Assembly (NCBI RefSeq): GCF_003386285.1
Contig: NZ_QPNC01000015.1
Location: forward strand, 62,001 to 126,000
Direction: 5' to 3'
Origin: Nocardiopsis sp. FIRDI 009
Lineage (GTDB): Bacteria; Actinomycetota; Actinomycetes; Streptosporangiales; Streptosporangiaceae
DNA length: 64,000 nt
Each line of letters begins with the position of its first letter. The first letter of the stretch is position 1. Shown here piece after piece: positions 1 to 64,000 of this stretch. Below the pieces are notes generated by a model, which worked only from the letters and a program-made list of their open reading frames with translations, had not been told where the DNA came from and made no database searches. The position numbers and the translations under genes are program-made.

Positions 1-672
1 TTCGCGGCGGGCGAGGTCGCGGGAGGGATGCACGGCTCCAACCGACTGGGCGGCAACTCCCTGTCCGACCTGCTGGTGTTCGGGCGGCGGGCCGGGCTCG
101 GGGCGTGCGGCTACCTGGACTCGCGCGACGGCCCCGAACCGCCGCGCGCCGCGGTCGACGGCGCGGTCGAGCGGGCGGTCGCCGAGGCGCTGTACCCGCT
201 CAGGCAGGGGGACGGGGTCAACCCCTACGACGTGCACGGACAGCTCCAGGACACGATGAACGACCTGGTCGGCATCATCCGGCGCGGACCGGAGATGGAA
301 CGGGCGCTGGAGCGGCTGGACGAGTTGGAGGAACGGTCCCGGCTCCTGTGCGCGCCCGGCGACCGGGTGTACAACCCCGGCTGGCACCTGGCGCTGGCGC
401 TGCCCAACATGGTCCTGGTGTCGCGGGCGATCGCCACCGCCGCGCTGGAACGCACCGAGTCGCGCGGCGGGCACACGCGCGACGACCATCCGGACATGTC
501 GCCGGAGTGGCGGCGGGTGAACCTGGCGGTCCGGGCGGACGGCGACGATCAGGTCGTCCTGACCCGGCGTCCGGTCGCCGACGTGCCGCCCGAGCTGCTG
601 GCCCTGTTCGAGCGTGACGAACTGGCCAAGTACCTGACCGAGGAAGAGCTGCCCGAGGAGGAGCGGTCATGA
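1..672 (+). CDS. sdhA: Succinate dehydrogenase/fumarate reductase flavoprotein subunit, C-terminal part
   Basis: The gene enters from the left edge; the frame is open from base 1, leaving 223 residues and a stop. The first residues include [22 protein letters not shown], the conserved stretch near the FAD and substrate site of SdhA/FrdA. The rest is the helical C-terminal domain of the family. The subunit oxidises succinate to fumarate (or the reverse) through covalently bound FAD; the FAD-linking histidine lies outside the window. The stop codon overlaps the ATG of the iron-sulfur subunit gene (ATGA), so the two are translationally coupled. The family is secure; the direction of catalysis cannot be read here. 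Confidence 0.95.
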
Positions 673-1463
673 GTGAGCGGAAGTTCCGGGTGTGGCGCGG
701 CTCCGGCGAGGGCGGCGGCCTGACCGACTACACGGTGGACGTGCACGAGGGCGAGGTGGTGCTCGACGTGCTGCACCGCCTCCAGGCCACCCAGGCGCCC
801 GACCTCGCCGTCCGGTGGAACTGCAAGGCGGGCAAGTGCGGGTCGTGCTCGGTGGAGATCAACGGCAGACCCCGGTTGTCGTGCATGACCCGGATGAGCG
901 TGTTCGAGCCGGACGAGGTCGTGACCGTGACGCCGATGCGCACCTTCCCCGTGGTCAGGGACCTGGTGTGCGACGTGTCGTTCAATTACCGGAAGGCGCG
1001 GGAGATCCCGTCCTTCACCCCCGATCCGAACACCGGGCCGGGCGACTTCCGGATGAGGCAGGAGGATGTGGAGCGGTCACAGGAGTTCCGCAAGTGCATC
1101 GAGTGCTTCCTGTGCAACAACGTGTGCCACGTGATCCGTGACCACGAGGAGAACATGGAGCACTTCTCCGGGCCGCGGTTCCTCATGCGGGTGGCGGAGT
1201 TGGAGATGCATCCCGAGGACACCGCGGACCGGAGGAAGATCGCGCAGGACGAGTTCGGGATGGGGTACTGCAACATCACCAAGTGCTGCACGGAGGTGTG
1301 CCCGGAGGGGATCCACATCACCGACAACGCGCTGATCCCGCTCAAGGAGCGGGTGGTGGACCGCAAGTACGACCCGCTGGTGTGGCTGGGGTCGAAGATC
1401 GGCGTGCGCCCCAAGGACACGCCGATCGTGCCGAACACCCGGCGGCCCGCCGACGAGGGCTGA
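669..1463 (+). CDS. sdhB: Succinate dehydrogenase/fumarate reductase iron-sulfur subunit
   Basis: This 264-residue protein carries electrons from the flavoprotein to the membrane quinone site. An N-terminal plant-type ferredoxin domain shows the 2Fe-2S cysteines C52, C57, C60 and C72. The C-terminal domain has two cysteine groups, C143-C146-C149-C153 and C201/C206/C207/C211, which should bind the [4Fe-4S] and [3Fe-4S] clusters. The ATG overlaps the sdhA stop. No membrane anchor gene follows: a strong terminator lies 11 bases downstream. The cytochrome b subunit is therefore probably upstream of sdhA, as in other actinobacterial operons of this type; that is inference. Confidence 0.95.
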
Positions 1464-1473
1464 TGTCCGCTGC

Positions 1474-1509
1474 CGTGTGGGGCGGCGGTGTCGTCCGCCG
1501 CCCCACACG
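1474..1509 (+). terminator. Intrinsic terminator after sdhB
   Basis: Two perfectly complementary 15-base arms (1474-1488 and 1495-1509) surround a 6-base loop, directly after the sdhB stop. There is no long T-run, as is usual in high-GC actinomycetes. It sits between convergent genes and could also terminate the minus-strand gene ending at 1515. Confidence 0.85.
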
Positions 1510-1514
1510 GGTGG

Positions 1515-2108
1515 TCAGTGCGCGAAGACGAAGGGACGCGATGCGTCCGGAGCCGTCCCGAGGTCGCCGCTGTGCTCACGGGCGCGCTGGCTCTGCCAGG
1601 CACGGACCAGGCTGGCGAGTTCGTCGAACTCCCCCGGTTCCCGCGTGATCGGAGCCGCGAGCAGGTCACCTTCGGGGACCGGACGCGGGGTGGGAACGTG
1701 CGGGGTCGGAGATGTGGGGGCCGCGTGTTTGGGGGTGTAGGCGGTCGCGCGTTCGGGGGTCGGCACCCGGGGCCGGAGCGGACTGGCGAGGGTCGGCCGT
1801 GTCGTCCGGGCGCGCAGGCGGCGGGCGGGGTGCGCGTCCGCGTAGGCGAGTTCTCGCTCGTGGGCGACGACGTAGGGCCGGACGAAGGCGGCGTCCCTGG
1901 CCGGAGGGGTCGGACGCGGCGCCGGAGGGGCGCTGACCTGCGGGGGCTCGGGCGTCGGCTCGGAGATGACGGGGGCGGGCGTCGGCGCGTAGCGGCGGAC
2001 CCGGGTGGAACGGTGACGGCGGGCACTGTGACGGCCGCGCGCGGGAGCGAGGAGGGCTTTGACGGTCTCCAGGGCAGACCTGAGGACCGCACGGCTAAAC
2101 TGAGCCAT
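1515..2108 (-). CDS. Proline/arginine-rich protein of unknown function
   Basis: Starting at ATG 2108 the protein has 197 residues. This start is chosen because AAGGA stands 8 bases upstream; a longer in-frame reading begins in AT-rich, non-coding-like DNA. The N-terminus is a short amphipathic segment (about residues 1-18) followed by a basic motif, GRHSARRHRSTRVRRY, then a long Pro/Thr/Ala-rich linker. A conserved-looking piece, AFVRPYVVAHERELAYADAH, lies near the middle; this VRPYVVAHERE pattern is recurrent in small actinomycete proteins of unknown role. No catalytic motif or membrane segment is visible. Function is not assigned. Confidence 0.6.
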   Translation of the reverse strand: MAQFSRAVLRSALETVKALLAPARGRHSARRHRSTRVRRYAPTPAPVISEPTPEPPQVSAPPAPRPTPPARDAAFVRPYVVAHERELAYADAHPARRLRARTTRPTLASPLRPRVPTPERATAYTPKHAAPTSPTPHVPTPRPVPEGDLLAAPITREPGEFDELASLVRAWQSQRAREHSGDLGTAPDASRPFVFAH

Positions 2109-2460
2109 GTCGGCAATCCTTGGGTTCAAGAACGAACTTGCTGACCACGACCCCGGGCGGTTTGCTACCGTCGCGGGGTCTTCGGCGTATGAAGTTGTGG
2201 GTTTGGCAAGAAGATTAGGGCACGCCGCGATGCGGTGGCGAACTTTTCTGCGAACTGAGTCAGAAAAACTTCCCCACTTGCCCATCAGCCCAGCTCAGAG
2301 CACACACCAAAAATGGATGTGCTCATTTCCCTACCTCGCCAGAACTATCCCCTTCACCCGAATTGAAAGGATTTATACACGCCGACAGAAACATAGAAGG
2401 GGCGGCACTCCCCTAGAAGTTCCGTCCCTGAGTAGGACCGCCCGAAGGTGGACGAAACAC
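2109..2460. other. Intergenic region, unusually AT-rich
   Basis: About 350 bases without a credible gene separate the unknown protein gene from the HD hydrolase gene. Composition is clearly richer in A and T than the surroundings, especially 2200-2400. A reading frame crossing it on the plus strand lacks actinomycete codon bias and was not accepted. It should hold the promoter of the minus-strand gene starting at 2108. The composition change may mark the left edge of the accessory region that follows. Confidence 0.5.
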
Positions 2461-3045
2461 CTACAGCGGCGGCTTCGCGTCCCGCGCCTCATGCATCCAC
2501 GCCAGCGATGACCGCTCCAACGCCGCCTTCGCCAACCGCTGCGCCGACGCGGTCTTCAACGCCGCCAACGACGTATCCACCCACGCCTGCGTGTCCGTCC
2601 CCCGCTGCTGGTACTCCACCGCCTGCAACAGGCACTCCAGCTTGTCAGCGTCCTTCGCACACACCGACTCCGGAGATTCCTTCGCCTCGTACTCGGCCAC
2701 CGCGCCGCTGACCATGTCAGCCACTACCTCAGGCAACCCCGCCACCTGGTCCGCGGTCACCGACTCAGGTGGTGCCGCCTTCAGGTACCGCTTCCCGATG
2801 TAGGGCACGTCCATCGTGCGGGTCTCCTGCGTGTCATGGAACAACGCCAGGAACGCCGCCCGCTCCGGGTTCGCGCCCTCCATCGACGCGAGCACCGCCG
2901 CGACGACCGCCGTCCGGTGCGAGTGGTCCGCGATCGACTCCGCATCGGGCACCCCGGCGATCACCCACCCGGTGCGCTTGTACCGCTTGAGCAGGCCGAT
3001 CTCGTACAGGAAGTCCACGGTGGGGGTGTCCTGCCCGTCTGCCAT
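2461..3045 (-). CDS. HD domain-containing hydrolase (HDDC2/YfbR-like)
   Basis: This 194-residue protein has the metal-binding signature of HD phosphohydrolases: H41/H43 in IADHSHR, the H70-D71 pair in ALFHDTQE, and a downstream Asp in KDADKLE. Length and motif order match the HD_3 (HDDC2, YfbR) family, whose characterised members are 5'-deoxynucleotidases acting on dNMPs. It diverges from the flavoprotein gene (3111); the short gap holds one copy of the GACATCTAC motif. Substrate is inferred from family only. Such genes often occur with NUDIX, Xre and flavoprotein genes in actinomycetes, as here. Confidence 0.85.
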   Translation of the reverse strand: MADGQDTPTVDFLYEIGLLKRYKRTGWVIAGVPDAESIADHSHRTAVVAAVLASMEGANPERAAFLALFHDTQETRTMDVPYIGKRYLKAAPPESVTADQVAGLPEVVADMVSGAVAEYEAKESPESVCAKDADKLECLLQAVEYQQRGTDTQAWVDTSLAALKTASAQRLAKAALERSSLAWMHEARDAKPPL

Positions 3046-3092
3046 AGGGGGTCCCTTCTACCTTCGGTGGATCATCATGTCGTCCGAGTCTC

Positions 3093-3101
3093 GACATCTA
3101 C
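3093..3101 (+). promoter_or_regulatory. Operator-like motif upstream of the flavoprotein gene
   Basis: GACATCTAC at this position is the reverse complement of GTAGATGTC inside the palindrome at 5050-5063. It lies 9 bases upstream of the flavoprotein start, in the divergent promoter region shared with the HD gene. It may be a half-site for the Xre-type regulator encoded at 4255-4992. This is pattern-based inference. Confidence 0.4.
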
Positions 3102-3110
3102 ACTGCCCGC

Positions 3111-3616
3111 ATGGCGAAAACCCTCTACCTCGTCGTCTCCGGCGCTCCTGCCCCCGAAGGCGTGACCGATCTCGTGCGCCGACTGCAAAGCGACGGCTAC
3201 ACGGTGGTGTGCCTGTCCACTCCCCTCGGCACGAGGTTCCACGACCTTGACGAACTGGAGAAACTGACCGGTGAACCGGTCCGGGTCGAGTACCGGATGC
3301 CCGGCACCGGCAAGAGCCTCCCACCCGCCGACCTCGTCGTGGCGTGCCCGCTCACCTTCAACAGCGTGAACAAGTTCGCCAACGGCCACGCCGACAACTT
3401 CGCGATCGGGCTTCTGTGCGAAATGGTCGGCTACGGTGTTCCGACCGTCGTCGTCCCCCACTGCAAACCCCAGCTCGCCGCGCACCCGGCGTTCCAACGG
3501 TCACTCGACACCCTCAGAGGCATCCCCGCCGTCACCCTTATGTACGACCATGACGCCCCTACGAATCCCGCCTCCCCACCTGGGAACGCCTACACGCGAC
3601 CATCCGCGCTCTGTAG
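3111..3616 (+). pseudogene. Flavoprotein (PPC-decarboxylase-like) gene with a frameshift near its end
   Basis: The start encodes MAKTLYLVVSGAP and the body matches the small FMN-binding Flavoprotein family (phosphopantothenoylcysteine decarboxylase fold), including VVACPLTFNSVNKFANGHADN. After ...VTLMYDHDAP (codons to about 3559) the open frame drifts into a proline-rich tail ending at 3698. Moving back one base in the C-run at 3556-3559 gives YESRLPTWERLHATIRAL and a stop at 3614-3616, a natural helical end for the family. So one base appears to be missing. It could be a true mutation or a sequencing error in the C-run; the rest of the gene is intact, about 168 residues when corrected. Confidence 0.7.
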
Positions 3617-3763
3617 ATCGGAGGCCCCGGGTGGCCGCAGCCGCCAGGGGCCAGATCATCCGCCGCGCCGGTTCCAGTGTGTCGTCCGTCCGCCCTGAGC
3701 ACGAAATCATCGCCGACCCCGCACACCGATGGCCCGTCCGAGGTGGCCGACCGGTAGTGCCCT

Positions 3764-4258
3764 TCACGCGATGTACGGCGGCTCCCCCGACAAACCCCAG
3801 TCGATCCGCTGCCGCAGCGCCGGAGCGATCGGGTATTCCCCCAGGTCGGCCGGATCCACCCATCGCACTTCGAGCGCCTCATCTGGCGCTGGAGCGACCC
3901 TCCCACCGACCACACGACCGCGCACACAGATATTGATGGGCTGGCGCACCTCGTCAAGCTTGTCGCCGTGCCAGTACGCGATCACGTGATCCGGTGTGGA
4001 GAACACCCCAACGAGGCCAGTGATCTCGATATCCAGGCCGGTCTCCTCCCGACACTCACGAATCGCGCCCGTACCGACGCTCTCACCCTTCTTCACCGCG
4101 CCCGTGGGGATCGTCCACAGGTGGTTGTCGGTGCGTTTGAGCAACAGCAACCGGCCGTCATCGTCCTGCACGAAAGCCGACGCGGATGTCTTGCGTGACG
4201 TCGGCTTGGGGGCATCGGGATCCTGCCAGTGATCCACACGGCGAGTCCTACGGGTCAC
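3764..4258 (-). CDS. NUDIX hydrolase
   Basis: A perfect NUDIX box, G-x5-E-x7-REUxEExGU, runs from G53 to L75 (GAVKKGES...REETGL), counting from the GTG at 4258. These enzymes hydrolyse a nucleoside diphosphate linked to another moiety; the substrate cannot be told from sequence. The GTG start overlaps the stop of the regulator gene (GTGA) and has GGAG 5 bases upstream, so it is preferred over an ATG 39 bases further up. The predicted protein has 164 residues. Coupling to the Xre gene suggests joint expression. Confidence 0.85.
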   Translation of the reverse strand: MTRRTRRVDHWQDPDAPKPTSRKTSASAFVQDDDGRLLLLKRTDNHLWTIPTGAVKKGESVGTGAIRECREETGLDIEITGLVGVFSTPDHVIAYWHGDKLDEVRQPINICVRGRVVGGRVAPAPDEALEVRWVDPADLGEYPIAPALRQRIDWGLSGEPPYIA

Positions 4259-4992
4259 GACTTCTCCATTCGGGGCATCGGGCGTGCCGACGCCCATACC
4301 CGCTCATACGACTCCACATACGTGTTGAAGTACGCCCCGTCCATACGCCGCAAATGCGTCACCGGAGTGAACGCCGCCAGAATCCCGTAGGCGTGCCCGT
4401 TGACGAGCATGTCGTCATCGAACCGGTAGATGCTGTTGTACAAGGGCGCATCGTGCAGGCGAATCTCGACCTCCGGCGGCATCCGCTGGTCGTAGTAGGA
4501 CATCACCGAGGTCACCCGACCGGCGACACCACCACCGATACGGTGCTCCTTGTCGCGAGCCGCGAGCTGCATCCCATCCGGGTCACCGAGGAGGAGACGC
4601 ACCCGTACCTTGTCACTCGCCTTCTGTACCAGTGTCGGTAGCCAATCGGGGTGCTCTTCGGTGAGGAACAGGCCCGCATAGGCAAGTAGACACACATCGC
4701 GTTCCGCACCGCGTAGCAACTCCATCCACAGGTGACGGGGCACGTCCGCGCGACGCGGCCACGTCGCGGCGATCTCCGCCCCCGTCAATGACGCTTTGTT
4801 GACGGCCTCCGGCCACAGGTAGGAGTCGTCCTCGCGCAGGATTGCGGCGACCCGGTAACGGGTGGACGCGTAGGGGATGGTGCCGCTAATCCACCGCTCA
4901 ACGCTCTTGGTGGACACTTCTGCGGCTTCAGCGAGAGCTCGGGTGTCAAGCCCGGCGCGAAGCATGGCACGGCGCAAGCGTTCGTTGACCAT
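4255..4992 (-). CDS. Xre-family DNA-binding regulator with a C-terminal effector-like domain
   Basis: The 245-residue protein begins with a Xre-type helix-turn-helix (about residues 14-40: DTRALAEAAEVSTKSVERWI). A larger domain follows that resembles the DUF5919-type C-terminal region of actinomycete Xre proteins (YLWPEA, LLLGDPDG, then VNGHAYG). In that family the C-terminal part is a degenerate phospholipase-D-like fold; this is from family memory. The gene is followed without a gap by the NUDIX gene. A palindrome at 5050-5063, in the divergent region, is a candidate binding site, with a half-site at 3093-3101. It may regulate itself, the flavoprotein gene and the small genes starting at 5161. 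Confidence 0.8.
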   Translation of the reverse strand: MVNERLRRAMLRAGLDTRALAEAAEVSTKSVERWISGTIPYASTRYRVAAILREDDSYLWPEAVNKASLTGAEIAATWPRRADVPRHLWMELLRGAERDVCLLAYAGLFLTEEHPDWLPTLVQKASDKVRVRLLLGDPDGMQLAARDKEHRIGGGVAGRVTSVMSYYDQRMPPEVEIRLHDAPLYNSIYRFDDDMLVNGHAYGILAAFTPVTHLRRMDGAYFNTYVESYERVWASARPMPRMEKS

Positions 4993-5049
4993 GCGGCCAT
5001 GCTAGACATCGGCCGACATCCGCAGGCACGAATCGGACACGAAGGTGTC

Positions 5050-5063
5050 GGTAGATGTCTACC
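5050..5063. promoter_or_regulatory. Palindromic operator candidate between the Xre gene and the small-gene operon
   Basis: GGTAGA-TG-TCTACC is a perfect 6-base inverted repeat with a 2-base centre, 58 bases upstream of the Xre start and about 100 bases upstream of the gene at 5161. A related TAGACATC lies at 5003-5010, and GACATCTAC recurs at 3093-3101. The spacing and recurrence suit a helix-turn-helix dimer site. Binding is inferred. Confidence 0.5.
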
Positions 5064-5160
5064 TGTGTCGGTGCGCTGTCCGCAACCGCCTTGGGACCGT
5101 AGGTGCACAGAGTCCTGACGGCCGATGTGGCGGCCCCTATCTGAATGCGCAGGTGGAGAC

Positions 5161-5391
5161 ATGCCCAAGCTTGTCCAACAGCAGCCACCCAACGCGCCAC
5201 GGACGGCGGACGAGCGCAACCCCCGTATCGCCGCATTCCGCCGGGACTTCCCCGGGTGGACGGCGTGGGAGGCCGACGGCTCCTGGCGGGCCCTGCGCGT
5301 CGACGGCCGGGACGGGCTGGTCGGCCTGACCGCCGCCTCTCTCACCGAACTCCGGATGAGGCTCGCCGAAGCGCTGCGGGTCGCCTCATGA
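5161..5391 (+). CDS. Small protein of unknown function
   Basis: It encodes 76 residues, starting MPKLVQQQPPNAPRT; GGTGGAG 4-5 bases upstream supports ATG 5161 over an earlier in-frame ATG. The middle reads FPGWTAWEADGSWRALRVDG, followed by a helical end (TELRMRLAEALRVA). No known catalytic motif is seen. Its stop overlaps the next start (ATGA), making it the first gene of a tightly packed run of four. Proteins of this size and pattern commonly accompany Xre regulators in actinomycetes; no function is known to me. Confidence 0.7.
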   Translation: MPKLVQQQPPNAPRTADERNPRIAAFRRDFPGWTAWEADGSWRALRVDGRDGLVGLTAASLTELRMRLAEALRVAS

Positions 5392-5660
5392 GCGCGAAGA
5401 CCGACCTCGCCCGCCTCCGGGCCGAGTACGGGGACCGGTACTGGATCCGGTGCACGGAGCACACCTGGATCGCCACCGACCGGGACCCGTACACGACCAC
5501 CGAACCGACGCTGATGGCGGACACCCCGGGCCAGCTCGCCGAAAGGCTGGCCAACCCGGGGCCGCGCGTCGGCACGCCGTTCCCGATCGGGGTGTACGGG
5601 GTCGACCCGCAGGCGGCCCTGATCGCCCCCGCGCCGCGCACCCCCTACTCCCGCCCATGA
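5388..5660 (+). CDS. Small protein of unknown function
   Basis: A 90-residue product, beginning MSAKTDLARLRAEYGDRYWI, is coupled to both neighbours through ATGA overlaps. The first half reads like a small mixed fold (WIRCTEHTWIATDRDPYTTTEPTL); the second half is proline- and glycine-rich. There is no signal peptide or membrane segment. The content of Trp, Cys and charged residues and the strong codon bias argue that it is real. Function is unassigned; co-translation with its neighbours suggests a shared role. Confidence 0.65.
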   Translation: MSAKTDLARLRAEYGDRYWIRCTEHTWIATDRDPYTTTEPTLMADTPGQLAERLANPGPRVGTPFPIGVYGVDPQAALIAPAPRTPYSRP

Positions 5661-5893
5661 AAGGCACCGCGACGATGACCGCCGAGCACGGCTCCGCCCC
5701 GGCCGCCGGAAGCCTCATGACGCCCAACGAGGTCGCCGCCCTCTTCCGGGTTCACGCCAGCACTGTCGTCCGCTGGGCCAGGGAGGGCCACCTGACCAGC
5801 CTCACGACGCCGACCGGACGCCACCGTTTCCCCGCCGAACACGTCCACGCCCTCCTCACTCGGGAGGCCCGTACCGGCACCGAGCGCCCCTGA
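5657..5893 (+). CDS. BldC-like MerR-type DNA-binding protein
   Basis: The 78-residue product holds one winged helix-turn-helix: LMTPNEVAALFRVHASTVVR, then WAREGHLTSL and GRHRF. This is the BldC/excisionase-type layout of a lone MerR-like domain without an effector domain. BldC in Streptomyces is a developmental regulator that binds DNA cooperatively as head-to-tail oligomers. The ATG at 5657 overlaps the previous stop; an internal ATG at 5675 is also possible. As the only DNA-binding protein in this operon it could regulate the lasso cluster 430 bases downstream, or act as an excisionase-like factor. Confidence 0.8.
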   Translation: MKGTATMTAEHGSAPAAGSLMTPNEVAALFRVHASTVVRWAREGHLTSLTTPTGRHRFPAEHVHALLTREARTGTERP

Positions 5894-5921
5894 CCCGCCC
5901 ACGAACGACCAGGAGCCACCC

Positions 5922-6257
5922 GTGCCCCATGCGACCCGGCAGGACCACGCGCCCCTCCCTCGACGCGTCCGCCGTTCCGCGCCGCTCGCCACCGTCCGCC
6001 CCCTCCCCGTCCACCCGTACGGCCGAGCGAACACCACCGGCCCCGACGACCTGTCGGGCCTGACCGGGGCCGTCCGAACCCTTCTCCGTCACCGTCCCGA
6101 CCTCGCTCACCCCACCCCCACGACCGGGAGGACGCCGCCCATCACCGACCTGCTCATCTCCCTGGCCGAGGTCCACCGGCTCGCCCTGACCATCGACGCC
6201 GACAAGGAGGCGGCCGACATCGTCCGCCTCGTCGGCACCCTCCGCGTCACAACGTGA
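5922..6257 (+). CDS. Small protein of unknown function
   Basis: Translation from GTG 5922 (AGGAG 6 bases upstream) gives 111 residues. The first 70 are rich in Arg, Pro and Thr and probably disordered. The last 40 form a likely helix pair, ITDLLISLAEVHRLALTIDA followed by DKEAADIVRLVGTL. No motif is recognised. It is the last gene before the lasso precursor and, with 28 bases to the gene before it, belongs to the same run. No hairpin terminator separates it clearly from the lasso genes. Confidence 0.65.
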   Translation: MPHATRQDHAPLPRRVRRSAPLATVRPLPVHPYGRANTTGPDDLSGLTGAVRTLLRHRPDLAHPTPTTGRTPPITDLLISLAEVHRLALTIDADKEAADIVRLVGTLRVTT

Positions 6258-6325
6258 CTCCGACCATCTCCGTGAACCAAAGGAAGGCACTCACAGGGTG
6301 CTCACCCTCAACAGAAAGGAAGCTG

Positions 6326-6433
6326 ATGGACGACCGCACCGATGGTGAAGAGATCATGCTCGGCGACGTCGCGGACCTGACCCTCGGCGAGGGCTCGGAC
6401 GACAACGAGGACAAGCGCCAGGTCTACTGCTAG
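6326..6433 (+). CDS. Lasso peptide precursor, albusnodin type
   Basis: This short gene encodes 35 residues: a 20-residue leader ending GDVADLTL and the predicted core GEGSDDNEDKRQVYC. Thr at position -2 of the cleavage site and Gly1 of the core are hallmarks of lasso precursors. Albusnodin, as I recall it, has the core GQGGGQSEDKRRAYNC; the two share G1, G3, EDKR at 8-11, Y14 and a final Cys. By analogy the macrolactam joins Gly1 to Glu8 or Asp9, and Lys10 is the acetylation site. AAGGA lies 5 bases before the ATG. Cyclase, B protein and GNAT genes follow directly. Confidence 0.85.
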   Translation: MDDRTDGEEIMLGDVADLTLGEGSDDNEDKRQVYC

Positions 6434-6493
6434 CCGTCTGCTCACCGGGGCGTCCGCGGTGGCGCGGGCGCCCCTCTTCTCCAAGGGGACCCG

Positions 6494-8089
6494 TTGTTCG
6501 GAGGCACGACCAACCCCCGTTCCACCCGACACCCCACCGGAACGCGGACACTGGCAGGAATGCCACAGGTGTGGGTCAGCGAGGACGAGAAACCGAACGT
6601 CGTCGCCACTGACAGAGGACGATTCGCGGTGCTCGGACTGTGCGGTGTCACCAGCACCCAGCTTCGGTCCACCGTCAGTCACGGCGTTCCGGATGACATC
6701 ACCTGGAGATGGCCCGGCTCCTATGTCGTGATCCACATGGAAGCCGACGATCTGCGGATCTGGACCGACCTCGGTTCCGTCCCCGTCTACGTTCGCCGGA
6801 TGAGCGACCAGGAGGTCATGTGGAGCACGAGCGCCCGTGCGCTCGCCTCCCTCGACGCGGAGCCGGTCCTTGATCACGGCTCCGTCGCCGCCTTCGTCAG
6901 GGGAGACCCCGTCCAGGGGTCCATGTTCGCCGACGTCCAACGGCTCCCGGCCGGACACCGCATCCATCTGGCCCGGGGCGGATGGTCAGCGACCCCCGTA
7001 TGGAAACCACGGCCTTCACCGGAACCGACCGCGCGCAGGCTTCGCCGAGCGTTGGAGGCCGCCGTGGCGGTGCGCGTGGACGGCACCGAGCGGCCCACGT
7101 GCGACTTCTCCGGAGGACTCGACTCCACCAGTCTGGCGCTCCTCGCCGCCCGCAGACTCGCCCCCTCGGGGCGGGCGATGATCGGAACCACCCTGCATCC
7201 CGCAGGAATCACCACCGGCGGGGACCTGGACTACGCCAGGGCGGCGGCCTCAACTCCAGGGCTGGAACACGCCTGGATCGGTGTGGACGACAGCACCGCG
7301 CCCTACCGAGACCTGTCGAGTCTGCCGCCGACCGACGAACCGCCCGTGAGCGCCGTCACCGTCGCCACCTTCGCCGCACAGATGCGCTGGCTGGCCCATC
7401 ACGGTTCGGATGTCCACATGACCGGTGACGGTGGGGACACGTTGCTCGTGACACCGCCCTCCCACATCGCGGAGCTGGTCAAAAGGCGACGGTTGCTCAC
7501 AGCTGTCAGGGCGGCGAGCCGGTTCGCTCGGGTACGCCGTCTGTCCCTCCGTCAGGCTCTGAGGCACGCTCGTACCCCCCGACCGGGGAACACGGGACTG
7601 ACACTGCCCAGCCGTACCCACCACGCAATGGTGGCCACCCTCGTCAACAGCGCCAGGTCGGCGCGGGCCGACGTCGAGCTGGCGGCCACGTTCGGTGTGC
7701 GGTTGGAGAACCCCTTCTTCGACGCTCAGGTGATCGACGCCTACCTGGCCCTGCCCCTGGAGGAGCTACCGGAACCCGCCCAGTACAAGCCGATCCTGAG
7801 CGAGGCGATGAAGGACGTCCTTCCCACCGCTGTGCGGCGGCGGGTCACCAAGGCGAGTACGACAGCCGATCACTACGAGGGCATCCGGCGTTCCCTTCCG
7901 GAGGTGGACGCCCTGCTCGACGGATACCTCGCCACTGTCGGTCTCATCGACCTGCCGACCACGCGAGCGAACCTGCGCGCGGTCGCGGCGGGAGCAGGCG
8001 ATCTCCGCGCCATCCACCTCATCGTCGCCTTCGAGGCGTGGTGGCGAGCCATGTCACGTGTGCCGTGGGAGGAAGGGGTCCAGCGATGA
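6494..8089 (+). CDS. Lasso peptide macrolactam synthetase (asparagine-synthetase-like C protein)
   Basis: The protein has about 531 residues: an N-terminal Ntn-hydrolase-like region (LGLCG, WRWPGSYVVI), and an ATP-pyrophosphatase domain with the PP-loop SGGLDS at 206-211 and TGDGGDTLL further on. Lasso C proteins adenylate the Asp/Glu side chain and close the ring on the new N-terminus. The best start is TTG 6494, with AAGGGGA 4 bases before it. It retains the FGG-containing N-terminus usual for this subfamily, whereas ATG 6560 has no properly spaced ribosome site. The stop overlaps the B gene start (ATGA). Confidence 0.9.
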   Translation: MFGGTTNPRSTRHPTGTRTLAGMPQVWVSEDEKPNVVATDRGRFAVLGLCGVTSTQLRSTVSHGVPDDITWRWPGSYVVIHMEADDLRIWTDLGSVPVYVRRMSDQEVMWSTSARALASLDAEPVLDHGSVAAFVRGDPVQGSMFADVQRLPAGHRIHLARGGWSATPVWKPRPSPEPTARRLRRALEAAVAVRVDGTERPTCDFSGGLDSTSLALLAARRLAPSGRAMIGTTLHPAGITTGGDLDYARAAASTPGLEHAWIGVDDSTAPYRDLSSLPPTDEPPVSAVTVATFAAQMRWLAHHGSDVHMTGDGGDTLLVTPPSHIAELVKRRRLLTAVRAASRFARVRRLSLRQALRHARTPRPGNTGLTLPSRTHHAMVATLVNSARSARADVELAATFGVRLENPFFDAQVIDAYLALPLEELPEPAQYKPILSEAMKDVLPTAVRRRVTKASTTADHYEGIRRSLPEVDALLDGYLATVGLIDLPTTRANLRAVAAGAGDLRAIHLIVAFEAWWRAMSRVPWEEGVQR

Positions 8090-8688
8090 CGAACACTCAA
8101 CGGGCCTGCGAACTGGACGGAGAATGGCTGGTCGTCGTGGACTACCGGAACGGCTCCACACGACTGCTTGATTCGGTGGCGGCTGAGCGATGGCGCCGCT
8201 CCTCGGACGTCGCGCCGGTGAAGCGTGTGCCGTGGACTCCGTCGCGAAGCATCAACGAGGTGCCCATGGGATGGGACCCTCCACCTCCGGTGCCCCTACG
8301 AACGCTCGCGGCCGTCGGCGTGGGGCTGCTGGTGACGATGGTGGCAGCGGTGCTCGGCCCACGTAAACGACGGATGCGCCGCCTGGTGGGATTGGTCCGA
8401 TTCGCGACCTGCCTGTCTTGGGAGCAGGCCTCCGCCCCGCTCGTCGAGGAATCGGTGAACGCGGTCCGGCACTACGGATTCCTGCCCGCGCGCATCGCCT
8501 GCCTGGAATCGTCGGTGGCCGTAGTCGTCTCGCTCGTCTTCCAGGGACGGAAGGTCACCTGGCATCACGGTGTCCGCTCCGATCCCCTCGTACTGCACGC
8601 GTGGCTCTCGATCGACGGTGAGCCGGTGGCCGAACCGCCCAGCACGCGGCGATGCGCAACTCTCCTGACTATTCCGTCACAACCTTGA
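8086..8688 (+). CDS. Lasso peptide leader peptidase (B protein, B2 domain with short N-terminal region)
   Basis: At 200 residues this resembles fused B1-B2 proteins. The C-terminal part carries the transglutaminase-like protease triad: C139 in ARIACLESS, H171 in LHAWL and D177 in SIDGEP. It removes the leader from the precursor. The N-terminal 40 residues (ELDGEWLVVVDYRNGSTRLL) look like the PqqD-like leader-recognition element but are short, and a hydrophobic stretch follows (about 72-90). The ATG at 8086 overlaps the cyclase stop. No separate B1 gene exists nearby, so leader recognition should reside here. Confidence 0.85.
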   Translation: MTNTQRACELDGEWLVVVDYRNGSTRLLDSVAAERWRRSSDVAPVKRVPWTPSRSINEVPMGWDPPPPVPLRTLAAVGVGLLVTMVAAVLGPRKRRMRRLVGLVRFATCLSWEQASAPLVEESVNAVRHYGFLPARIACLESSVAVVVSLVFQGRKVTWHHGVRSDPLVLHAWLSIDGEPVAEPPSTRRCATLLTIPSQP

Positions 8689-8698
8689 AGGACCGCAC

Positions 8699-9277
8699 AT
8701 GAGTAATGACAACGACCCGTGGATCTGGCTTCGCGGAAAGGTCGCGGGGCTCGGCCCAATCCGGGAGGACCTGCTGGAAACGTACTGGCGGCTCGACCAG
8801 CAGATCACCACGATCGTGGGCTACAACCGCCAGAGTCCCCAACCGATGAAGACCACACGGGCAATCCTCATCGACGGCGGCAGCGGCCAAGAGATCCGCT
8901 TCACCGTCTACGACGTCACCCGGACACCGGAGGTCGCGGTGGGGGTGGCGAAGCTGGCTCTGGATAAGGCACGCGGCAACGCCGAATACCTCGTGTCGCT
9001 GGACCCGGACCACCACGGCCAGGGAATCGGCACGGAGGCCACCCGGCTCGTCCTGGACTACGCATTCCACGTCGCGAACATGGCGTGCGTCCACCTGACC
9101 GTGCTCGAACCCAACACCAGGGCAATCCGCGCTTACGAGGCGGCCGGATTCAAGAGGCAGGGCATCCGGCGGGATTCGAACGTCTGGCTCGGCGAGCGGG
9201 TCAACGAGGTGCTCATGGACGCGATCCCCGCTGACTTCGAGGGACCGTCCCTGGTCAAGCGGATGTTCGAGCGGTGA
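8699..9277 (+). CDS. GNAT acetyltransferase of the lasso cluster
   Basis: The 192-residue protein contains the acetyl-CoA-binding motif GQGIGTEA (107-114), preceded by YLVSLDPDHHG and followed by the NTRAIRAYEAAGF segment typical of RimI-like GNATs. A preceding GAAGGA gives a good start 10 bases after the B gene. In the albusnodin cluster a GNAT acetylates a core lysine; here the matching residue is Lys10 of the core at 6326-6433. The N-terminal 60 residues are not typical of small GNATs and may bind the peptide. A general N-acetyltransferase role is the alternative, but position and family favour the tailoring role. Confidence 0.85.
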   Translation: MSNDNDPWIWLRGKVAGLGPIREDLLETYWRLDQQITTIVGYNRQSPQPMKTTRAILIDGGSGQEIRFTVYDVTRTPEVAVGVAKLALDKARGNAEYLVSLDPDHHGQGIGTEATRLVLDYAFHVANMACVHLTVLEPNTRAIRAYEAAGFKRQGIRRDSNVWLGERVNEVLMDAIPADFEGPSLVKRMFER

Positions 9278-9504
9278 TGTGGCCGGTTGCGGTCATCGGC
9301 CCCGGGTTCGTGGGACCGACTCCCTCGAACCCTGGTCATCCTGGGTCGGGCTGTGCCCCGGCTGGCCGTGGATATTCGCCGACCCGACCCACGGCGGCCC
9401 CCGCCCCCCTCCCCGGTGTGGAACCGGCCCGCGCGGGTAGTGCCCATAGCTTGGGGCCGGGCGACCGGCGCTCGACGTTCACCCCCAGGAGCGAGAGGAA
9501 CCGG

Positions 9505-9687
9505 ATGGCGACCAGAGACCGCGTGCACCTGACCATCACGCTGACCACACTCGTGGCGCTGATCTGCACCACCGCCCTCGGCGGCCTGACCTGGCTGGTC
9601 GCCCTGCTCTGGGGCCTGTGGCTGGTGTGCGCGGTCGTGTCCACGGCGGTGGCGCGGGCGTGGGCGCGCAGGGAGAGGGAGGACTGA
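9505..9687 (+). CDS. Small membrane protein of unknown function
   Basis: ATG 9505, with GAGAGGAA just upstream, gives 60 residues: two closely spaced hydrophobic segments (LTTLVALICTTALGGLTWLV and LLWGLWLVCAVVSTAV) and a basic, charged end. A longer frame from 9274 has a non-coding-like beginning. It lies 227 bases past the acetyltransferase gene and is not obviously part of the lasso cluster. A strong palindromic terminator follows. It could be an immunity or export helper, but nothing in the sequence shows that. Confidence 0.55.
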   Translation: MATRDRVHLTITLTTLVALICTTALGGLTWLVALLWGLWLVCAVVSTAVARAWARRERED

Positions 9688-9730
9688 GCCCCGGACCGGG
9701 GTTCCCCGACGCCGCGGAACCCACGAGACG

Positions 9731-9756
9731 ACCCCCGTCGGCGCGCCGACGGGGGT
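9731..9756. terminator. Bidirectional terminator between convergent genes
   Basis: A perfect 26-base palindrome of the form ACCCCCGTCGGC-GC-(complement) sits between the plus-strand gene ending at 9687 and the minus-strand transporter ending at 9770. It should stop transcription from both sides. Confidence 0.8.
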
Positions 9757-9769
9757 CCGTGGTCCTCGA

Positions 9770-12226
9770 CTACCCGCCGACCGGCGCGCCGACGGGCTCG
9801 GGGGCGTCGTCCCCCCGCCGGTCGCCCGGGGTGTGGACCCGCTCCAGGCGGGCCCCCTCCACGTCGACGTCCGGCAGGATCCGGTCCAGCCAGCGCGGCA
9901 GCCACCATGCCTTGTCACCGGCCAGGTGCAACAGCGCGGGGATCAGGGTCAGCCGCACCGCGAACGCGTCCAGCAGGACACCGAACGCCAGGGCGAAGCC
10001 CACCGGCCTGATCATGGTGGTGTGGGAGAAGATGAACCCCGCGAACACCGAGATCATGATGACCGCGGCCGCCGTGACCACCGCGCGCCCGGCGACCAGC
10101 CCCCTGCGGACCGCCACCCGCGCCGGGGCCCCGTGGACGTACGCCTCGCGCATCCCCGACCCCAGGAACAGCATGTAGTCCATCGCCAGCCCGAACAGGA
10201 TGCCGACCATGATCGTCGGCAGGAAGCTCAGCACCGGGCCGGGGCTGTCGACGCCGAGCACGCCGCCCAGCCACCCCCACTGGTAGATGGCCACCACACC
10301 GCCGAGGGCGGCGGCGAAGGAGAGCACGAACCCGAGCGTCGCCACGACGGGCACCAGGAGCGAGCGGAACACCACGAGCAGGATGACCAGTGAGAAGCCC
10401 ACGACCACCGCGAGGTAGCCGGGCAGGGCGTCGCTGAGCTTGTCGGAGATGTCGATGTTGCCGCTGGCGGTCCCGGCCACGCCCAGCTCCGCGCCGTCGT
10501 CGAACGGGTCCAGCCCGCGCAGTTCGTGGACCAGTGCCTCGGTGGACTCGCTCGACGGCCCCTCGGTCGGCACCACCTGGAAGACGGCCACGCTCCGGTC
10601 GTCGGACAGCGCCACGGGCGCGACCGCCTCGACCGCGTCCCGATCGGCGATCTCCTCCGCGACACGCAGCTGCTGTCCGGTGGCCTCCTCCTCGTCCTGC
10701 GACCCCGGCAGGTCCGCCACCACGACGAGCGGCCCGTTGGCCCCCGCCCCGAACGCCTCGTCCACGGCCGTGTAGGCGCGGTACTGGGTGGAGTCGTGTG
10801 CCTCGCTGGAACCGTCCGGCAGCCCCAACCGCAGGTCGAGCGCGGGCACGGCGACCCCCAGCAGCACGGCGGTCACCAGCACGACCCTGGCCAGGGCGCC
10901 CGGGGTCCGCATCGGGCGCGCGGGAGCGCCGTCGTGCCCGGCGGGGGCGGCCCCCGCCGAGGCCCGCTCCCCGCGGGAGAGGACGCGCCCGCCCACCAGC
11001 GACAGCAGCGCCGGGGTGAGGGTCACCGCCACCAGGACCGCGACGGCGACGGCGAGGGCTCCGACGTTCCCCATCATCCCCAGGAAGTCGATGCCGGTCA
11101 GGTTGAGCCCGAGCAACGCCACGAGCACCGTGGCTCCGGCGAACACCACGGCGTTGCCCGCCGTGCCGTTGGCCAGGGCGATCGACTCCCGGGTGTCGAG
11201 ACCGCCACGCACCTGGCGGCGGTGCCGGTGGATGATGAACAGCGCGTAGTCGATCCCGACGGCCAGGCCGAGCATCATGCCCAGGATCGGCGTCACCGAC
11301 GACATGGACACCAGGTCCGACAGCGCCAGCGCGGCCAGCAGCGCCACGCCCACGCCGACGAGCGCCTGCACGAGCGGGAGGCCGGCCCCGATCAGGGTGC
11401 CCAGCATGATGACGAGGACGACCGCGGCCACGGCGAGGCCGACCGCCTCGCCCACGCCGAAGAGCTCGGGGGCGGTCATGGCGATGTCGGAGCCGAACTC
11501 GGTGTCGACGCCGGGGATCTCCTCGAAGGCCGCGATGACCTCGTCCTTGGTCTCCTGGGCGATCTCGTTCTGTTCCTCGGTGAAGGCGACCGTGACCAGG
11601 GCGGTGGCGCCGTCGTCGGACACCACCCGGATGCCGTCGGACAGTTCCAGGAGTCGGGCGCCCTCCTCCAGGTTCTCCTCGCTCTCCTCCAGTTCGGCGA
11701 GGTTGCCTTCGAGTTCGGTGATCTGCGGGTCGAGCTGGGGGGCGACGGCGTCGAGCGTCCCCGCCGCCTCCGCCTGCTCGCGGGCGGTCTCCAGTTCGCT
11801 CAGCCCGGCCTCGATCTCCTCACGGCCGCCCGTGATCTCGGCGCGGCCCTGGTCGATCTCCTCCCGCTGCGCCTCGCGTCGCGCCTCGATCGCGAACGGG
11901 TCGGCGGCGGACTCCACGCCGTCGACCCCCTCGGCCTCGTTGAGACGGTCGAGGATCTCGGCGCGTTGCTCGCCGGTGAAGGGTTCTCCGTCCTGGGTGC
12001 GCAGGACGACGGTGCCGCTGCCGCCGCCCATCCCGGGGAACTCGTCGGCGAGCCGGTCGCTGACCCGTGAGGTCGGGGTGCCGGGGAGGGAGAAGGTCTC
12101 CTCCAGTTCCCCGGCGAAGAGTGCGTAGGCTCCCGCGGCGGCCAGGAGGGCGGCCAGCCACAGGGCGATCACGGTCCACGCGCGTCTGGCGGCGGCGCGG
12201 CCGAGTCGGTAGAGCAGTTCTGCCAT
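9770..12226 (-). CDS. MMPL/RND-family membrane transporter
   Basis: The 818-residue protein shows the two-fold MMPL layout. Each half starts with a membrane helix and a large outer loop, followed by five helices (the first set around GVGEAVGLAVAAVVLVIMLG, the second around LPGYLAVVVGFSLVILLVVF). The first outer loop contains a long charged stretch, residues about 115-190, predicted to be coiled coil. Family members export lipids or drugs using the proton gradient. The gene is 36 bases downstream of a TetR gene on the same strand, so it is probably repressed by that protein and induced by its ligand. The substrate is unknown. Confidence 0.9.
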   Translation of the reverse strand: MAELLYRLGRAAARRAWTVIALWLAALLAAAGAYALFAGELEETFSLPGTPTSRVSDRLADEFPGMGGGSGTVVLRTQDGEPFTGEQRAEILDRLNEAEGVDGVESAADPFAIEARREAQREEIDQGRAEITGGREEIEAGLSELETAREQAEAAGTLDAVAPQLDPQITELEGNLAELEESEENLEEGARLLELSDGIRVVSDDGATALVTVAFTEEQNEIAQETKDEVIAAFEEIPGVDTEFGSDIAMTAPELFGVGEAVGLAVAAVVLVIMLGTLIGAGLPLVQALVGVGVALLAALALSDLVSMSSVTPILGMMLGLAVGIDYALFIIHRHRRQVRGGLDTRESIALANGTAGNAVVFAGATVLVALLGLNLTGIDFLGMMGNVGALAVAVAVLVAVTLTPALLSLVGGRVLSRGERASAGAAPAGHDGAPARPMRTPGALARVVLVTAVLLGVAVPALDLRLGLPDGSSEAHDSTQYRAYTAVDEAFGAGANGPLVVVADLPGSQDEEEATGQQLRVAEEIADRDAVEAVAPVALSDDRSVAVFQVVPTEGPSSESTEALVHELRGLDPFDDGAELGVAGTASGNIDISDKLSDALPGYLAVVVGFSLVILLVVFRSLLVPVVATLGFVLSFAAALGGVVAIYQWGWLGGVLGVDSPGPVLSFLPTIMVGILFGLAMDYMLFLGSGMREAYVHGAPARVAVRRGLVAGRAVVTAAAVIMISVFAGFIFSHTTMIRPVGFALAFGVLLDAFAVRLTLIPALLHLAGDKAWWLPRWLDRILPDVDVEGARLERVHTPGDRRGDDAPEPVGAPVGG

Positions 12227-12262
12227 GGGTGGTCTTCCGGTGTCGTGGTGGGGAGTGGCGGG

Positions 12263-12922
12263 TCAGGCCGGGCGGCCGGGAAGGGCGCCGAACCCGTCGC
12301 GCAGGGTGGTGAACAGGCGTTCCTGGAGGTCGTTCCAGACCTGTCGGGCTCGGGGGGTGTCGACCCCGCCGGTGGCCTCGTCCCAGTGGTGGAGCACGGC
12401 CATGAGACCGGCGATGTAGGAGGCGACCAGCACGTGCACGTCGAAGGGGTCGACGTCGGTGTGGTGGCTCTCCAACGTCTGCGCGAGGGAGACGCTGAAC
12501 TCGTTCATCACCCGGTCGACGAGGACCAGCTCCCGGGGGGAGAGGTCCCGCTTCCGGCCGCCGAGGATCCCGGTCAGGTAGGTGACGGTGGACAGCAGGT
12601 CGGTCTCGCGCAGGGCGTCGGCGAACTGGTCCGCCATCGACACCGCGCCGTCCTCCGCCTGGGCCTCCAGGCTGCGGCGGAAGGTGTCGACCAGGTCGCC
12701 GACCGCCTCGCCGCACACCTCCATGACGACGTCGTCCAGGGACGCGAAGTGGTTGAACACGGTCCGTCTGGCCACGTCCGCCCGTTCCGCCAGTTCGTCG
12801 ACGGTGAAGGTCGGCCCGACCCGCTCGTCGATGAGCTCGGCGGCGGCGTTGATGATCGCGCGGCGGTGCCGGGCCTTGAGCGCTTCGCGGCGGTTCGCGG
12901 CGGGCGGTGGAGTGTCGGCCAT
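12263..12922 (-). CDS. TetR-family repressor
   Basis: The 219-residue protein begins with a TetR helix-turn-helix (about residues 20-65: AAAELIDERVGPTFTVDELA, then ADVARRTVFNHF). A helical ligand-binding domain follows. It is the first gene of an operon with the MMPL transporter. Tandem inverted repeats immediately upstream (12944-12974) are likely its own operators. The expected role is ligand-relieved repression of the exporter. Confidence 0.9.
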   Translation of the reverse strand: MADTPPPAANRREALKARHRRAIINAAAELIDERVGPTFTVDELAERADVARRTVFNHFASLDDVVMEVCGEAVGDLVDTFRRSLEAQAEDGAVSMADQFADALRETDLLSTVTYLTGILGGRKRDLSPRELVLVDRVMNEFSVSLAQTLESHHTDVDPFDVHVLVASYIAGLMAVLHHWDEATGGVDTPRARQVWNDLQERLFTTLRDGFGALPGRPA

Positions 12923-12943
12923 GAGATCACATTAGGAGCTTCT

Positions 12944-12974
12944 TGCACTTTGGTGCACTGTTGCACCGAGTGCA
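12944..12974. promoter_or_regulatory. Tandem operators of the TetR/MMPL operon
   Basis: Two similar inverted repeats lie 22-52 bases upstream of the TetR start: TGCAC-TTTG-GTGCA (12944-12957) and TGCAC-CGA-GTGCA (12962-12974). Both share the arms TGCAC/GTGCA. Two adjacent sites fit cooperative autorepression. Assignment to the neighbouring TetR protein is inference from position and symmetry. Confidence 0.7.
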
Positions 12975-13322
12975 GTGTGTCACGTCGGTTTCCACCGCCA
13001 TGTCCGACCCTGGCGGACCGTCGGGCCGGTCAGTCGGGTGGACGGCCCGCCGACGGCGCCCGGGGCGGGACCGCCCGCCGTACTCGTATCGCACGTTTTT
13101 TCGGAACGAATGAATTCCTGGGCCGAAAAACCGAATGACGATCCGCGACGACAGCTGCGGACAAAGGGGAAAAGAACATCGGTTCCGCGGCATCGGACTG
13201 TCGCACCTTGAATCCGGGCGGCATCCGAAGTTAACCTCGCCGTGTTCCCCCGGCGGACGGAAATCCCCGGGGGTTCCGGTGCGTTCGCTTTTCTTATCTA
13301 CTTTCGGAACCGAGGTCGCGTC
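12975..13322. other. Intergenic region: promoter and leader of the oxidase gene
   Basis: About 350 bases between the TetR operators and ctaD hold no credible gene. AT-rich patches (13085-13140 and 13150-13180) suggest promoters. A GC hairpin of the form CCCCCGG...CCCGGGGG lies near 13243-13276, in the probable ctaD leader. No riboswitch class was recognised. Confidence 0.5.
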
Positions 13323-14999
13323 GTGACGGATGTGCACGCCGAGTCCCCTGCTCAGACCGCCCCGGCGAGGGCGCGAGGCCAGGGTTCGATGATCATCGAC
13401 TGGCTGACGTCGACCGACCACAAGGTCATCGGGTACATGTACCTGATCACCGCGTTCGCCTTCTTCGTCCTCTCCGGCGTCATGGTGTTGCTGATTCGCC
13501 TCGAACTCCTCCAGCCGGGCATGCAGCTCATGACCAACGAGCAGTTCAACCAGCTGTTCACCATGCACGGCACGATCATGCTGCTGCTGTTCGCGACCCC
13601 GCTGTTCGTCGGGTTCTCGAACGTGATCCTGCCGCTGCACGTCGGCGCGCCGGACGTGGCGTTCCCGAGGATGAACCTGCTGGGCTACTACCTCTTCCTG
13701 TTCGGCAGCCTCATCGTCGTCACCGGGTTCGTGACCCCCGGCGGCGCTGCGGCCTTCGGCTGGTTCGCCTACACGCCGCTGTCGGACGCGGTCCGCTCCC
13801 CGGGTCTGGGCGGCGACCTGTGGATCCTCGGCCTGGTCGTGTCGGGCCTGGGCACCATCCTGGCGGCGGTCAACTTCATCACCACCGGCCTGTGCATGCG
13901 CGCCCCCGGCATGACGATGTTCCGCATGTCGATCTTCTCCTGGAACACGATCCTCACCAGCATCCTGGTGCTCATCGCGTTCCCGGTCCTGACCGCGGCC
14001 CTGATCGCCCTGGGCGCCGACCGCATGGTCGGCACCCACGTCTACGACGCCGAGCACGGCGGCGCGGTCCTCTGGCAGCACCTGTTCTGGTTCTTCGGCC
14101 ACCCCGAGGTCTACATCATCGCGCTGCCGTTCTTCGGCATCGTGACCGAGATCCTGCCGGTGTTCAGCCGCAAGCCGATCTTCGGCTACAAGTCACTGGT
14201 GGCGGCGACCATCGCCATCACCGGCCTGTCCGTGACCGTGTGGGCGCACCACATGTTCCCGACCGGCGCGGTGCTGCTGCCGTTCTTCGCCTTCATGAGC
14301 TTCCTCATCGCGGTCCCGACGGGGGTGAAGTTCTTCAACTGGATCGGCACGATGTGGCGCGGCCAGCTCAGCTTCCAGACGCCGATGCTGTTCACCATCG
14401 GCTTCCTGGTCACCTTCCTCTTCGGCGGGCTGACCGGGGTGCTGCTGGCCTCCCCGCCGATCGACTTCCACGTCAGCGACTCCTACTTCGTGGTCGCCCA
14501 CTTCCACTACACGGTCTTCGGCACGGTGGTGTTCGCGATGTTCGCGGGCTTCTACTTCTGGTGGCCCAAGTTCACCGGCCGGATGCTCGACGAGAGGCTG
14601 GGCAGGGTGCAGTTCTGGCTGCTGTTCCTGGGCTTCCACGGCACGTTCCTGGTCCAGCACTGGCTCGGCGCGATGGGCTTCCCCCGCCGCTACGCCGACT
14701 ACCTGCCCACGGACGGCTTCACCGCGCTCAACCAGGTCTCCTCGGTGTCGTCCTTCGTGATCGCCGCCTCGGTCCTGCTGTTCCTGTGGAACGTCTACGT
14801 GACGGGGCGGAGGGCGCCCCGGGTCGAGGTGGACGACCCGTGGGGTTACGGCTGCTCCCTGGAGTGGGCGACGTCCTGCCCGCCGCCGCGGCACAACTTC
14901 ACGTCGCTGCCGCGGATCCGCTCCGAGCGCCCCGCGTTCGACCTGAACCACCCGCACGCCGCCGCCCCGGGCGCCAGGACCGAGCCGGTGCGCGGGTGA
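13323..14999 (+). CDS. ctaD: Cytochrome c oxidase subunit I (aa3 type)
   Basis: Taking GTG 13323 (GAGG 7 bases upstream), the protein has 558 residues with about 12 membrane helices. Heme and copper ligands are visible: His in [13 protein letters not shown] with the Tyr of the His-Tyr crosslink, HHMF, and HFHYTVFG. The proton-channel region [17 protein letters not shown] is also present. It reduces oxygen to water at the heme a3-CuB centre in the cell membrane. An earlier in-frame start at 13242 would add a non-conserved tail. Subunits II and III are not in the window; this may be a second, isolated ctaD copy, which is common in actinomycetes. Confidence 0.9.
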
Positions 15000-15361
15000 G
15001 GGGCGCGGCCCCCGAGCCGCGGGGGGCGCCCGCGGGGCGCGCCCGCGCCGCCCTGGTCTGCCCCCTCCTCCTGGTCGTGGCCGGTTCGATGATGGCGTGG
15101 GTCTGGACCGGCCGAGCGGGCTTCGCCGTCGCCGGTTGCGCCCTGTTCGCGGTCGTGGTGGCGGTCTGCCTCCTCGCCGACCGCCGTGGTCGGCTGGAGG
15201 TGTTCGGCGGCCCCTGGGACGGGGCCCGCGTGCACCGGAGGGAGGTTCGGCACGGGCGCCGGGACGTGCTGCTGGACACCCACGACGGCGGCCGTGCCCG
15301 CTACGTGGTGGGAGGTTTCGGCGGTCTCCTCTACCGGGGCCAGGTCGAGGACCGCGGATGA
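14996..15361 (+). CDS. Small membrane protein translationally coupled to ctaD
   Basis: A GTG start inside the ctaD stop (GTGA) opens a 121-residue frame with two membrane helices ([19 protein letters not shown] and [17 protein letters not shown]). A soluble domain of about 60 residues rich in Arg and Gly follows ([20 protein letters not shown]). Coupling suggests an accessory role for the oxidase, but no known subunit is matched. The soluble tail resembles nothing I recognise. Confidence 0.65.
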
Positions 15362-15413
15362 AGGGGTTCCCGCGGCGAACCGCCCCGGCGGTCCGCCAGG
15401 GGTTCCCGCGGGC

Positions 15414-16052
15414 TCAGAAGCCCCGCTCGGCCCACTCGTCCAGGTGCTCGGCGGCCTCGGCGACGGTGGTCGACTCGCCGTGTCCGGGGTGGACGACGGT
15501 CTCCGGCGGCAGGCCGACCAGGTGGTCGCGGATGGACGCGATGATGGTCGGGAAGTCGGAGAACGGCTGCCCCGTGGCGCCGGGTCCTCCGGGGAACAGC
15601 GTGTCCCCGCTGAACAGGGTCCCGATCTCCGGGGCGTACAGGCAGACCCCGCCGGGCGTGTGCCCCGGGGTGTGCAGGACGCGCAGCTCCACACCCCCGG
15701 CGACCAGGCTCTCCCCGTGCAGGAGCGGGGCGTCCGGCTCACGGTCCGGGTACACCTGGTGCCACAGCTCGGCGTCGTCGGGGTGCAGCAGGATCGGGGT
15801 GTCGGTGAGGTCGGCCAGCGCGACCGCCGCGTTCACGTGGTCGCTGTGCCCGTGGGTGCACACGATCGCCATGAGTTCGCGGTCGCCCAGCCCCCGGGCG
15901 ATGCGCTCGTGGTCGTGCGCGGCGTCGATCACGACGGCGGTGTCGGCGTCACCGACGATCCACACGTTGTTCTCGACGTCGAACTCGCTGCCCTCCAGGC
16001 TGAAGATGCCCGAGGTGCGCAGTCTCTCCACGGGGGGAGGGGCACTCGACAC
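15414..16052 (-). CDS. Metallo-beta-lactamase-fold hydrolase
   Basis: At 212 residues with the zinc motif THGHSDH, a later His in HTPGHTPGG, the metal-bridging Asp in FSGDTLF and a final His in PGHGE, this is a glyoxalase-II-like MBL protein. Members hydrolyse thioesters such as S-lactoyl conjugates or act on other small substrates. The start is GTG 16052. Genes on both sides are unrelated in function, so the substrate is open. Confidence 0.85.
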   Translation of the reverse strand: MSSAPPPVERLRTSGIFSLEGSEFDVENNVWIVGDADTAVVIDAAHDHERIARGLGDRELMAIVCTHGHSDHVNAAVALADLTDTPILLHPDDAELWHQVYPDREPDAPLLHGESLVAGGVELRVLHTPGHTPGGVCLYAPEIGTLFSGDTLFPGGPGATGQPFSDFPTIIASIRDHLVGLPPETVVHPGHGESTTVAEAAEHLDEWAERGF

Positions 16053-16144
16053 GGCTCACATCCCGTCTGCTCGCGGGCCGACTCTGCCTGGCAGCCTATC
16101 CCCCGGACCGGCCGCGCACGCGGCGTTTTCCGGGGATCCGTCGG

Positions 16145-17137
16145 TCAGTGCCCGCCGGGCTCGAAGTCGCGGCGCAGGGTGTAGGGCTGGATGAGTCCCA
16201 GACCGTGCGCGTGGCGGGCCCTCACCTTCACCACCTGGATCCCCTCCTCCCCGGTGAGGCTCTCGGCGAGGTTGTCGTCGATGAGGACGGTGCCGGGGCG
16301 GGCGAAGGAGGTCAGGCGGCTGGAGCGGTTGACCGTCGTGCCGAACACGTCGCCGTGCAGCGTCAGGACGGGTCCGTAGGCCACGCCAACCCGGACGTCG
16401 GGGACCTCCACGTGGGTCTTGACGCCGGAGGCCAGGCGCAGGGCGATGTCGGCGGCCTCGCGCGGCGAGTCGGCGACGTAGAGCACCTCGTCACCGAGGG
16501 TCTTGACCACGCGTCCGCCGCCGGAGGCGACGATGTCGGCGGCGGTGGCCTCGAAGCCCTCGACCACCTCGGCCAGTTCGACCTCGTCCAGCTCCCGGCT
16601 GAGGGTGGTGAAGGAGACCAGGTCCGCGAAGCCGACGATGAGCGGGTAGTAGTTGGGGACGATGTCGTTGTTGCTGGACATCACCGTCAGGGTGCGGGCG
16701 GTGGAGGCGGCGAGCTGGCGCCGCCAGATGTGCAGCAGGAGCCGCTCGACGTCGGGCAGGAGTTCCTTGACCTGGTTCATCAGCGGGCTGGCGGCGGAGT
16801 CGTCGCCGTCCTTGAAGATGAGCGTGCTGAGGATGCTCGTCTGCCAGTCGGCGAGGCGGGCCATGGTCTGGCCCATCGCGCGGGCGAAGCGGACCACGCC
16901 CTCCTCGTCCAGGACGCCCTCGGCCAGGAGGGAGTTGGTGATGCGCAGGGCCTCGACGTCGCTCTCGGCGAAGACCGGGTCGTCGTCGCCCTGCGTGGGG
17001 AAGCCCAGGGCGCGCCAGACGCGGCCCGCGAGTTCGGGGTCGGCTCCGGAGAGCTCGACCGCCTGTTCCCTGGTGTAGACCGGTTCACCGCCGAGCAGGG
17101 CGGACTCGATCGCTTTCGGGTCGGGACGCGACGGCAT
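16145..17137 (-). CDS. Class III adenylate cyclase with autoregulatory N-domain (Rv1264-like)
   Basis: The 330-residue protein pairs an N-terminal helical regulatory domain (about 1-150, Ad_Cy_reg type) with a C-terminal class III cyclase domain. Metal-binding Asp residues are in GFADLVSFT and KTLGDEVLYV. The Lys of VVKTLGDE suits adenine recognition, and Asn/Arg of TTVNRSSRL are the transition-state residues. It makes cAMP in the cytoplasm; in Mycobacterium Rv1264 the N-domain makes activity pH-dependent. A CRISPR-like hairpin repeat (17150-17178) sits 13 bases before the ATG, followed by a GAGAGAGAA ribosome site. Confidence 0.9.
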   Translation of the reverse strand: MPSRPDPKAIESALLGGEPVYTREQAVELSGADPELAGRVWRALGFPTQGDDDPVFAESDVEALRITNSLLAEGVLDEEGVVRFARAMGQTMARLADWQTSILSTLIFKDGDDSAASPLMNQVKELLPDVERLLLHIWRRQLAASTARTLTVMSSNNDIVPNYYPLIVGFADLVSFTTLSRELDEVELAEVVEGFEATAADIVASGGGRVVKTLGDEVLYVADSPREAADIALRLASGVKTHVEVPDVRVGVAYGPVLTLHGDVFGTTVNRSSRLTSFARPGTVLIDDNLAESLTGEEGIQVVKVRARHAHGLGLIQPYTLRRDFEPGGH

Positions 17138-17149
17138 ACGTTCTCTCTC

Positions 17150-17178
17150 AGACCATCCCCGCGTGTACGGGGAACCAG
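17150..17178 (-). repeat. Solitary type I-E-like CRISPR repeat
   Basis: On the minus strand this 29-base segment begins CTGGTTCCCCGTA and ends CGCGGGGATGGTCT. It has the conserved GTTCCCCG...CGGGGAT hairpin (6-base stem TCCCCG/CGGGGA, 6-base loop) seen in type I-E repeats of actinomycetes. No second copy occurs about 61 bases on either side or elsewhere in the window, and there are no cas genes. It lies in the adenylate cyclase leader. It may be an orphan repeat or a chance or regulatory hairpin of similar form. Confidence 0.5.
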
Positions 17179-17354
17179 CACTTCGTCACTGGGCCGACGG
17201 TGCGGCGCTCGGTTCGTTCCGGCGGTTCCACTCCAGCTTACGCCCGGAGCCTCGGCCGACCAGGGCCGGACCGGGCCCCTCCTCCGCCGGGACGCGGACT
17301 GAACCGACAACGTTCCGCACCCGCGCCGCGTTCCCGAGAGGTGGGATCACATGG

Positions 17355-18218
17355 TCAGGATCCGGGACGGACGTGGACGACATCGCCCGCGCTGAGCTCC
17401 CGCCTGCCGCGCGGTCCCTCCACCACGAGCCTGGCGTGGGCGTCGACACCGGTGGCCGTCCCCTCTAGCAGTTCCTCGCCGGGAAGGTGGACGCGCACCC
17501 CGCGCCCCAGGGTGACGCACATGCCCCGGTAGGCGTCGGCCAGCCCACTGGCCTCGGCGTCACCGTCGGCGGCCGACCACACGGTGTACAGCTCCTCGAA
17601 CCCGCCCAGGACGGCGCCGAGCAGCGCGGAGCGGTCCAGGTCCGTAGCGCCCTCACCGCGCAGGGAGACGGCGGTGTCCACGGGGAGTTCGGCGCGGGTC
17701 TGGGAGACGTTCACGCCCATGCCGACGACGACGGTCGGGGAGTCGGGGTCGGAGAAGTCGGCCTCGGAGAGGATGCCCGCGAGCTTGCCGTCGGCGGTCG
17801 CCGCCTCGGCGCGGGCCTCGGCGGGGACGATGACGTCGTTGGGCCACTTCAGGGCGGCCCGGACCCCGCTCACCCGGCGGACCGCGTCGACCGCGGCCAC
17901 CCCCATGAGCATCGACAGCCAGCCCAGGGTGTCCGCGGGGACGGTGATGCGCAGGAGGACGGAGAAGGTGAGCGCGGCGCGGTCGGGGGTGGTGAAGCCG
18001 CGCCCGAGGCGGCCGCGCCCGGCGGTCTGGTGCTCGGTGGCCAGCACGCTGCCGTGCGGCGCCCCGGCCCTGGCGCGGGCGAGGAGTTCGGTGTTGGTGG
18101 AGCCCACGGCCGGGAGCACGTCGACGCCGTGCCACATCCCTCCGGGGCGGACCAGGGCGGCGTTGAGCGCCGAAGGGTCGAGCGGCGGACGCGGGAGATC
18201 GTCGGTGTCGTGGGCCAT
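17355..18218 (-). CDS. birA: Biotin-[acetyl-CoA-carboxylase] ligase
   Basis: Starting at ATG 18218 the protein has 287 residues and the core of the BPL_LplA_LipB fold: GSTNTEL, then TAGRGRLGR (biotinyl-AMP binding), KWPNDV and a C-terminal beta domain. There is no N-terminal DNA-binding domain, so it is a monofunctional ligase rather than an E. coli-type repressor. It biotinylates the carrier lysine of the acyl-CoA carboxylase alpha subunit encoded at 23519-25291. A longer frame from 18290 adds a tail with no support. Confidence 0.9.
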   Translation of the reverse strand: MAHDTDDLPRPPLDPSALNAALVRPGGMWHGVDVLPAVGSTNTELLARARAGAPHGSVLATEHQTAGRGRLGRGFTTPDRAALTFSVLLRITVPADTLGWLSMLMGVAAVDAVRRVSGVRAALKWPNDVIVPAEARAEAATADGKLAGILSEADFSDPDSPTVVVGMGVNVSQTRAELPVDTAVSLRGEGATDLDRSALLGAVLGGFEELYTVWSAADGDAEASGLADAYRGMCVTLGRGVRVHLPGEELLEGTATGVDAHARLVVEGPRGRRELSAGDVVHVRPGS

Positions 18219-18337
18219 ACGCCCATTACAGCAGCGCCGGAACCGCTGTGGAAAACTCCGCGCGGCGGGAGGGCGTCCGAGGCCGAACATCTCTGCCTGT
18301 CGTCACGTATCGCTACGTTCGGCCAACGGAGGTGACC

Positions 18338-18487
18338 ATGAGTACCGATCAGAAGGCGACCGGCCCCTCCTCCCGCTGGGAGGTCGTGTTGCGCGCCTGG
18401 AAAGAGCTGGACCTGCCGGAGGAATGGCGGGCGGAGATCTTCGAGGGCGACATCGTCCTCACGCGGGCGGGCGGGCGGTCTGGGTGA
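18338..18487 (+). pseudogene. Uma2-like N-terminal fragment, copy 1
   Basis: A good ribosome site (GGAGG) precedes ATG 18338, but the frame ends after 49 residues. The segment ELDLPEEWRAEIFEGDIVL matches the N-terminal part of Uma2/DUF820 proteins of actinomycetes, which normally run to about 190 residues with a restriction-endonuclease-like core. The catalytic core is missing. A second fragment with the same motif follows at 18519 in another frame. Either these are remnants of a decayed gene or a small repeat protein broken by a frameshift. Confidence 0.5.
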
Positions 18488-18518
18488 TCTGTCCGAAGCG
18501 GAGGCGAAGGCACCGGGG

Positions 18519-18632
18519 ATGTCGCTCCTCGCCGACACCGTGGCACAGGCCCGAGGGGAACTCGACCTGCCCGAGGGCTGGCGGGCTGAGGTCCTCGACG
18601 GAGCGATCCGCATCGTCCCGCCCGAACTCTGA
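18519..18632 (+). pseudogene. Uma2-like N-terminal fragment, copy 2
   Basis: The frame from ATG 18519 gives 37 residues with ELDLPEGWRAEVLDGAIRIV, nearly repeating copy 1 (LDLPEEWRAEIFEGDI). The frame is open upstream to about 18480, so a +1 shift near the end of copy 1 would join both into one two-repeat protein of about 100 residues. A terminator follows at 18651. It is probably not functional as a Uma2 nuclease. Confidence 0.45.
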
Positions 18633-18650
18633 ACCGGACCGGAACGGCCG

Positions 18651-18683
18651 CGCCCCCGCACCCTGGCCTCGGGTGCGGGGGCG
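18651..18683. terminator. Terminator between the Uma2-like fragments and ppc
   Basis: Arms CGCCCCCGCACCC (18651-18663) and its exact complement (18671-18683) enclose a 7-base loop, between convergent genes. It should serve both directions. Confidence 0.8.
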
Positions 18684-18701
18684 CGTCGCGTCGGTCGGGG
18701 G

Positions 18702-21347
18702 TCAGCCGGTGTTCTGGAGCCCGGCGGCCACACCGTTGACCGAGAGCAGCAGCAGCCGCTCCAGGTGCTGCTGGTCCTGCTCGGACAGCGCGTCGGCCTC
18801 CTCGCCCCGCAGCGCCTCCAGCGCCCGCAGCTGGAGGTGGGACAGCGCGTCCACGTACGGGTTGCGCAGGTCCACCGCGCGGGCGAGCACCGCGCGGTTC
18901 TCCAGCAGGCGGCTGTGCCCGGTCACCGTGAGCACGAGCTCACGTGTGCGGTCGTACTCGGCCAGCACCCGCTCGCTCAGCTCCGGCCGACCGCCCAGCG
19001 CCAGGTAGCGCTCGGCGATGGTCCGGTCGGTCTTGGCCAGGCTCATCTCCGCGTTGTCCAGCAGCGACGCGAACATCGGCCACTCGCGGTAGGCATCCTG
19101 GAGCACCGAGACGTCCTCGACCGCCGCCAGACCGGTGCCCAGCCCGTACCAGCCGGGGAGGTTGACGCGGGTCTGGGTCCACGCGAACACCCACGGGATC
19201 GCGCGCAGGTCCCCCAGGCCCTTGGCCTTGCCCCGGCGCGCGGGGCGCGATCCCAGGCGCAGTTCGCCCAGCTCCTCCAGCGGGCTGACCCGGGAGAACC
19301 ACACCGCGAAGTCCTCGGTGTTGATCAGGTCCAGGTAGGTCTCCTGGGCGGCCGCCGCGATGGTGTCCGCGAACGGGCGGAACCGCTCGGCCGCGGAGCG
19401 CTCGCGCTCCTGGACGGCGTCGGTGGAGGCCATGAGGACGGCGTGGCCGACCTGCTCGATGTGGCGGCGGGCGATGGCGGACTGCCCGTAGCGGGCGAAG
19501 ATGACCTCGCCCTGCTCGGTCACCTTGAACCGGCCGCCGACCGAACCCGGCGCCTGGGCGAGCAGCGCCCGACTGGCCGGGCCGCCGCCACGGCCCAGGG
19601 AACCGCCCCGGCCGTGGAAGAGCGTCAGCCGCACGTCGTGGTCGCGCGCCCACGCCGCGAGCCGGGCCTGGGCGTCGTACAGCCGCAGCGTGGCGCTGAC
19701 CGGGCCGACGTCCTTGGCCGAGTCGCTGTAGCCGAGCATGACCTCGATCCGCCGGCCGGTCTCGTCGAGTCGGCGCCGGACCTGCGGCAGCTCCAGCATG
19801 CCGTCGAGGACACCGGGCGAGGCGTCCAGGTCGGCGCCGGTCTCGAACAGCGGGATGACGTCCAGGACCGGCACCCGGTCGGCGGGCAGCGCGTGGGCGG
19901 CCAGTTCGTACACGGCCGCGATGTCCTCGGCCGAGCGCGTGAAGCTGACGATGTAGCGGCGGCACGCCTCCACCCCGAAGCGCTCCTGGATCCAGGAGAT
20001 CACCCGCAGGGTCGCCAGGACCTCCTCCGTGCGCTCGGAGGGGCGCTTGCCGGCCCGCAGCTCGGCCAGGGCGGCGGCGTGCACCTCGCTGTGCTGGCGG
20101 ATCTCCAGCTCGGCCAGGTGGAACCCGAAGGTCTCGGCCTGCCAGATGAGGTGCTGCAACTCTCCGTAGGCCTGGCGGACGGCACCGGCCTCGACCAGCG
20201 AGTCCTGGACGGCCCGCAGGTCGGCGAGGAAGTCGTCCGCGGTGGGGTAGGCCAGGTCGGCGTCGCGTTCGCGCGTGGCGCGCAGCCGCGCGGTGGCCAG
20301 CAGCAGCGCCTGGCGGTGCGGTTCGTTGGGCGAGCGCTTGACGATGTCCGACATCAGGTCGGGCTGTCCCGCCCTGGCGGCGGAGAGCGCGTCCAGGAGC
20401 GCGGGGCTGGCCGGGGTGAGGTTGGAGTAGGCGGTCAGGGTGCGTGCCACGCGCTCGCAGGCGCGCTCCAGGCCGCGCAGCACGTGCTCGGACTGGATCC
20501 GCACGGCCTCGCGCGTCACCTCGTGGGTGACGAACGGGTTACCGTCGCGGTCGCCGCCGATCCAGCTGCCGTAGCGGACGAAGGGCGTCGCGCGCGGGGG
20601 CCGCACACCGGTGCCCTCGGGGTCGATCGCGGTGTCCAGGGTGCGGTACACCTGCGGGATGACGTCGAAGATCGTCTCGTCGAACGCGGCGAGCGCGGTG
20701 CGCACCTCGTCGAGCGGGTCGAGCTTGGTGTAGCGCAGCTGGGACGTGCGCCAGAGCAGGTCGATCTCCTCCAGCAGGCGCCGGTGGGCCCCGGCCGCGG
20801 CGCTGCTGCCCTCGTGGGCGGCGTGCCAGGCGTCCAGCTGGGCGCTGATGCGCAGGATGGACGTGGACACCGCGCGCCTGCGGGCCTCGGTGGGGTGCGC
20901 GGTGAGCACGGGGTGGAACTCCATGCCCGCCACGAGTTCGGACAGCCGCTCCTCGCCCCCGTCGGTCTCCCGGATGGCGCGCACGGCGGCGGCCAGGGAC
21001 TCGTGGGGCGGGTTGGCGGCGTCGTCGCGCTCGCGCAGGGCGCGCATGCGCTGGTGCTCCTCGGCCAGGTTGGCGAGGTGGAAGTAGACGGTGAAGGCGC
21101 GCGCGACCTGCTTGGCGCGCTCCAGGGGCCAGGCGGCGACGATCGCGGTGATCTCCTCGGTGGAGACCGACCCGTCGCGGGCACCGATCACGGCGTGCCT
21201 GAGCTTCTCCACATCGGCGAGGAGGTCCTCGCCGCCGCTTTCGGCCAGGACCGTTCCGAGCATCTCGCCGAGCAGTTTGACGTCATTCCGAAGCTGCTCG
21301 GGAACTTCCTGCCGGACACTGTCGCGTTCTGCGCTAACCGCTGTCAT
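18702..21347 (-). CDS. ppc: Phosphoenolpyruvate carboxylase
   Basis: The 881-residue enzyme forms oxaloacetate from PEP and bicarbonate, refilling the TCA cycle. Signature segments are in order: HPTEARRR, GGDRDGNPFVTHEVT, MLGYSDSAKDVG, LFHGRGGSLGRGGGP, and the conserved C-terminal NTG (here ...AAGLQNTG). ATG 21347 (MTAVSAERDS) is preferred; the frame extends to 21452 but through AT-rich promoter-like DNA. It is divergent from the acyl-CoA carboxylase genes, with about 250 bases of shared regulatory DNA. Confidence 0.95.
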   Translation of the reverse strand: MTAVSAERDSVRQEVPEQLRNDVKLLGEMLGTVLAESGGEDLLADVEKLRHAVIGARDGSVSTEEITAIVAAWPLERAKQVARAFTVYFHLANLAEEHQRMRALRERDDAANPPHESLAAAVRAIRETDGGEERLSELVAGMEFHPVLTAHPTEARRRAVSTSILRISAQLDAWHAAHEGSSAAAGAHRRLLEEIDLLWRTSQLRYTKLDPLDEVRTALAAFDETIFDVIPQVYRTLDTAIDPEGTGVRPPRATPFVRYGSWIGGDRDGNPFVTHEVTREAVRIQSEHVLRGLERACERVARTLTAYSNLTPASPALLDALSAARAGQPDLMSDIVKRSPNEPHRQALLLATARLRATRERDADLAYPTADDFLADLRAVQDSLVEAGAVRQAYGELQHLIWQAETFGFHLAELEIRQHSEVHAAALAELRAGKRPSERTEEVLATLRVISWIQERFGVEACRRYIVSFTRSAEDIAAVYELAAHALPADRVPVLDVIPLFETGADLDASPGVLDGMLELPQVRRRLDETGRRIEVMLGYSDSAKDVGPVSATLRLYDAQARLAAWARDHDVRLTLFHGRGGSLGRGGGPASRALLAQAPGSVGGRFKVTEQGEVIFARYGQSAIARRHIEQVGHAVLMASTDAVQERERSAAERFRPFADTIAAAAQETYLDLINTEDFAVWFSRVSPLEELGELRLGSRPARRGKAKGLGDLRAIPWVFAWTQTRVNLPGWYGLGTGLAAVEDVSVLQDAYREWPMFASLLDNAEMSLAKTDRTIAERYLALGGRPELSERVLAEYDRTRELVLTVTGHSRLLENRAVLARAVDLRNPYVDALSHLQLRALEALRGEEADALSEQDQQHLERLLLLSVNGVAAGLQNTG

Positions 21348-21531
21348 GGGGCCGAGACTACAGAGGGCGGGCCTGCACGGATGCGTTCGGGGGGCGGATT
21401 TCGCCGGTTTTGCCAGCGCGTTAACAATTGTGTGCGGCGGCGATGAATTCACATTCGGTCACGCGCCAATTCGGCGCTCCGACCGGATTCCGGCGTCGCG
21501 GCGGGGCCTGGCGGCCCTGTGACCTGGACTG

Positions 21532-21551
21532 GGGTTACCGACAAGTAACCC
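21532..21551. promoter_or_regulatory. Inverted repeat upstream of the acyl-CoA carboxylase beta gene
   Basis: GGGTTAC-CGACAA-GTAACCC is a perfect 7-base inverted repeat, 49-68 bases before the ATG at 21600. TAACCT at 21586-21591 fits a -10 element with the start codon 8 bases later, so the mRNA may be leaderless. The TTAC...GTAA arms suit a TetR-type regulator such as fatty-acid regulators; which protein binds is unknown. Confidence 0.5.
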
Positions 21552-21599
21552 AAACCCGGATAGGTTGCTTGGACGTCCACACGACTAACCTGGGGTGTC

Positions 21600-23210
21600 A
21601 TGGCCACCGAAGCCCCAGAACCGCTGTCCGCGGCTGAGATCGACATCCACACCACCGCGGGCAAGCTCGCCGACCTGCAGCGACGCCGCTACGAGGCCGT
21701 CCACGCGGGTTCGGAGCGAGCCGTGGAGAAACAGCACGCCAAGGGCAAGATGACCGCTCGTGAGCGCATCGACGCCCTCCTCGACCCGGGCTCGTTCGTG
21801 GAGTTCGACGCCCTGGCCCGACACCGCTCGACCAACTTCGGACTGGACCGCAACCGGCCCTACGGAGACGGCGTCGTCACCGGCCACGGGACGGTCGACG
21901 GCCGCCCCGTCGCCGTCTTCAGCCAGGACGTCACCGTCTTCGGCGGGTCCCTCGGCGAGGTCTACGGCGAGAAGATCACCAAGGTCCTCGACCACGCCCT
22001 CACCAACGGCTGCCCCGTCGTGGGCATCAACGAGGGCGGCGGCGCGCGCATCCAGGAGGGCGTCGTCTCGCTGGGCCTGTACGCGGAGATCTTCAAGCGC
22101 AACACCCACGCCTCCGGCGTCATCCCGCAGATCTCGCTCGTCATGGGCGCGGCGGCGGGCGGACACGTCTACTCCCCCGCCCTCACCGACTTCATCGTCA
22201 TGGTCGACGAGACCTCCCAGATGTTCATCACCGGACCCGACGTCATCAAGACCGTCACCGGCGAGGACGTGTCGATGGAGGAGCTGGGCGGCGCCCGCGC
22301 CCACAACACCAAGTCGGGTGTGGCCCACTACATGGGCACCGACGAGCGGGACGCCATCGAGTACGTACGCACCCTCCTGTCCCACCTGCCCGACAACAAC
22401 CTGGAGGAGGCACCGGTTCTGCCTCCCGAGGAGCCGCCGGGAGACGAACCCACCGACACCGACCTGGCCCTGGACACGTTCATCCCGGACTCGGCCAACC
22501 AGCCCTACGACATGAAGCGGGTCATCGAGACGGTCCTCGACGACGGTGACTTCCTGGAGGTCCACGCCCAGTTCGCCACCAACATCGTGGTGGGCTTCGG
22601 CCGTGTCGACGGCCGCTCGGTGGGTGTGGTCGCCAACCAGCCCATGAGCTTCGCGGGCTGCCTGGACATCGACGCCTCCGAGAAGGCCGCCCGGTTCGTC
22701 CGCACCTGCGACGCCTTCAACGTCCCGGTCCTGACCTTCGTGGACGTGCCCGGCTTCCTGCCCGGCACCGACCAGGAGTGGGACGGCATCATCCGGCGCG
22801 GCGCCAAACTGCTCTACGCCTACGCCGAGGCCACCGTCCCGCTGATCACCGTGATCACGCGCAAGGCCTTCGGCGGCGCCTACGACGTCATGGGGTCCAA
22901 GCACCTGGGCGCCGACGTCAACCTGGCGTGGCCGACCGCGCAGATCGCCGTGATGGGCGCCCAGGGCGCCGTGAACATCCTGCACCGCCGCACGCTGGCC
23001 GAGGCCGACGACGTCGAGGCCGAGCGCGCGAAGCTGGTCGCGGAGTACGAGGACACGCTCCTCAACCCCTACTCCGCGGCCGAGCGCGGCTACGTGGACG
23101 GGGTGATCATGCCCTCCGAGACCCGGGACCAGGTGACCAAGGCACTGAAGGCCCTGCGGAACAAGCGCAAGCAGCTTCCGCCCAAGAAGCACGGGAACAT
23201 CCCGCTGTGA
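21600..23210 (+). CDS. accD: Acyl-CoA carboxylase beta (carboxyltransferase) subunit
   Basis: This 536-residue carboxyltransferase moves CO2 from carboxybiotin to acetyl- or propionyl-CoA. Both crotonase-like halves are present: the N-half oxyanion region [12 protein letters not shown] and [20 protein letters not shown], and the C-half [19 protein letters not shown]. Length and motifs match actinobacterial AccD/PccB proteins. It cannot be said whether acetyl-, propionyl- or longer acyl-CoA is preferred. The stop overlaps the epsilon subunit start, and the alpha subunit follows, so the whole complex is encoded together. Confidence 0.93.
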
Positions 23211-23437
23211 GTGAACCGAAACTCCCGCCGCACGTGGTCGTGGTCCGCGGCGCCCCCTCCGACGAGGAACTCGCGGCCCTGACCGCCGTGCTCAGCGCCC
23301 GCGCGGCGGCCCTACGCGCCACCGACACCGCCGAGGCGACGGAACCGGTCTCCGGTTGGAGGGACCGGGCACGGAACCTGCGCACCCAGGTCCCGCCACG
23401 GCCCGGTCCCGGCGCCTGGCGGCTCAGCACCAGGTGA
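23207..23437 (+). CDS. accE: Acyl-CoA carboxylase epsilon subunit
   Basis: GTG 23207 overlaps the beta-subunit stop (GTGA). The 76-residue product contains [20 protein letters not shown], the signature of the actinobacterial AccE/PccE family, and ends with a Trp/Arg/Pro-rich segment (WRDRARNLR...GPGAWRLS) typical of these proteins. The small subunit stabilises the alpha-beta complex and raises its activity in Streptomyces and Mycobacterium. Confidence 0.88.
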
Positions 23438-23518
23438 CCACCTCGCCCCGATCCATAGACTTGCCGTTGAGCGGACGGCGCGCTCCCGCTCCGTGCCACA
23501 GCAGGAGGATTTCCCACC

Positions 23519-25291
23519 GTGCGTAAAGTTCTGATCGCCAACCGCGGCGAGATCGCCGTGCGCATCGCCCGCGCCTGCCGGGACGCCGGTCTGGCCAGCG
23601 TCGCCGTCTACGCCGAACCCGACCTGGACGCCCTGCACGTCAAGATCGCCGACGAGTCCTACTCCCTGGGCGGGTCGACCCCGGCCGACTCCTACCTCGA
23701 CATCGCCAAACTCCTGGACGTGGCCGCCGCCTCCGGCGCCGACGCCGTCCACCCCGGCTACGGCTTCCTGGCCGAGAACGCCGACTTCGCCCAGGCCGTC
23801 ATCGACGCCGGACTGACCTGGATCGGCCCGCCCCCGGCGGCGATCACCGCACTGGGCGACAAGGTGCAGGCCCGCCACATCGCGCAGAAGGTCGGCGCCC
23901 CGCTGGTGGCGGGCACCCCCGACCCGGTGGACTCCGCGGCCGAGGTCGTGGCCTTCGCCGAGCAGCACGGCCTGCCGATCGCGATCAAGGCCGCGTTCGG
24001 CGGCGGCGGGCGCGGGCTGAAGGTCGCCCACACCCTGGACGAGGTCGAGTCCGCCTACGAGTCGGCGGTGCGCGAGGCGGTCACCGCGTTCGGGCGCGGC
24101 GAGTGCTTCGTGGAGCGCTACCTGGACCGGCCGCGGCACGTGGAGACCCAGTGCCTGGCCGACTCCCACGGCAACGTCGTGGTGGTCTCCACCCGCGACT
24201 GCTCGCTGCAGCGCCGCCACCAGAAGCTGGTGGAGGAGGCCCCGGCCCCGTTCCTGACCCCGGACCAGACCGAGCGGCTGTACTCGGCCTCCAAGGCCAT
24301 CCTCGCAGAGGCCGGGTACGTGGGCGCCGGGACGTGCGAGTTCCTGGTCGGCACCGACGGCACCATCTCGTTTTTGGAGGTCAACACCCGCCTGCAGGTC
24401 GAGCACCCGGTCACCGAACAGGTCACCGGCATCGACCTGGTGCGGGAGATGTTCCGGATCGCCGACGGCGAGGAGCTGGGCTACGACGACCCCGAGGTGC
24501 GCGGGCACTCCTTCGAGTTCCGGATCAACGCCGAGGACGCCGGGCGGAACTTCATGCCCGCCCCGGGGACGATCACCGAACTGGCCCTGCCCACCGGTCC
24601 GGGTGTGCGGGTGGACACCGGGTGCGAGGCCGGTTTCACCGTCCCGCAGGCGTTCGACTCGATGGTCGCCAAGCTCATCGTCACGGGGCGGACCCGTACC
24701 GAGGCCCTGGAGCGGTCGCGGCGGGCGCTGGCCGAGTTCACGGTGGGCGGGATGCCCACGGTGATCCCGTTCCACCAGGCGGTGGTGACCGATCCGGCGT
24801 TCGCCCCCGCCGACCCCGAGCAGCCGTTCGGGGTGTACACGCGGTGGATCGAGACCGAGTTCGACAACCGGATCGAGCCGTGGGCGGGTGAGCCGGGCGT
24901 GGCGGCGCCGGTCGAGCGCGAGACGGTGACCGTGGAGGTCGGCGGCAAGCGGATCGACGTGGTGCTGCCCGCCGGTCTGGGCGCCGCCACGGCCGCCGGT
25001 GCGGGTGCGGGGGCGGCTCCCAGGCGCAAGCGGTCCGCGCGCCGGGGCGGTTCGGGTTCGGCGGCGGCGAGCGGGGACTCGCTGGTGTCGCCGATGCAGG
25101 GCACGGTGGTCAAGCTGGTGGCCGAGGAGGGCCAGCAGGTCGCCGAGGGCGACCCGGTGGTGGTCATCGAGGCGATGAAGATGGAGCAGCCGCTGAACGC
25201 GCACAAGGCGGGTGTGATCAGCGGGCTGAGCCTGGCCGCGGGCGAGACCGTGGCCAACGGCGCGGTGGTCTGCGAGATCAAGGACGCCTAG
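23519..25291 (+). CDS. accA: Acyl-CoA carboxylase alpha subunit (biotin carboxylase plus biotin carrier)
   Basis: The 590-residue protein joins an N-terminal biotin carboxylase ([20 protein letters not shown], the ATP-grasp glycine loop [31 protein letters not shown]) to a C-terminal carrier domain. The biotinylation motif is EAMKM, with Lys554 the predicted site. Both halves are linked by a basic Ala/Gly-rich hinge (about 500-520). It starts at GTG 23519 behind AGGAGG. It carboxylates biotin with ATP and bicarbonate, and should be modified by the ligase encoded at 17355-18218. Confidence 0.95.
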
Positions 25292-25354
25292 CGCCCGGGC
25301 ACGTCAGCCACCGAGGGGAGGCGCCGGAGGTCGGTGTCTCCCCCTTCGCGTTCG

Positions 25355-26038
25355 TCACTCCTGTGACGGCGCCTGCCCGCGAGTACGGGGCCGTTGCGTC
25401 AGATCGATGTCCAGATGACACGGGCCGCTGACCTTCAACCGGTCCCGATACACCCCGAGGAGCGAGTACCGATCGGTCAACCGGTCGAGTTCGTACACGT
25501 GCACCGCGAGCCCCCGCTCCTCCTGCTCCACCAACCAGAAGTGCGGGATGCCCGCCTCCGCATACAGGAGGGGCTTGCGCACGCGGTCTCTGATCTCGGA
25601 CTCGGGGGAGACCACCTCCACGACCAGTAGCACATCCTCCGCCGCGAACCACGTGTCGTCCAGATCTCGCAACGCGGACGCGCGCACCAGCATGAGGTCG
25701 GGCTCGGGTCGCTGACGTTTGCCGAGCACGGCGGTCATCTCGCGGCAGACGATGAGGTCCTCCGGCACCTGGGCGTCCATCTGCCGGTTCAGCAGCGTGA
25801 TGGCGAACATGTGGAAGAACTTCTGGGGGCTCACGAAGACCAGGTTCCCGTCAATGAGTTCGGTGTGACGCGGAAGATCCGGGATCCGGTCGAGGTCCTC
25901 GGCGGTGAACCCGTCCTGCGGAGGCATGGGGAGCAGCACCGCGCCGTCGAGTTCGGGATCCGGGCGCTCGACCACGGTTGGAACGGACATGTCGTCGCCT
26001 CCGGTCGTCGGATCGTTCTCGTCACCCACGGTAGCCAT
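25355..26038 (-). CDS. Uma2-family putative nuclease
   Basis: The protein of 227 residues (from ATG 26038) has the Uma2/DUF820 fold: HTELIDGNLVFVSP at the N-terminal side, then EPDLMLV, VVEVVSPESEIRDR and KPLLYAEAGIPHFWLVEQEE. The Asp of EPD and the Glu of VVEV are the expected PD-(D/E)XK-like residues. The biological role of the family is poorly known. GTG 26047 is an alternative start, but ATG 26038 has a GGGGTG ribosome-site-like sequence. Unlike the fragments at 18338-18632, this copy is full length. Confidence 0.85.
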   Translation of the reverse strand: MATVGDENDPTTGGDDMSVPTVVERPDPELDGAVLLPMPPQDGFTAEDLDRIPDLPRHTELIDGNLVFVSPQKFFHMFAITLLNRQMDAQVPEDLIVCREMTAVLGKRQRPEPDLMLVRASALRDLDDTWFAAEDVLLVVEVVSPESEIRDRVRKPLLYAEAGIPHFWLVEQEERGLAVHVYELDRLTDRYSLLGVYRDRLKVSGPCHLDIDLTQRPRTRGQAPSQE

Positions 26039-26217
26039 ATCCGTCACCCCGTAACGGTGTTTTCCTGAATCATCTCACCCGGACCCGGCGTCCGGCGTGC
26101 TCCTCGCCACACCGCCGTCCCACCCTCCGCGACGGAAGCCCCTGGACACAGGCGCTCCGGATGATCCCACCCAAGATTCATCCCAGGACACGTATGGAAT
26201 AAGTAAGGCTTTGGGGT

Positions 26218-26223
26218 TATTGT
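26218..26223 (+). promoter_or_regulatory. -10 element of a leaderless transcript
   Basis: TATTGT (pattern TANNNT) lies 8 bases before the GTG of the leader peptide at 26232. This spacing puts the transcription start at or near the start codon, as in actinobacterial leaderless mRNAs. No clear -35 element or ribosome site is visible, in line with that reading. Confidence 0.5.
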
Positions 26224-26231
26224 CCTTGGTC

Positions 26232-26306
26232 GTGACGAACATCTGGGGACTGACGCGACGGTGGCACATCGACCTGTGCCGCCGCGGCTGTCACGCGTGT
26301 AGCTAG
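26232..26306 (+). CDS. Cysteine-rich leader peptide upstream of the DAACS symporter
   Basis: GTG 26232 opens a 24-codon frame whose C-terminal part is RRWHIDLCRRGCHACS. This matches the actinobacterial putative leader peptide type (basic Arg pair, xxDLxR, then Cys residues near the stop). Such peptides sit upstream of sulfur-metabolism genes and, in mycobacteria, mediate cysteine-responsive attenuation (established for related leaderless uORFs; recalled, not checked). Three Cys codons lie within the last nine codons. The symporter starts 158 bases downstream. A longer frame from 26097 was rejected because its first part is not coding-like. Confidence 0.65.
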   Translation: MTNIWGLTRRWHIDLCRRGCHACS

Positions 26307-26464
26307 GTTCACGCGCGCCCGTCGAGGCGTGCGCCGCGCACCCGTCCCGTGTGTCACCTCTCCCTCTCGGTGATACCCCCTCCCTGCCCCGAAGCCGATC
26401 CGGCGGCTCCGACCGTGCCGTCGAACCCTCGGCCGTCCTCGCCACCCTTTCTGGAGTCATCTCC

Positions 26465-27907
26465 GTGTCCTCGCAGAGTGCCACCGCACGTTCGCGAAAC
26501 CCGTTCGTACGCATCCCCTTCTCCGTCCAGGTCCTGGCCGGTCTGGTCCTCGGCCTCGTCCTCGGTGTCGTCGCCCTCCAGCTCGGCACCACCGGCGACG
26601 GTGAGCCGAACTGGCTCGCCACCACCCTCCAGACCGTCGGCTCGATCTTCGTGACGCTCCTGCGCACGATCGTCCCGCCGCTGATCGTCCTCGCGGTCAT
26701 CTCCTCGATCGCCAACCTGCGCAACGTCGCGGGCGCCGCCCGGCTGGCCTGGAAGACGCTGCTGTGGTTCGCCGTCACCGCCCTGATCGCGGTCGCGATC
26801 GGCATCGGGCTCGGACTGGTCTTCCGCCCGGGCCTCAACAGCGGTGTGGACGCCTCGACCGCCGCCGAGCCCTCCACCCAGGGCTCCTGGATCGCCTTCA
26901 TCGAGAGCATCGTCCCGACCAACGTCCTCGGTCTGACCGCGAGCACCTCCGCGGCCGACGACGGCTCGCTGAGCACGTCGCTGTCGTTCAACGCCCTCCA
27001 GCTCATCGTGATCGCCGTGGTCCTCGGCGTCGCGGCGGTGAAGGTCGGCAAGTCCGCCGAGCCGTTCATCAACTTCACCGCCTCCGCCCTGGACGTCGTC
27101 CTCAAGGCGCTGTGGTGGGTCATCCGCCTCGCCCCGATCGGCACCGTCGGCCTGCTGGGCAACGCGGTCTACAGCTACGGCTGGACCACCATCGGCGCGC
27201 TCGGCAAGTTCTCCCTGGCCATCTACGTCGGCCTGGCGCTGGTGGTGTTCGTCGTCTACCCGGTGATCGCCCGCCTCAACGGCCTGTCCCCGGTCAAGTA
27301 CTTCACCGGCGTCTGGCCCGCCGTCCAGCTCGGCTTCGTCTCCCGCTCCTCGATGGGCACCCTGCCCGTCACCCAGCGGGTCGCCGAGCAGAACCTCGGC
27401 GTGCCGCGCCACTACTCCGCGTTCGCCGTCCCGTTCGGCGCCACCACCAAGATGGACGGCTGCGCCGCGATCTACCCGGCGATCTCGGCGATCTTCGTCG
27501 CCCAGTTCTTCCCCGAGGTCAGCCTGAGCCTGACCGACTACCTGCTGATCGTGTTCGTCTCGGTGATCGGCTCGGCCGCGACCGCGGGCACCACCGGCGC
27601 GACCGTGATGCTCACCCTGACCCTGTCCACGGTGGGCCTGCCCCTGGAGGGCGTCGGCCTGCTCCTGGCGGTCGACCCGATCCTGGACATGGGCCGCACC
27701 GCCACCAACGTGGCCGGTCAGGCGTTCGTCCCGGCGATCGTCGCCAAGCGCGAGGGCATCCTCGACATCGCCCGCTACCACGCCCCGCGCGGCGCCAGCG
27801 GCTTCGTCCCGCTGGACGAGGAGCCCGCCCAGCCGCTCAGGGTGGAGGACGACGACACCGACGCGGAGGCGGTCGGGCGGGAAACCGAACCCGCCGCCAA
27901 GGGCTGA
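26465..27907 (+). CDS. DAACS-family cation symporter, possible cystine transporter
   Basis: The 480-residue protein is a dicarboxylate/amino acid:cation symporter (GltP/TcyP family) with about 8-10 membrane segments. Visible family motifs are SSMGTLPVT (first hairpin), KMDGCAAIYPAISAIFVAQF, and GATVMLTLTLSTVGLPLEG with DPILDMGRTATNV near the substrate site. GTG 26465 follows CTGGAG at 8 bases. Family members take up glutamate, aspartate, C4-dicarboxylates or L-cystine. The cysteine-rich leader peptide just upstream makes cystine the most interesting candidate, but this is inference. The acidic C-terminal tail is cytoplasmic. Confidence 0.88.
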   Translation: MSSQSATARSRNPFVRIPFSVQVLAGLVLGLVLGVVALQLGTTGDGEPNWLATTLQTVGSIFVTLLRTIVPPLIVLAVISSIANLRNVAGAARLAWKTLLWFAVTALIAVAIGIGLGLVFRPGLNSGVDASTAAEPSTQGSWIAFIESIVPTNVLGLTASTSAADDGSLSTSLSFNALQLIVIAVVLGVAAVKVGKSAEPFINFTASALDVVLKALWWVIRLAPIGTVGLLGNAVYSYGWTTIGALGKFSLAIYVGLALVVFVVYPVIARLNGLSPVKYFTGVWPAVQLGFVSRSSMGTLPVTQRVAEQNLGVPRHYSAFAVPFGATTKMDGCAAIYPAISAIFVAQFFPEVSLSLTDYLLIVFVSVIGSAATAGTTGATVMLTLTLSTVGLPLEGVGLLLAVDPILDMGRTATNVAGQAFVPAIVAKREGILDIARYHAPRGASGFVPLDEEPAQPLRVEDDDTDAEAVGRETEPAAKG

Positions 27908-27930
27908 CCCGCCCGCTCCCCGCACGCGCA

Positions 27931-27962
27931 GCGGCCCGCCGGAGGCGTCTTGGGCGGGCCGC
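27931..27962 (+). terminator. Terminator after the DAACS symporter
   Basis: GCGGCCCGCC (27931-27940) pairs with GGCGGGCCGC (27953-27962) over a 12-base loop, 23 bases after the stop codon. Confidence 0.75.
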
Positions 27963-28063
27963 GCCGCGTTGCGGGCCGCCGACCGCGGTGAGACCGTGGG
28001 CACGACGGGAACTGCGCGGGCGCCTCGTTCGTCCCTGCTAGTGATGGAGGCGAGAGGAACGAC

Positions 28064-29332
28064 ATGTTGCGCCGCTTGGTAACACCCACAGTCCTGACCG
28101 CCGGGCTCGCGGCGGCGGTCATGGCCGCCTCGGCGACGCCCGCCGCGGCCGACACCCCGCCCGAGCTGCCCGAGACCCAGGACATCGTCGACGAGCTGGA
28201 GGGCGACGGTGTCTTCATCGACCCCAGCATCGACCAGATCCCCGCCGCCGACGAGTCCGCCCTGGAGGCGGCCGCCGCCGGGTCCGACGTGCCCGTCTAC
28301 TACGTGATCCTGCCGACCGGAGCCGCCGGGTCCAACTCCGGCGTCGACGCCCTCATGGATCCGGTGATGGCCGAGGTCGGCGACGGCGCCTACGGCGTCC
28401 TGGCCGGGTCGAACGAGTTCATCGTCACCTCCCCGAACATCGAGGACACCGCGACGATCGAGCAGATCGCGCTCGACCGGGGCGCGGGGAACCAGATCGA
28501 CACCCTCACCGCCGTGCCCGACGCCGTCGAACAGGCCGAGTCCGACGCCGCCTCCGGTGCGGTCTCCGGGGTGGTCCTGCTCGCCGTCCTGGTGCTCGTG
28601 GTCGCGGCGGGCGGCTGGTTCGTCTACAACAGCCGGAAGAAGCGCGCGGCCCGCAAGGCCAAGGAGCTCGCCGAGATCAAGCAGATGGCCACCGAGGACG
28701 TCGTCCGGCTCGGCGAGGACGTCGCCCGGCTGGAGATCGACCTCACCGCCGTCGACGAGGCCACCCGCGCCGACTACACGCGGGCCATGGACTCCTACGA
28801 CCAGGCCAAGTCCCTGCTCGACACCATCTCCGAGCCCGACCAGGTCCGCATGGTCACCAGCGCCCTGGAGGACGGCCGCTACTACATGAGCGCGACCCGG
28901 GCGCGGATGAACGGCGAGCCGGTGCCCGAGCGGCGCGGCCCCTGCTTCTTCAACCCGCAGCACGGCCCGTCCTCCGAGGACGTCACCTGGGCCCCGCCCG
29001 GCGGTTCCCCCCGGTCGGTCACCGCCTGCCCCGCCTGCGCGCAGGCCGTGCGGACCGGCGGACAGCCGGACGTGCGCCTGGTCGAGGTCAACGGCGAGCG
29101 CCGCCCCTACTACGACGCGGGCCCGGCCTACTCGCCCTACGCCGGCGGCTACTTCGGCATGGACATGATGATGGGCATGTTCACCGGCATGATGATGGGC
29201 TCCATGATGGGGTCGATGCTGGGCGGCGGCATGATGGGCGCCGGTGAGGTCGGCGACGCCGGGGACTTCGGCGGCGGCGACGACTTCGGCGGTGATTTCG
29301 GGGGCGGGGACTTCGGCGGCTTCGACTTCTGA
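28064..29332 (+). CDS. Secreted/membrane TPM-like protein with a Met- and Gly-rich tail
   Basis: This 422-residue protein starts with a signal peptide (about 1-29, cleavage after TPAAA). An outer domain of about 130 residues resembles TPM (YgcG) domains (VYYVILPTGA, LDRGAGNQ). A single membrane helix follows (about 165-187, VVLLAVLVLVVAAGGWFVY). The cytoplasmic part has a helical region and two cysteine pairs (RRGPCFFNPQHG, TACPACAQAV) that could bind metal. The end is an odd low-complexity tail: repeated MMMG/MMG units, then FGGGDDFGGDF. Function is unknown; the tail suggests membrane or aromatic-glycine interactions. Confidence 0.75.
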   Translation: MLRRLVTPTVLTAGLAAAVMAASATPAAADTPPELPETQDIVDELEGDGVFIDPSIDQIPAADESALEAAAAGSDVPVYYVILPTGAAGSNSGVDALMDPVMAEVGDGAYGVLAGSNEFIVTSPNIEDTATIEQIALDRGAGNQIDTLTAVPDAVEQAESDAASGAVSGVVLLAVLVLVVAAGGWFVYNSRKKRAARKAKELAEIKQMATEDVVRLGEDVARLEIDLTAVDEATRADYTRAMDSYDQAKSLLDTISEPDQVRMVTSALEDGRYYMSATRARMNGEPVPERRGPCFFNPQHGPSSEDVTWAPPGGSPRSVTACPACAQAVRTGGQPDVRLVEVNGERRPYYDAGPAYSPYAGGYFGMDMMMGMFTGMMMGSMMGSMLGGGMMGAGEVGDAGDFGGGDDFGGDFGGGDFGGFDF

Positions 29333-29360
29333 GGTCCGGTCCCGACCACCCACGAGCGGA

Positions 29361-29396
29361 ACCGACGGCTCCGGGCGCGCGCCCGGAGCCGTCGGT
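29361..29396. terminator. Bidirectional terminator
   Basis: A perfect 36-base palindrome (arms beginning ACCGACGGCTCCGGGC) lies between the convergent genes ending at 29332 and 29430. Confidence 0.85.
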
Positions 29397-29429
29397 GTTC
29401 CGGGGCCGTGGCCGCGCGGGCGTTTGGGG

Positions 29430-30074
29430 TCAGACCGCCGCGCCGGAGCGCGCGTGCAGCTCCTCGACCCACCGGACCACGGTCTCGGCGGTCCGCTCGG
29501 GCTCGGTGTCGGTGGTGTCGACGAGGGTCAGCGGCGGGTCGAGGCGGGGTCCCTCCTCCGCGACCCACGCGGCGTAGTCCAGCGTCTCGGCGATCCGTTC
29601 CTCGTCCCACTCACGCCAGGCGGGACGCGCCCTCAGCCGCTCGGCGAGGACGTCGGGGGCGCAGGTGAGCGCCAGGTAGTGGATGCCGGAGAACAGCGCG
29701 CGCTCGGGGAGGGGCTCGAACTCCGGCGGGACCACGGTCCCGCACAGCACGACCGGCCGCCCGTTCTGCTGCACCATGGCGGCGGTGCGCAGCCAGGTGG
29801 AGCGGAACAGGCGGTGGTGCCCGGCGGGGTCACGCAGACCGCCCACCCACAGCAGGTCCTGTTCGAGCACGACGAAGCGGTCGCGGAGGCGTTCGAGCAG
29901 CAGTCCGGCGATGGTGGACTTCCCGGTGCCGCTCGGGCCCGACACGCAGTACAGCGGCAGGCGCGCGAACGGCCGGGTCCGCCCACAGCAGGCACAGCGC
30001 AGGACGGACTCGCCCGCGCTGGTGTCCGGGGTCTCGTTCCACTCCCCGCAGCGCGTACAGATCAGCGGGTGCAC
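29430..30074 (-). CDS. Zinc-ribbon plus P-loop kinase-like protein
   Basis: With GTG 30074 as start, the 214-residue protein begins with a putative zinc ribbon (C6-C9 and C27, C29/C30). It continues with a Walker A motif GPSGTGKS at 46-53 and a kinase-like body (VVLEQDLLWVG, VVLCGTVVPPEFEPLPERAL, RLRARPAWREWDEERI). The second half resembles AAA_33/shikimate-kinase-like small-molecule kinases. It lies 7 bases after the stop of another zinc-ribbon gene, so both are probably one operon. The start lacks a strong ribosome site, which fits translational coupling. The substrate is unknown. Confidence 0.75.
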   Translation of the reverse strand: MHPLICTRCGEWNETPDTSAGESVLRCACCGRTRPFARLPLYCVSGPSGTGKSTIAGLLLERLRDRFVVLEQDLLWVGGLRDPAGHHRLFRSTWLRTAAMVQQNGRPVVLCGTVVPPEFEPLPERALFSGIHYLALTCAPDVLAERLRARPAWREWDEERIAETLDYAAWVAEEGPRLDPPLTLVDTTDTEPERTAETVVRWVEELHARSGAAV

Positions 30075-30081
30075 GCGCGGC

Positions 30082-30456
30082 TCAGTCGAAGAGCTCTTCC
30101 AGGAAGCTCTTCTTGCGCCGGCCGCGGTAGGGCTTGGGCGAGTCCCGGTAACCGCCGTAACCGCGCGGGGAGTCGGGGTATCCCCCGTAACCGCGCGGGG
30201 AGTCCGGGTAGCCGCCCCGGGGGTACCCCGGCGGCGGGGCCTGGGGGTAGGGCTGGGGCGGGGGCTGGTGGTAACCGGGCTGGGGCGCGCTCGGGTCCGG
30301 CGGAGGCGGCGTCGCGTAGTGGCGCTGCTCGGCCGCGATGATGCTCTCCAGCTCACCCCGGTCCAGGAAGATGCCCTGGCAGACGTCACACCGGTCGATG
30401 TGGACGCCCTGTCGGTCGTAGGTACGCATGGGGCTCTGGCACTTGGGACAGATCAC
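30082..30456 (-). CDS. TFIIB-type zinc-ribbon protein with a Pro/Gly/Tyr repeat tail
   Basis: The 124-residue protein has the zf-TFIIB signature CPKC (C3, C6) and CDVC (C23, C26) followed by GIFLDRGELESI, typical of small bacterial proteins with this domain. The second half is a low-complexity tail built from repeats of GYPDSPRGYG (two perfect units and a third, GYRDSPKPY), ending with a basic patch RRKKSFLEELFD. The DNA repeats of this tail are visible around 30140-30220. Its role is unknown; it is cotranscribed with the P-loop protein gene. Confidence 0.8.
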   Translation of the reverse strand: MICPKCQSPMRTYDRQGVHIDRCDVCQGIFLDRGELESIIAAEQRHYATPPPPDPSAPQPGYHQPPPQPYPQAPPPGYPRGGYPDSPRGYGGYPDSPRGYGGYRDSPKPYRGRRKKSFLEELFD

Positions 30457-30572
30457 ACCCAGAGATTACCCCCTCGACCGTGAGATCGGCGTAAACGAGG
30501 GCGTTTCGTCTGTGCGCACCAGCGGTTTCACCGACCGTGGCGATCCGTTGACCCGAAGCCTTGCGCTATTAG

Positions 30573-30609
30573 TTACCGAGTAAGCACCGTGGAGCTGGTT
30601 ACTCAGTAA
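30573..30609. promoter_or_regulatory. Tandem operators of the PadR gene
   Basis: TTAC-CGA-GTAA (30573-30583) and TTAC-TCA-GTAA (30599-30609) are two matching inverted repeats, 26 bases apart and 13 bases from the start codon. Such TTAC/GTAA dyads next to a padR gene are probably autoregulatory sites; the binding itself is inferred. Confidence 0.65.
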
Positions 30610-30621
30610 GTTAGGTGTCCC

Positions 30622-31242
30622 ATGTCAGTCCGCCAGGGGTTCCTCGCCCTGCTCTCCCACGGCCCCAGGCACGGGTACCAGCTCCGCGCCGAGTTCGAGG
30701 CGCGCAGCGGCGGCACGTGGCCGCTCAACATCGGGCAGGTCTACACCACCCTGGGCCGCCTGGAGCGCGACGGACTCATCGCCCCCGTCCACGACGACGC
30801 CCCCGAGGCACCCGAGCGGTACGCCCTGACCGACGCCGGGCGGACCGAGGTCGAGTCGTGGTGGAACAGCCCCGTCAAACGCGGCGCCCCCGCCCGCGAC
30901 GAACTCGCGCTCAAGCTCGCGCTCGCGGTCACCACGCCCGGGGTCGACGTGCGGGCCGTCGTGGACGCCCAGCGCGCCGAGACCCTGCGCGGCCTCCAGG
31001 ACTACACGCGCCTGAAGCGGTCAGGCCGAAGGCGGGAGGCCGCGGAGGAGGACCCGAACGCGGACCTGGTCTGGGACCTGGTCCTGGACGCGCTCGTCTT
31101 CTCGGCCCGGGCCGAGATGCAGTGGCTCGACCACGTCGAGTCCCGCCTGGCACCAGCCTCGCGCACGCGCGCCGCCGCCTCCGCGCCGGAACGCGCGGAG
31201 CGCGACCGCGCGAGGTCCTCCCGTCCGGGGGCGAGCCGGTGA
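30622..31242 (+). CDS. PadR-family transcriptional regulator
   Basis: The 206-residue protein has the PadR winged helix at its N-terminus (LALLSHGPRHGYQLRAEFEA, WPLNIGQVYTTLGRLERDGL, RYALTDAGR), and a helical C-terminal dimerisation domain. Two symmetric operators lie directly upstream. In actinomycetes this subtype is usually followed by an ABC transporter ATPase and an FtsX-like permease gene. Here the following gene seems collapsed (31239-31618), so the regulator may have lost its target. Confidence 0.88.
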   Translation: MSVRQGFLALLSHGPRHGYQLRAEFEARSGGTWPLNIGQVYTTLGRLERDGLIAPVHDDAPEAPERYALTDAGRTEVESWWNSPVKRGAPARDELALKLALAVTTPGVDVRAVVDAQRAETLRGLQDYTRLKRSGRRREAAEEDPNADLVWDLVLDALVFSARAEMQWLDHVESRLAPASRTRAAASAPERAERDRARSSRPGASR

Positions 31243-31618
31243 CCGACGCCCCCGCCCCAGCTGAGCCTGCGCCGCGTCACCCGCGTCCACGGCGGGGGAC
31301 CCACCCGCTTCGCGCTGACCGCCGGCACGGTGCTGGAGGCGGCCGCGTGGTCCCTGGCGGGCCTGGCGCTGTCCCTGTGCGCCCTGGTCGTCGCCGCCCG
31401 CGTCGGCAACCCGGCCGCCCCCTGGGAGACCTTCGCGGTGGACGTGTGGGGTCCGGTCGCGGCGGTTCCGGCCGTCCTGGCGGGCGCGGCGGCGGCGGTG
31501 TCGGTGATCCGCGAGGAGCACCTGTTCCGGTACTTCAAGGACCGGCAGCACCCGGTTCGGGGGCGGCGGCCCCGGTGGCCCGCGGGGGCGGGGGCCGCCG
31601 TCGGCGTCCTTGGCCTGA
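31239..31618 (+). pseudogene. Remnant of an ABC transporter operon (ATPase start joined to a membrane segment)
   Basis: GTG 31239 overlaps the padR stop and begins VTDAPAP, then one extra base shifts to a frame reading LSLRRVTRVHGGGPTR, the usual N-terminus of PadR-linked ABC ATPases. Instead of the Walker A region, the same frame runs into two membrane helices (LEAAAWSLAGLALSLCALVV and VAAVPAVLAGAAAAVSV) and IREEHLFRYFKDR. Codon bias in this frame is strong, but it has no stop of its own; TGA at 31616-31618 is in another frame. This looks like an internal deletion plus frameshifts that removed most of the ATPase and permease. The source of the membrane part is uncertain. Confidence 0.5.
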
Positions 31619-31668
31619 CGCCCGACGGCCCCTCCCGACCCGGTCGACTCTCCGTCCCCGGGCCGCTC

Positions 31669-33051
31669 CTACTCCGGCGAGGCCAGCATGAGCGACCGCG
31701 CCGCCTCGGTGACGCTGCCCGACAGCGACGGGTACACCGCGAAGGTGTGCGCCAGGTCGTCGACGGTCAGGCGCTGCTGGACGGCGACCGACACCGCGAG
31801 GATGAGCTCGCTGGCGCGCGGGCCGACGATGACGCCGCCGAGCACGATGCCCGTGTGCTGACGGCAGATCAGCTTGACGAAGCCCTCCTTGACCTCGTTC
31901 ATCTTGGCGCGCGGGTTGGTGTTGAGCGGCAGCGTGACCGACCGGCCGTCGATCCGGCCGCTGCGCACGTCGTCCTCGCTGGCGCCGACCGCGGCCAGCT
32001 CCGGGTGGGTGAACACGGTGGAGGCGACCGTGGAGAGTTTCAGCGGGGAGACGGCCTCGCCCAGCGCGTGCCACATGGCGATCCGGCCCTGCATGGCGGC
32101 GACGGAGGCCAGCATGTTCACGCCGGTGCAGTCGCCTGCCGCGTACACGCCCGGCACGGTGGTCCGGGAGACCCGGTCGACCTCGACGAACCCGCCCCGG
32201 CCCAGGCGGACCCCGGCCTCCTCCAGGCCCAGCCCCTCGGTGTTGGGGATCATGCCGACCGTCATCAGGCAGTGACTGCCCTCGACCGTCCGGCCGTCGG
32301 TCAGGGTGACCTGGACGCCGTCACCCCTGCGCACCACCGACTCGGCGCGGGTCTGGCTGAGGACGGTCATGCCGCGACGCATGAACACCTCCTCCAGGAC
32401 CTCGGCCGCGTCGGCGTCCTGGGTGGGCATGACGTGCTCGCGCGAGGAGACGAGGGTGACGTTCGAGCCGAGGGACTGGTAGGCACTGGCGAACTCGGCG
32501 CCGGTGACACCGGACCCGACCACGATGAGCTTCTCGGGGAGCTCCTCCAGGTCGTACAGGTGGCGCCAGGTGAGGATGCGCTCTCCGTCAGGCTTGGCAC
32601 TGGGCAGCTCGCGGGGGTGGGCGCCGGTGGCGATGAGGACGACGTCGGCGCGGATCCGCTGGTCGCCGACGGCCACGATGTGCGGGTCGACCAGGCGGGC
32701 CTCGCCGATGACCACCTCCACGCCCTCCTTGACCAGGCGTGCGCGGGTGTCGTCGGACTGGGCCCGGGCCAGCGCCTTGATCCGCGGGTTGAAGCGGCCG
32801 GGGTCGACATCCACCTCGGCCTTGCCGTCGTGGATGTCGTGGACGTTGATGCCGAGGGCGTCCGCCTCGCGTACGTAGGTGGTCCGCGTGGAGGTGGCGA
32901 TGAGGCTCTTGGAGGGCACGCAGTCGGTGAGGACGCAGGCGCCGCCGATGCCGTCGCGTTCCACCACGGTCACGTCCGCGCCGAGCTGTGCCGCGACCAG
33001 CGCCGCCTCATAGCCCCCGGGTCCGCCACCGATGATCACGACCTTCGTCAC
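31669..33051 (-). CDS. lpdA: NAD(P)H-quinone dehydrogenase, LpdA type
   Basis: The 460-residue flavoprotein belongs to the lipoamide-dehydrogenase-like disulfide reductases: FAD motif VVIIGGGPGGYEAA, redox-type segment GGACVLTDCVPSK, NAD(P) motif VVGSGVTGAEFA, and GVYAAGDCTG. The variant CVLTDCVPSK and the absence of the C-terminal His-Glu dyad region of true lipoamide dehydrogenases match Mycobacterium Rv3303c, which reduces quinones. It is convergent with the padR remnant and diverges from the PNP gene. Confidence 0.85.
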   Translation of the reverse strand: MTKVVIIGGGPGGYEAALVAAQLGADVTVVERDGIGGACVLTDCVPSKSLIATSTRTTYVREADALGINVHDIHDGKAEVDVDPGRFNPRIKALARAQSDDTRARLVKEGVEVVIGEARLVDPHIVAVGDQRIRADVVLIATGAHPRELPSAKPDGERILTWRHLYDLEELPEKLIVVGSGVTGAEFASAYQSLGSNVTLVSSREHVMPTQDADAAEVLEEVFMRRGMTVLSQTRAESVVRRGDGVQVTLTDGRTVEGSHCLMTVGMIPNTEGLGLEEAGVRLGRGGFVEVDRVSRTTVPGVYAAGDCTGVNMLASVAAMQGRIAMWHALGEAVSPLKLSTVASTVFTHPELAAVGASEDDVRSGRIDGRSVTLPLNTNPRAKMNEVKEGFVKLICRQHTGIVLGGVIVGPRASELILAVSVAVQQRLTVDDLAHTFAVYPSLSGSVTEAARSLMLASPE

Positions 33052-33442
33052 GCTGCCTCACTCCCTCTTCGGTTGGGCCACCGCGCCCGTTCCCGGTCCG
33101 GGGCGAAAATCGGGCATGGCAGGGCACCACCAGGTTTTTCGCTTGGTCCCATTGTCGTCCATCCCGACCGGAGCAAACCGCAGGTGCCCCCGGTCGACGG
33201 GGCCCGGCGTGCGCCGTGGGCCACCTCACGACGTGTGCGCGGCCCCACAGCGCCGGAGAATGGGACGAACACCACTTCACGCCCTCGAATCGGGCGCAGT
33301 GAGGGGTGGCCCGGGGCGTTCCCGGTGTCACCGTGCGTCCCCCGTCTCCCCCCATGCGGGCCGACCCCCACCCATTCCGCCCGACGGACACACTGCGTTG
33401 CGTTCCGGAACAATCCGACTACACAGAGGTAGCATCCGGCTT

Positions 33443-34267
33443 GTGAGTGAAACAGAGCAGTCGCCCCAGACGACCGACGAAGCCAAGGACCTCGCGGCCG
33501 AGGCGGCACGGGAGCTGTTGTCCCGCGCGGGTGCCGACAGCTTCGACGCCCTGGTGGTGCTCGGGTCGGGCTGGGCGGGTGCGGTCGACACCCTGGGCTC
33601 CTCCGACATCGAGTTCGACATCTCCGAGCTGCCCGGATTCGTCACCCCCACCGCCAAGGGGCACTCCAGCAAGGTCCGGAGCATGTGGGTGGGCGACAAG
33701 CGCGTGGTCGTGTTCATGGGGCGCGTCCACGAGTACGAGACCCACGACCCGATGCGGGCCGCGCACGCGGTGCGCACCGGGCTGTCCGCCGGGGCGGGGA
33801 TCGCGGTCCTGACCGGTTCGGCCGGGTCGCTGCGGGCCGACTTCGCGCCGGGTCTGCCGGTCGTGGTGCGCGACCACATCAACCTGACCGCGCGCTCCCC
33901 GTTGGCCGGGGCGCGCTTCGTCGACCTGTCGGAGGCCTACAGCCCGCGACTGCGGGAGATCATCCACGACGTGGACCCGTCGCTGGCGGAGGGGGTGTAC
34001 GTCTCCACGGTGGGTCCCCAGCTCCAGACCCCCGCCGAACTGGCCCTGCTCCGTCAGGCGGGGGCGGACGTGGTCGGGCGGTCGATCGCCCTGGAGACCA
34101 TCGCGGCGGTGGAGATGGGGGCGGAGGTGCTGGGTCTGGCGATCGTCACCAACGACGCGATGGGCGCGGTGCTGACGCCCTTCGAGTCCGACCAGGCGCT
34201 GGAGGTCGTCAAGCAGCGGGCCCGGCGGCTCGGCGAGCTGCTGCACCGGGTGATCGACCGGGCCTGA
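33443..34267 (+). CDS. Purine-nucleoside phosphorylase
   Basis: From GTG 33443 the protein has 274 residues, the usual length of trimeric PNP. Motifs: ALVVLGSGW (phosphate loop), LTGSAGSLRADFAPG, HINLTARSPL, and VYVSTVGPQLQTPAE with VTNDAMG near the base-binding site. It splits (deoxy)inosine and guanosine with phosphate to ribose-1-phosphate and base. No ribosome site precedes the GTG; TAGCAT at 33430-33435, 7 bases before it, fits a -10 box of a leaderless mRNA. Adenosine deaminase, next in purine salvage, is encoded nearby at 35576-36673. Confidence 0.92.
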   Translation: MSETEQSPQTTDEAKDLAAEAARELLSRAGADSFDALVVLGSGWAGAVDTLGSSDIEFDISELPGFVTPTAKGHSSKVRSMWVGDKRVVVFMGRVHEYETHDPMRAAHAVRTGLSAGAGIAVLTGSAGSLRADFAPGLPVVVRDHINLTARSPLAGARFVDLSEAYSPRLREIIHDVDPSLAEGVYVSTVGPQLQTPAELALLRQAGADVVGRSIALETIAAVEMGAEVLGLAIVTNDAMGAVLTPFESDQALEVVKQRARRLGELLHRVIDRA

Positions 34268-34296
34268 GCCCGAGGACCCGGGGCCGCGGACACACG

Positions 34297-34329
34297 ACGA
34301 GCCCGACGGAGGCGATCCGTCGGGCTCGT
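34297..34329 (+). terminator. Terminator after the PNP gene
   Basis: Perfect 14-base arms (ACGAGCCCGACGGA and its complement) enclose the loop GGCGA, 29 bases after the PNP stop. Confidence 0.88.
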
Positions 34330-34361
34330 TCCGCGCCAGGGAGGGACGTGCTCCGGTGCCG

Positions 34362-34395
34362 CGCGGGATCCCCGCAGATCCCGTTGGACTCGCGA
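34362..34395 (+). repeat. 34-base direct repeat with internal hairpin, copy 1
   Basis: This segment is identical to 34591-34624. It contains CGGGATC-CCCGCA-GATCCCG, a perfect 7-base hairpin with a 6-base loop, followed by TTGGACTCGCGA. It is probably a dispersed palindromic repeat of the genome. Confidence 0.8.
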
Positions 34396-34590
34396 CGCGC
34401 CGGAGCGCCCTGACTCGCGCCACGGGAAGGCCGCGGACCGCGGGCGAACCCGCGAGTCGTCCGGCTGGGACACCTCCGGCCGCACCGGGCGAGGCCGGTA
34501 CCGGCGTGGCGAGCGTACACCCCGAGGCCGGGGGGGTGGACGGCACCGACCGTGGTGCGGCCGGAGGCGGTGCTTCCCGGTGCCCGTCCG

Positions 34591-34624
34591 CGCGGGATCC
34601 CCGCAGATCCCGTTGGACTCGCGA
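34591..34624 (+). repeat. 34-base direct repeat with internal hairpin, copy 2
   Basis: An exact second copy of 34362-34395, 229 bases downstream, preceded by a similar GGTGCC context. The DNA between the copies has no gene, so they do not look like the ends of a mobile element. Confidence 0.8.
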
Positions 34625-34834
34625 ACCGGGCACCTCTTACTTCCCGTTATTCAGTTGGACCGCGCGCGACGCCCTCGGGGGAAGAACCGGGCGGCTGGAC
34701 CATCCGCGCGAAGCCCGACCGCCCGACGCTCTCCCTTAGGCATGCCTTACCTAACCAGAAGCCGGGGGCCGCGTCAACCCCTCGGCGCGGAGGGAGGGTC
34801 CCGATCACCGCACAGCTCGGAGGCGGGAAGGACC

Positions 34835-34910
34835 GCGCCGCAGGCGTCCGTTGAGGGCGGCGGAGGGCGACGAAGCGGGGGTACAGCGCCGCAGGCGTCC
34901 GTGGAGGGCG
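34835..34910 (+). repeat. Tandem GC-rich repeat, two units
   Basis: Two 25-base units (34835-34859 and 34886-34910) of the form GCGCCGCAGGCGTCCGTTGA... differ at one base and are spaced 51 bases apart. A related 22-base copy (19 of 22 identical) occurs at 43216-43237 after the LCP gene, so this is a dispersed intergenic repeat family. Confidence 0.7.
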
Positions 34911-34943
34911 ACGGGCGGGCCGGTCACCCCGCCGGGGAGCTGT

Positions 34944-35576
34944 TCAGGCGAGAACCAGCGTCCCCACGACGAACAGCGCCGTCAGCGCGAGGACGACGAT
35001 CACCTCGACCGGCACCATCGTCTGCGGCTGGTCCTCCGCGCCCAGCGCGGCGGGACCCGCCTCCGCCACGTCCCGGATCGGACCGCTCAGGGGCCGGGCC
35101 TTGTGCCGCTCGGCGTCCCGGCGCAGCTGGCTCGCGACCACGTCCACCGGCCGCTGCCGGGCCGGGTCGGCGTCGTCGTCGGGCGCGTCGGCCAGCCCCG
35201 AGTCGCGTCGGAGGTTCTCGCGGACCCTGGCGCGCCTGGTCTCCCGCAACGGCCACGAACGCACGATCCCGGTCGGGGTGTGCACCCGCAGCACGTCGGT
35301 GACGTCCACCCACACGACCGCCGCCCAGGGCACGAAGGTCTCCCGGATCGGGTTGATCACCCGCAGCCCGCGCGGCGTGGAGACCACCCGCGGACGCAGC
35401 CACACCAGGTACACCCCGGCGACGCTCGCCACCAGCACGGCGGTCGCGATCCAGGCCGAGCGGCCCTCACCGCGCAGGAGCACGTCGACCAGCAGCAGGA
35501 CGGCGATGACGACCCACACCAGCGCCAGGACCCGCGAGGAGGTCGAGGCGTGGGTGGTGGACTCGGACCGGTCCAT
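34944..35576 (-). CDS. PH-domain-like membrane protein
   Basis: ATG 35576 overlaps the adenosine deaminase stop (ATGA). The 210-residue protein has two N-terminal membrane helices (LALVWVVIAVLLLVDVLL, ATAVLVASVAGVYLVWL), then a bacterial PH-like domain (PRVVSTPRGLRVINPIRETF, VPWAAVVWVDV, IVRSWPLRE). A charged linker and a last helix (VEVIVVLALTALFVVGTLVL) complete it. Proteins of this pattern are common next to unrelated genes in actinomycetes and their role is unknown. Confidence 0.8.
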   Translation of the reverse strand: MDRSESTTHASTSSRVLALVWVVIAVLLLVDVLLRGEGRSAWIATAVLVASVAGVYLVWLRPRVVSTPRGLRVINPIRETFVPWAAVVWVDVTDVLRVHTPTGIVRSWPLRETRRARVRENLRRDSGLADAPDDDADPARQRPVDVVASQLRRDAERHKARPLSGPIRDVAEAGPAALGAEDQPQTMVPVEVIVVLALTALFVVGTLVLA

Positions 35577-36673
35577 CAGACCGTCGCCCACTTCAGCTGC
35601 GCGAAACCGGGCTTGATGACCCCGTTGATCAGGGCCAGGCGCTCGTCGAAGGGGAGGAAGGCCGACTTCATCGCGTTGACCGTGAACCACTCCAGGTCGT
35701 CCCAGCCGTAGGAGAACGCCTCGGAGAGCTTGGCGAACTCCTCCGACAGGCTGACACCGCTCTGGAGCCGGTTGTCGGTGTTGACCGTGACGCGGAACCG
35801 CAGGTCGTGCAGGAGCCGGATGGGGTGGTCGGCGATGGACCCGGCGGCGCCCGTCTGGACGTTGGAGCTGGGGCACATCTCCAGCGGAACGCGCTTGTCC
35901 CGCACGTACTGGGCGAGACGGCCCAGACGCGGCACGCCGTTCTCGTTCACGGTGATGTCGTCGACGATGCGCACGCCGTGGCCCAGGCGGTCGCACCCGC
36001 ACCACTGGAGGGCCTCCCAGATGGACGGCAGGCCGAAGGCCTCGCCCGCGTGGATGGTGAAGTGGAAGTTCTCGCGCCGCAGGTACTCGAAGGCGTCCAG
36101 GTGGCGGGTGGGCGGGTTGCCCGCCTCGGCGCCCGCGATGTCGAAACCGGACACCCCGGCGTCCCGGTAGCGCACGGCCAGCTCGGCGATCTCCGACGAA
36201 CGGGCCGCGTGCCGCATCGCGGTGACCAGCTGCCCGGTGCGGATGCTGCGCCCCTGGTCGGCGGCGCGCTTCTCACCCAGTTCCAGCCCCTCCTGGACGG
36301 CCTCGACGACCTCCTCCAGGGTCAGCCCGGCCGACAGGTGCTGCTCGGGGGCGTAGCGCTGCTCGGCGTAGACCACGCCGTCGGCGGCCAGGTCCTCGGC
36401 CGCCTCGGCCGCGACCCGCACGAGCGCGTCGCGCGTCTGCATGACGGCGGTCGTGTGCGCGAAGGTCTCCAGGTAGCGCTCCAGCGATCCGGAGTCGGAG
36501 GCCTCGCGGAACCACACGCCCAGTTCGGCGGGGTCGTACGTGGGCAGGCCGGTGTAGCCGGCCTCCCGCGCCAGTTCGACGACGGTGGACGGGCGCAGTC
36601 CGCCGTCGAGGTGGTCGTGCAGCAGGACCTTCGGTGCCCGCCGGATCTGCTCAACTGTGAGTGGGTGGTTCAT
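35576..36673 (-). CDS. add: Adenosine deaminase
   Basis: The 365-residue enzyme shows the amidohydrolase zinc and catalytic residues: [26 protein letters not shown], and VTVNTDNR with the metal-binding Asp. It turns adenosine into inosine, the substrate of the PNP encoded at 33443-34267, so both parts of purine salvage are close together. The start is ATG 36673 with GAGGA just before it; the frame further upstream to 37816 is the antisense of the M20 gene. Confidence 0.93.
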
Positions 36674-36774
36674 ACTCCTCAGAATGCCACCCGGGTCGCA
36701 CGCGACCGCCCACGTCGGCGCCAAGTTTCCGAGAATCCGGCAGATCCGCCGCCGCGGGCAGGAACGGACACGGC

Positions 36775-38013
36775 TCAGGCGAGGGCCTCGTCGTCCACCC
36801 GTTCCCCGGCCCGGGCGGCGTTCCACAGCGCGGTCATCGCCGTGGTCACCATGAAGCGGGTGCCCACGCCGATGGCGCGCTCGTCGACGTCGAAGGTTCC
36901 CCGGTGCAGGTCCAGCATGGGGCCGTCCCAGTCCGGCGAGTGGGTGCCCAGGCGGGCCAGGGCGCCGGGCACGTGCTCCAGGTACCAGGCGAAGTCCTCC
37001 CCGCCCAGGCTCTGGGGGGTGCTGGCCACCGCGTCCGGGCCGAGGGCCAGGCCGACCGCCTCGCGCATGATCTCCACGCTCTCGGCCTCGTTGATGGTGG
37101 GCGGGACCCCGCGGCGGTAGGTGACCTCGGCCTCGGCACCGTAGACGGAGGCCACGGACTCGACCAGGCCCTTGACGATGTCCGGCGCCGCGTGCCATGC
37201 CTCGTCGTCCAGGCAGCGCACCGTGCCCTCGGCGACGGCGTCGTCGGGGATGACGTTGGGTGCCGCCCCCGCGCTGATGCGCCCCCAGACCAGGCTGAAC
37301 CCGGCGCGCGGGTCGACGAGTCGGGACAGCGCGGCGGGCAGCTCGGTGACCACCTTGCCCAGGGCGTAGACGAGGTCGGAGGTCAGGTGCGGGCGCGCCG
37401 TGTGGCCTCCCGGTCCCGACAGCCGCACCATGAGCTGGTCGCAGGCGGCGGTGATGCCGCCCACGCGCAGTCCGACCCTGCCCACCATCAGGCGGGGGTC
37501 GCAGTGCAGGGCGAAGATCCGGTCCACGCCCTTCATCGCCCCGTCGTCGACCACCTCGACCGCACCGCCGGGCAGTTCCTCGGCGGGTTGGAAGACCAGC
37601 CGGACCCGCCCGGGGAGGGCGCCCGCCCGGTCCTGCTGGGCGAGGAAGACCGCCGACGCCAGCAGGATCGTGGTGTGCACGTCGTGTCCGCAGGCGTGGG
37701 CGGCACCCGGAACGGTGGAGCGGTAGGGAACCCCCGCCTTCTCGTCGGTGATCGGCAGGGCGTCGATGTCGGCCCGCAGCGCGACCAGGGGGCCCGGCCC
37801 CGAACCGATGTCGCACACCAGGCCGGTGCCCGGCGCCAGGACACGCGGACGCAGCCCCACCTCGCGCAGCCGCTCGGCGATCCGCCCGGTCGTGCGGTGC
37901 TCGGCGAAGGCGAGTTCGGGGTGCATGTGCAGGTCCCGGCGGAAGCCGGTGAACTCCCGCTCATGGCGCGCCAGAAAAGCGGTCAACTGTTCCGGCAGGT
38001 CACGTCCCTGCAT
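36775..38013 (-). CDS. M20-family amidohydrolase/peptidase
   Basis: The 412-residue protein (ATG 38013, GAGGGGA 7 bases upstream) has the M20D pattern: [41 protein letters not shown] and [10 protein letters not shown]. The catalytic centre holds the metal-binding Cys-Gly-His-Asp of this subfamily. Members include N-acyl-amino-acid, hippurate and indole-acetyl-amino-acid hydrolases. It follows the GCS2-like gene by 25 bases on the same strand and is likely cotranscribed. The substrate is open. Confidence 0.9.
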
Positions 38014-38038
38014 GCGAGGGTCCCCTCTTCTTCGCGTA

Positions 38039-39211
38039 TCAGCGTGCACCGGCTCCGTCGCCGACACTGACCTCTGCGCGGGTGAGGCCGCCCCGGAGCT
38101 CGGCGGCGAGCATGTCCACGACGTCGTCGAGTGATCCGCCCTCGGCGACGACCGCGCGCTGCCGTTCGTAGGAGGCACCCTTGTCCAGGATCTCGGAGAC
38201 CAGGTCCAGGTCCTCGGCGCAGCCCAGGCGGGCCGCGACCGGTCGCAGCTCGCGGACCAGCTCGTACAGGTCGTCCCGGATCGGCACCGTGGTTCCGTGC
38301 CCGTCCGTGATCACACGAGCGTCGAGTCCGTAGCGGGTGGCCCGCCACTTGTTGTCGCTCACCAGCCAGGACGGCGGGTTGGGTAGCCCGTACCCCCTGT
38401 CGAGCTGGTGGTCGAACAGCTCCACCAGGCTCTGGCAGAGCGCGGCGGCCATTCCCACCTCACGCAGGGTGGGAATCCCGTCGAACATCCGGATCTCGAC
38501 GGTGCCGAAATCCGGGTGCGGCCGGATGTCCCACCACACTTCCTTGATAGAGGCGATGGTACCCGCCCGCAGAAGCGTTTCGAGGTATTCCTCGAAAGCC
38601 GACCAGCCGGACAGGTTCGGCGGCGGCCCGGAGGTGGGAAGGGCGCCGAAGACGACGGATCGGGCGGAGGCCAGGCCCGTGTCGTGCCCACTCCAAAATG
38701 GGCTGGAAGCACTCAAAGCAAGAAAATGTGGGAGGAACTTCGCAAGGGCGTTCACCATGGGAATGGCCTTCTCCGGGCTGCGCACCCCCACGTGGACGTG
38801 GACCCCGCAGGTGAGGATCCGCCGGGCGAGCCACTGCATCTGCTCGACCAGCTCCCCGTAGCGCTCCCCGGGACTGAACGACTGGTCCCGCCAGTCGTCG
38901 ATCGGATGGGTCCCCGAGCAGGTCAGGGTGGTTCCTCGCGGGTCGAGGACGTCCCGCATCCGGTCGATGTTGCGGGCCAGGTCGCGCTTGGCGTCCTCGA
39001 CCGTCTCGCAGATGCCGGTCACGACCTCCACCTGCGACTGCATCAGTTCGTGCCGAAGCGGGGGGACGTCCGCGCCCGCACTGAGGTCCGGGAGCTCGGA
39101 AAGGAGTTCCTGCGCTTCCTGCCTCAGGTGTCGGCTGCTGCGGTCGACGAGTTGGAGTTCCCACTCCACGCCGAGCGTCGCGCGTTCGGACGACTTGAAT
39201 GCGATTCCCAT
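38039..39211 (-). CDS. Glutamate-cysteine ligase family 2 (YbdK-like) carboxylate-amine ligase
   Basis: The 390-residue protein has the GCS2 signatures: LGVEWELQLVD, RHELMQSQVEVVTG, THPIDDWRDQ, CGVHVHVGV and GTVEIRMFDGIPT. YbdK-type proteins have weak gamma-glutamylcysteine-forming activity in vitro and an uncertain natural role; mycothiol, not glutathione, is the usual thiol of these bacteria. Codon use within 38480-38730 is somewhat more AT-rich than around it. It heads a probable two-gene operon with the M20 hydrolase. Confidence 0.88.
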   Translation of the reverse strand: MGIAFKSSERATLGVEWELQLVDRSSRHLRQEAQELLSELPDLSAGADVPPLRHELMQSQVEVVTGICETVEDAKRDLARNIDRMRDVLDPRGTTLTCSGTHPIDDWRDQSFSPGERYGELVEQMQWLARRILTCGVHVHVGVRSPEKAIPMVNALAKFLPHFLALSASSPFWSGHDTGLASARSVVFGALPTSGPPPNLSGWSAFEEYLETLLRAGTIASIKEVWWDIRPHPDFGTVEIRMFDGIPTLREVGMAAALCQSLVELFDHQLDRGYGLPNPPSWLVSDNKWRATRYGLDARVITDGHGTTVPIRDDLYELVRELRPVAARLGCAEDLDLVSEILDKGASYERQRAVVAEGGSLDDVVDMLAAELRGGLTRAEVSVGDGAGAR

Positions 39212-39372
39212 CTGCCCTCCGAGGGGGGGTGGTCGCCGACGGTCTCACGGTCGGCGGTCGGTGCGCCCCGATGAAACGGTCAACCGAGACAGAGGAGGAC
39301 TACCCTGCCGACACCTCGCGCATACGGGACGAGAACACACAGTGAGGTAATTTCCTCATGCGTGAAGAACGT

Positions 39373-40488
39373 TCATTCCCCGTCGGAATCACGGTCGCGC
39401 AGCGCCCAGGCCACCGCCCCGGCCGCGCCCGCGGCACCGACCAGCGACAACGCGGCGGCCACCGCGCGCTGGGCGGCGCGCCGCTCCCGGCCGACCGCCC
39501 GCGGCCGCCGGGGGGCGGGAGCCGTCCGGGGCCAGTGGAGTCCGTTCTGCTCGGGCAGCGGGAGGGTTCCGGTGTAGGGGGGCGGCATCGGCAGCCACGT
39601 CGCCGTCCACGCCGCGCTGAACATCACCAGGCGCATCACCAGGTTGATCCACACCAGCAGCCCCACCAAGACCGCGAAGGACGCGTACACGGGGTTGCTC
39701 AGGGTCCCGGCGAGCAGGAGCGCGGCGGCGGCCTTGAGGACCTCGAAGCCGACCGCGCCGATCAGCGCGCCCCGCCACATCGCCCGGGTGGGCCGCCCGC
39801 TCCCGGACAGCAGGGCGAAGGCCAGCACGAAGATGAGCGAGTTGGCGCCCACCGCGATGGCCACGGCGAGCGCGCGCAGGGTGAGGTTGGCCAGCACGGA
39901 GCCGTCCAGGCCCACCCACGACAGCAGCCAGGTCGTGGCGGCCTGCGCGACGCTGGTGAAGGCGACCGTGAGCAGCAGGGCCGCCCCCAGCCCGACCATG
40001 ACGAGCAGGTCGCCCGCCTTGCGCACGAGGTAGTTCGGTCCGTCCTTGACGCTCCTGAGCCAGACCGCGTGCAGCGCCTGGCGCATCTCCGAGACCGCGT
40101 TCAGCCCGGCGTAGAGCAGGCCGAGCACACCGATCAGCCCCGCGCCCACGCGCGCGCGGGCGACCTGTTCCATCGGCAACTGCTCGGACAGGCCGGGCAG
40201 CATCTCGTCCAGGGCCCGCTCGAAGTAGGTGCCCAGCTCCGGCCCGCCCGCCGCGACGACGAAGCCGAACGCCGCGAACGCCAGCGCGATCAGCGGGAAG
40301 AAGGACAGGAAGGTGAAATACGTCACCGCACCCGCGAGCAGACTCCCGTTGCGGTCGGCGTAGCGCTCGTAGGCACGGACGAGGTGGTCCACGCCCGGCC
40401 TCCTGCGCCGGAGACCCCAGTAGGCGTCCATGGCCAGGTTCCGGTAGTGGCGGGACGTGTCCTTGGCCCGGTTCAGCGCTGCGGGCAT
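39373..40488 (-). CDS. YihY/BrkB-family membrane protein
   Basis: The 371-residue protein, from ATG 40488, has the YihY/virulence factor BrkB domain: GSLLAGAVTYFTFLSFFPLI near residue 50, then about six membrane helices (LIGVLGLLYAGL, LVMVGLGAALLLTVAF, LIFVLAFALLSG, VLVGLLVWINLVMRLVMFSA). A basic, proline-rich cytoplasmic tail follows, ending in a short helix. Its biochemical function is unknown; older annotation as ribonuclease BN is an error known for this family. Confidence 0.88.
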   Translation of the reverse strand: MPAALNRAKDTSRHYRNLAMDAYWGLRRRRPGVDHLVRAYERYADRNGSLLAGAVTYFTFLSFFPLIALAFAAFGFVVAAGGPELGTYFERALDEMLPGLSEQLPMEQVARARVGAGLIGVLGLLYAGLNAVSEMRQALHAVWLRSVKDGPNYLVRKAGDLLVMVGLGAALLLTVAFTSVAQAATTWLLSWVGLDGSVLANLTLRALAVAIAVGANSLIFVLAFALLSGSGRPTRAMWRGALIGAVGFEVLKAAAALLLAGTLSNPVYASFAVLVGLLVWINLVMRLVMFSAAWTATWLPMPPPYTGTLPLPEQNGLHWPRTAPAPRRPRAVGRERRAAQRAVAAALSLVGAAGAAGAVAWALRDRDSDGE

Positions 40489-40615
40489 GGCTCCCCTTCC
40501 GCTCCCGTTCTGGACCGCAACCGTAACCAGACCGGAGGGACGGGGGAACACGCCACGCGCCGTCCCGGCGGCAGACTTGTGGGGCGGGTGTTCACCGAGT
40601 GAGAGAGGTTGTCAG

Positions 40616-41737
40616 GTGGGGGGCACGGTGGCACGGTGGCGTGCCGCGTTGGGCCTGCGTTCGGCGGGCCCCCGGGGGGAATGGCCGACGACCGCTCCGG
40701 ACGCCGACGCGGTGGCGGGAGCCTTCGCCGCCGCGTACGGCACGGCGGCCGGCGGCGTCTGGCGCGCGCCGGGACGGGTGGCGCTCCTGGGCGAGCACAC
40801 GGCGGCCAGCGGCGGCGCCGCCCTGTACGCCGCCCTGCCCTGGGGGGTGACCGCGGCCGTCGGCCTCGCGCCGGGCGGCGGCGTGCGCGTGGGCACGCCC
40901 GGCGGCCCGCTGAGAGCCCGGGAGAGTGCCGCGCGGGCGGTGGCCGGGGTGATCGACGAGGCCCGCCGGGGCGGCCTTCTGCGGGCCGATCAGGGGGTGC
41001 GGGTCCTCCTGGACTCGGACCTTCCCGAACGGACGTCCCTGGGCCGCGCCGCGGCCGCCGGGGCGGCGGTCGCGCTCGCCCTCGCCGACCTGGCGGGCGG
41101 CCCTCCTCCGGAGGGGGCCGACGCGGACCAGCGCGTGGCGCTCGCGGCCCGGCCGGGGCACGCGGTCAGGGTGAACCTGAGGACCCTGCGCGCCAGGGAG
41201 CTGCCGTTCGACCTGGCGGAGGAGGGGCTGCGGCTGCTCGTCGTCGACACCGGCGCCCTGCCGCGCCGTGACCCCGGGCCCGTGCACGCCGCCGCGATCC
41301 GCTCCGCCCAGGAGGTGCTGGGGCCGCTCCGCTCCGTGGACGACCTGCGCGCCGCCCTGCGAAAGCTGCCCGACCGACGGCTGCGCCGACGGGTCGAGTT
41401 CGAGGGCACGGAGAGGCACCGGCTCAACGCGGCGGTCGGGCTGCTGCGCGCGGGCCGGGCCGGGGAGGTCGGTCCCGTCCTGGAGTCCTCCCACCTGTCC
41501 CTGCGCGGGTTCGGCCTGCCCCCGGATGAGGTCGAACTCGCCGTGGAGACCGCCGCCCGCTCCGGAGCGCGCGGTGCGCGGATGACCGGCTGGACGGGAA
41601 CCGCCGTGGCGCTGGTGGACGAGGCGCGGGCCGACCGGGTCGGACGGGCCCTCACCCGGGCGTTCACCGACCGCGGTCGGGTCCCTCCGCGCGTGCGCGC
41701 CGCGCTTCCCTCGGCGGGCGCCCACCGGCTGCGCTGA
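40616..41737 (+). CDS. Degenerate galactokinase-like GHMP protein
   Basis: The 373-residue protein, from GTG 40616 (GAGAGG 7 bases upstream; GTG 40628 also possible), aligns in outline with galactokinase. The first motif reads APGRVALLGEHTAASGG, where GalK has GEHTDYNGG; the GHMP ATP loop reads LPERTSLGRAAAAG instead of the glycine/serine-rich consensus; the last motif GARMTGWTGTAVALV is kept. Loss of the Asp of HTDY and of the Ser-rich loop suggests altered or absent sugar kinase activity. There are no other galactose genes nearby. Confidence 0.75.
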   Translation: MGGTVARWRAALGLRSAGPRGEWPTTAPDADAVAGAFAAAYGTAAGGVWRAPGRVALLGEHTAASGGAALYAALPWGVTAAVGLAPGGGVRVGTPGGPLRARESAARAVAGVIDEARRGGLLRADQGVRVLLDSDLPERTSLGRAAAAGAAVALALADLAGGPPPEGADADQRVALAARPGHAVRVNLRTLRARELPFDLAEEGLRLLVVDTGALPRRDPGPVHAAAIRSAQEVLGPLRSVDDLRAALRKLPDRRLRRRVEFEGTERHRLNAAVGLLRAGRAGEVGPVLESSHLSLRGFGLPPDEVELAVETAARSGARGARMTGWTGTAVALVDEARADRVGRALTRAFTDRGRVPPRVRAALPSAGAHRLR

Positions 41738-41882
41738 ACCGCGCCCCGCGCCGGGGATCTCCTCCGGCGCCGGAGCCGAGGGCGGCCCCGCGGTTCCGGA
41801 GTGAACCCCGCTACAGTTTCCGCGATCACACACGGCGGACAGACGCAGTCGACGTGCGGTGCGGAGCGGATAAGGCGATTCG

Positions 41883-43172
41883 ATGGCAGACTCACGGAAC
41901 CGGGGCGGCTCCGGCCCGACCGGTGAACACGACAGTCCGGGTGTGTTCCGGCGCGCGGGCGACCCCGACAAACCGGACGAGTTCGAGCGGCTGTACCGCG
42001 AACGCGAGTCGGAGCAGCGGCCCCTGGGCGGGGCTCGGCGGGTCCCGACCGCGGAGGAGGCGCCGCCGCGGCGCCCCGTACCGAAGCCGCGTCCCTCCCG
42101 GAACCGGAGCCGCACGCACGGCGCGGCGCGCGAGTACGACGGCACCGGCAAGGCCCGTCGCGCCCGGGAGCGACGTCAGAACCGGGTCAGGAACATCGCG
42201 CTGACGGTCGTGGCGGCCCTGCTCGTCGTCCTGATCGTGCCCCCGGCCGCCGTCTACCTCTGGGCGGACGGGCAGCTGAACCGCATCGACGCCCTGCCCG
42301 ACTACGAGGACAGGCCGGACGAGCAGCCGGGGACGACGTTCATGATCGTCGGCTCGGACAGCCGGGACGGTCTCAGCGAGGAGCAGATGGACGAGATGGC
42401 CACCGGCTACGCCGAGGGGCGCCGGACCGACTCGATCATGGTGCTGTACATCCCCGAGGACGGGGAGCCGACCATCGTCAGCGTCCCGCGTGACTCCTAC
42501 GTCCAGCTGGCCATCCCGGGCTACGCCGAGAACAAGATCAACGCGTCCTTCGCCGACGCGCTGTGCGGCACCGACGACGCGGGCGAGCAGGTCTGCGGCG
42601 GCCCCAGCGCCCTGGTGGAGACCTTCGAGCGCGCCTCGGGCGTGCACATCGACCACTACGTCGAGATCGGCATGGGCGGCTTCGTGGGCCTGGTGGACGC
42701 CCTCGACGGCGTCGAGATGTGCCCGGAGGAGCCGATGGAGGACCCGAAGGCGGGTCTGGACATCGAGGCGGGCTGCCAGGAGATGGACGGTGCCACCGCG
42801 CTGGGCTACGTGCGCACCCGTGCCACCCCGCGGGCCGACCTGGACCGGATCCAGCGGCAGCGGGAGTTCTTCTCCGTGCTGGTCGAGAAGGCGTCCGCGC
42901 CGTCGACGATGTTCAACCCGTTCCGCGCGCTGCCGCTGATCTCGGCGGGCACGGACACGTTCGTGGTCGACGAGGACGTGCACATGCGGCACATGGCCAC
43001 GATGCTGCTGGCGATGCGCGGCGGCACGCAGACCACGTCGATCCCCGTGGGCTCCACGCCGACGCTGGACGGCGTCGGATCGGTCGTGATCTGGGACGAG
43101 GCCCTGTCCGGGGAGATGTTCGCGGCGATGAGCGAGGGCGAGCCGATCCCGGAGAGCACCATGCGGGACTGA
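41883..43172 (+). CDS. LytR-CpsA-Psr (LCP) family protein
   Basis: The 429-residue protein has a charged cytoplasmic N-terminus (about 1-105), one membrane helix (IALTVVAALLVVLIVPPAAV) and an outer LCP domain: TTFMIVGSDSRDG, RRTDSIMVLYIP, VSVPRDSYV, ENKINASFA and LGYVRTRATPRADLDRIQRQ. LCP enzymes transfer lipid-linked glycopolymers (arabinogalactan, teichoic acid or capsule) to peptidoglycan. With the polysaccharide region 8 kb downstream it may anchor that polymer, though it is not in the same operon. Confidence 0.92.
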   Translation: MADSRNRGGSGPTGEHDSPGVFRRAGDPDKPDEFERLYRERESEQRPLGGARRVPTAEEAPPRRPVPKPRPSRNRSRTHGAAREYDGTGKARRARERRQNRVRNIALTVVAALLVVLIVPPAAVYLWADGQLNRIDALPDYEDRPDEQPGTTFMIVGSDSRDGLSEEQMDEMATGYAEGRRTDSIMVLYIPEDGEPTIVSVPRDSYVQLAIPGYAENKINASFADALCGTDDAGEQVCGGPSALVETFERASGVHIDHYVEIGMGGFVGLVDALDGVEMCPEEPMEDPKAGLDIEAGCQEMDGATALGYVRTRATPRADLDRIQRQREFFSVLVEKASAPSTMFNPFRALPLISAGTDTFVVDEDVHMRHMATMLLAMRGGTQTTSIPVGSTPTLDGVGSVVIWDEALSGEMFAAMSEGEPIPESTMRD

Positions 43173-43215
43173 TCCCCGGCCGAGCCCGCGAGGCCGCACA
43201 AGCAGGGCGAAGGGC

Positions 43216-43237
43216 CGCCGAAGGCGTCGATTGAGGG
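43216..43237 (+). repeat. Dispersed GC-rich repeat, third copy
   Basis: CGCCGAAGGCGTCGATTGAG and its next bases match 19 of 22 positions of the unit at 34836-34857. It lies between the LCP stop and its terminator. Confidence 0.6.
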
Positions 43238-43291
43238 GTGGCCCCCGCTCCCCGCGAAGCGCCCCCTGAGGGCGGCGGGTGACGGAAAGGC

Positions 43292-43324
43292 GAAGGGCCC
43301 GTCGCACGAGGCGACGGGCCCTTC
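43292..43324 (+). terminator. Terminator after the LCP gene
   Basis: Arms GAAGGGCCCGTCGC and its exact complement enclose a 5-base loop, followed by TTCG. This is a strong factor-independent type hairpin. Confidence 0.85.
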
Positions 43325-43672
43325 TTCGTGACGTTCCGTACTGTGCGCGCCTACCCCCCAGCGGGCGCACGGCCGGCACGTCGGTTCGTGGTGGCTCAGA
43401 GGGGCTGACACCCGCCCTGGCCTGCCGGTTCTCACCGGCGTGACTCCACAATAGGTCAAAGTTCGCGAAAGGTGTAAATCCTGGTCGCGTGGCCTATGTC
43501 GCACCGGGCGGTCACCCTCGTGGCGCGACCCCTCCATCTTCACACCCGCGCCCCCCGCGTGTGCGCCGAACACGGAAAAGAGTCCGGGAAAGTTCGCTCC
43601 CCGAGGCGGCCAAACCACCCGTGTACGGCGCGATCGGGATGTTCGGGGCACGCGCGCGGCCCGGACGCGACG
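43325..43672. other. Intergenic region with no recognised gene
   Basis: Between two terminators lie about 350 bases with an AT-richer patch (43450-43485, around TCAAAGTTCGCGAAAGG). This patch could be a promoter, possibly for an unrecognised small RNA. I see no coding frame with convincing bias, no tRNA and no known riboswitch. Confidence 0.4.
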
Positions 43673-43708
43673 ACGCCCGGGCGCCCCCTCGCGGGGACGC
43701 CCGGGCGT
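43673..43708. terminator. Hairpin terminator downstream of icd
   Basis: ACGCCCGGGCG and its complement CGCCCGGGCGT face each other across a 14-base GC-rich loop, about 100 bases beyond the icd stop on the minus strand. Confidence 0.6.
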
Positions 43709-43810
43709 GACCGAGGTCTCACCGGCGTCTGGGCTCGACCCCTCGGAACGGCCGCCCCGGTCGGTGACGTTCGGGAGCCGCCGGGGTGCCGCGGGACGAG
43801 GGGGCGCCGC

Positions 43811-45028
43811 CTAGGCCAGGCGCTTGGACAGGTTCTCGTCCAGCGCGGCGAGGAACTGCTCGGTGGTGAGCCACTCCTGCTCGCCGCCGACCAGCAGCGC
43901 GAGGTCCTTGGTCATCTGCCCGCCCTCGACGGTCTTGATGACGACGTCCTCCAGGGTGTTGGCGAACTCCGCCAGCTTCGGGGTGTTGTCCAGCTTGGCC
44001 CGGTGCTCCAGACCGCGGGTCCACGCGAAGATGGAGGCGATCGGGTTGGTCGAGGTGGGCTTGCCCTGCTGGTGCTGGCGGTAGTGGCGGGTGACCGTGC
44101 CGTGCGCGGCCTCGGCCTCGACGGTGCGGCCGTCGGCGGTGCGCAGGACCGAGGTCATCAGGCCCAGGGAGCCGAAGCCCTGCGCGACGGTGTCGGACTG
44201 CACGTCGCCGTCGTAGTTCTTGCACGCCCAGACGTAGCCGCCCTCCCACTTGAGCGCGGCGGCGACCATGTCGTCGATCAGGCGGTGCTCGTAGGTGAGG
44301 CCCGCGGCGTCGAACTTCTCCTTGAACTCGGTCTCGTAGATCTCCTGGAACACGTCCTTGAACATGCCGTCGTAGGCCTTGAGGATCGTGTTCTTGGTGG
44401 ACATGTAGACCGGGTAGTTGCGGTCCAGGCCGTAGTTCAGACTGGCGCGCGCGAAGTCCTCGATGGACTTGCGGAAGTTGTACATCCCCATGGCGACGCC
44501 GCCGCCCTCGGGGAAGTTGGCGACCTCGAACTCGACCGGCTCGCCGCCGTCGGCCGGGGTGTAGGTCATGGTGACCGAACCGGGGCCGGGAACCTTGAAG
44601 TCGGTGGCCTTGTACTGGTCACCGTGGGCGTGACGGCCGATGATGATCGGCTTGGTCCAACCCGGGACGAGCCGGGGGACGTTCTCGCAGATGATCGGTT
44701 CGCGGAAGACGACACCGCCGAGGATGTTGCGGATGGTGCCGTTGGGCGACCGCCACATCTTCTTCAGGCCGAACTCCTCGACCCGGGCCTCGTCCGGGGT
44801 GATGGTGGCGCACTTGACACCGACGCCGTACTGCTTGATGGCGTTGGCGGAGTCGATCGTGACCTGGTCGTCGGTACGGTCGCGCTCCTCGATGCCCAGG
44901 TCGTAGTACTTCAGGTCGATGTCGAGGTACGGAAGGATCAGACGGTCCTTGATGAAGGACCAGATGATCCGGGTCATCTCGTCACCGTCGAGCTCGACTA
45001 CGGGGTTCTCGACCTTGATCTTGGCCAT
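43811..45028 (-). CDS. icd: NADP-dependent isocitrate dehydrogenase
   Basis: The 405-residue protein is a dimeric, eukaryote-like [27 protein letters not shown] at the start, [19 protein letters not shown] (isocitrate-binding serine and arginine), [20 protein letters not shown] and [15 protein letters not shown]. It oxidises isocitrate to 2-oxoglutarate in the TCA cycle and makes NADPH. An ATG with a leader of about 180 bases separates it from the DUF3017 gene on the same strand. Confidence 0.95.
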
Positions 45029-45211
45029 GGCTGTGTGGCTGTCCCTTCAGTCTGTGGCTACCGCCTCACACGGCCGCGCACGGTCACGGTTCGTGGCCGT
45101 GACCGCCCCGTCCGCTCGGCAAATCCCCTGATCCCGCCCGGTGTCCGTGCATACCGGGGAGGCGGTGGCTTGTCGGTGTCGCGGTATCTCGACGTCAAGC
45201 TTATTCCACCG

Positions 45212-45592
45212 CTAGGCCGAGAGTTGCGGCGCCACCCACGCCAGGACGATGAGCAGACCCGCGAGGCTGACACACGTGACGAGATCGGTCCAGCGCCGGC
45301 GGACGGCCAGCAGGCCGATCCAGTCCTTGGGCAGGACCAGGCGGAAGGCGGCGGCCAGCAGCAGCGCCCCGGCGATGATCGCGGGGCCACGCTTGAAGTG
45401 GGCGGCGGCCACGACGACGATCCCGGCGGACAGGGTCGCCAGCACGAGGGCGTAGGGCACCTGGGCCAGCCAGAACGGCACCTTCGGCCGGGTTTCCCGC
45501 TCGGCCTCCGGGGCCTGTCCCCCCTCTCCGGGGGCCTCCTCCGGGGTGCCCTCTTCCCTGTCCGCCAACTCCGCCTGCCCCGCCTTGTCCAC
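45212..45592 (-). CDS. DUF3017-type membrane protein
   Basis: The conserved part has three membrane helices (VPYALVLATLSAGIVVVAAA, AIIAGALLLAAAFRLVL, LVTCVSLAGLLIVLAWVA) with RLVLPKDWIGLLAVRRRW between the second and third, the mark of DUF3017 proteins usually found near folD in actinomycetes. GTG 45592 is chosen, giving 126 residues. The frame is open up to an ATG at 45811, but that part is compositionally not coding-like. No clear ribosome site decides the start. Function is unknown. Confidence 0.7.
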   Translation of the reverse strand: MDKAGQAELADREEGTPEEAPGEGGQAPEAERETRPKVPFWLAQVPYALVLATLSAGIVVVAAAHFKRGPAIIAGALLLAAAFRLVLPKDWIGLLAVRRRWTDLVTCVSLAGLLIVLAWVAPQLSA

Positions 45593-46119
45593 CGTGTGTC
45601 CGACCCGTCCGTTCCGAAGGTGACCGGCCGCCGCCCGACCCGTCCGCGTACTCGTCCCGCAGTTGGCACAGATCGGCCACACGGCACACGGCGACGTGTC
45701 CGAAAGGGCGTGCGGCTCCGACGGGCCGCACCGACCGGGTGACTGCGGGGGTCCGCCGCCGGGCCCAGCGCCGCCCGGGCGGACGAGACGCGGCCCATTG
45801 TATTGATTCATGTCGCCGACGCCCCAGCACTCACGGAATCGGCCCTGTCGCCCGCCGATGGACCCTACGACCGTTACCCGCGTCCGGCTGGGTCATACAG
45901 GTGTGTTTCCGCGCCGTATCCGCCTAACTCCGGAGTAAGCGCGTAGAACGCGTACCACCCGGGTAATCCAACCTGAGACGAGTGCAACGGTGAGCGAGGA
46001 CCCCCATGAAGCCCACTCAACGCGCAGACCGAGCAGCCACCACTCGACGACCACCGCTCCCCCATCGTCACCCGTATCCCCGCCGGCCGCGCCACACCAC
46101 CAGCCCGGGAGGAGTCACC
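45593..46119. other. Divergent promoter region between the DUF3017 and FHA genes
   Basis: About 500 bases carry two competing frames without good codon bias. The stretch 45880-46005, with AT-richer sequence, probably holds the FHA gene promoter. If the alternative starts (45811 and 46006) are used, this gap shrinks to about 200 bases. No RNA gene or repeat was seen. Confidence 0.4.
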
Positions 46120-46725
46120 GTGGACGGTCCCTACCTCCGGGTCGAAGAGACCGGGGACATCCGCCAGCTCACCGGTGAGGTCACCACCGTCGGTCGCGGC
46201 GAGGGCGCCGACATCCGACTGAACGATCCGAGCGTCTCACTGCTCCACGCCGAACTCGTCCGCCGGGGACCCTACGTCTACGTCGTCGACCTGGGCCTGT
46301 CCCGCAACGGCACCCGCGTCAACGGCCGCCCCATCGCGCGCAGGGTGCTGGAGGAGGACGACGTCGTGAGTTTCGGCACGGCACGCTGCCGTGTGGGCGG
46401 GCTGCCGCGTGAGCAGATCAGCCCCGACATCGAACTCCGGCGCGGCTCGGCCCCCGAACTGACCCGCCGGGAGCTGGACGTGCTCACCGCCCTGTGCCAG
46501 CCCGCGCTGTCGGAGGAGGCCTTCGTCGCCCCCGCCACCGCCCGCGACATCGCCGAGGCCCTGGTCGTGACCGAGGCCGCGGTCAAACAGCACCTGCTGC
46601 GGCTCTACCAGAAGTTCCGCATCCCCGAGGGACAGAACCGCCGGACCCGGCTGGCCAACGAGGTCGTGGCGCTGGGGCTGGTCCGTCCGATGCCCACCAG
46701 CGGCTCCTCCCGCCGGGCCAGCTGA
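46120..46725 (+). CDS. FHA-domain protein with a C-terminal helix-turn-helix-like region
   Basis: GTG 46120 has GGAGGAG 5 bases upstream, and the codons before it are poor in G/C at third positions, so it is preferred to ATG 46006. The 201-residue protein has an FHA domain with TVGRGEGADIRLNDPSVSLLHAEL and SRNGTRVNGRPI, which binds phosphothreonine. The C-terminal half (LTRRELDVLTALCQP, TARDIAEALVVTEAAVKQHL, LRLYQKFRI) resembles a LuxR/SARP-like winged helix. It could link Ser/Thr kinase signalling to transcription. Partners are unknown. Confidence 0.85.
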   Translation: MDGPYLRVEETGDIRQLTGEVTTVGRGEGADIRLNDPSVSLLHAELVRRGPYVYVVDLGLSRNGTRVNGRPIARRVLEEDDVVSFGTARCRVGGLPREQISPDIELRRGSAPELTRRELDVLTALCQPALSEEAFVAPATARDIAEALVVTEAAVKQHLLRLYQKFRIPEGQNRRTRLANEVVALGLVRPMPTSGSSRRAS

Positions 46726-46774
46726 CCTCGGGGGCGATGACGCGCGCGCCGCCGCCCCCGGTCCGGAGCGGTCG

Positions 46775-47626
46775 TCAGACCGCCTGGCGCTCGGCCGCCT
46801 CCACGACGTTCACCAGCAGCATCGCCCGGGTCATCGGGCCCACGCCGCCGGGGTTCGGCGACAGGTACCCGGCGACCTCGGCCACGTCCGGCTGGACGTC
46901 GCCGACCAGACCGTCGTCGGTGCGCGAGACCCCGACGTCCAGCACCGCCGCTCCCGGCCGGACCATGTCCTTGCCGATGAGCCCGGGGACACCGGCGCCG
47001 GCGACGATCACGTCGGCGCGGCGGGTGTGCTCGGCCAGATCGCGCGTGCCGGTGTGGCACAGGGTGACGGTGGCGTTCTCCGAGCGGCGGGTCAGCAGCA
47101 GGCCGAGCGGGCGGCCCACGGTGACGCCGCGGCCCACCACGACCACCTCGGCGCCGCGCAGCGGCACGTCGTAGCGGCGGAGCAGCTCCACGATGCCGCG
47201 CGGGGTGCACGGCAGCGGCGCCTCCTGCATCAGGACGAGCTTGCCCAGGTTGGAGGGCTGGAGGCCGTCGGCGTCCTTGGCCGGGTCGATGAGGCCCAGC
47301 ACCCGGTTCTCGTCCAGGCCGCTCGGCAGGGGCAGCTGCACGATGTAGCCGGTGCAGGCGGGGTCCTCGTTGAGCTCGCGGACCGCTCGCTCCACCTCCT
47401 CCTGGGTGGCGTCGGCGGGCAGGTCGCGGCGGATGCTCGCGATGCCCACCCTCTCGCAGTCGCGGTGCTTGCCCCGGACGTAGGAGTGGCTGCCCGGGTC
47501 GTCGCCGACCAGAACCGTGCCCAGACCGGGGGTGACCCCCTTGGCCCTCAGCTTGGCCACCCGCTCGGCCAGGTCACCGCGGATGGCCTTCGCGACGGCC
47601 TTGCCGTCGAGAATCGTCGCGCTCAT
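46775..47626 (-). CDS. folD: Methylenetetrahydrofolate dehydrogenase/cyclohydrolase
   Basis: The 283-residue bifunctional enzyme interconverts methylene- and 10-formyl-THF. Visible motifs: [17 protein letters not shown] (substrate site with Lys), [41 protein letters not shown] and [16 protein letters not shown] (NADP loop), [13 protein letters not shown]. It supplies the formyl donor used by PurN and PurH, and lies 15 bases behind purH in the same operon. Confidence 0.96.
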
Positions 47627-47640
47627 GTCGGCTCCTCGTG

Positions 47641-49209
47641 TCAGTGGAAGAAGTGGCGGGTGCGGGTGAGGTACATGGTGACCCCGGCCTCCTTGGCCGC
47701 GGCGATGACCGCCTCGTCGCGGACGGACCCGCCCGGCTGGACGACGGCGCGCACGCCCGCCTCGGTGAGGATCTCCAGCCCGTCGGGGAAGGGGAAGAAC
47801 GCGTCGCTGGCGGCGACGGAACCGACCACGCGGTCGCCCGCGCGGCTGACCGCGAGCCGGGCGGAGTCGACCCGGTTGACCTGGCCCATGCCCACGCCCA
47901 CGGTCGCGCCGCCGGAGGCGAGCAGGATGGCGTTGGACTTGACCGCGCGCACGGCCCGCCAGGCGAAGGCGAGGTCGGCGAGGGTGCCCTCGTCGGCGGG
48001 CGCGCCGGTGGCGAGCGTCCAGTTCGCGGGGTCGTCGCCCTCGGCGTCGATCGCGTCACGGGACTGCACCAGCAGGCCGCCGCTGATCTGGCGGTTCTCC
48101 ACGCCCGTGGCGAAACCGGGGTCCGTCACGGCCAGGAGGCGGATGTTCTTCTTCTTGGTGAGGATCTCGACCGCCTCGGGCTCGAAGCCCGGCGCGACGA
48201 CGACCTCGGTGAAGACCTCGGCGATCTGCCCGGCCAGCTCCGCCCCGACCGGGCGGTTGGTGGCGATGACGCCGCCGAACGCCGACAGCGGGTCGCAGGC
48301 GTGCGCCAGGCGGTGCGCCTCGGCGTTGTCCGGGCCGACCGCGATGCCGCACGGGTTGGCGTGCTTGATGATCGCCACGCACGGCGCGTCGAAGTCGTGG
48401 GCGGCGCGCAGGGCGGCGTCGGCGTCCACGTAGTTGTTGTAGGACATGGCCTTGCCGTGCAGCTGCTCGGCGCCGGCCAGCCCGACCGGCGGCACGCCCT
48501 CGACCGTGTACAGGGCCGCCTTCTGGTGCGGGTTCTCGCCGTAGCGCAGCACGTCCTTGCGGGAGTAGCCGATGCCCAGGTAGGACGGCCAGCCCGACTC
48601 GGCGCCCGCCTCGTCGGGGGCGTAGGCGCCCGCGAACCAGGAGGCGACCGCCGCGTCGTAGGTGGCGGTGTGGCGGAAGGCGAGTCCGGCCAGGTGCTTG
48701 CGCTGCTCCGGGGTGAACCCGCCCTCGCGCACGGCCCGGAGGGTGGCGCCGTAGCTCGCCGGGTCGACGACGACGGCGACGCTGGCGTGGTTCTTGGCCG
48801 AGGCGCGGACCATGGCGGGGCCGCCGATGTCGATCTTCTCGACGCAGTCCGCCGGGGAGGCGCCCGAGGCGACGGTCTCCTGGAAGGGGTAGAGGTTGAC
48901 CACGACCAGGTCGAAGGGGGCGATGCCCAGGCCCTCGATGGTGGCGACGTGGTCGGGGTTGGTCTGGTCGGCGAGGAGACCGGCGTGCACGTTCGGGTGC
49001 AGCGTCTTGACCCGGCCCTCCATGATCTCGGGGAAGCCGGTGACGTCATCGACGGGGATGACGGGGACGCCCGCGTCGCGCAGCCGCGCGGCGGTCGAGC
49101 CGGTGGAGACGATCTCCACCCCGGCCTCGGCCAGGCCGGTCCCCAGCTCCTCCAGACCGGTCTTGTCGTACACGCTGATCAACGCACGCCTGATGGCCTG
49201 CTGGGTCAC
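47641..49209 (-). CDS. purH: AICAR transformylase/IMP cyclohydrolase
   Basis: The 522-residue enzyme catalyses the last two steps of IMP synthesis. The N-terminal MGS-like cyclohydrolase domain ([44 protein letters not shown]) and the transformylase domain ([41 protein letters not shown]) are both complete. GTG 49209 overlaps the purN stop (GTGA), so PurH is coupled to PurN. Confidence 0.97.
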
Positions 49210-49853
49210 CGCTGCTCCTTCGTGTCGGTCGCGTCCGTGACGCTGTGCTCGGTGCGGCCGAACCGCACGTGCCTGCCGTCGACCGTCCAGCCCTCGCGGG
49301 CGAGCCGGCCGACCGTGTCGACCAGCATCCGCCGCTCCACGCCCTTGATGCGCTCGTGGAGGCTGGACTCGTCGTCGCCGTCCTCGACGGGGACCGCCAC
49401 CTGGTCGATGATCGGCCCGGAGTCGACGCCCTCGTCGAGGAAGTGGATGGTGGTGCCGGTGATCCGGACACCGTGGGCGAGCGCGTCACGCACGGCGTGC
49501 GCGCCGGGGAAGGAGGGGAGCAGCGCGGGGTGGATGTTGACCGCGGTGTGGCGGCCGAGGACGGCGGGGCCCAGGATGCGCATGAACCCGGCGGAGACCA
49601 CCAGGTCCGGGTCGTACTCGCTGATCCGGTCGGCCATGGCCGCGTCCCACTCGGCGCGGTCGGAGTAGTCTCGGAAGGGAACGACGAACGTGGGCACACC
49701 GGCCCTCTCGGCCAGTTCGAGGCCCCGGGCGCTCCGCCGGTCCGAGCCGACCGCGACGATCTCGACGCCGTACCCCGGGTCCTGGGCCGCGTCGACCAGG
49801 GCGGCCATGTTGCTGCCCGTGCCCGATATGAGGACGACCACTCGCGCGGACAA
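49206..49853 (-). CDS. purN: Phosphoribosylglycinamide formyltransferase
   Basis: Start TTG 49853 has GGAG 7 bases upstream and gives 215 residues beginning [20 protein letters not shown]. The formyltransferase residues are visible: [30 protein letters not shown] (catalytic Asn-His) and [15 protein letters not shown] (catalytic Asp). A longer frame to 49949 is not supported. The enzyme adds formate to GAR in purine synthesis. A GC hairpin at 49883-49900 lies 30 bases before the start. Confidence 0.95.
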
Positions 49854-50247
49854 TGTGCTTCTCCCAGTGTGTAGAAGGCGGTACGGGAGCGGGCTCCCGT
49901 GTCCGGGGGCGCCGGGGGACGGCGCAGCATCCGGGGTTCGCGCGCCCACGGGGCCTGGGGCCCGCTTCCGGGCCGCGCCAGGGGCGTCGCTGGGGGGTGA
50001 CCCGCGCGTCCCCCGCGAGCGGTGCCCGTGGGGTCATGACGGGTGGCGGCCGGACCGAGGCGGCCCGTCCGTGGTCCCACCCTATCGGTCCGGGTAGCGT
50101 CGGACCCACGGGGACCGGGCCGAGCCCGCCCGGGACCGGATCGCCCCCGGCCTTCCGGACCCGCCCCGGAACCACCGACACCGAGGACGGTCCGCGCACG
50201 GACGCGGACCACCGCGCCCGAGCCGGGCGCGTCGAAGGAGTGAGCCC
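49854..50247. other. Divergent promoter region upstream of purN
   Basis: Nearly 400 GC-rich bases contain an inverted repeat ACGGGAGC-GG-GCTCCCGT (49883-49900) close to the purN start, which may be a leader hairpin or regulatory site. CCCTATCGG around 50081 may be part of a promoter. No purine riboswitch, tRNA or gene is recognised. Confidence 0.4.
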
Positions 50248-50649
50248 GTGACCGACAACAGCCCGGAGCCCCGAACCGACGGGTCGACGCCCAAGGTCGA
50301 GCGAGGGGGTCTGTGGGGCCTCTTCCTCGGGATGGCCGGCCTGCTGCTCCAGCCCTACGGCGTCGTGCTGTCCGTGTTCGGCGTCGTGCAGGGGTTCCGC
50401 GCGCGCCGGTCCGCGCGGGCGAACCGCACCGAGGCGCCCGGCGCCCTGTTGAGCGTGATGGTGGGAACGCTGGGCATCGTCATGTCGCTCGCCGCGGTCT
50501 CGGTGTTCGTGGTCTACGACGAGCAGGTGCGGGCCTACCGCGACTGCTCGGCCCGCGCGCACACCGTCTCCACGCAGGAGGCGTGCGACGAGGCGTGGGA
50601 GTCCGACACCGGTCTGCCCCCGTCCGCGGTGGCGGTGTTCGCCGGCTGA
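50248..50649 (+). CDS. DUF4190-like small membrane protein
   Basis: GTG 50248 (AAGGAG 7 bases upstream) starts a 133-residue protein. It has two membrane helices (LWGLFLGMAGLLLQPYGVVL, SVMVGTLGIVMSLAAVSVFV), typical of DUF4190-like proteins, and an outer tail of about 45 residues with two Cys residues (YRDCSARAHT, QEACDEAW) that could form a disulfide. Function is unknown. Confidence 0.75.
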   Translation: MTDNSPEPRTDGSTPKVERGGLWGLFLGMAGLLLQPYGVVLSVFGVVQGFRARRSARANRTEAPGALLSVMVGTLGIVMSLAAVSVFVVYDEQVRAYRDCSARAHTVSTQEACDEAWESDTGLPPSAVAVFAG

Positions 50650-50831
50650 CGGCTGCGCCCGCCCCGGTCCCGCGCTCCGCTCCGGGGCGCGTTCGGGCGC
50701 CCCGACGGCGGACCCCTCGGGTGCGCGCCGGAACGGCGGTCCGCCGAGGACGGCGGGAACGGCCCGCCGCCTCCTCTGGCCGTAGTCACCGCCGGGGCGG
50801 CGCGGTCGGCCTTTTACGGACACTTCCTCGT

Positions 50832-50908
50832 CGGAAACGGCAGTTTCCGCAAGCGGTGCGCACCCCCAAAGGGACTACACTTAGTATGCAATCGTTTACC
50901 AAAAGTGT
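50832..50908 (+). promoter_or_regulatory. Promoter region of the polysaccharide operon
   Basis: Two inverted repeats occur just before the first polysaccharide gene: CGGAAAC-GGCA-GTTTCCG (50832-50849) and ACACTT...AAGTGT (50877-50882 with 50903-50908). TAGTAT (50882-50887), inside the second repeat, is a good -10 candidate about 50 bases before the start codon. A regulator binding the second repeat would cover the promoter. The assignment is by pattern only. Confidence 0.5.
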
Positions 50909-50935
50909 CGCATGCGCGTGTGTGGAGAGGACCCG

Positions 50936-52600
50936 ATGGACACCGACGCCCCCGGCCCGCCCGGACCGGAACTGAAGGAGTACACCGCCCTGCTGCGCCG
51001 CCGCTGGCGGCTGGTCGGGGCCGGGGTGCTCGGGGGACTGGTCCTCGCCACGGCCGGGGTGGTCGCGCTCCCCTCCACCTACGAGTCCACGGCCGCTGTC
51101 CAGGTCCGCCCCACCGGCATGGCCGAATTCACCGGTGAGCGCTCCGGCCGCCTGGCCGGGGAGGTCAACCTCGACACCGAGGCGCAGGTCGTGCTCTCCG
51201 ACCGGGTCTCGGCCGCCGCGGCCGCGGCCCTGGCCGAACCCGACTCCGCCCCGGCGGACCCCGCGGAGCTGCGCGAGAGCGTGTCGCTGTCCGTGCCGCC
51301 CAACAGCAACGTGCTGGAGATCACGTACGCGGCGGGGAGCCCCGAGGCGGCGCGGGAGGGCGCGGACGCCTACGCGCGGGCCTACCTCGAACAGCGCGAG
51401 GCCGAGGTCGGCGACCTGATCGCCGCCCACCTGGCCGCCCTGCGCGGCGAGCAGGAGGCCCGCTACGAGGAGCTGGCCGAACTGGCCGACGACTCCTCCG
51501 CCCGGGCCGAGACCCTGCGCGCCGAGATCGCCGACCTCGGACGCGGCGTGGGACCGCTCACGGCGCTCCGGGAGACCGTCGAGCCCGGCCGGATCATCAC
51601 CCCCGCGAACCTCCCCGAGAGCGCCGCCTCCCCCGTGGTCCCCGTGTGGCTCGCGGGCGGTACCGCCGCGGGCCTGCTCGCCGGACTGCTCCTCGCGTTC
51701 GCGCGCGACCGCCTCGACCCGGTCCTGCGCGACACGGAGGAGACCGCGCGGATCGGCGGCGCCCCGGTGCTGCTGGACCTGACCGGGGCGGACCGGGAGG
51801 CGTCCGGGCCGTTCGGCGACGACGACCGCGCGGGCCAGCGCGTCAACGAGTGCGCCCACGCGCTGCGCGCCCGCGTCCCCTCCCCCGGTGTCCTGCTCGT
51901 CGTGGCCACCGCCCCCGGACGCTCCGGACCCGCCGCCGCCGTCAACCTGGCCGCCTCCCTCGCCCGGACCGGCTCGGACACCCTGCTGGTGTACGCCGAC
52001 CCCGCGGCCGACCCGCTGGACCTGCCCCCGGGGCCCGGTCTGGCCGAGGCGCTCCTGGACGGTGAGGACCCCGCCGAACTGGAGGTGCGCCCCGACACCG
52101 CGCCCCGCCTGCGCGTACTCCGGTACGGCAGGCCGGAGGCCGTCGCCCCCGTCCAGGGAACCGCCATGCCGGAGCTGCTCGGACTCCTGCGCGAGGGGAC
52201 CGAGTACGTGGTGGTCGCCGTCCCGCCCGCCACCGAGCGGGCCGACGCCCACGCCCTGGCCGCCTCGGCCGACCTGCTGCTTCCGGTCGTCGAACTCGGT
52301 CGCACCCGGCGCGCCGACCTCGTGTCGCTGGTCGCCGCCGCCGCCCGCTTCGGCCTCCCCGTCCCCGGGGTGGCGGCGCTGCCCCGACCGGCCCGGGGCT
52401 CCGACGACGCCTCCCGCGACGCGAGGGGGACCGGGAACGGGGCCCGGGCCGACGCCGGGGAGAGCGCCACGGCGCACAAGGCCGCCACGGCGGAGGACGG
52501 CGCCGCCGACGGGACCGAAACGGGTGCGGAGGACACCGCCGACCAGACCGGAACAGGCGCGGAGGACTCGGCCGCCGACACCGTCGGGGCACGGAACTGA
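50936..52600 (+). CDS. Wzz/BY-kinase-like polysaccharide chain-length protein
   Basis: The 554-residue protein, from ATG 50936 behind GAGAGGA, has a Wzz domain: an N-terminal helix (RLVGAGVLGGLVLATAGVVA), a periplasmic-type outer part with coiled coil (about 150-205) and a second helix (VPVWLAGGTAAGLLAGLLLA). A Rossmann domain follows like the tyrosine autokinase part of CapB/Wzc. However, the Walker A site reads ATAPGRSGPAAA, without the Lys-Ser/Thr pair, and no Tyr cluster ends the protein, so kinase activity is unlikely. The C-terminal 70 residues are acidic and Ala/Thr-rich. It should set the polymer chain length. Confidence 0.8.
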   Translation: MDTDAPGPPGPELKEYTALLRRRWRLVGAGVLGGLVLATAGVVALPSTYESTAAVQVRPTGMAEFTGERSGRLAGEVNLDTEAQVVLSDRVSAAAAAALAEPDSAPADPAELRESVSLSVPPNSNVLEITYAAGSPEAAREGADAYARAYLEQREAEVGDLIAAHLAALRGEQEARYEELAELADDSSARAETLRAEIADLGRGVGPLTALRETVEPGRIITPANLPESAASPVVPVWLAGGTAAGLLAGLLLAFARDRLDPVLRDTEETARIGGAPVLLDLTGADREASGPFGDDDRAGQRVNECAHALRARVPSPGVLLVVATAPGRSGPAAAVNLAASLARTGSDTLLVYADPAADPLDLPPGPGLAEALLDGEDPAELEVRPDTAPRLRVLRYGRPEAVAPVQGTAMPELLGLLREGTEYVVVAVPPATERADAHALAASADLLLPVVELGRTRRADLVSLVAAAARFGLPVPGVAALPRPARGSDDASRDARGTGNGARADAGESATAHKAATAEDGAADGTETGAEDTADQTGTGAEDSAADTVGARN

Positions 52601-53988
52601 TGGCGGCACCCGCCGCCCCGCGCCCCCTCCCCGGGGCCGGGGTCCCGGTCGGCCCCGCCCCGGCGACCGGCCGTCCGGTGGTCTGGCTGCTGGCCGGGTA
52701 CCCGCTGTGGTGGGCGCTGGGCCTGGGCCAGTTCGCGTACTGGCTGTTCGCCGTCCCGATGGCGGCGGAACTGCTCCGCCGCCACCGGACGGTCGGGCTC
52801 CGGCTGCCCTCGGGCTTCTGGCTGTGGGCGCTGTTCCTGCTGTGGACCGTGTTCGGGTTGGCCATGGTGCCGCTGGAGGTGCCCGGTACCGTCCCGGGCA
52901 GCGGGGGGTACGCGGGGGCCGCGCTCCGCGTGGTCAACTACCTGGTGCTGACCGTCCTGATGCTCTACGTCGGCAACCTGTCCGAGCGCGAACTGCCGAC
53001 GCGGACGGTGGTGTGGGCCCTGTCCGTGCTGTGCCTGGTCACGATCGCGGGCGGTTACCTCGGCATGTTCGCGCCCCGGTTCGAGTTCACCGCGCCGCTG
53101 GAGTACCTGCTGCCCGGCCCCCTGGCCTCCGACCCCTACGTCCAGACCCTGGTGCACCCGGCGTCAGCCCAGGTCATGGACATCTTCGGCTACGAGTCGG
53201 CCCGGCCCAAGGCGCCCTGGGAGTACACCAACATCTGGGGGTACATGCTCTCCCTGCTCCTGGTGTGGCTCGTGGTCGGCTGGGTCCTCCAGGGGAGCGG
53301 CGCGGTGCGGTGGGCCGCTCTGGCCGCCGCCGCGGCGTCGGTGGTCCCGGTGGTCCACTCCCTCAACCGCGCGCTGTGGGTCGGCCTGGTGCTGTCGCTG
53401 GCCTACGGCGCCGGACAGGCGCTCCGCCGCGGCCGGGTGGCGCTGGTGGGCGCGTGCGCGGTCGCGGCCGTCGTCGCGCTGCTCGTGCTGGCGGCGTCAC
53501 CGCTGGCCGACGTGGTCCGCGCCCGCGCCGACAACCCGCACAGCGACGACGGCCGGGCCGCGAGCAACGCCGCGTCCGTGGCCGCCGCCGACCTGTCGCC
53601 GGTCCTGGGCTGGGGCACGACGCGGGAGATGGTGGGCAGTTCGGAGTCGATCGCCATCGGCCCCACCGCCGAGTGCCCCGGGTGCGGCCAGCACGTCATC
53701 GGCAACGCCGGTCAGCTGTGGATGACCCTCATCGCCAACGGATGGGTGGGCACCGCGTTCCTCCTCGCCTTCCCCGCCTGGACGGTGTGGCGCCACCGGG
53801 CCGCCACCACCCCGGTCGGGCAGGGCGCGCTGCTGACCGTGCTGCTGCTGTTCTGGTACATGTTCTTCTACGTCGCGCTGATGTCCCCGCTGGCCGTCAC
53901 CCTCGTCGCCGTCGCCCTGCTCTGGCGCGGCGAGGCGGGCCCGACGCCCGGCCGGGTCACCGCGCGCACCAGAGGGGGTCTTCGGTGA
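52600..53988 (+). CDS. O-antigen polymerase/ligase-like membrane protein (Wzy-like)
   Basis: The 462-residue protein has about 10 membrane helices and a large outer loop (LEYLLPGPLASDPYVQTLVH) typical of Wzy/WaaL proteins. Conserved pieces are HSLNRALWVGLVLSLAYG, with the Arg usual in this family, and a second loop with VLGWGTTREMVGSSESIAIG. It is probably the polymerase that joins repeat units. The start ATG overlaps the stop of the Wzz-like gene (TGATG). Confidence 0.8.
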   Translation: MAAPAAPRPLPGAGVPVGPAPATGRPVVWLLAGYPLWWALGLGQFAYWLFAVPMAAELLRRHRTVGLRLPSGFWLWALFLLWTVFGLAMVPLEVPGTVPGSGGYAGAALRVVNYLVLTVLMLYVGNLSERELPTRTVVWALSVLCLVTIAGGYLGMFAPRFEFTAPLEYLLPGPLASDPYVQTLVHPASAQVMDIFGYESARPKAPWEYTNIWGYMLSLLLVWLVVGWVLQGSGAVRWAALAAAAASVVPVVHSLNRALWVGLVLSLAYGAGQALRRGRVALVGACAVAAVVALLVLAASPLADVVRARADNPHSDDGRAASNAASVAAADLSPVLGWGTTREMVGSSESIAIGPTAECPGCGQHVIGNAGQLWMTLIANGWVGTAFLLAFPAWTVWRHRAATTPVGQGALLTVLLLFWYMFFYVALMSPLAVTLVAVALLWRGEAGPTPGRVTARTRGGLR

Positions 53989-55208
53989 ACGGCGAGACGA
54001 CCTACCTGACCGACCTGGCCGCGGTCCTGTGGCCGTGCGGCGGACTGCTCGGTCCCGGGGACGGCGGTGTACGGCGGCTCGTCCGTCAGGAGCGGGGCAA
54101 CCAGTACCTGCCGGTCCCCAACGCGCACAACCCGCGCGTGATCCTGCCCGCGCACGACCGCTCGGCCGCCACCCGGGGGATCGCGTCCTTCCTCCAGGGA
54201 CACTCGTTCTCCGAACGGGTCCGCGCCGCCCTGCTCACCGGGGCGTTCGCCACGGGCCTGGCGCCGCTGCTGCTCCGCGACCGCCTGTACGTGGGCGCGG
54301 GTCCCGGCATCGAGCACGCGCTCACCTCCGCGCTCGACCGGAAGCTGGCGATCGCCATCCACCTGGGTCCGCCCAGGGCCAACCGCAAACCCGTCCTGCT
54401 GCTGCTCACCCCGGGCGGGCGGACGATCGGCTACGCCAAGGTCGCCGTGAACGACCTGACGTCGCGCCTGGTGCGCGCCGAGACCCGCGCCCTGCGCCGC
54501 CTCGCCGACTCCCGCCTGCCGGACGTGACGGTCCCGCGGCTGCTCTACGAGGGCGAGTGGAACGGCCACCCCCTGCTGGTCCAGGAGGCCCTGCCGGTCG
54601 GCGACCAGACCGACCGGCCCACCCGCCGCCAGCTGCTGCGGTGCGTGACCCAGATCGTCGGACTGGCCGGGGTCCGCGAACTGCGCCTGTCCGACAGCCC
54701 CTACCGGATCACCCTGGAGCGGCGGATCGCGGCGCTCGGGACGCGTCCCGAGGCGGCTCCGCTGCGCGCCGCGCTGCGCCGCCTGCCGGACGTGACCCTG
54801 CCCTTCGGGGCCTGGCACGGCGACCTGACCCGTTGGAACATCGCCAGTACGGCGCGCCGGGCCTTCGTCTGGGACTGGGAACGGCTGACAATGGACGCGC
54901 CCGCGGGGTTCGACGCGCTGCACTACGACCTCAACGAGTGCGTCCAGGCGGGGGTCCACCCCGGTGTGCACCGGTGGCTGGACAGCGGCTCGCGTCTGCT
55001 GCGCGACCCGTTGGTCGCCGAGACGGGACTGCGTCCGCACGCGGTGTCGACGGTCATGGCCCTGTACCTCATCGACCTGGCCACCCGCTACCTGCACGAC
55101 CGCCAGGACGAGAGCGGCGGCCATCTGGCGTCGGTGGACGACTGGCTGCTCCCGGCGCTGGAGGGTCTCCAGGAGAGGGCGGCGCACGAGGCCGCCCACA
55201 CCGGCTGA
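53985..55208 (+). CDS. Phosphotransferase-fold (APH-like) protein of the polysaccharide operon
   Basis: GTG 53985 overlaps the polymerase stop. The 407-residue product has a kinase-like fold. An N-terminal lobe with GRTIGYAKVAVNDLTSRLVR ends in an invariant-like Lys and Glu (AETRAL). The catalytic loop is AWHGDLTRWNI and the metal site VWDWERL. This corresponds to the APH/choline kinase HGD...N/D-W pattern. The substrate may be a sugar or lipid carrier in the polysaccharide pathway; the first 130 residues are unusual for APH proteins and not recognised. Confidence 0.7.
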   Translation: MNGETTYLTDLAAVLWPCGGLLGPGDGGVRRLVRQERGNQYLPVPNAHNPRVILPAHDRSAATRGIASFLQGHSFSERVRAALLTGAFATGLAPLLLRDRLYVGAGPGIEHALTSALDRKLAIAIHLGPPRANRKPVLLLLTPGGRTIGYAKVAVNDLTSRLVRAETRALRRLADSRLPDVTVPRLLYEGEWNGHPLLVQEALPVGDQTDRPTRRQLLRCVTQIVGLAGVRELRLSDSPYRITLERRIAALGTRPEAAPLRAALRRLPDVTLPFGAWHGDLTRWNIASTARRAFVWDWERLTMDAPAGFDALHYDLNECVQAGVHPGVHRWLDSGSRLLRDPLVAETGLRPHAVSTVMALYLIDLATRYLHDRQDESGGHLASVDDWLLPALEGLQERAAHEAAHTG

Positions 55209-55281
55209 CCCCGCCCCGCGGCACGCGCCACCGGCCCGTCCGGGACGGGCCCACCCGCCACGACCAGTGAAGGACACCGTG

Positions 55282-56163
55282 ATGCACGTGGACACGCCGC
55301 CCGCCGCCCTCCGCCGCCTGTCCGGCCCCGTCCGGCGGGCGCTCCTGCCCCTGGCGGACGGGCTGGGCGGAGCGACCAGCGCCGCGCGCGCCCTGCCCGA
55401 CGTGCTCATCTGCGGTGCCCAGCGGTCGGGGACGACGTCGCTGTTCAAGTCCCTGGCCCGGCACCCCGCGGTCACCGGGCCGACACTGCGCAAGGGGGTC
55501 CACTTCTTCGACGTCGGGTACTCCCGGGGGGTGGAGTGGTACCGGTCGTGCTTCCCGCTGCGCGCCTCGCTGCGGGCGCGTCGGGGGAGGCCGCGCGTGC
55601 GCGTGATGGAGTCCAGCCCGTACTACCTGTTCCACCCGTTGGCGGCGGAGCGGATCGCGCGGACGCTCCCGGAGGTCCTGGTCGTGGTGGTCCTGCGCGA
55701 CCCGGTGGAGCGCGCCTACTCGGCGCACGCCCACGAGAGTGCGCGCGGGTTCGAGTCCGAACCGTTCGCGCGGGCGATCGAGCTGGAGGAGGACAGGCTG
55801 TCCGGCGAGGAGGAACGGCTGGTCGCGGACCCCGGGTACTACTCCTTCGCCCACCAGCACCACGCCTACCTGGCCCGCGGCCGGTACGCCGAGCAACTGG
55901 CGCGGTTGGAGCGGCACCTGGGGCGGGAACGGATCCACGTCGTGGACTACGCGGAGCTGTTCGACGGGACCGCGCGGGCGCTGGCCGGGATCGAGCGGTT
56001 CCTCGGCCTCCCCCCGGGGCCGGGCACACCCCCCGGGCGGCACAACGCCCGCCGCCGTTCGTCGATGCCCGGACCGCTGCGCGCCGAGCTGACCGCGCGG
56101 TTCGCCGAGAGTGACGCGCGGCTGGCCGACTGGTGGGGCCGCACCCCGTCGTGGCGCGCGTGA
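55282..56163 (+). CDS. PAPS-dependent sulfotransferase
   Basis: ATG 55282 follows AAGGA at 7 bases and gives 293 residues. The 5'-phosphosulfate-binding loop is ICGAQRSGTTSLFKSLARHP (around residues 43-62), and the 3'-phosphate site is VVLRDPVERAYSAH; KGVHFFD is typical of the glycan sulfotransferase type. It should transfer sulfate from PAPS to a hydroxyl of the polysaccharide or an intermediate. The CysN gene fragment at the window's right edge supplies part of PAPS synthesis. Confidence 0.88.
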   Translation: MHVDTPPAALRRLSGPVRRALLPLADGLGGATSAARALPDVLICGAQRSGTTSLFKSLARHPAVTGPTLRKGVHFFDVGYSRGVEWYRSCFPLRASLRARRGRPRVRVMESSPYYLFHPLAAERIARTLPEVLVVVVLRDPVERAYSAHAHESARGFESEPFARAIELEEDRLSGEEERLVADPGYYSFAHQHHAYLARGRYAEQLARLERHLGRERIHVVDYAELFDGTARALAGIERFLGLPPGPGTPPGRHNARRRSSMPGPLRAELTARFAESDARLADWWGRTPSWRA

Positions 56164-57716
56164 CCGCCACCGAGGACCGCGCCGGGGCCGGGCTGAGCCG
56201 GGTCCTGCGCGGCGGTGCGCTCAACATGGCGGGGGCCGCGGTCGGCGCGGGGCTCAACCTGGCGCTGATCGTGGCGATCACCCGGGCGTTCGCCCAGGAG
56301 ACGGCCGGGCTGCTGTTCTCGGCGACGTCGGTGTTCCTCATCGCGGCGACGGTGGCGGGCGCGGGGGCACCGGACGGGCTGGTCTACTTCATCACCCGGC
56401 TGCGCGTGCTCGGGCGGACGGAGGCCGTGCGACGGCTGTTACGGGTGGCCGCGGGACCGCCCCTGGTCCTCTCCGGGTTGCTGGGCGCGCTGATGGTGCT
56501 GTTCGCCGATCCGGTGGCGCGGATCATGGGCACCGGGGACGCCGCGACCTACCTGCGGTTGCTGGCCGCGTTCGTGCCGTTCGCGGTCATGGTCGACTCG
56601 GCCCTGGCCGCCACGCGCGCGCACCACCGCATGGCCGTGACGGTCCTGGTGGACAAGGTCGGCCGACCACTGGCCCAGCTGGCCCTGGTGGGCGCGGTCG
56701 CGCTGTCCGGGTCGGCCGGACTGCTGGCGCTGGCGTGGGCGGGTCCCTACCTTCCGGCGGGGGTGCTGGCGTGGTTCTGGCTGGGCCGCCTGCTGACCCG
56801 CGCCGCTCCATCGTCGGGCGGCGGCGCGCCGGAGGCCCGGGGGACGGGAACCGAGGCGGGGGAGGCCGTCCCGGACCTCCGGGACGGCCTCCGGACTGAC
56901 GGGAGCGTCCCGCCGCGCGCGTTCTGGTCCTTCGCCCTGCCCCGCGCGGTGGCGGGGGTCGCCCAGATGGGCGTGCAGCGCGGCGGAGTGGTGCTGGTGG
57001 CGCTGCTGGGCGGGCTGACGGGCGCGGCGGTGTACACGGCCGCGACGCGGATCATGGTCCTGGGCCAGTTCGGCAACCAGGCGGTGCTGTCCGCCGCGCA
57101 GCCGCAGTTCGCGGAGCAGTTGGCGACCGGCGACCACGCGGGGGTCCGGTCGCTGTACCAGGCGGGAACGGCGTGGCTGGTGTGCCTGACCTGGCCGCTG
57201 TACCTCTCCGCCCTGGTGTTCGCACCGCAGGTCATGGGCCTGTTCGGCACCGGGTACGCGGCGGGGGTGACCGTCCTGGTGGTCGTGTGCGCCGGGCAGC
57301 TGTTCGGGTCGGTGCTGGGGATGGGCGACCTCATCCTGGCGATGACCGGGCGGAGCACGCTCAACCTGGTCAACAACGTCCTGGCGCTGGCGGCGAACGT
57401 CCTGGTGTGCGTGGCGTTGGTGCCGGTCCTGGGGGCGACCGGCGCCGCGGTGGCCCTGGTGGCCTCCGTGGCGGTGCGCAAGGTGCTGCCGCTGTGGCAG
57501 TTGCGCGGGCGGGTGGTCCTGCACCCCCTGGGGGACGCGGTGATGATCGCCGCGGGCAGCTCCGTCATCTGGTTCGCCGCCCTCCCCCTGCTGGCGGTGG
57601 GCCTCCTGGGCCAGGTCCCGGCGGCGCTCGCGGTCTCCGTCGCCGTCGGGGCCGCCGGGCACCTGTCCACCGTGTGGCGGCTGCGCGGGCGCCTCGGTCT
57701 GCGGCTGCGAAGTTGA
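56160..57716 (+). CDS. Wzx-like oligosaccharide flippase
   Basis: GTG 56160 overlaps the sulfotransferase stop. The 518-residue protein has about 14 membrane helices in the MOP-superfamily layout (start: RGGALNMAGAAVGAGLNLAL). A charged internal loop follows the sixth helix (GGGAPEARGTGTEAGEAVPD). It should flip the lipid-linked repeat unit across the membrane before polymerisation. Codon bias and coupling place it in the same operon. Confidence 0.85.
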   Translation: MTATEDRAGAGLSRVLRGGALNMAGAAVGAGLNLALIVAITRAFAQETAGLLFSATSVFLIAATVAGAGAPDGLVYFITRLRVLGRTEAVRRLLRVAAGPPLVLSGLLGALMVLFADPVARIMGTGDAATYLRLLAAFVPFAVMVDSALAATRAHHRMAVTVLVDKVGRPLAQLALVGAVALSGSAGLLALAWAGPYLPAGVLAWFWLGRLLTRAAPSSGGGAPEARGTGTEAGEAVPDLRDGLRTDGSVPPRAFWSFALPRAVAGVAQMGVQRGGVVLVALLGGLTGAAVYTAATRIMVLGQFGNQAVLSAAQPQFAEQLATGDHAGVRSLYQAGTAWLVCLTWPLYLSALVFAPQVMGLFGTGYAAGVTVLVVVCAGQLFGSVLGMGDLILAMTGRSTLNLVNNVLALAANVLVCVALVPVLGATGAAVALVASVAVRKVLPLWQLRGRVVLHPLGDAVMIAAGSSVIWFAALPLLAVGLLGQVPAALAVSVAVGAAGHLSTVWRLRGRLGLRLRS

Positions 57717-57774
57717 GACGTCGGGCTGACCGCACCACCCGAATCACTACGGTGAGTTATGCCATGATGACTCC

Positions 57775-58233
57775 ATGTCTGCTCGACCGGTTCTCCTGGT
57801 CGCCTCCAGCGGCGGCCACCTCGCCCAACTCCTGTCCCTGCGGCCCTGGTGGGAGGAGAGGCGACGCCTCTGGGTGACCTTCCGCACGCCCGACGCGGTG
57901 TCCTCCCTCGGCGGGGAGGACGTGCGCTGGGCGTTCCACCCCACCACCCGCCATGTGGGCAATCTCCTGCGCAACACGTGGCTGGCGGTGCGGGTGCTGC
58001 GGGAGGGGCGTCCCAGCGCGGTCGTGACGACCGGGGCAGGGGTGGCGCTGCCGTTCTTCGTCCTGGCGTGGTTCCTGCGGATACCGACGGTCTACATCGA
58101 GGTCTACGACCGTCTCGACACCCCCACCCTCACCGCCCGCCTCTGCCGCCCCTTCACCCGGCTCTCCCTCGCCCAGTGGGAGGAGCAGCGATCGTTCATG
58201 CCCGGCGCCATCACGGTGGGGCCGCTCCTGTGA
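57775..58233 (+). CDS. Alg14/PssD-like glycosyltransferase subunit
   Basis: The 152-residue protein starts VLLVASSGGHLAQLLSLRPW, the SSGGHL motif of Alg14/PssD membrane-anchored subunits. It continues with TTGAGVALPFFVLAWFL and PTVYIEVYDRLDTPTLT. Alg14 recruits the catalytic Alg13 subunit, found here as the N-terminal domain of the protein encoded 163 bases downstream. The stop overlaps a GTGACC at 58230, probably the original junction with that partner. Confidence 0.85.
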   Translation: MSARPVLLVASSGGHLAQLLSLRPWWEERRRLWVTFRTPDAVSSLGGEDVRWAFHPTTRHVGNLLRNTWLAVRVLREGRPSAVVTTGAGVALPFFVLAWFLRIPTVYIEVYDRLDTPTLTARLCRPFTRLSLAQWEEQRSFMPGAITVGPLL

Positions 58234-58402
58234 CCGGTGGGGGCCGCACCGTGTCCGCCCCGGAGGGACCGGTCAAGACCTCGCACAAGAACCCTCGGCT
58301 CCCGAGACGGGCCGACGGCCACACCTACAGCATGGAGAAGGAGGCAGGGGCTTCCTCCCCGGTCCGAAGGCCCTGGGTGTCCGCCCCGAGAATCCCGTGA
58401 CC
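58230..58402 (+). mobile_element. Insertion between the Alg14- and Alg13-like genes, possible TnpB/IS605 remnant
   Basis: GTGACC occurs at 58230-58235 (overlapping the Alg14-like stop) and again at 58397-58402 (start of the Alg13-GT2 gene), separated by 161 bases. Such partner genes usually overlap, so the segment looks inserted. Its right part (58305-58396), if translated, reads like the C-terminal tail of actinomycete TnpB proteins (EKEAGASSPVRRPW, SAPRIP), a zone that also encodes the guide-RNA scaffold in these elements. The likeness is from memory and weak; a simple spacer is possible. Confidence 0.3.
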
Positions 58403-59899
58403 GAACAGACCACCCGCACGACACCGCGCCTGGACGACCGCGACCATCCGGACGTGGTGGTCAGCCTCGGCACGGACCACCACGCGTTCGACCGGCTGGT
58501 CCGGTGGGCCGACGACTACGCCCGCCGCAACCGGGACCTGCGCGTCCTCGTCCAGTACGGGCACAGCGCCCCGCCCGAACGCGCGGCGGGCACCGCCTTC
58601 CTCACCGGCGAGGAGCTCGGCGCCCACATGCGCGCGGCCCGGGTCGTGGTCACGCACGGCGGCCCGGGAACCATCGTCCAGGCGCGCGCGACCGGCCACC
58701 TGCCGATCGTCGTGGCCCGCGACCCCGAACTCGACGAGCACGTCGACGACCACCAGCTCCTGTTCGTCAACCGGTTGGAGGAGGCGGGGCGGGTCCGTTC
58801 GTGCTCGACCCCCCAGCAGCTCGCCGCGCTGATCGACCGGGCGCTGGCCTCCCCCGACGAATTCCACGTCCGCCCGGACGAGGAGGACGGCCCCGAACGC
58901 GCCGCCCGGCGCGCCGGTGAACTCATCGACCTGCTGACCGAGTCCCCCCACCCACCCCTGCCCGAGCCCCGGGCGGTGTCCGTCGGCGACGACTGGCCCG
59001 ACGTGACCGTGGTGGTCCCCACCCGGGACCGCCCCGAACTGCTGCGCCGCACCCTGCGCGCGATCCGCGAACAGGAGTACCCCGGGCGGATCACCACGAT
59101 CGTGGTGTACGACAACGACCAGCCCGACACCTCACTGGCCCACGACGGCGACGACCGCCCGGTGCGCGTGGTCACCAACACCCTGACCCCCGGTCTGGCC
59201 GGCGCGCGCAACACCGGCGTGCTGGCCGCCGACACCGACCTGGTGGCCTTCTGCGACGACGACGACACGTGGCTGCCCGACAAGCTCCGCGCCCAGGTGC
59301 TGGTCATGCTGGCCGAGCCGGACACCGAGACGGTGTGCTGCGGCATCCGGGTGGTCTACGACCGGGTCGAGGCCGAGCGGACCCTGGACCGCACCACGGT
59401 CACCTTCGGTGATCTGCTCGGTTCACGGCTGACCGAACTGCACCCGTCGACCTTCCTCATCCGCCGCCGGGCGATGCTCGACGGCTGCGGGACGGTGAGC
59501 GAGGAGATCCCGGGCAGCTACGCCGAGGACTACGAACTCCTGCTGCGGCTGGCCCGCCGGAGGCCCATCCGCAACCTGCCCGAACCGGGCGTGCGCGTCC
59601 TGTGGCACCGCAGGTCGCACTTCGCGGGGCGGTGGCGGACCATCTCCACGGCCCTGCGCTGGCTGTTGGAGCGCTACCCCGAGTTCGCCCTCGTGCCGCG
59701 CGGATACGCGCGGGTGGCGGGCCAGATCGCCTTCGCGGAGGCGGCGGCCGGACGGCGCGGCGAGGCGCTGCGCTGGATCCGGACCACCCTGCGGCACCGG
59801 CTCACCGAGGGTCGCGCCCTGGTCGCCCTGCTGGTCGTGTGCGGGGTGCCCGCCGGGTGGGTGCTGCGCGCGCTCCACCTGCGGGGCAAGGGGGTCTGA
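58397..59899 (+). CDS. Alg13-like/GT2 fusion glycosyltransferase
   Basis: The 500-residue protein, from GTG 58397, joins two domains. Residues about 15-190 are Alg13/PssE-like: VVVSLGTDHHAFDRLVRW, VVTHGGPGTIVQA and DEHVDDHQLLF (UDP-sugar binding). Residues about 205-420 are a GT2 domain: VTVVVPTRDRPELLRRTLRA, NTGVLAADTDLVAFCDDDDT with the metal-binding Asp cluster, and ELHPSTFLIRRRAM. A helical end follows. The first half pairs with the Alg14-like subunit, the second adds another sugar, so two assembly steps are joined in one chain. Confidence 0.85.
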   Translation: MTEQTTRTTPRLDDRDHPDVVVSLGTDHHAFDRLVRWADDYARRNRDLRVLVQYGHSAPPERAAGTAFLTGEELGAHMRAARVVVTHGGPGTIVQARATGHLPIVVARDPELDEHVDDHQLLFVNRLEEAGRVRSCSTPQQLAALIDRALASPDEFHVRPDEEDGPERAARRAGELIDLLTESPHPPLPEPRAVSVGDDWPDVTVVVPTRDRPELLRRTLRAIREQEYPGRITTIVVYDNDQPDTSLAHDGDDRPVRVVTNTLTPGLAGARNTGVLAADTDLVAFCDDDDTWLPDKLRAQVLVMLAEPDTETVCCGIRVVYDRVEAERTLDRTTVTFGDLLGSRLTELHPSTFLIRRRAMLDGCGTVSEEIPGSYAEDYELLLRLARRRPIRNLPEPGVRVLWHRRSHFAGRWRTISTALRWLLERYPEFALVPRGYARVAGQIAFAEAAAGRRGEALRWIRTTLRHRLTEGRALVALLVVCGVPAGWVLRALHLRGKGV

Positions 59900-59925
59900 G
59901 GGCGCGCTGGGCCGAACCCGGCGGT

Positions 59926-60507
59926 TCAGGCGGTTCGGTCCCCCAGGTCCGGGGCGGGCCACGCGCCCCGCTCCACCAGGAAGAGGACCAGCGCGGCGAT
60001 GTTCCAGGCGTCGTCCTCGCCCCGGTGGTGGCGCCCCTGGAGGGGCAGCCCGGCCATGCGCAGCGCGCGGTCCATCCCCGGGGCCTTCTTCCGCGTGCCG
60101 TGGAACTCGCCGAACACCCGTTTGGCGTTGGTGTGGTGCTCCCCGAACGGGTACTCCGTCCCGGTGTCCCGGCACTGGCGGGTGAACTGCCGGCGGTCGT
60201 ACTCGCCCCAGCTGGCCCAGGGGCGTTCCCCGGCCGCGTGCTCCCGCGCCAGCCACCGGCACGCCTCGGCGAAGCTCACCCCGGTGTCCACCTCGGCCTG
60301 GGTGAGCGACGTCAGTTCGGTGCAGAAGTCGCCGACCCGGGAGCGGGCGGGCCGCACGAGCAGGCCGTGCCGGGACACCCGCCGACGCGCGGCCAGGTCG
60401 ACGACGGTCAGTCCGATCTCGATGATCTCGTTGGCCTGGCCCGGCGGCGGCGAGCCCCTCCAGCAGGTCGCCTCGACGTCGACCACGTTCAGCAGGTTCT
60501 GGTCCAT
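59926..60507 (-). CDS. DEDDh-type 3'-5' exonuclease
   Basis: The 193-residue protein has the DEDDh motifs of ERI1/KapD-like exonucleases: Exo I VVDVEATCW, Exo II WASWGEYDRRQF and Exo III HRGEDDAWNIAAL (His and Asp). These trim single-stranded RNA or DNA 3' ends. It ends 27 bases from the convergent glycosyltransferase gene and is unrelated to polysaccharide synthesis as far as the sequence shows. Confidence 0.85.
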   Translation of the reverse strand: MDQNLLNVVDVEATCWRGSPPPGQANEIIEIGLTVVDLAARRRVSRHGLLVRPARSRVGDFCTELTSLTQAEVDTGVSFAEACRWLAREHAAGERPWASWGEYDRRQFTRQCRDTGTEYPFGEHHTNAKRVFGEFHGTRKKAPGMDRALRMAGLPLQGRHHRGEDDAWNIAALVLFLVERGAWPAPDLGDRTA

Positions 60508-60565
60508 GCCGGGACCCTAGGCGGGCGCGCCGCCCGTGTCACCGGGTTTTCGCCCCCGGCGGCGC

Positions 60566-61696
60566 TCAGTCCCTGCTCTGGGCGTAGGCGGCCATCCGGC
60601 GGACCCGGTCGGGGAGGTTCACGTAGGGGTCGCGCCCGGCCAGTTCGAAGCCGCGCCGCGCGTACTCGTTGGAGTTGATCCGGAAGTCGCACCCGGAGAC
60701 CCGGTTGTCCCAGACCTTGACCGCGCGCACCCGCTCGTACCGGCGCAGGACGTCGGGGATGTCGGCGTACCAGCGCAGGGTCTCGCGGGGGCCGATGTCG
60801 GTGGTGCCCATCTCACCGATCATGATCGGTTTGCCGGGGTCGATGCCGTGCTCGGGCCCCTCCTCCTCGAACCACTCGTAGGCGGGCCGCAGGACGTCCT
60901 CGAAGGAGTACACGCCGTCCCAGTGCGGCATGAGGTCGCAGCCGGTCATGTTGTACGCCTCGAAACTGATCCAGTCGACGTAGTCGTCGCCGGGCCACAG
61001 GCCGGGGAGGCGGTCGAGGTTGTCGCGCCAGCCGGTCACGTTCCACACCCAGATGACGTTGTCGGCGCCCTCCTCCCGGTAGAGGTCGACCACGTGCCGC
61101 CAGGCGCGCACGAACTCGTCGGGGGTGCCGCGCCTCCGGTAGCGCTTGTCGGCGTCGGCCTCGTGGTCGAAGGTGACGAAGTAGGGCACGTCGAAGTCCG
61201 CGATCGTGCGTGCCTGGGAGCGCAGCGAGGAGTCGAACTCGCCGTCGAGGATGGCCTCGTAGGCGATGTCGGGGTGTCCGTGGCGCTCGAAGCGGCGCGC
61301 CTCGATGTTGGTGTGCACGAACCGGCCCTCGGCGATCATCCGCCGCTCGCGCTCCCCCGGCGCGTCCGCCTGGTCGATGCCGCGCCAGGTGTAGACGATG
61401 TCCATGTCGCGGTCGACGGCCGACTCCAGGTGCTCGACCCGGTCGTCGTAGGGGCTGGCGCCCCACCACACCCCGCAGGAGGGTTCGAGGATCTCGGAGA
61501 CCGCGCACGCGGACTCGGTCGGCAGCGGCAGGCCCAGCAGGGCGGCGGTGTTTCCGCCGACCCGGTCGACGGGCAGGGGGTGGTCGTCGAGCGGTTCCAC
61601 GCGCCCCTCGGCGGCGGAGGCCGGCGGCCCCGCCAGTGTCAGTGCGGTGAGCATCGCGCCCGCCGCCGCCAGTCCTCGTGTCGGTCCCCTGCTCAT
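60566..61696 (-). CDS. Secreted glycoside hydrolase, GH26 (beta-mannanase)-like
   Basis: The 376-residue protein has a signal peptide (about 1-28, cut after ASA). A beta/alpha-barrel domain follows with YFVTFDHEADA, where the Glu is the candidate acid/base, VIWVWNVTGWRD, DWISFEAYNMTG and IMIGEMGT, whose Glu is the candidate nucleophile. This pattern suits GH26-like mannanases and related enzymes. It may trim or release the polysaccharide made by the neighbouring operon or act on plant mannans. An AT-rich promoter region lies at 61700-61770. Confidence 0.75.
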   Translation of the reverse strand: MSRGPTRGLAAAGAMLTALTLAGPPASAAEGRVEPLDDHPLPVDRVGGNTAALLGLPLPTESACAVSEILEPSCGVWWGASPYDDRVEHLESAVDRDMDIVYTWRGIDQADAPGERERRMIAEGRFVHTNIEARRFERHGHPDIAYEAILDGEFDSSLRSQARTIADFDVPYFVTFDHEADADKRYRRRGTPDEFVRAWRHVVDLYREEGADNVIWVWNVTGWRDNLDRLPGLWPGDDYVDWISFEAYNMTGCDLMPHWDGVYSFEDVLRPAYEWFEEEGPEHGIDPGKPIMIGEMGTTDIGPRETLRWYADIPDVLRRYERVRAVKVWDNRVSGCDFRINSNEYARRGFELAGRDPYVNLPDRVRRMAAYAQSRD

Positions 61697-61805
61697 GTCA
61701 ACGCCCCCAGAGCCAGAACTACCCAGAGTTCATGTGTAATGACTTTACGTTAGAATTCGGGCACAAAGCAACCATCCGACCACTGTCCGCTTCGGCGACC
61801 CCGCG

Positions 61806-62729
61806 TCAGTAGCCATAGCGTCCACGCGTGGGCGCGGTCACCGCCGAGACCAGCCCGCGGCGCCACGGCGCCAGGGAGTCCCGCCAACCGTGGTCGGGAC
61901 GCACCCCGACCGGCCCCTCCGTGAAGCGCATCGGGTTGCCCGAGAGCGCGTGCGTCCGCGCCAGCGGGACGGCCCTCCCGCCCACCGCCGGCGGCTGGCC
62001 GGTGTACCCGGAGAACTCGGCGACGCGGGCGAACTCGGCCACCGGGTCCGCGACGAAGTCCTCGTAGCGCACCCGCAGGGTCGGCGTGCCGCGGCGGGCG
62101 AGGGCGTCGAGGGTCGCGTTCTGGGTCACCCACTGGACGGCCGCGCGCCCGGCCGAGTAGCGCGCCATCTCCGGCTCGCTGCTGTCCGGGGAGGCGTCGG
62201 GGCGCCGGACGCGCTTGCCCCAGGAATGCGCGACCGCCCGGGGGTCGCGCACCACGTGGAGCAGCCGCATCCGGGCGCCGAACCGCCAGCGCAGGCACGC
62301 GGCGAGTGAGGCGTGCTTGCTGGCGTCCACGACCACGTGGGCTCCGCTGACCAGCGACACCGCCGAGTACAGGCGGTGGTAGAGGTCGGTGTAGCGCTCG
62401 TTGCGCGCGGCGAGGACGCCGCCACCGGACCCGTTGAGCAGCACGGGCAGGAAGCGCGTGCGGTCGACGCCGCCCTTGAGCCGCAGCACGCCGCGCGCGT
62501 CCAGGCGGTCCCAGCCGCCGAAGGCCTCCTTGCCGACGTCCGACCAGAAGCCGCAGTCGGCGAACGGCTGACCGCACCCGCAACGCTCGTTCTCCAGGAG
62601 CCCGCGCCGCCACAGGTGCACGGCCTCACCGACCGAACAGAACCCGGGTAGCTCTCCGAGGAGCCGCTCGATCAGGGTCGACCCGGAGCGCCCCATCCCA
62701 CCGACGAACACCAGACGATAGCCATCCAC
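61806..62729 (-). CDS. Second sulfotransferase
   Basis: Start GTG 62729 (VDGYRLVFVGGMGRSGST) gives 307 residues; ATG 62762 would add eleven residues with poor codon bias. The PAPS-binding loop GMGRSGSTLIERLL and a second site LLHVVRDPRAVAHSW are clear. There is a Cys-rich piece (NERCGCGQPFADCGFW) in the N-terminal half, unlike the first sulfotransferase at 55282, so the two probably act on different acceptors. No ribosome site is evident for either start. Confidence 0.82.
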   Translation of the reverse strand: MDGYRLVFVGGMGRSGSTLIERLLGELPGFCSVGEAVHLWRRGLLENERCGCGQPFADCGFWSDVGKEAFGGWDRLDARGVLRLKGGVDRTRFLPVLLNGSGGGVLAARNERYTDLYHRLYSAVSLVSGAHVVVDASKHASLAACLRWRFGARMRLLHVVRDPRAVAHSWGKRVRRPDASPDSSEPEMARYSAGRAAVQWVTQNATLDALARRGTPTLRVRYEDFVADPVAEFARVAEFSGYTGQPPAVGGRAVPLARTHALSGNPMRFTEGPVGVRPDHGWRDSLAPWRRGLVSAVTAPTRGRYGY

Positions 62730-62810
62730 ACGCCCAGGATATGACGTGGAGTCACGACGCATGGCCGAAACGTGACATTCGGGGGTCGGAAGCGCGCGTG
62801 GGGGCGCGGA

Positions 62811-63287
62811 CTACCCCGCGGCGGTGATCTCCGCCCAGGCGCGGGTGCCGTGGACGGGGTGCGGGGTCAGGCCCCAGCGGGTGGCCAGGTGGTCGACGAC
62901 GAGGAGCCCGCGCCCGCACTCGGCCTCGTCGTCGCTGTGGCGGTCCACGGCGTGGAGGGCGATGCGTCCGTGGTCGTGGACGTCGAGGCGCAGGGTGGCG
63001 CGGCCGCCGTCGGCCGACCAGGACAGGTCCAGGTGCACGGGCGGACGGCCGTGTGTGACCGCGTTGGTCACGAGTTCGCTGGCGACGAGGGTCGCCGACT
63101 CGACGAGTTCGATGCGGCCCAGGCGGAACAGGAAACGCTCCACCAGGCGGCGGGCGCTGGCCGCGCTGGCCAGGACACCGGGCAGCCGGTGGGTCTCACC
63201 GGCCTCGGCGGGCACACCCGGAGCACTCCCGTCGGGTTCCCCGACGGCGGGGAGGGGAGACAGATCGACCTTCGCGGTGGAGGGCAT
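62811..63287 (-). CDS. Anti-sigma-factor-type ATPase (RsbW/HATPase_c_2)
   Basis: The 158-residue protein, from ATG 63287 (GTG 63290 also possible, AAGGA 5 bases upstream), has the GHKL ATP-binding fold: N-box ESATLVASELVTNAVTHG, then LDVHDHG and CGRGLLVVDHLATRWG. Such small kinases, abundant in actinomycetes, bind sigma factors or phosphorylate STAS anti-anti-sigma proteins. The N-terminal 45 residues are Pro/Gly/Glu-rich. No partner gene is adjacent in the window. Confidence 0.82.
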   Translation of the reverse strand: MPSTAKVDLSPLPAVGEPDGSAPGVPAEAGETHRLPGVLASAASARRLVERFLFRLGRIELVESATLVASELVTNAVTHGRPPVHLDLSWSADGGRATLRLDVHDHGRIALHAVDRHSDDEAECGRGLLVVDHLATRWGLTPHPVHGTRAWAEITAAG

Positions 63288-63572
63288 CACGCCGTTCCTT
63301 CGAACAGGACTCGGCGCCACCCCCGGGCGTGGGCGTCGCACCCCACCCGATCCGGTGACACCGGTCTCACCTGCACTGATGCCCCAAGGATGACCCATAC
63401 GTTGGCAAATGTAAACCTTGTGTTCATTGTGACAGCCGTGACTACGCGGAGTGCACGGTGTCCGGATAGCGGGATCCAGGACACGCGCAGGGGCCGCCCG
63501 GAGGCGGCCCCGGTCACGAACTGCTCCCTGGCACGGTCGCCCGACACGGCGGAGGGTCGGGGAGAACACCGC

Positions 63573-64000
63573 CTAGTCGGCCTTGACGACCATCCCCGCG
63601 CCGACCGTGGCGTTGGTGGCCTCGTCGATGAGGATGAACCCGCCCGTCTGGCGGTTCTTGGCGTACTCGTCCACGAACAGGGGCTGGGTGGAGCGCAGCC
63701 GCACCCGGCCGATCTCGTTGAGCGCCAGGTGGTCGGCCTGCTCGTCCCGGTGCAGCGTGTTCACGTCCAACCGGTAGCGCAGGTCCTTGACCAGCACCTT
63801 CGCGGTGCGCGTCGTGTGCTTGACGATGAGCTTGGAACGCGGCGTGAGCTTGCGCGCGTCGGTCATCCAGCACACCATCGCCTCGATGTCCTGCGACACC
63901 TTCGGCGCGTTGTTGGGACGGCAGATCATGTCGCCCCGGGAGATGTCGATCTCGTCCTCCAACAGGAGGGTGACCGACATCGGCGAGTAGGCCTCGGCCA
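63573..64000 (-). CDS. cysN: Sulfate adenylyltransferase large subunit, C-terminal part
   Basis: The gene runs off the right edge. The visible 141 residues form the C-terminal beta-barrel domain of CysN: EDEIDISRGDMICRPNNAP, VCWMTDARKL, KLIVKHTTRTAKVLVKDL, GRVRLRSTQPLFVDEYAKNR and TGGFILIDEATNATVGAGMV. CysN is the GTPase subunit that, with CysD, makes APS from sulfate and ATP. Its presence beside two sulfotransferase genes suggests that sulfate activation supports polysaccharide sulfation as well as cysteine synthesis. Confidence 0.93.
   Translation of the reverse strand, partial: AEAYSPMSVTLLLEDEIDISRGDMICRPNNAPKVSQDIEAMVCWMTDARKLTPRSKLIVKHTTRTAKVLVKDLRYRLDVNTLHRDEQADHLALNEIGRVRLRSTQPLFVDEYAKNRQTGGFILIDEATNATVGAGMVVKAD

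Follow-up and report, generated by a model that had tools for sequence, protein, structure and literature searches.

We found, upstream of an SDF (DAACS) symporter gene of the soil actinobacterium Nocardiopsis sp. FIRDI 009, a 24-codon reading frame that is probably a cysteine-sensing leader: a ribosome stalled at its UGU codon 23 (UGU23) at low cysteine would permit expression of a symporter importing cystine or cysteine. A leaderless cysteine-sensing leader before a cystine-type importer had been proposed in the initial annotation, and this core claim is strengthened by the conservation of the peptide, its match to the NF042934 family, the sulfur genes that its relatives precede and the TcyP signatures of the symporter. 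We infer the stall, the direction of the cysteine response, the leaderless start and the substrate.

The leader peptide, its conservation and its family

The window, i.e. the whole 64-kb stretch of DNA that was analysed, belongs to a genome of 5.8 Mb in 60 contigs. On its + strand, the GTG at 26232-26234 opens a frame of 24 codons which ends at a TAG (26304-26306) and codes for MTNIWGLTRRWHIDLCRRGCHACS, with Cys codons at positions 16, 20 and 23; 158 nt separate this stop from the symporter gene (GTG 26465 to 27907). The assignment of 26232-26306 as a leader peptide ORF is based on the frame, the profile match, the conservation and the synonymous bias. The motif R..[IV]D[LFY].R.....C near a stop codon was matched once in the six frames of the window and never in 30 shuffles, so the leader is not a chance frame. 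It lies where the initial annotation had placed a 24-codon GTG frame ahead of the symporter. A Uma2-family gene (PF05685, putative endonuclease) is located on the minus strand at 25355-26047 of the window, divergent from the leader.

Eighty named relatives of the symporter were gathered for the upstream comparison, and the leader was present in all 16 Nocardiopsidaceae loci (L009-L022, L027, L031). The locus L013 (NYMS01000037.1), labelled Glycomyces fuscus, has a leader and an upstream region almost identical to those of Nocardiopsis alborubida, which suggests that this genome is mislabelled. The symporter was detected at E 1e-100 or better in 88 of the 201 genomes of the same GTDB family, and the leader was found in 58 of the 60 upstream regions read there; the same-family homologs at L136 (G060) and L152 (G196) showed no recognisable leader. 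Conservation of the peptide upstream of orthologous symporters, a check set beforehand, is therefore borne out. The leaders of the GTDB family fall into two classes, class 1 (34 leaders, the window counted) with the pattern VTN[IL]WGLTxR[RW]H[IV]DLCRxxSxAC and class 2 (25 leaders) resembling VRFSPVIVWLVERLHVDLCRLNSQLCR. A looser scan gave NLWGLTRRRALDFGRMTTAGC-like leaders in 12/12 Geodermatophilaceae and further leaders in Jiangella, Nakamurella, Luteimicrobium and Actinotalea, and none before Arthrobacter-type or pseudomonadotal symporter homologs. Dozens of related genera keep leader and symporter together. The conserved core of the window leader, R-W-H-I-D-L-C-R (codons 10-17, 26259-26282, + strand), may act in the exit tunnel. 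Six of its residues (R10, H12, D14, L15, C16 and R17) are invariant in 34/34 class-1 leaders despite variation in most of the codons for them, and the core diverged with pS of 0.36-0.51 versus pN of 0.03-0.06, the values for codons 10-17 being 0.36 and 0.06; the constraint therefore acts on the peptide. Outside the core, the sequence differs between the classes.

The initial annotation had noted a likeness to actinobacterial putative leader peptides, and this likeness was recovered with the profile of NCBIfam NF042934 (cis_reg_atten, "putative leader peptide"). The window leader scored 18.7 bits, below the curated cut-off of 27 bits, and the leader of the orthologous symporter in genome G056 scored 34.8 bits, above it. 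When positions are counted from the core His (H+n), the window leader carries the NF042934 core H/A-x-D-L-x-R and a Cys at H+11. Of 148 genomes from the class, 117 had members, and the 14 control genomes had none; at E 1e-6, a search across the wider phylum was too strict and missed even the members of the present genome. Three further leaders of this type exist in the genome, each before a sulfur gene named from its translation: MSAGELLVQRLHVDLRQQASALCRS precedes an FMN reductase-like gene, MIAALDPMLCVRRHVDFLRVRSAICCSVG a sulfite reductase and MTSLTSAFLTKRRAVDYCHVAAALCLCP a thiosulfate sulfurtransferase. Among 65 downstream proteins from the whole class, Pfam assigned DUF4395 to 16, rhodanese to 14, sulfite reductase to 11, cysteine dioxygenase to five, PAPS reductase to three, and APS kinase and SDF to one each. 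The five dioxygenases (type I) would be an odd target for activation at low cysteine. At L207 and L212-L215, NF042934 leaders (RLWRRVHMDLVRYAGCVCRPSC) precede short genes. The window leader adjoins on the same strand a gene with TcyP signatures, the symporter starting at 26465, which would itself be a sulfur-metabolism gene.

The UGU codon, the promoter and the spacer

The three Cys codons within the last nine codons of the leader, on which the initial annotation had relied, are present at 16, 20 and 23, but codon 20 is not conserved: counting the window, just 4 of the 34 class-1 leaders have Cys there. In the symporter leaders conservation is limited to Cys16 and Cys23, and the window leader has no run of consecutive Cys codons, so a significance of the three codons as such was rejected. 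The Cys23 codon (26298-26300, + strand), which is the proposed site of stalling and sensing, is invariant across the leaders surveyed in the family and the class. In the GTDB family, the Cys at H+11 is encoded by UGU in 59/59 symporter leaders and the Cys at H+4 by UGC in 56/59. A set of 68 class-wide NF042934 leaders was picked by protein score, a choice therefore blind to codons, and showed UGU at H+11 in 68/68 and UGC at H+4 in 32/34 and at H+9 in 26/33. Pooling both surveys gives UGU in 127/127 at H+11 and UGC in 88/93 at H+4; these counts are not independent since the leaders are related, and the other Cys positions within the same leaders serve as internal control. UGU makes up 6 of the 104 Cys codons in the genes of the window, about 94% being UGC; tRNA-Cys(GCA) decodes UGU by wobble. 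The bases before UGU vary with the gene class (GCG UGU, CUC UGU, AUC UGU), so that decoding explains the fixed codon better than a common RNA motif would. Sensing by Cys richness is unlikely, because the constant feature is one UGU at a fixed distance from the peptide core; the earlier proposal of sensing through Cys codons before a cystine-type importer is thus kept for the leader and its single UGU, but not for its Cys richness. The literature searched made no mention of the UGU rule at H+11.

Outside these surveys, five symporter leaders have no Cys codon at H+11, with UGA in L024, L028 and L082, UAG in L085 and UGG in L038. These leaders, from Geodermatophilaceae and Kineococcus, keep the core.

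The promoter of the leader is likely of the sigma-R (thiol-stress) type. A -35 element GGAAT (26196-26200) and a -10 region TATTGT (26218-26223), both on the + strand and at fixed distance from the GTG, form GGAAT-N18-ATTGT, the -10 distance being read across 34 leaders. In 32/34 class-1 leaders the distance from GGAA[T/A] to the GTG is exactly 36 nt, and where the window has GGAAT, GGAAA or GGAAC stands in eight close relatives. The Corynebacterium sigma-H consensus is GGAAT-N18-19-GTT and accepts any base at the fifth position (PMC10012870); the window promoter, GGAAT-N18-ATTGTC, is one base off it (ATT for GTT). The full GGAAT-N17-20-GTT was found in 16/25 class-2 leaders, ending 10-11 nt before the start. 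The sigR gene of this genome carries GGAAT-N18-GTTGTC, and RsrA is encoded as well. A sigma-70 promoter was rejected, the search having given no match. The -10 box that had been reported 8 bases ahead of the GTG is indeed there, as is the absence of a Shine-Dalgarno before GTG 26232, but the description as a plain -10 box had overlooked the conserved GGAAT at -36 and the sigma-R appearance. Because the distance from promoter to start is fixed, leaderless initiation is supported, and the start codon probably lies at or near the 5' end of the transcript.

The spacer at 26307-26452 (+ strand) is C-rich and G-poor, with a C/G ratio of 1.86 (21 other upstream regions of the window, 150 nt each, have 1.06 overall), and the ratio is 1.9-2.2 across the two leader classes; by this composition it is a possible Rho-binding region. 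No intrinsic terminator was found between leader and symporter, so attenuation by such a terminator was rejected, and Rfam families gave no credible match at 25900-26700. The Shine-Dalgarno of the symporter, GGAG (26453-26456), lies inside a hairpin GGAG-TCAT-CTCC (26453-26464, + strand) with a folding-derived pairing probability of 0.87; this local hairpin closes the ribosome site. When a stalled ribosome was imposed on the class-1 leaders, the mean unpaired probability of the symporter ribosome site went from 0.25 to 0.275. The energies of duplexes between leader and ribosome site were near shuffled values, and RNAalifold gave a weak link of 4 pairs after the leader stop, without covariation support. 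These three results gave no consistent sign that leader RNA hides the ribosome site, and this candidate was set aside; by homology with mycobacteria, relief of such masking by a stalled ribosome may occur. In most class-2 loci (L137-L162), a hairpin GCAUGCC-loop-GGCAUGC is located a few bases before the symporter Shine-Dalgarno.

The symporter, the proposed mechanism and its alternatives

The downstream gene had been called a DAACS symporter, which agrees with its match to PF00375 (330 bits, E 2.7e-98). The protein was compared with the four E. coli SDF proteins TcyP, GltP, DctA and SstT. The closest is TcyP (34% identity, 166 bits), with which it has in common an extra residue in xxDGCAxxYPA and the pattern V[DE]P.{2}DMGRTAxNV. 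Both signatures are absent from GltP, DctA, SstT and the single other SDF protein of the genome, which has canonical motifs. Since the TcyP signatures are present, uptake of cystine or cysteine by the symporter (26465-27907, + strand) is likely, and at the sequence level the earlier placement among importers of the cystine type holds. It might carry instead glutamate, aspartate, a dicarboxylate or an organosulfur acid, its control by cysteine then reflecting general amino-acid balance. In this direction point the retained DMGRT arginine, which serves acidic substrates, a BLAST score to GltP (159 bits) near that to TcyP, and an SDF tree whose branches are long and deep forks open, so that the symporter is unplaced and not separated from the other SDF groups; yet the TcyP-only signatures and the location in a sulfur regulon speak against it, and we regard this substrate range as unlikely. 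Import of cystine or cysteine would thus be the likeliest function from motifs and regulon taken together.

In the mechanism that we propose for the cysteine-sensing leader, the sigma-R-type promoter would yield a transcript starting at or next to GTG 26232, and the ribosome would begin directly on the leader. With plentiful cysteine it would complete the 24 codons and leave, and the downstream RNA would turn the symporter down. When charged Cys-tRNA is scarce, the ribosome would halt with UGU23 in the decoding site, the nascent chain RRxHxDLxR being then at a fixed depth of the exit tunnel and probably strengthening the halt. The halted ribosome would cover the region of the stop codon and allow expression of the symporter, which would bring in cystine or cysteine. 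For the output step, either Rho termination in the C-rich spacer would be prevented or the ribosome site of the symporter would be freed. Against this mechanism stand the folding, which lacks a leader-controlled release of the ribosome site, the lack of an intrinsic terminator, the five symporter leaders without a Cys codon at H+11, the five leaders before cysteine dioxygenase and the Arthrobacter-type and pseudomonadotal homologs, which no leader precedes.

The leader could also be a true arrest peptide, with the ribosome stopped at H+11 by the nascent chain itself and not through the charging state of Cys-tRNA; as in TnaC, a small effector (e.g. free cysteine or some thiol) would then set the arrest. 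TnaC carries a stop codon where it arrests, and some Geodermatophilaceae leaders likewise keep the core with UGA at H+11; moreover, conservation is stronger for the core and its distance to H+11 than for any number of Cys codons. The 127/127 UGU at H+11 points nevertheless to Cys decoding, and so do the long Cys runs of the mycobacterial relatives, so that we hold an effector-driven arrest to be improbable. If UGU were held constant by a need of the RNA, such as to pair or to bind a protein, with the peptide as a by-product, one would understand that H+11 is the only leader Cys codon with a fixed third base, and in Nocardiopsis the CGCGUG around UGU can pair with a CACGCG just after the stop. 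This is very improbable given that the flanking bases differ between gene classes, that the other core codons vary synonymously and that RNAalifold gives no supported pairing of the UGU codon. Hardly any weight is left for a functional small protein, e.g. one that binds thiols or metals and shares no more than its transcript with the symporter: conservation at the amino-acid level, including Cys, His and Asp, fits such a product, but one leader family precedes many unrelated sulfur genes, the sequence beyond the core differs between classes, and fixation of UGU at the codon level is not expected for it.

Within the preferred reading of a cysteine-sensing leader, the presence of UGU at one position in nearly all leaders suggests an arrest peptide that has a single Cys codon as its gate and in which RRxHxDLxR at a fixed tunnel depth would make the ribosome very sensitive to slow UGU decoding at H+11. 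We put forward tentatively, with somewhat more doubt than confidence, that actinobacterial cysteine leaders in general work as arrest peptides, with one wobble-read Cys codon as the gate, and not as counters of Cys codons, a single module copied before many sulfur genes forming a cysteine regulon, here with a sigma-R-type promoter. The UGU rule makes cysteine sensing with a single conserved Cys codon testable by codon swap and by recoding of the core. The symporter is a new target within a known kind of cysteine leader system, and the link to cysteine control gives a testable substrate for SDF symporters that are widespread in actinobacteria and functionally unassigned. The sigma-R-type promoter suggests that this importer answers to both thiol-oxidation stress and cysteine shortage; in S. 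coelicolor, thiol stress and cysteine synthesis are linked (PMC4340878).

Comparison with known systems

TcyP, the E. coli cystine/sulfocysteine:cation symporter, and the window symporter share the SDF family, the DGCAxxYPA insertion and V[DE]P.{2}DMGRTAxNV, but their identity is only 34% and the tree leaves clade membership open. To our knowledge, no such leader peptide occurs upstream of E. coli tcyP. With the sigma-R promoters of Streptomyces and the sigma-H promoters of Corynebacterium and Mycobacterium, the window has GGAAT-N18 in common, and it differs by ATT instead of GTT.

With NF042934 the window leader shares the core LTRRxHxDLxR, the UGU-coded Cys at H+11, the position of a short ORF before sulfur genes and the actinobacterial origin. 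Its target is different, being a symporter and not a sulfur-assimilation enzyme; among the 65 class-wide members whose downstream gene could be read, a single one is followed by an SDF symporter.

The prediction of cysteine leaders that lack a terminator dates from 2005 (PMC1262725). Mycobacteria have polycysteine leaderless short ORFs, which are reported to respond to cysteine (Canestrari 2020, through PMC9031893, PMC13236596 and PMC9094748), and the output published for them is that the stalled ribosome frees the downstream ribosome site. Mycobacterial NF042934 members (LTKRRAVDLCRVAGCCCCCC) carry long Cys runs, precede a sulfurtransferase and have their core in common with the window leader. 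Unlike the polycysteine attenuators, the window leader has no Cys run and only two conserved Cys codons, its promoter is of the sigma-R type and folding gave no leader-controlled masking of the ribosome site; common to both are the core (LTKRRAVDLCRVAG), the sulfur genes downstream and a start codon apparently at the end of the transcript.
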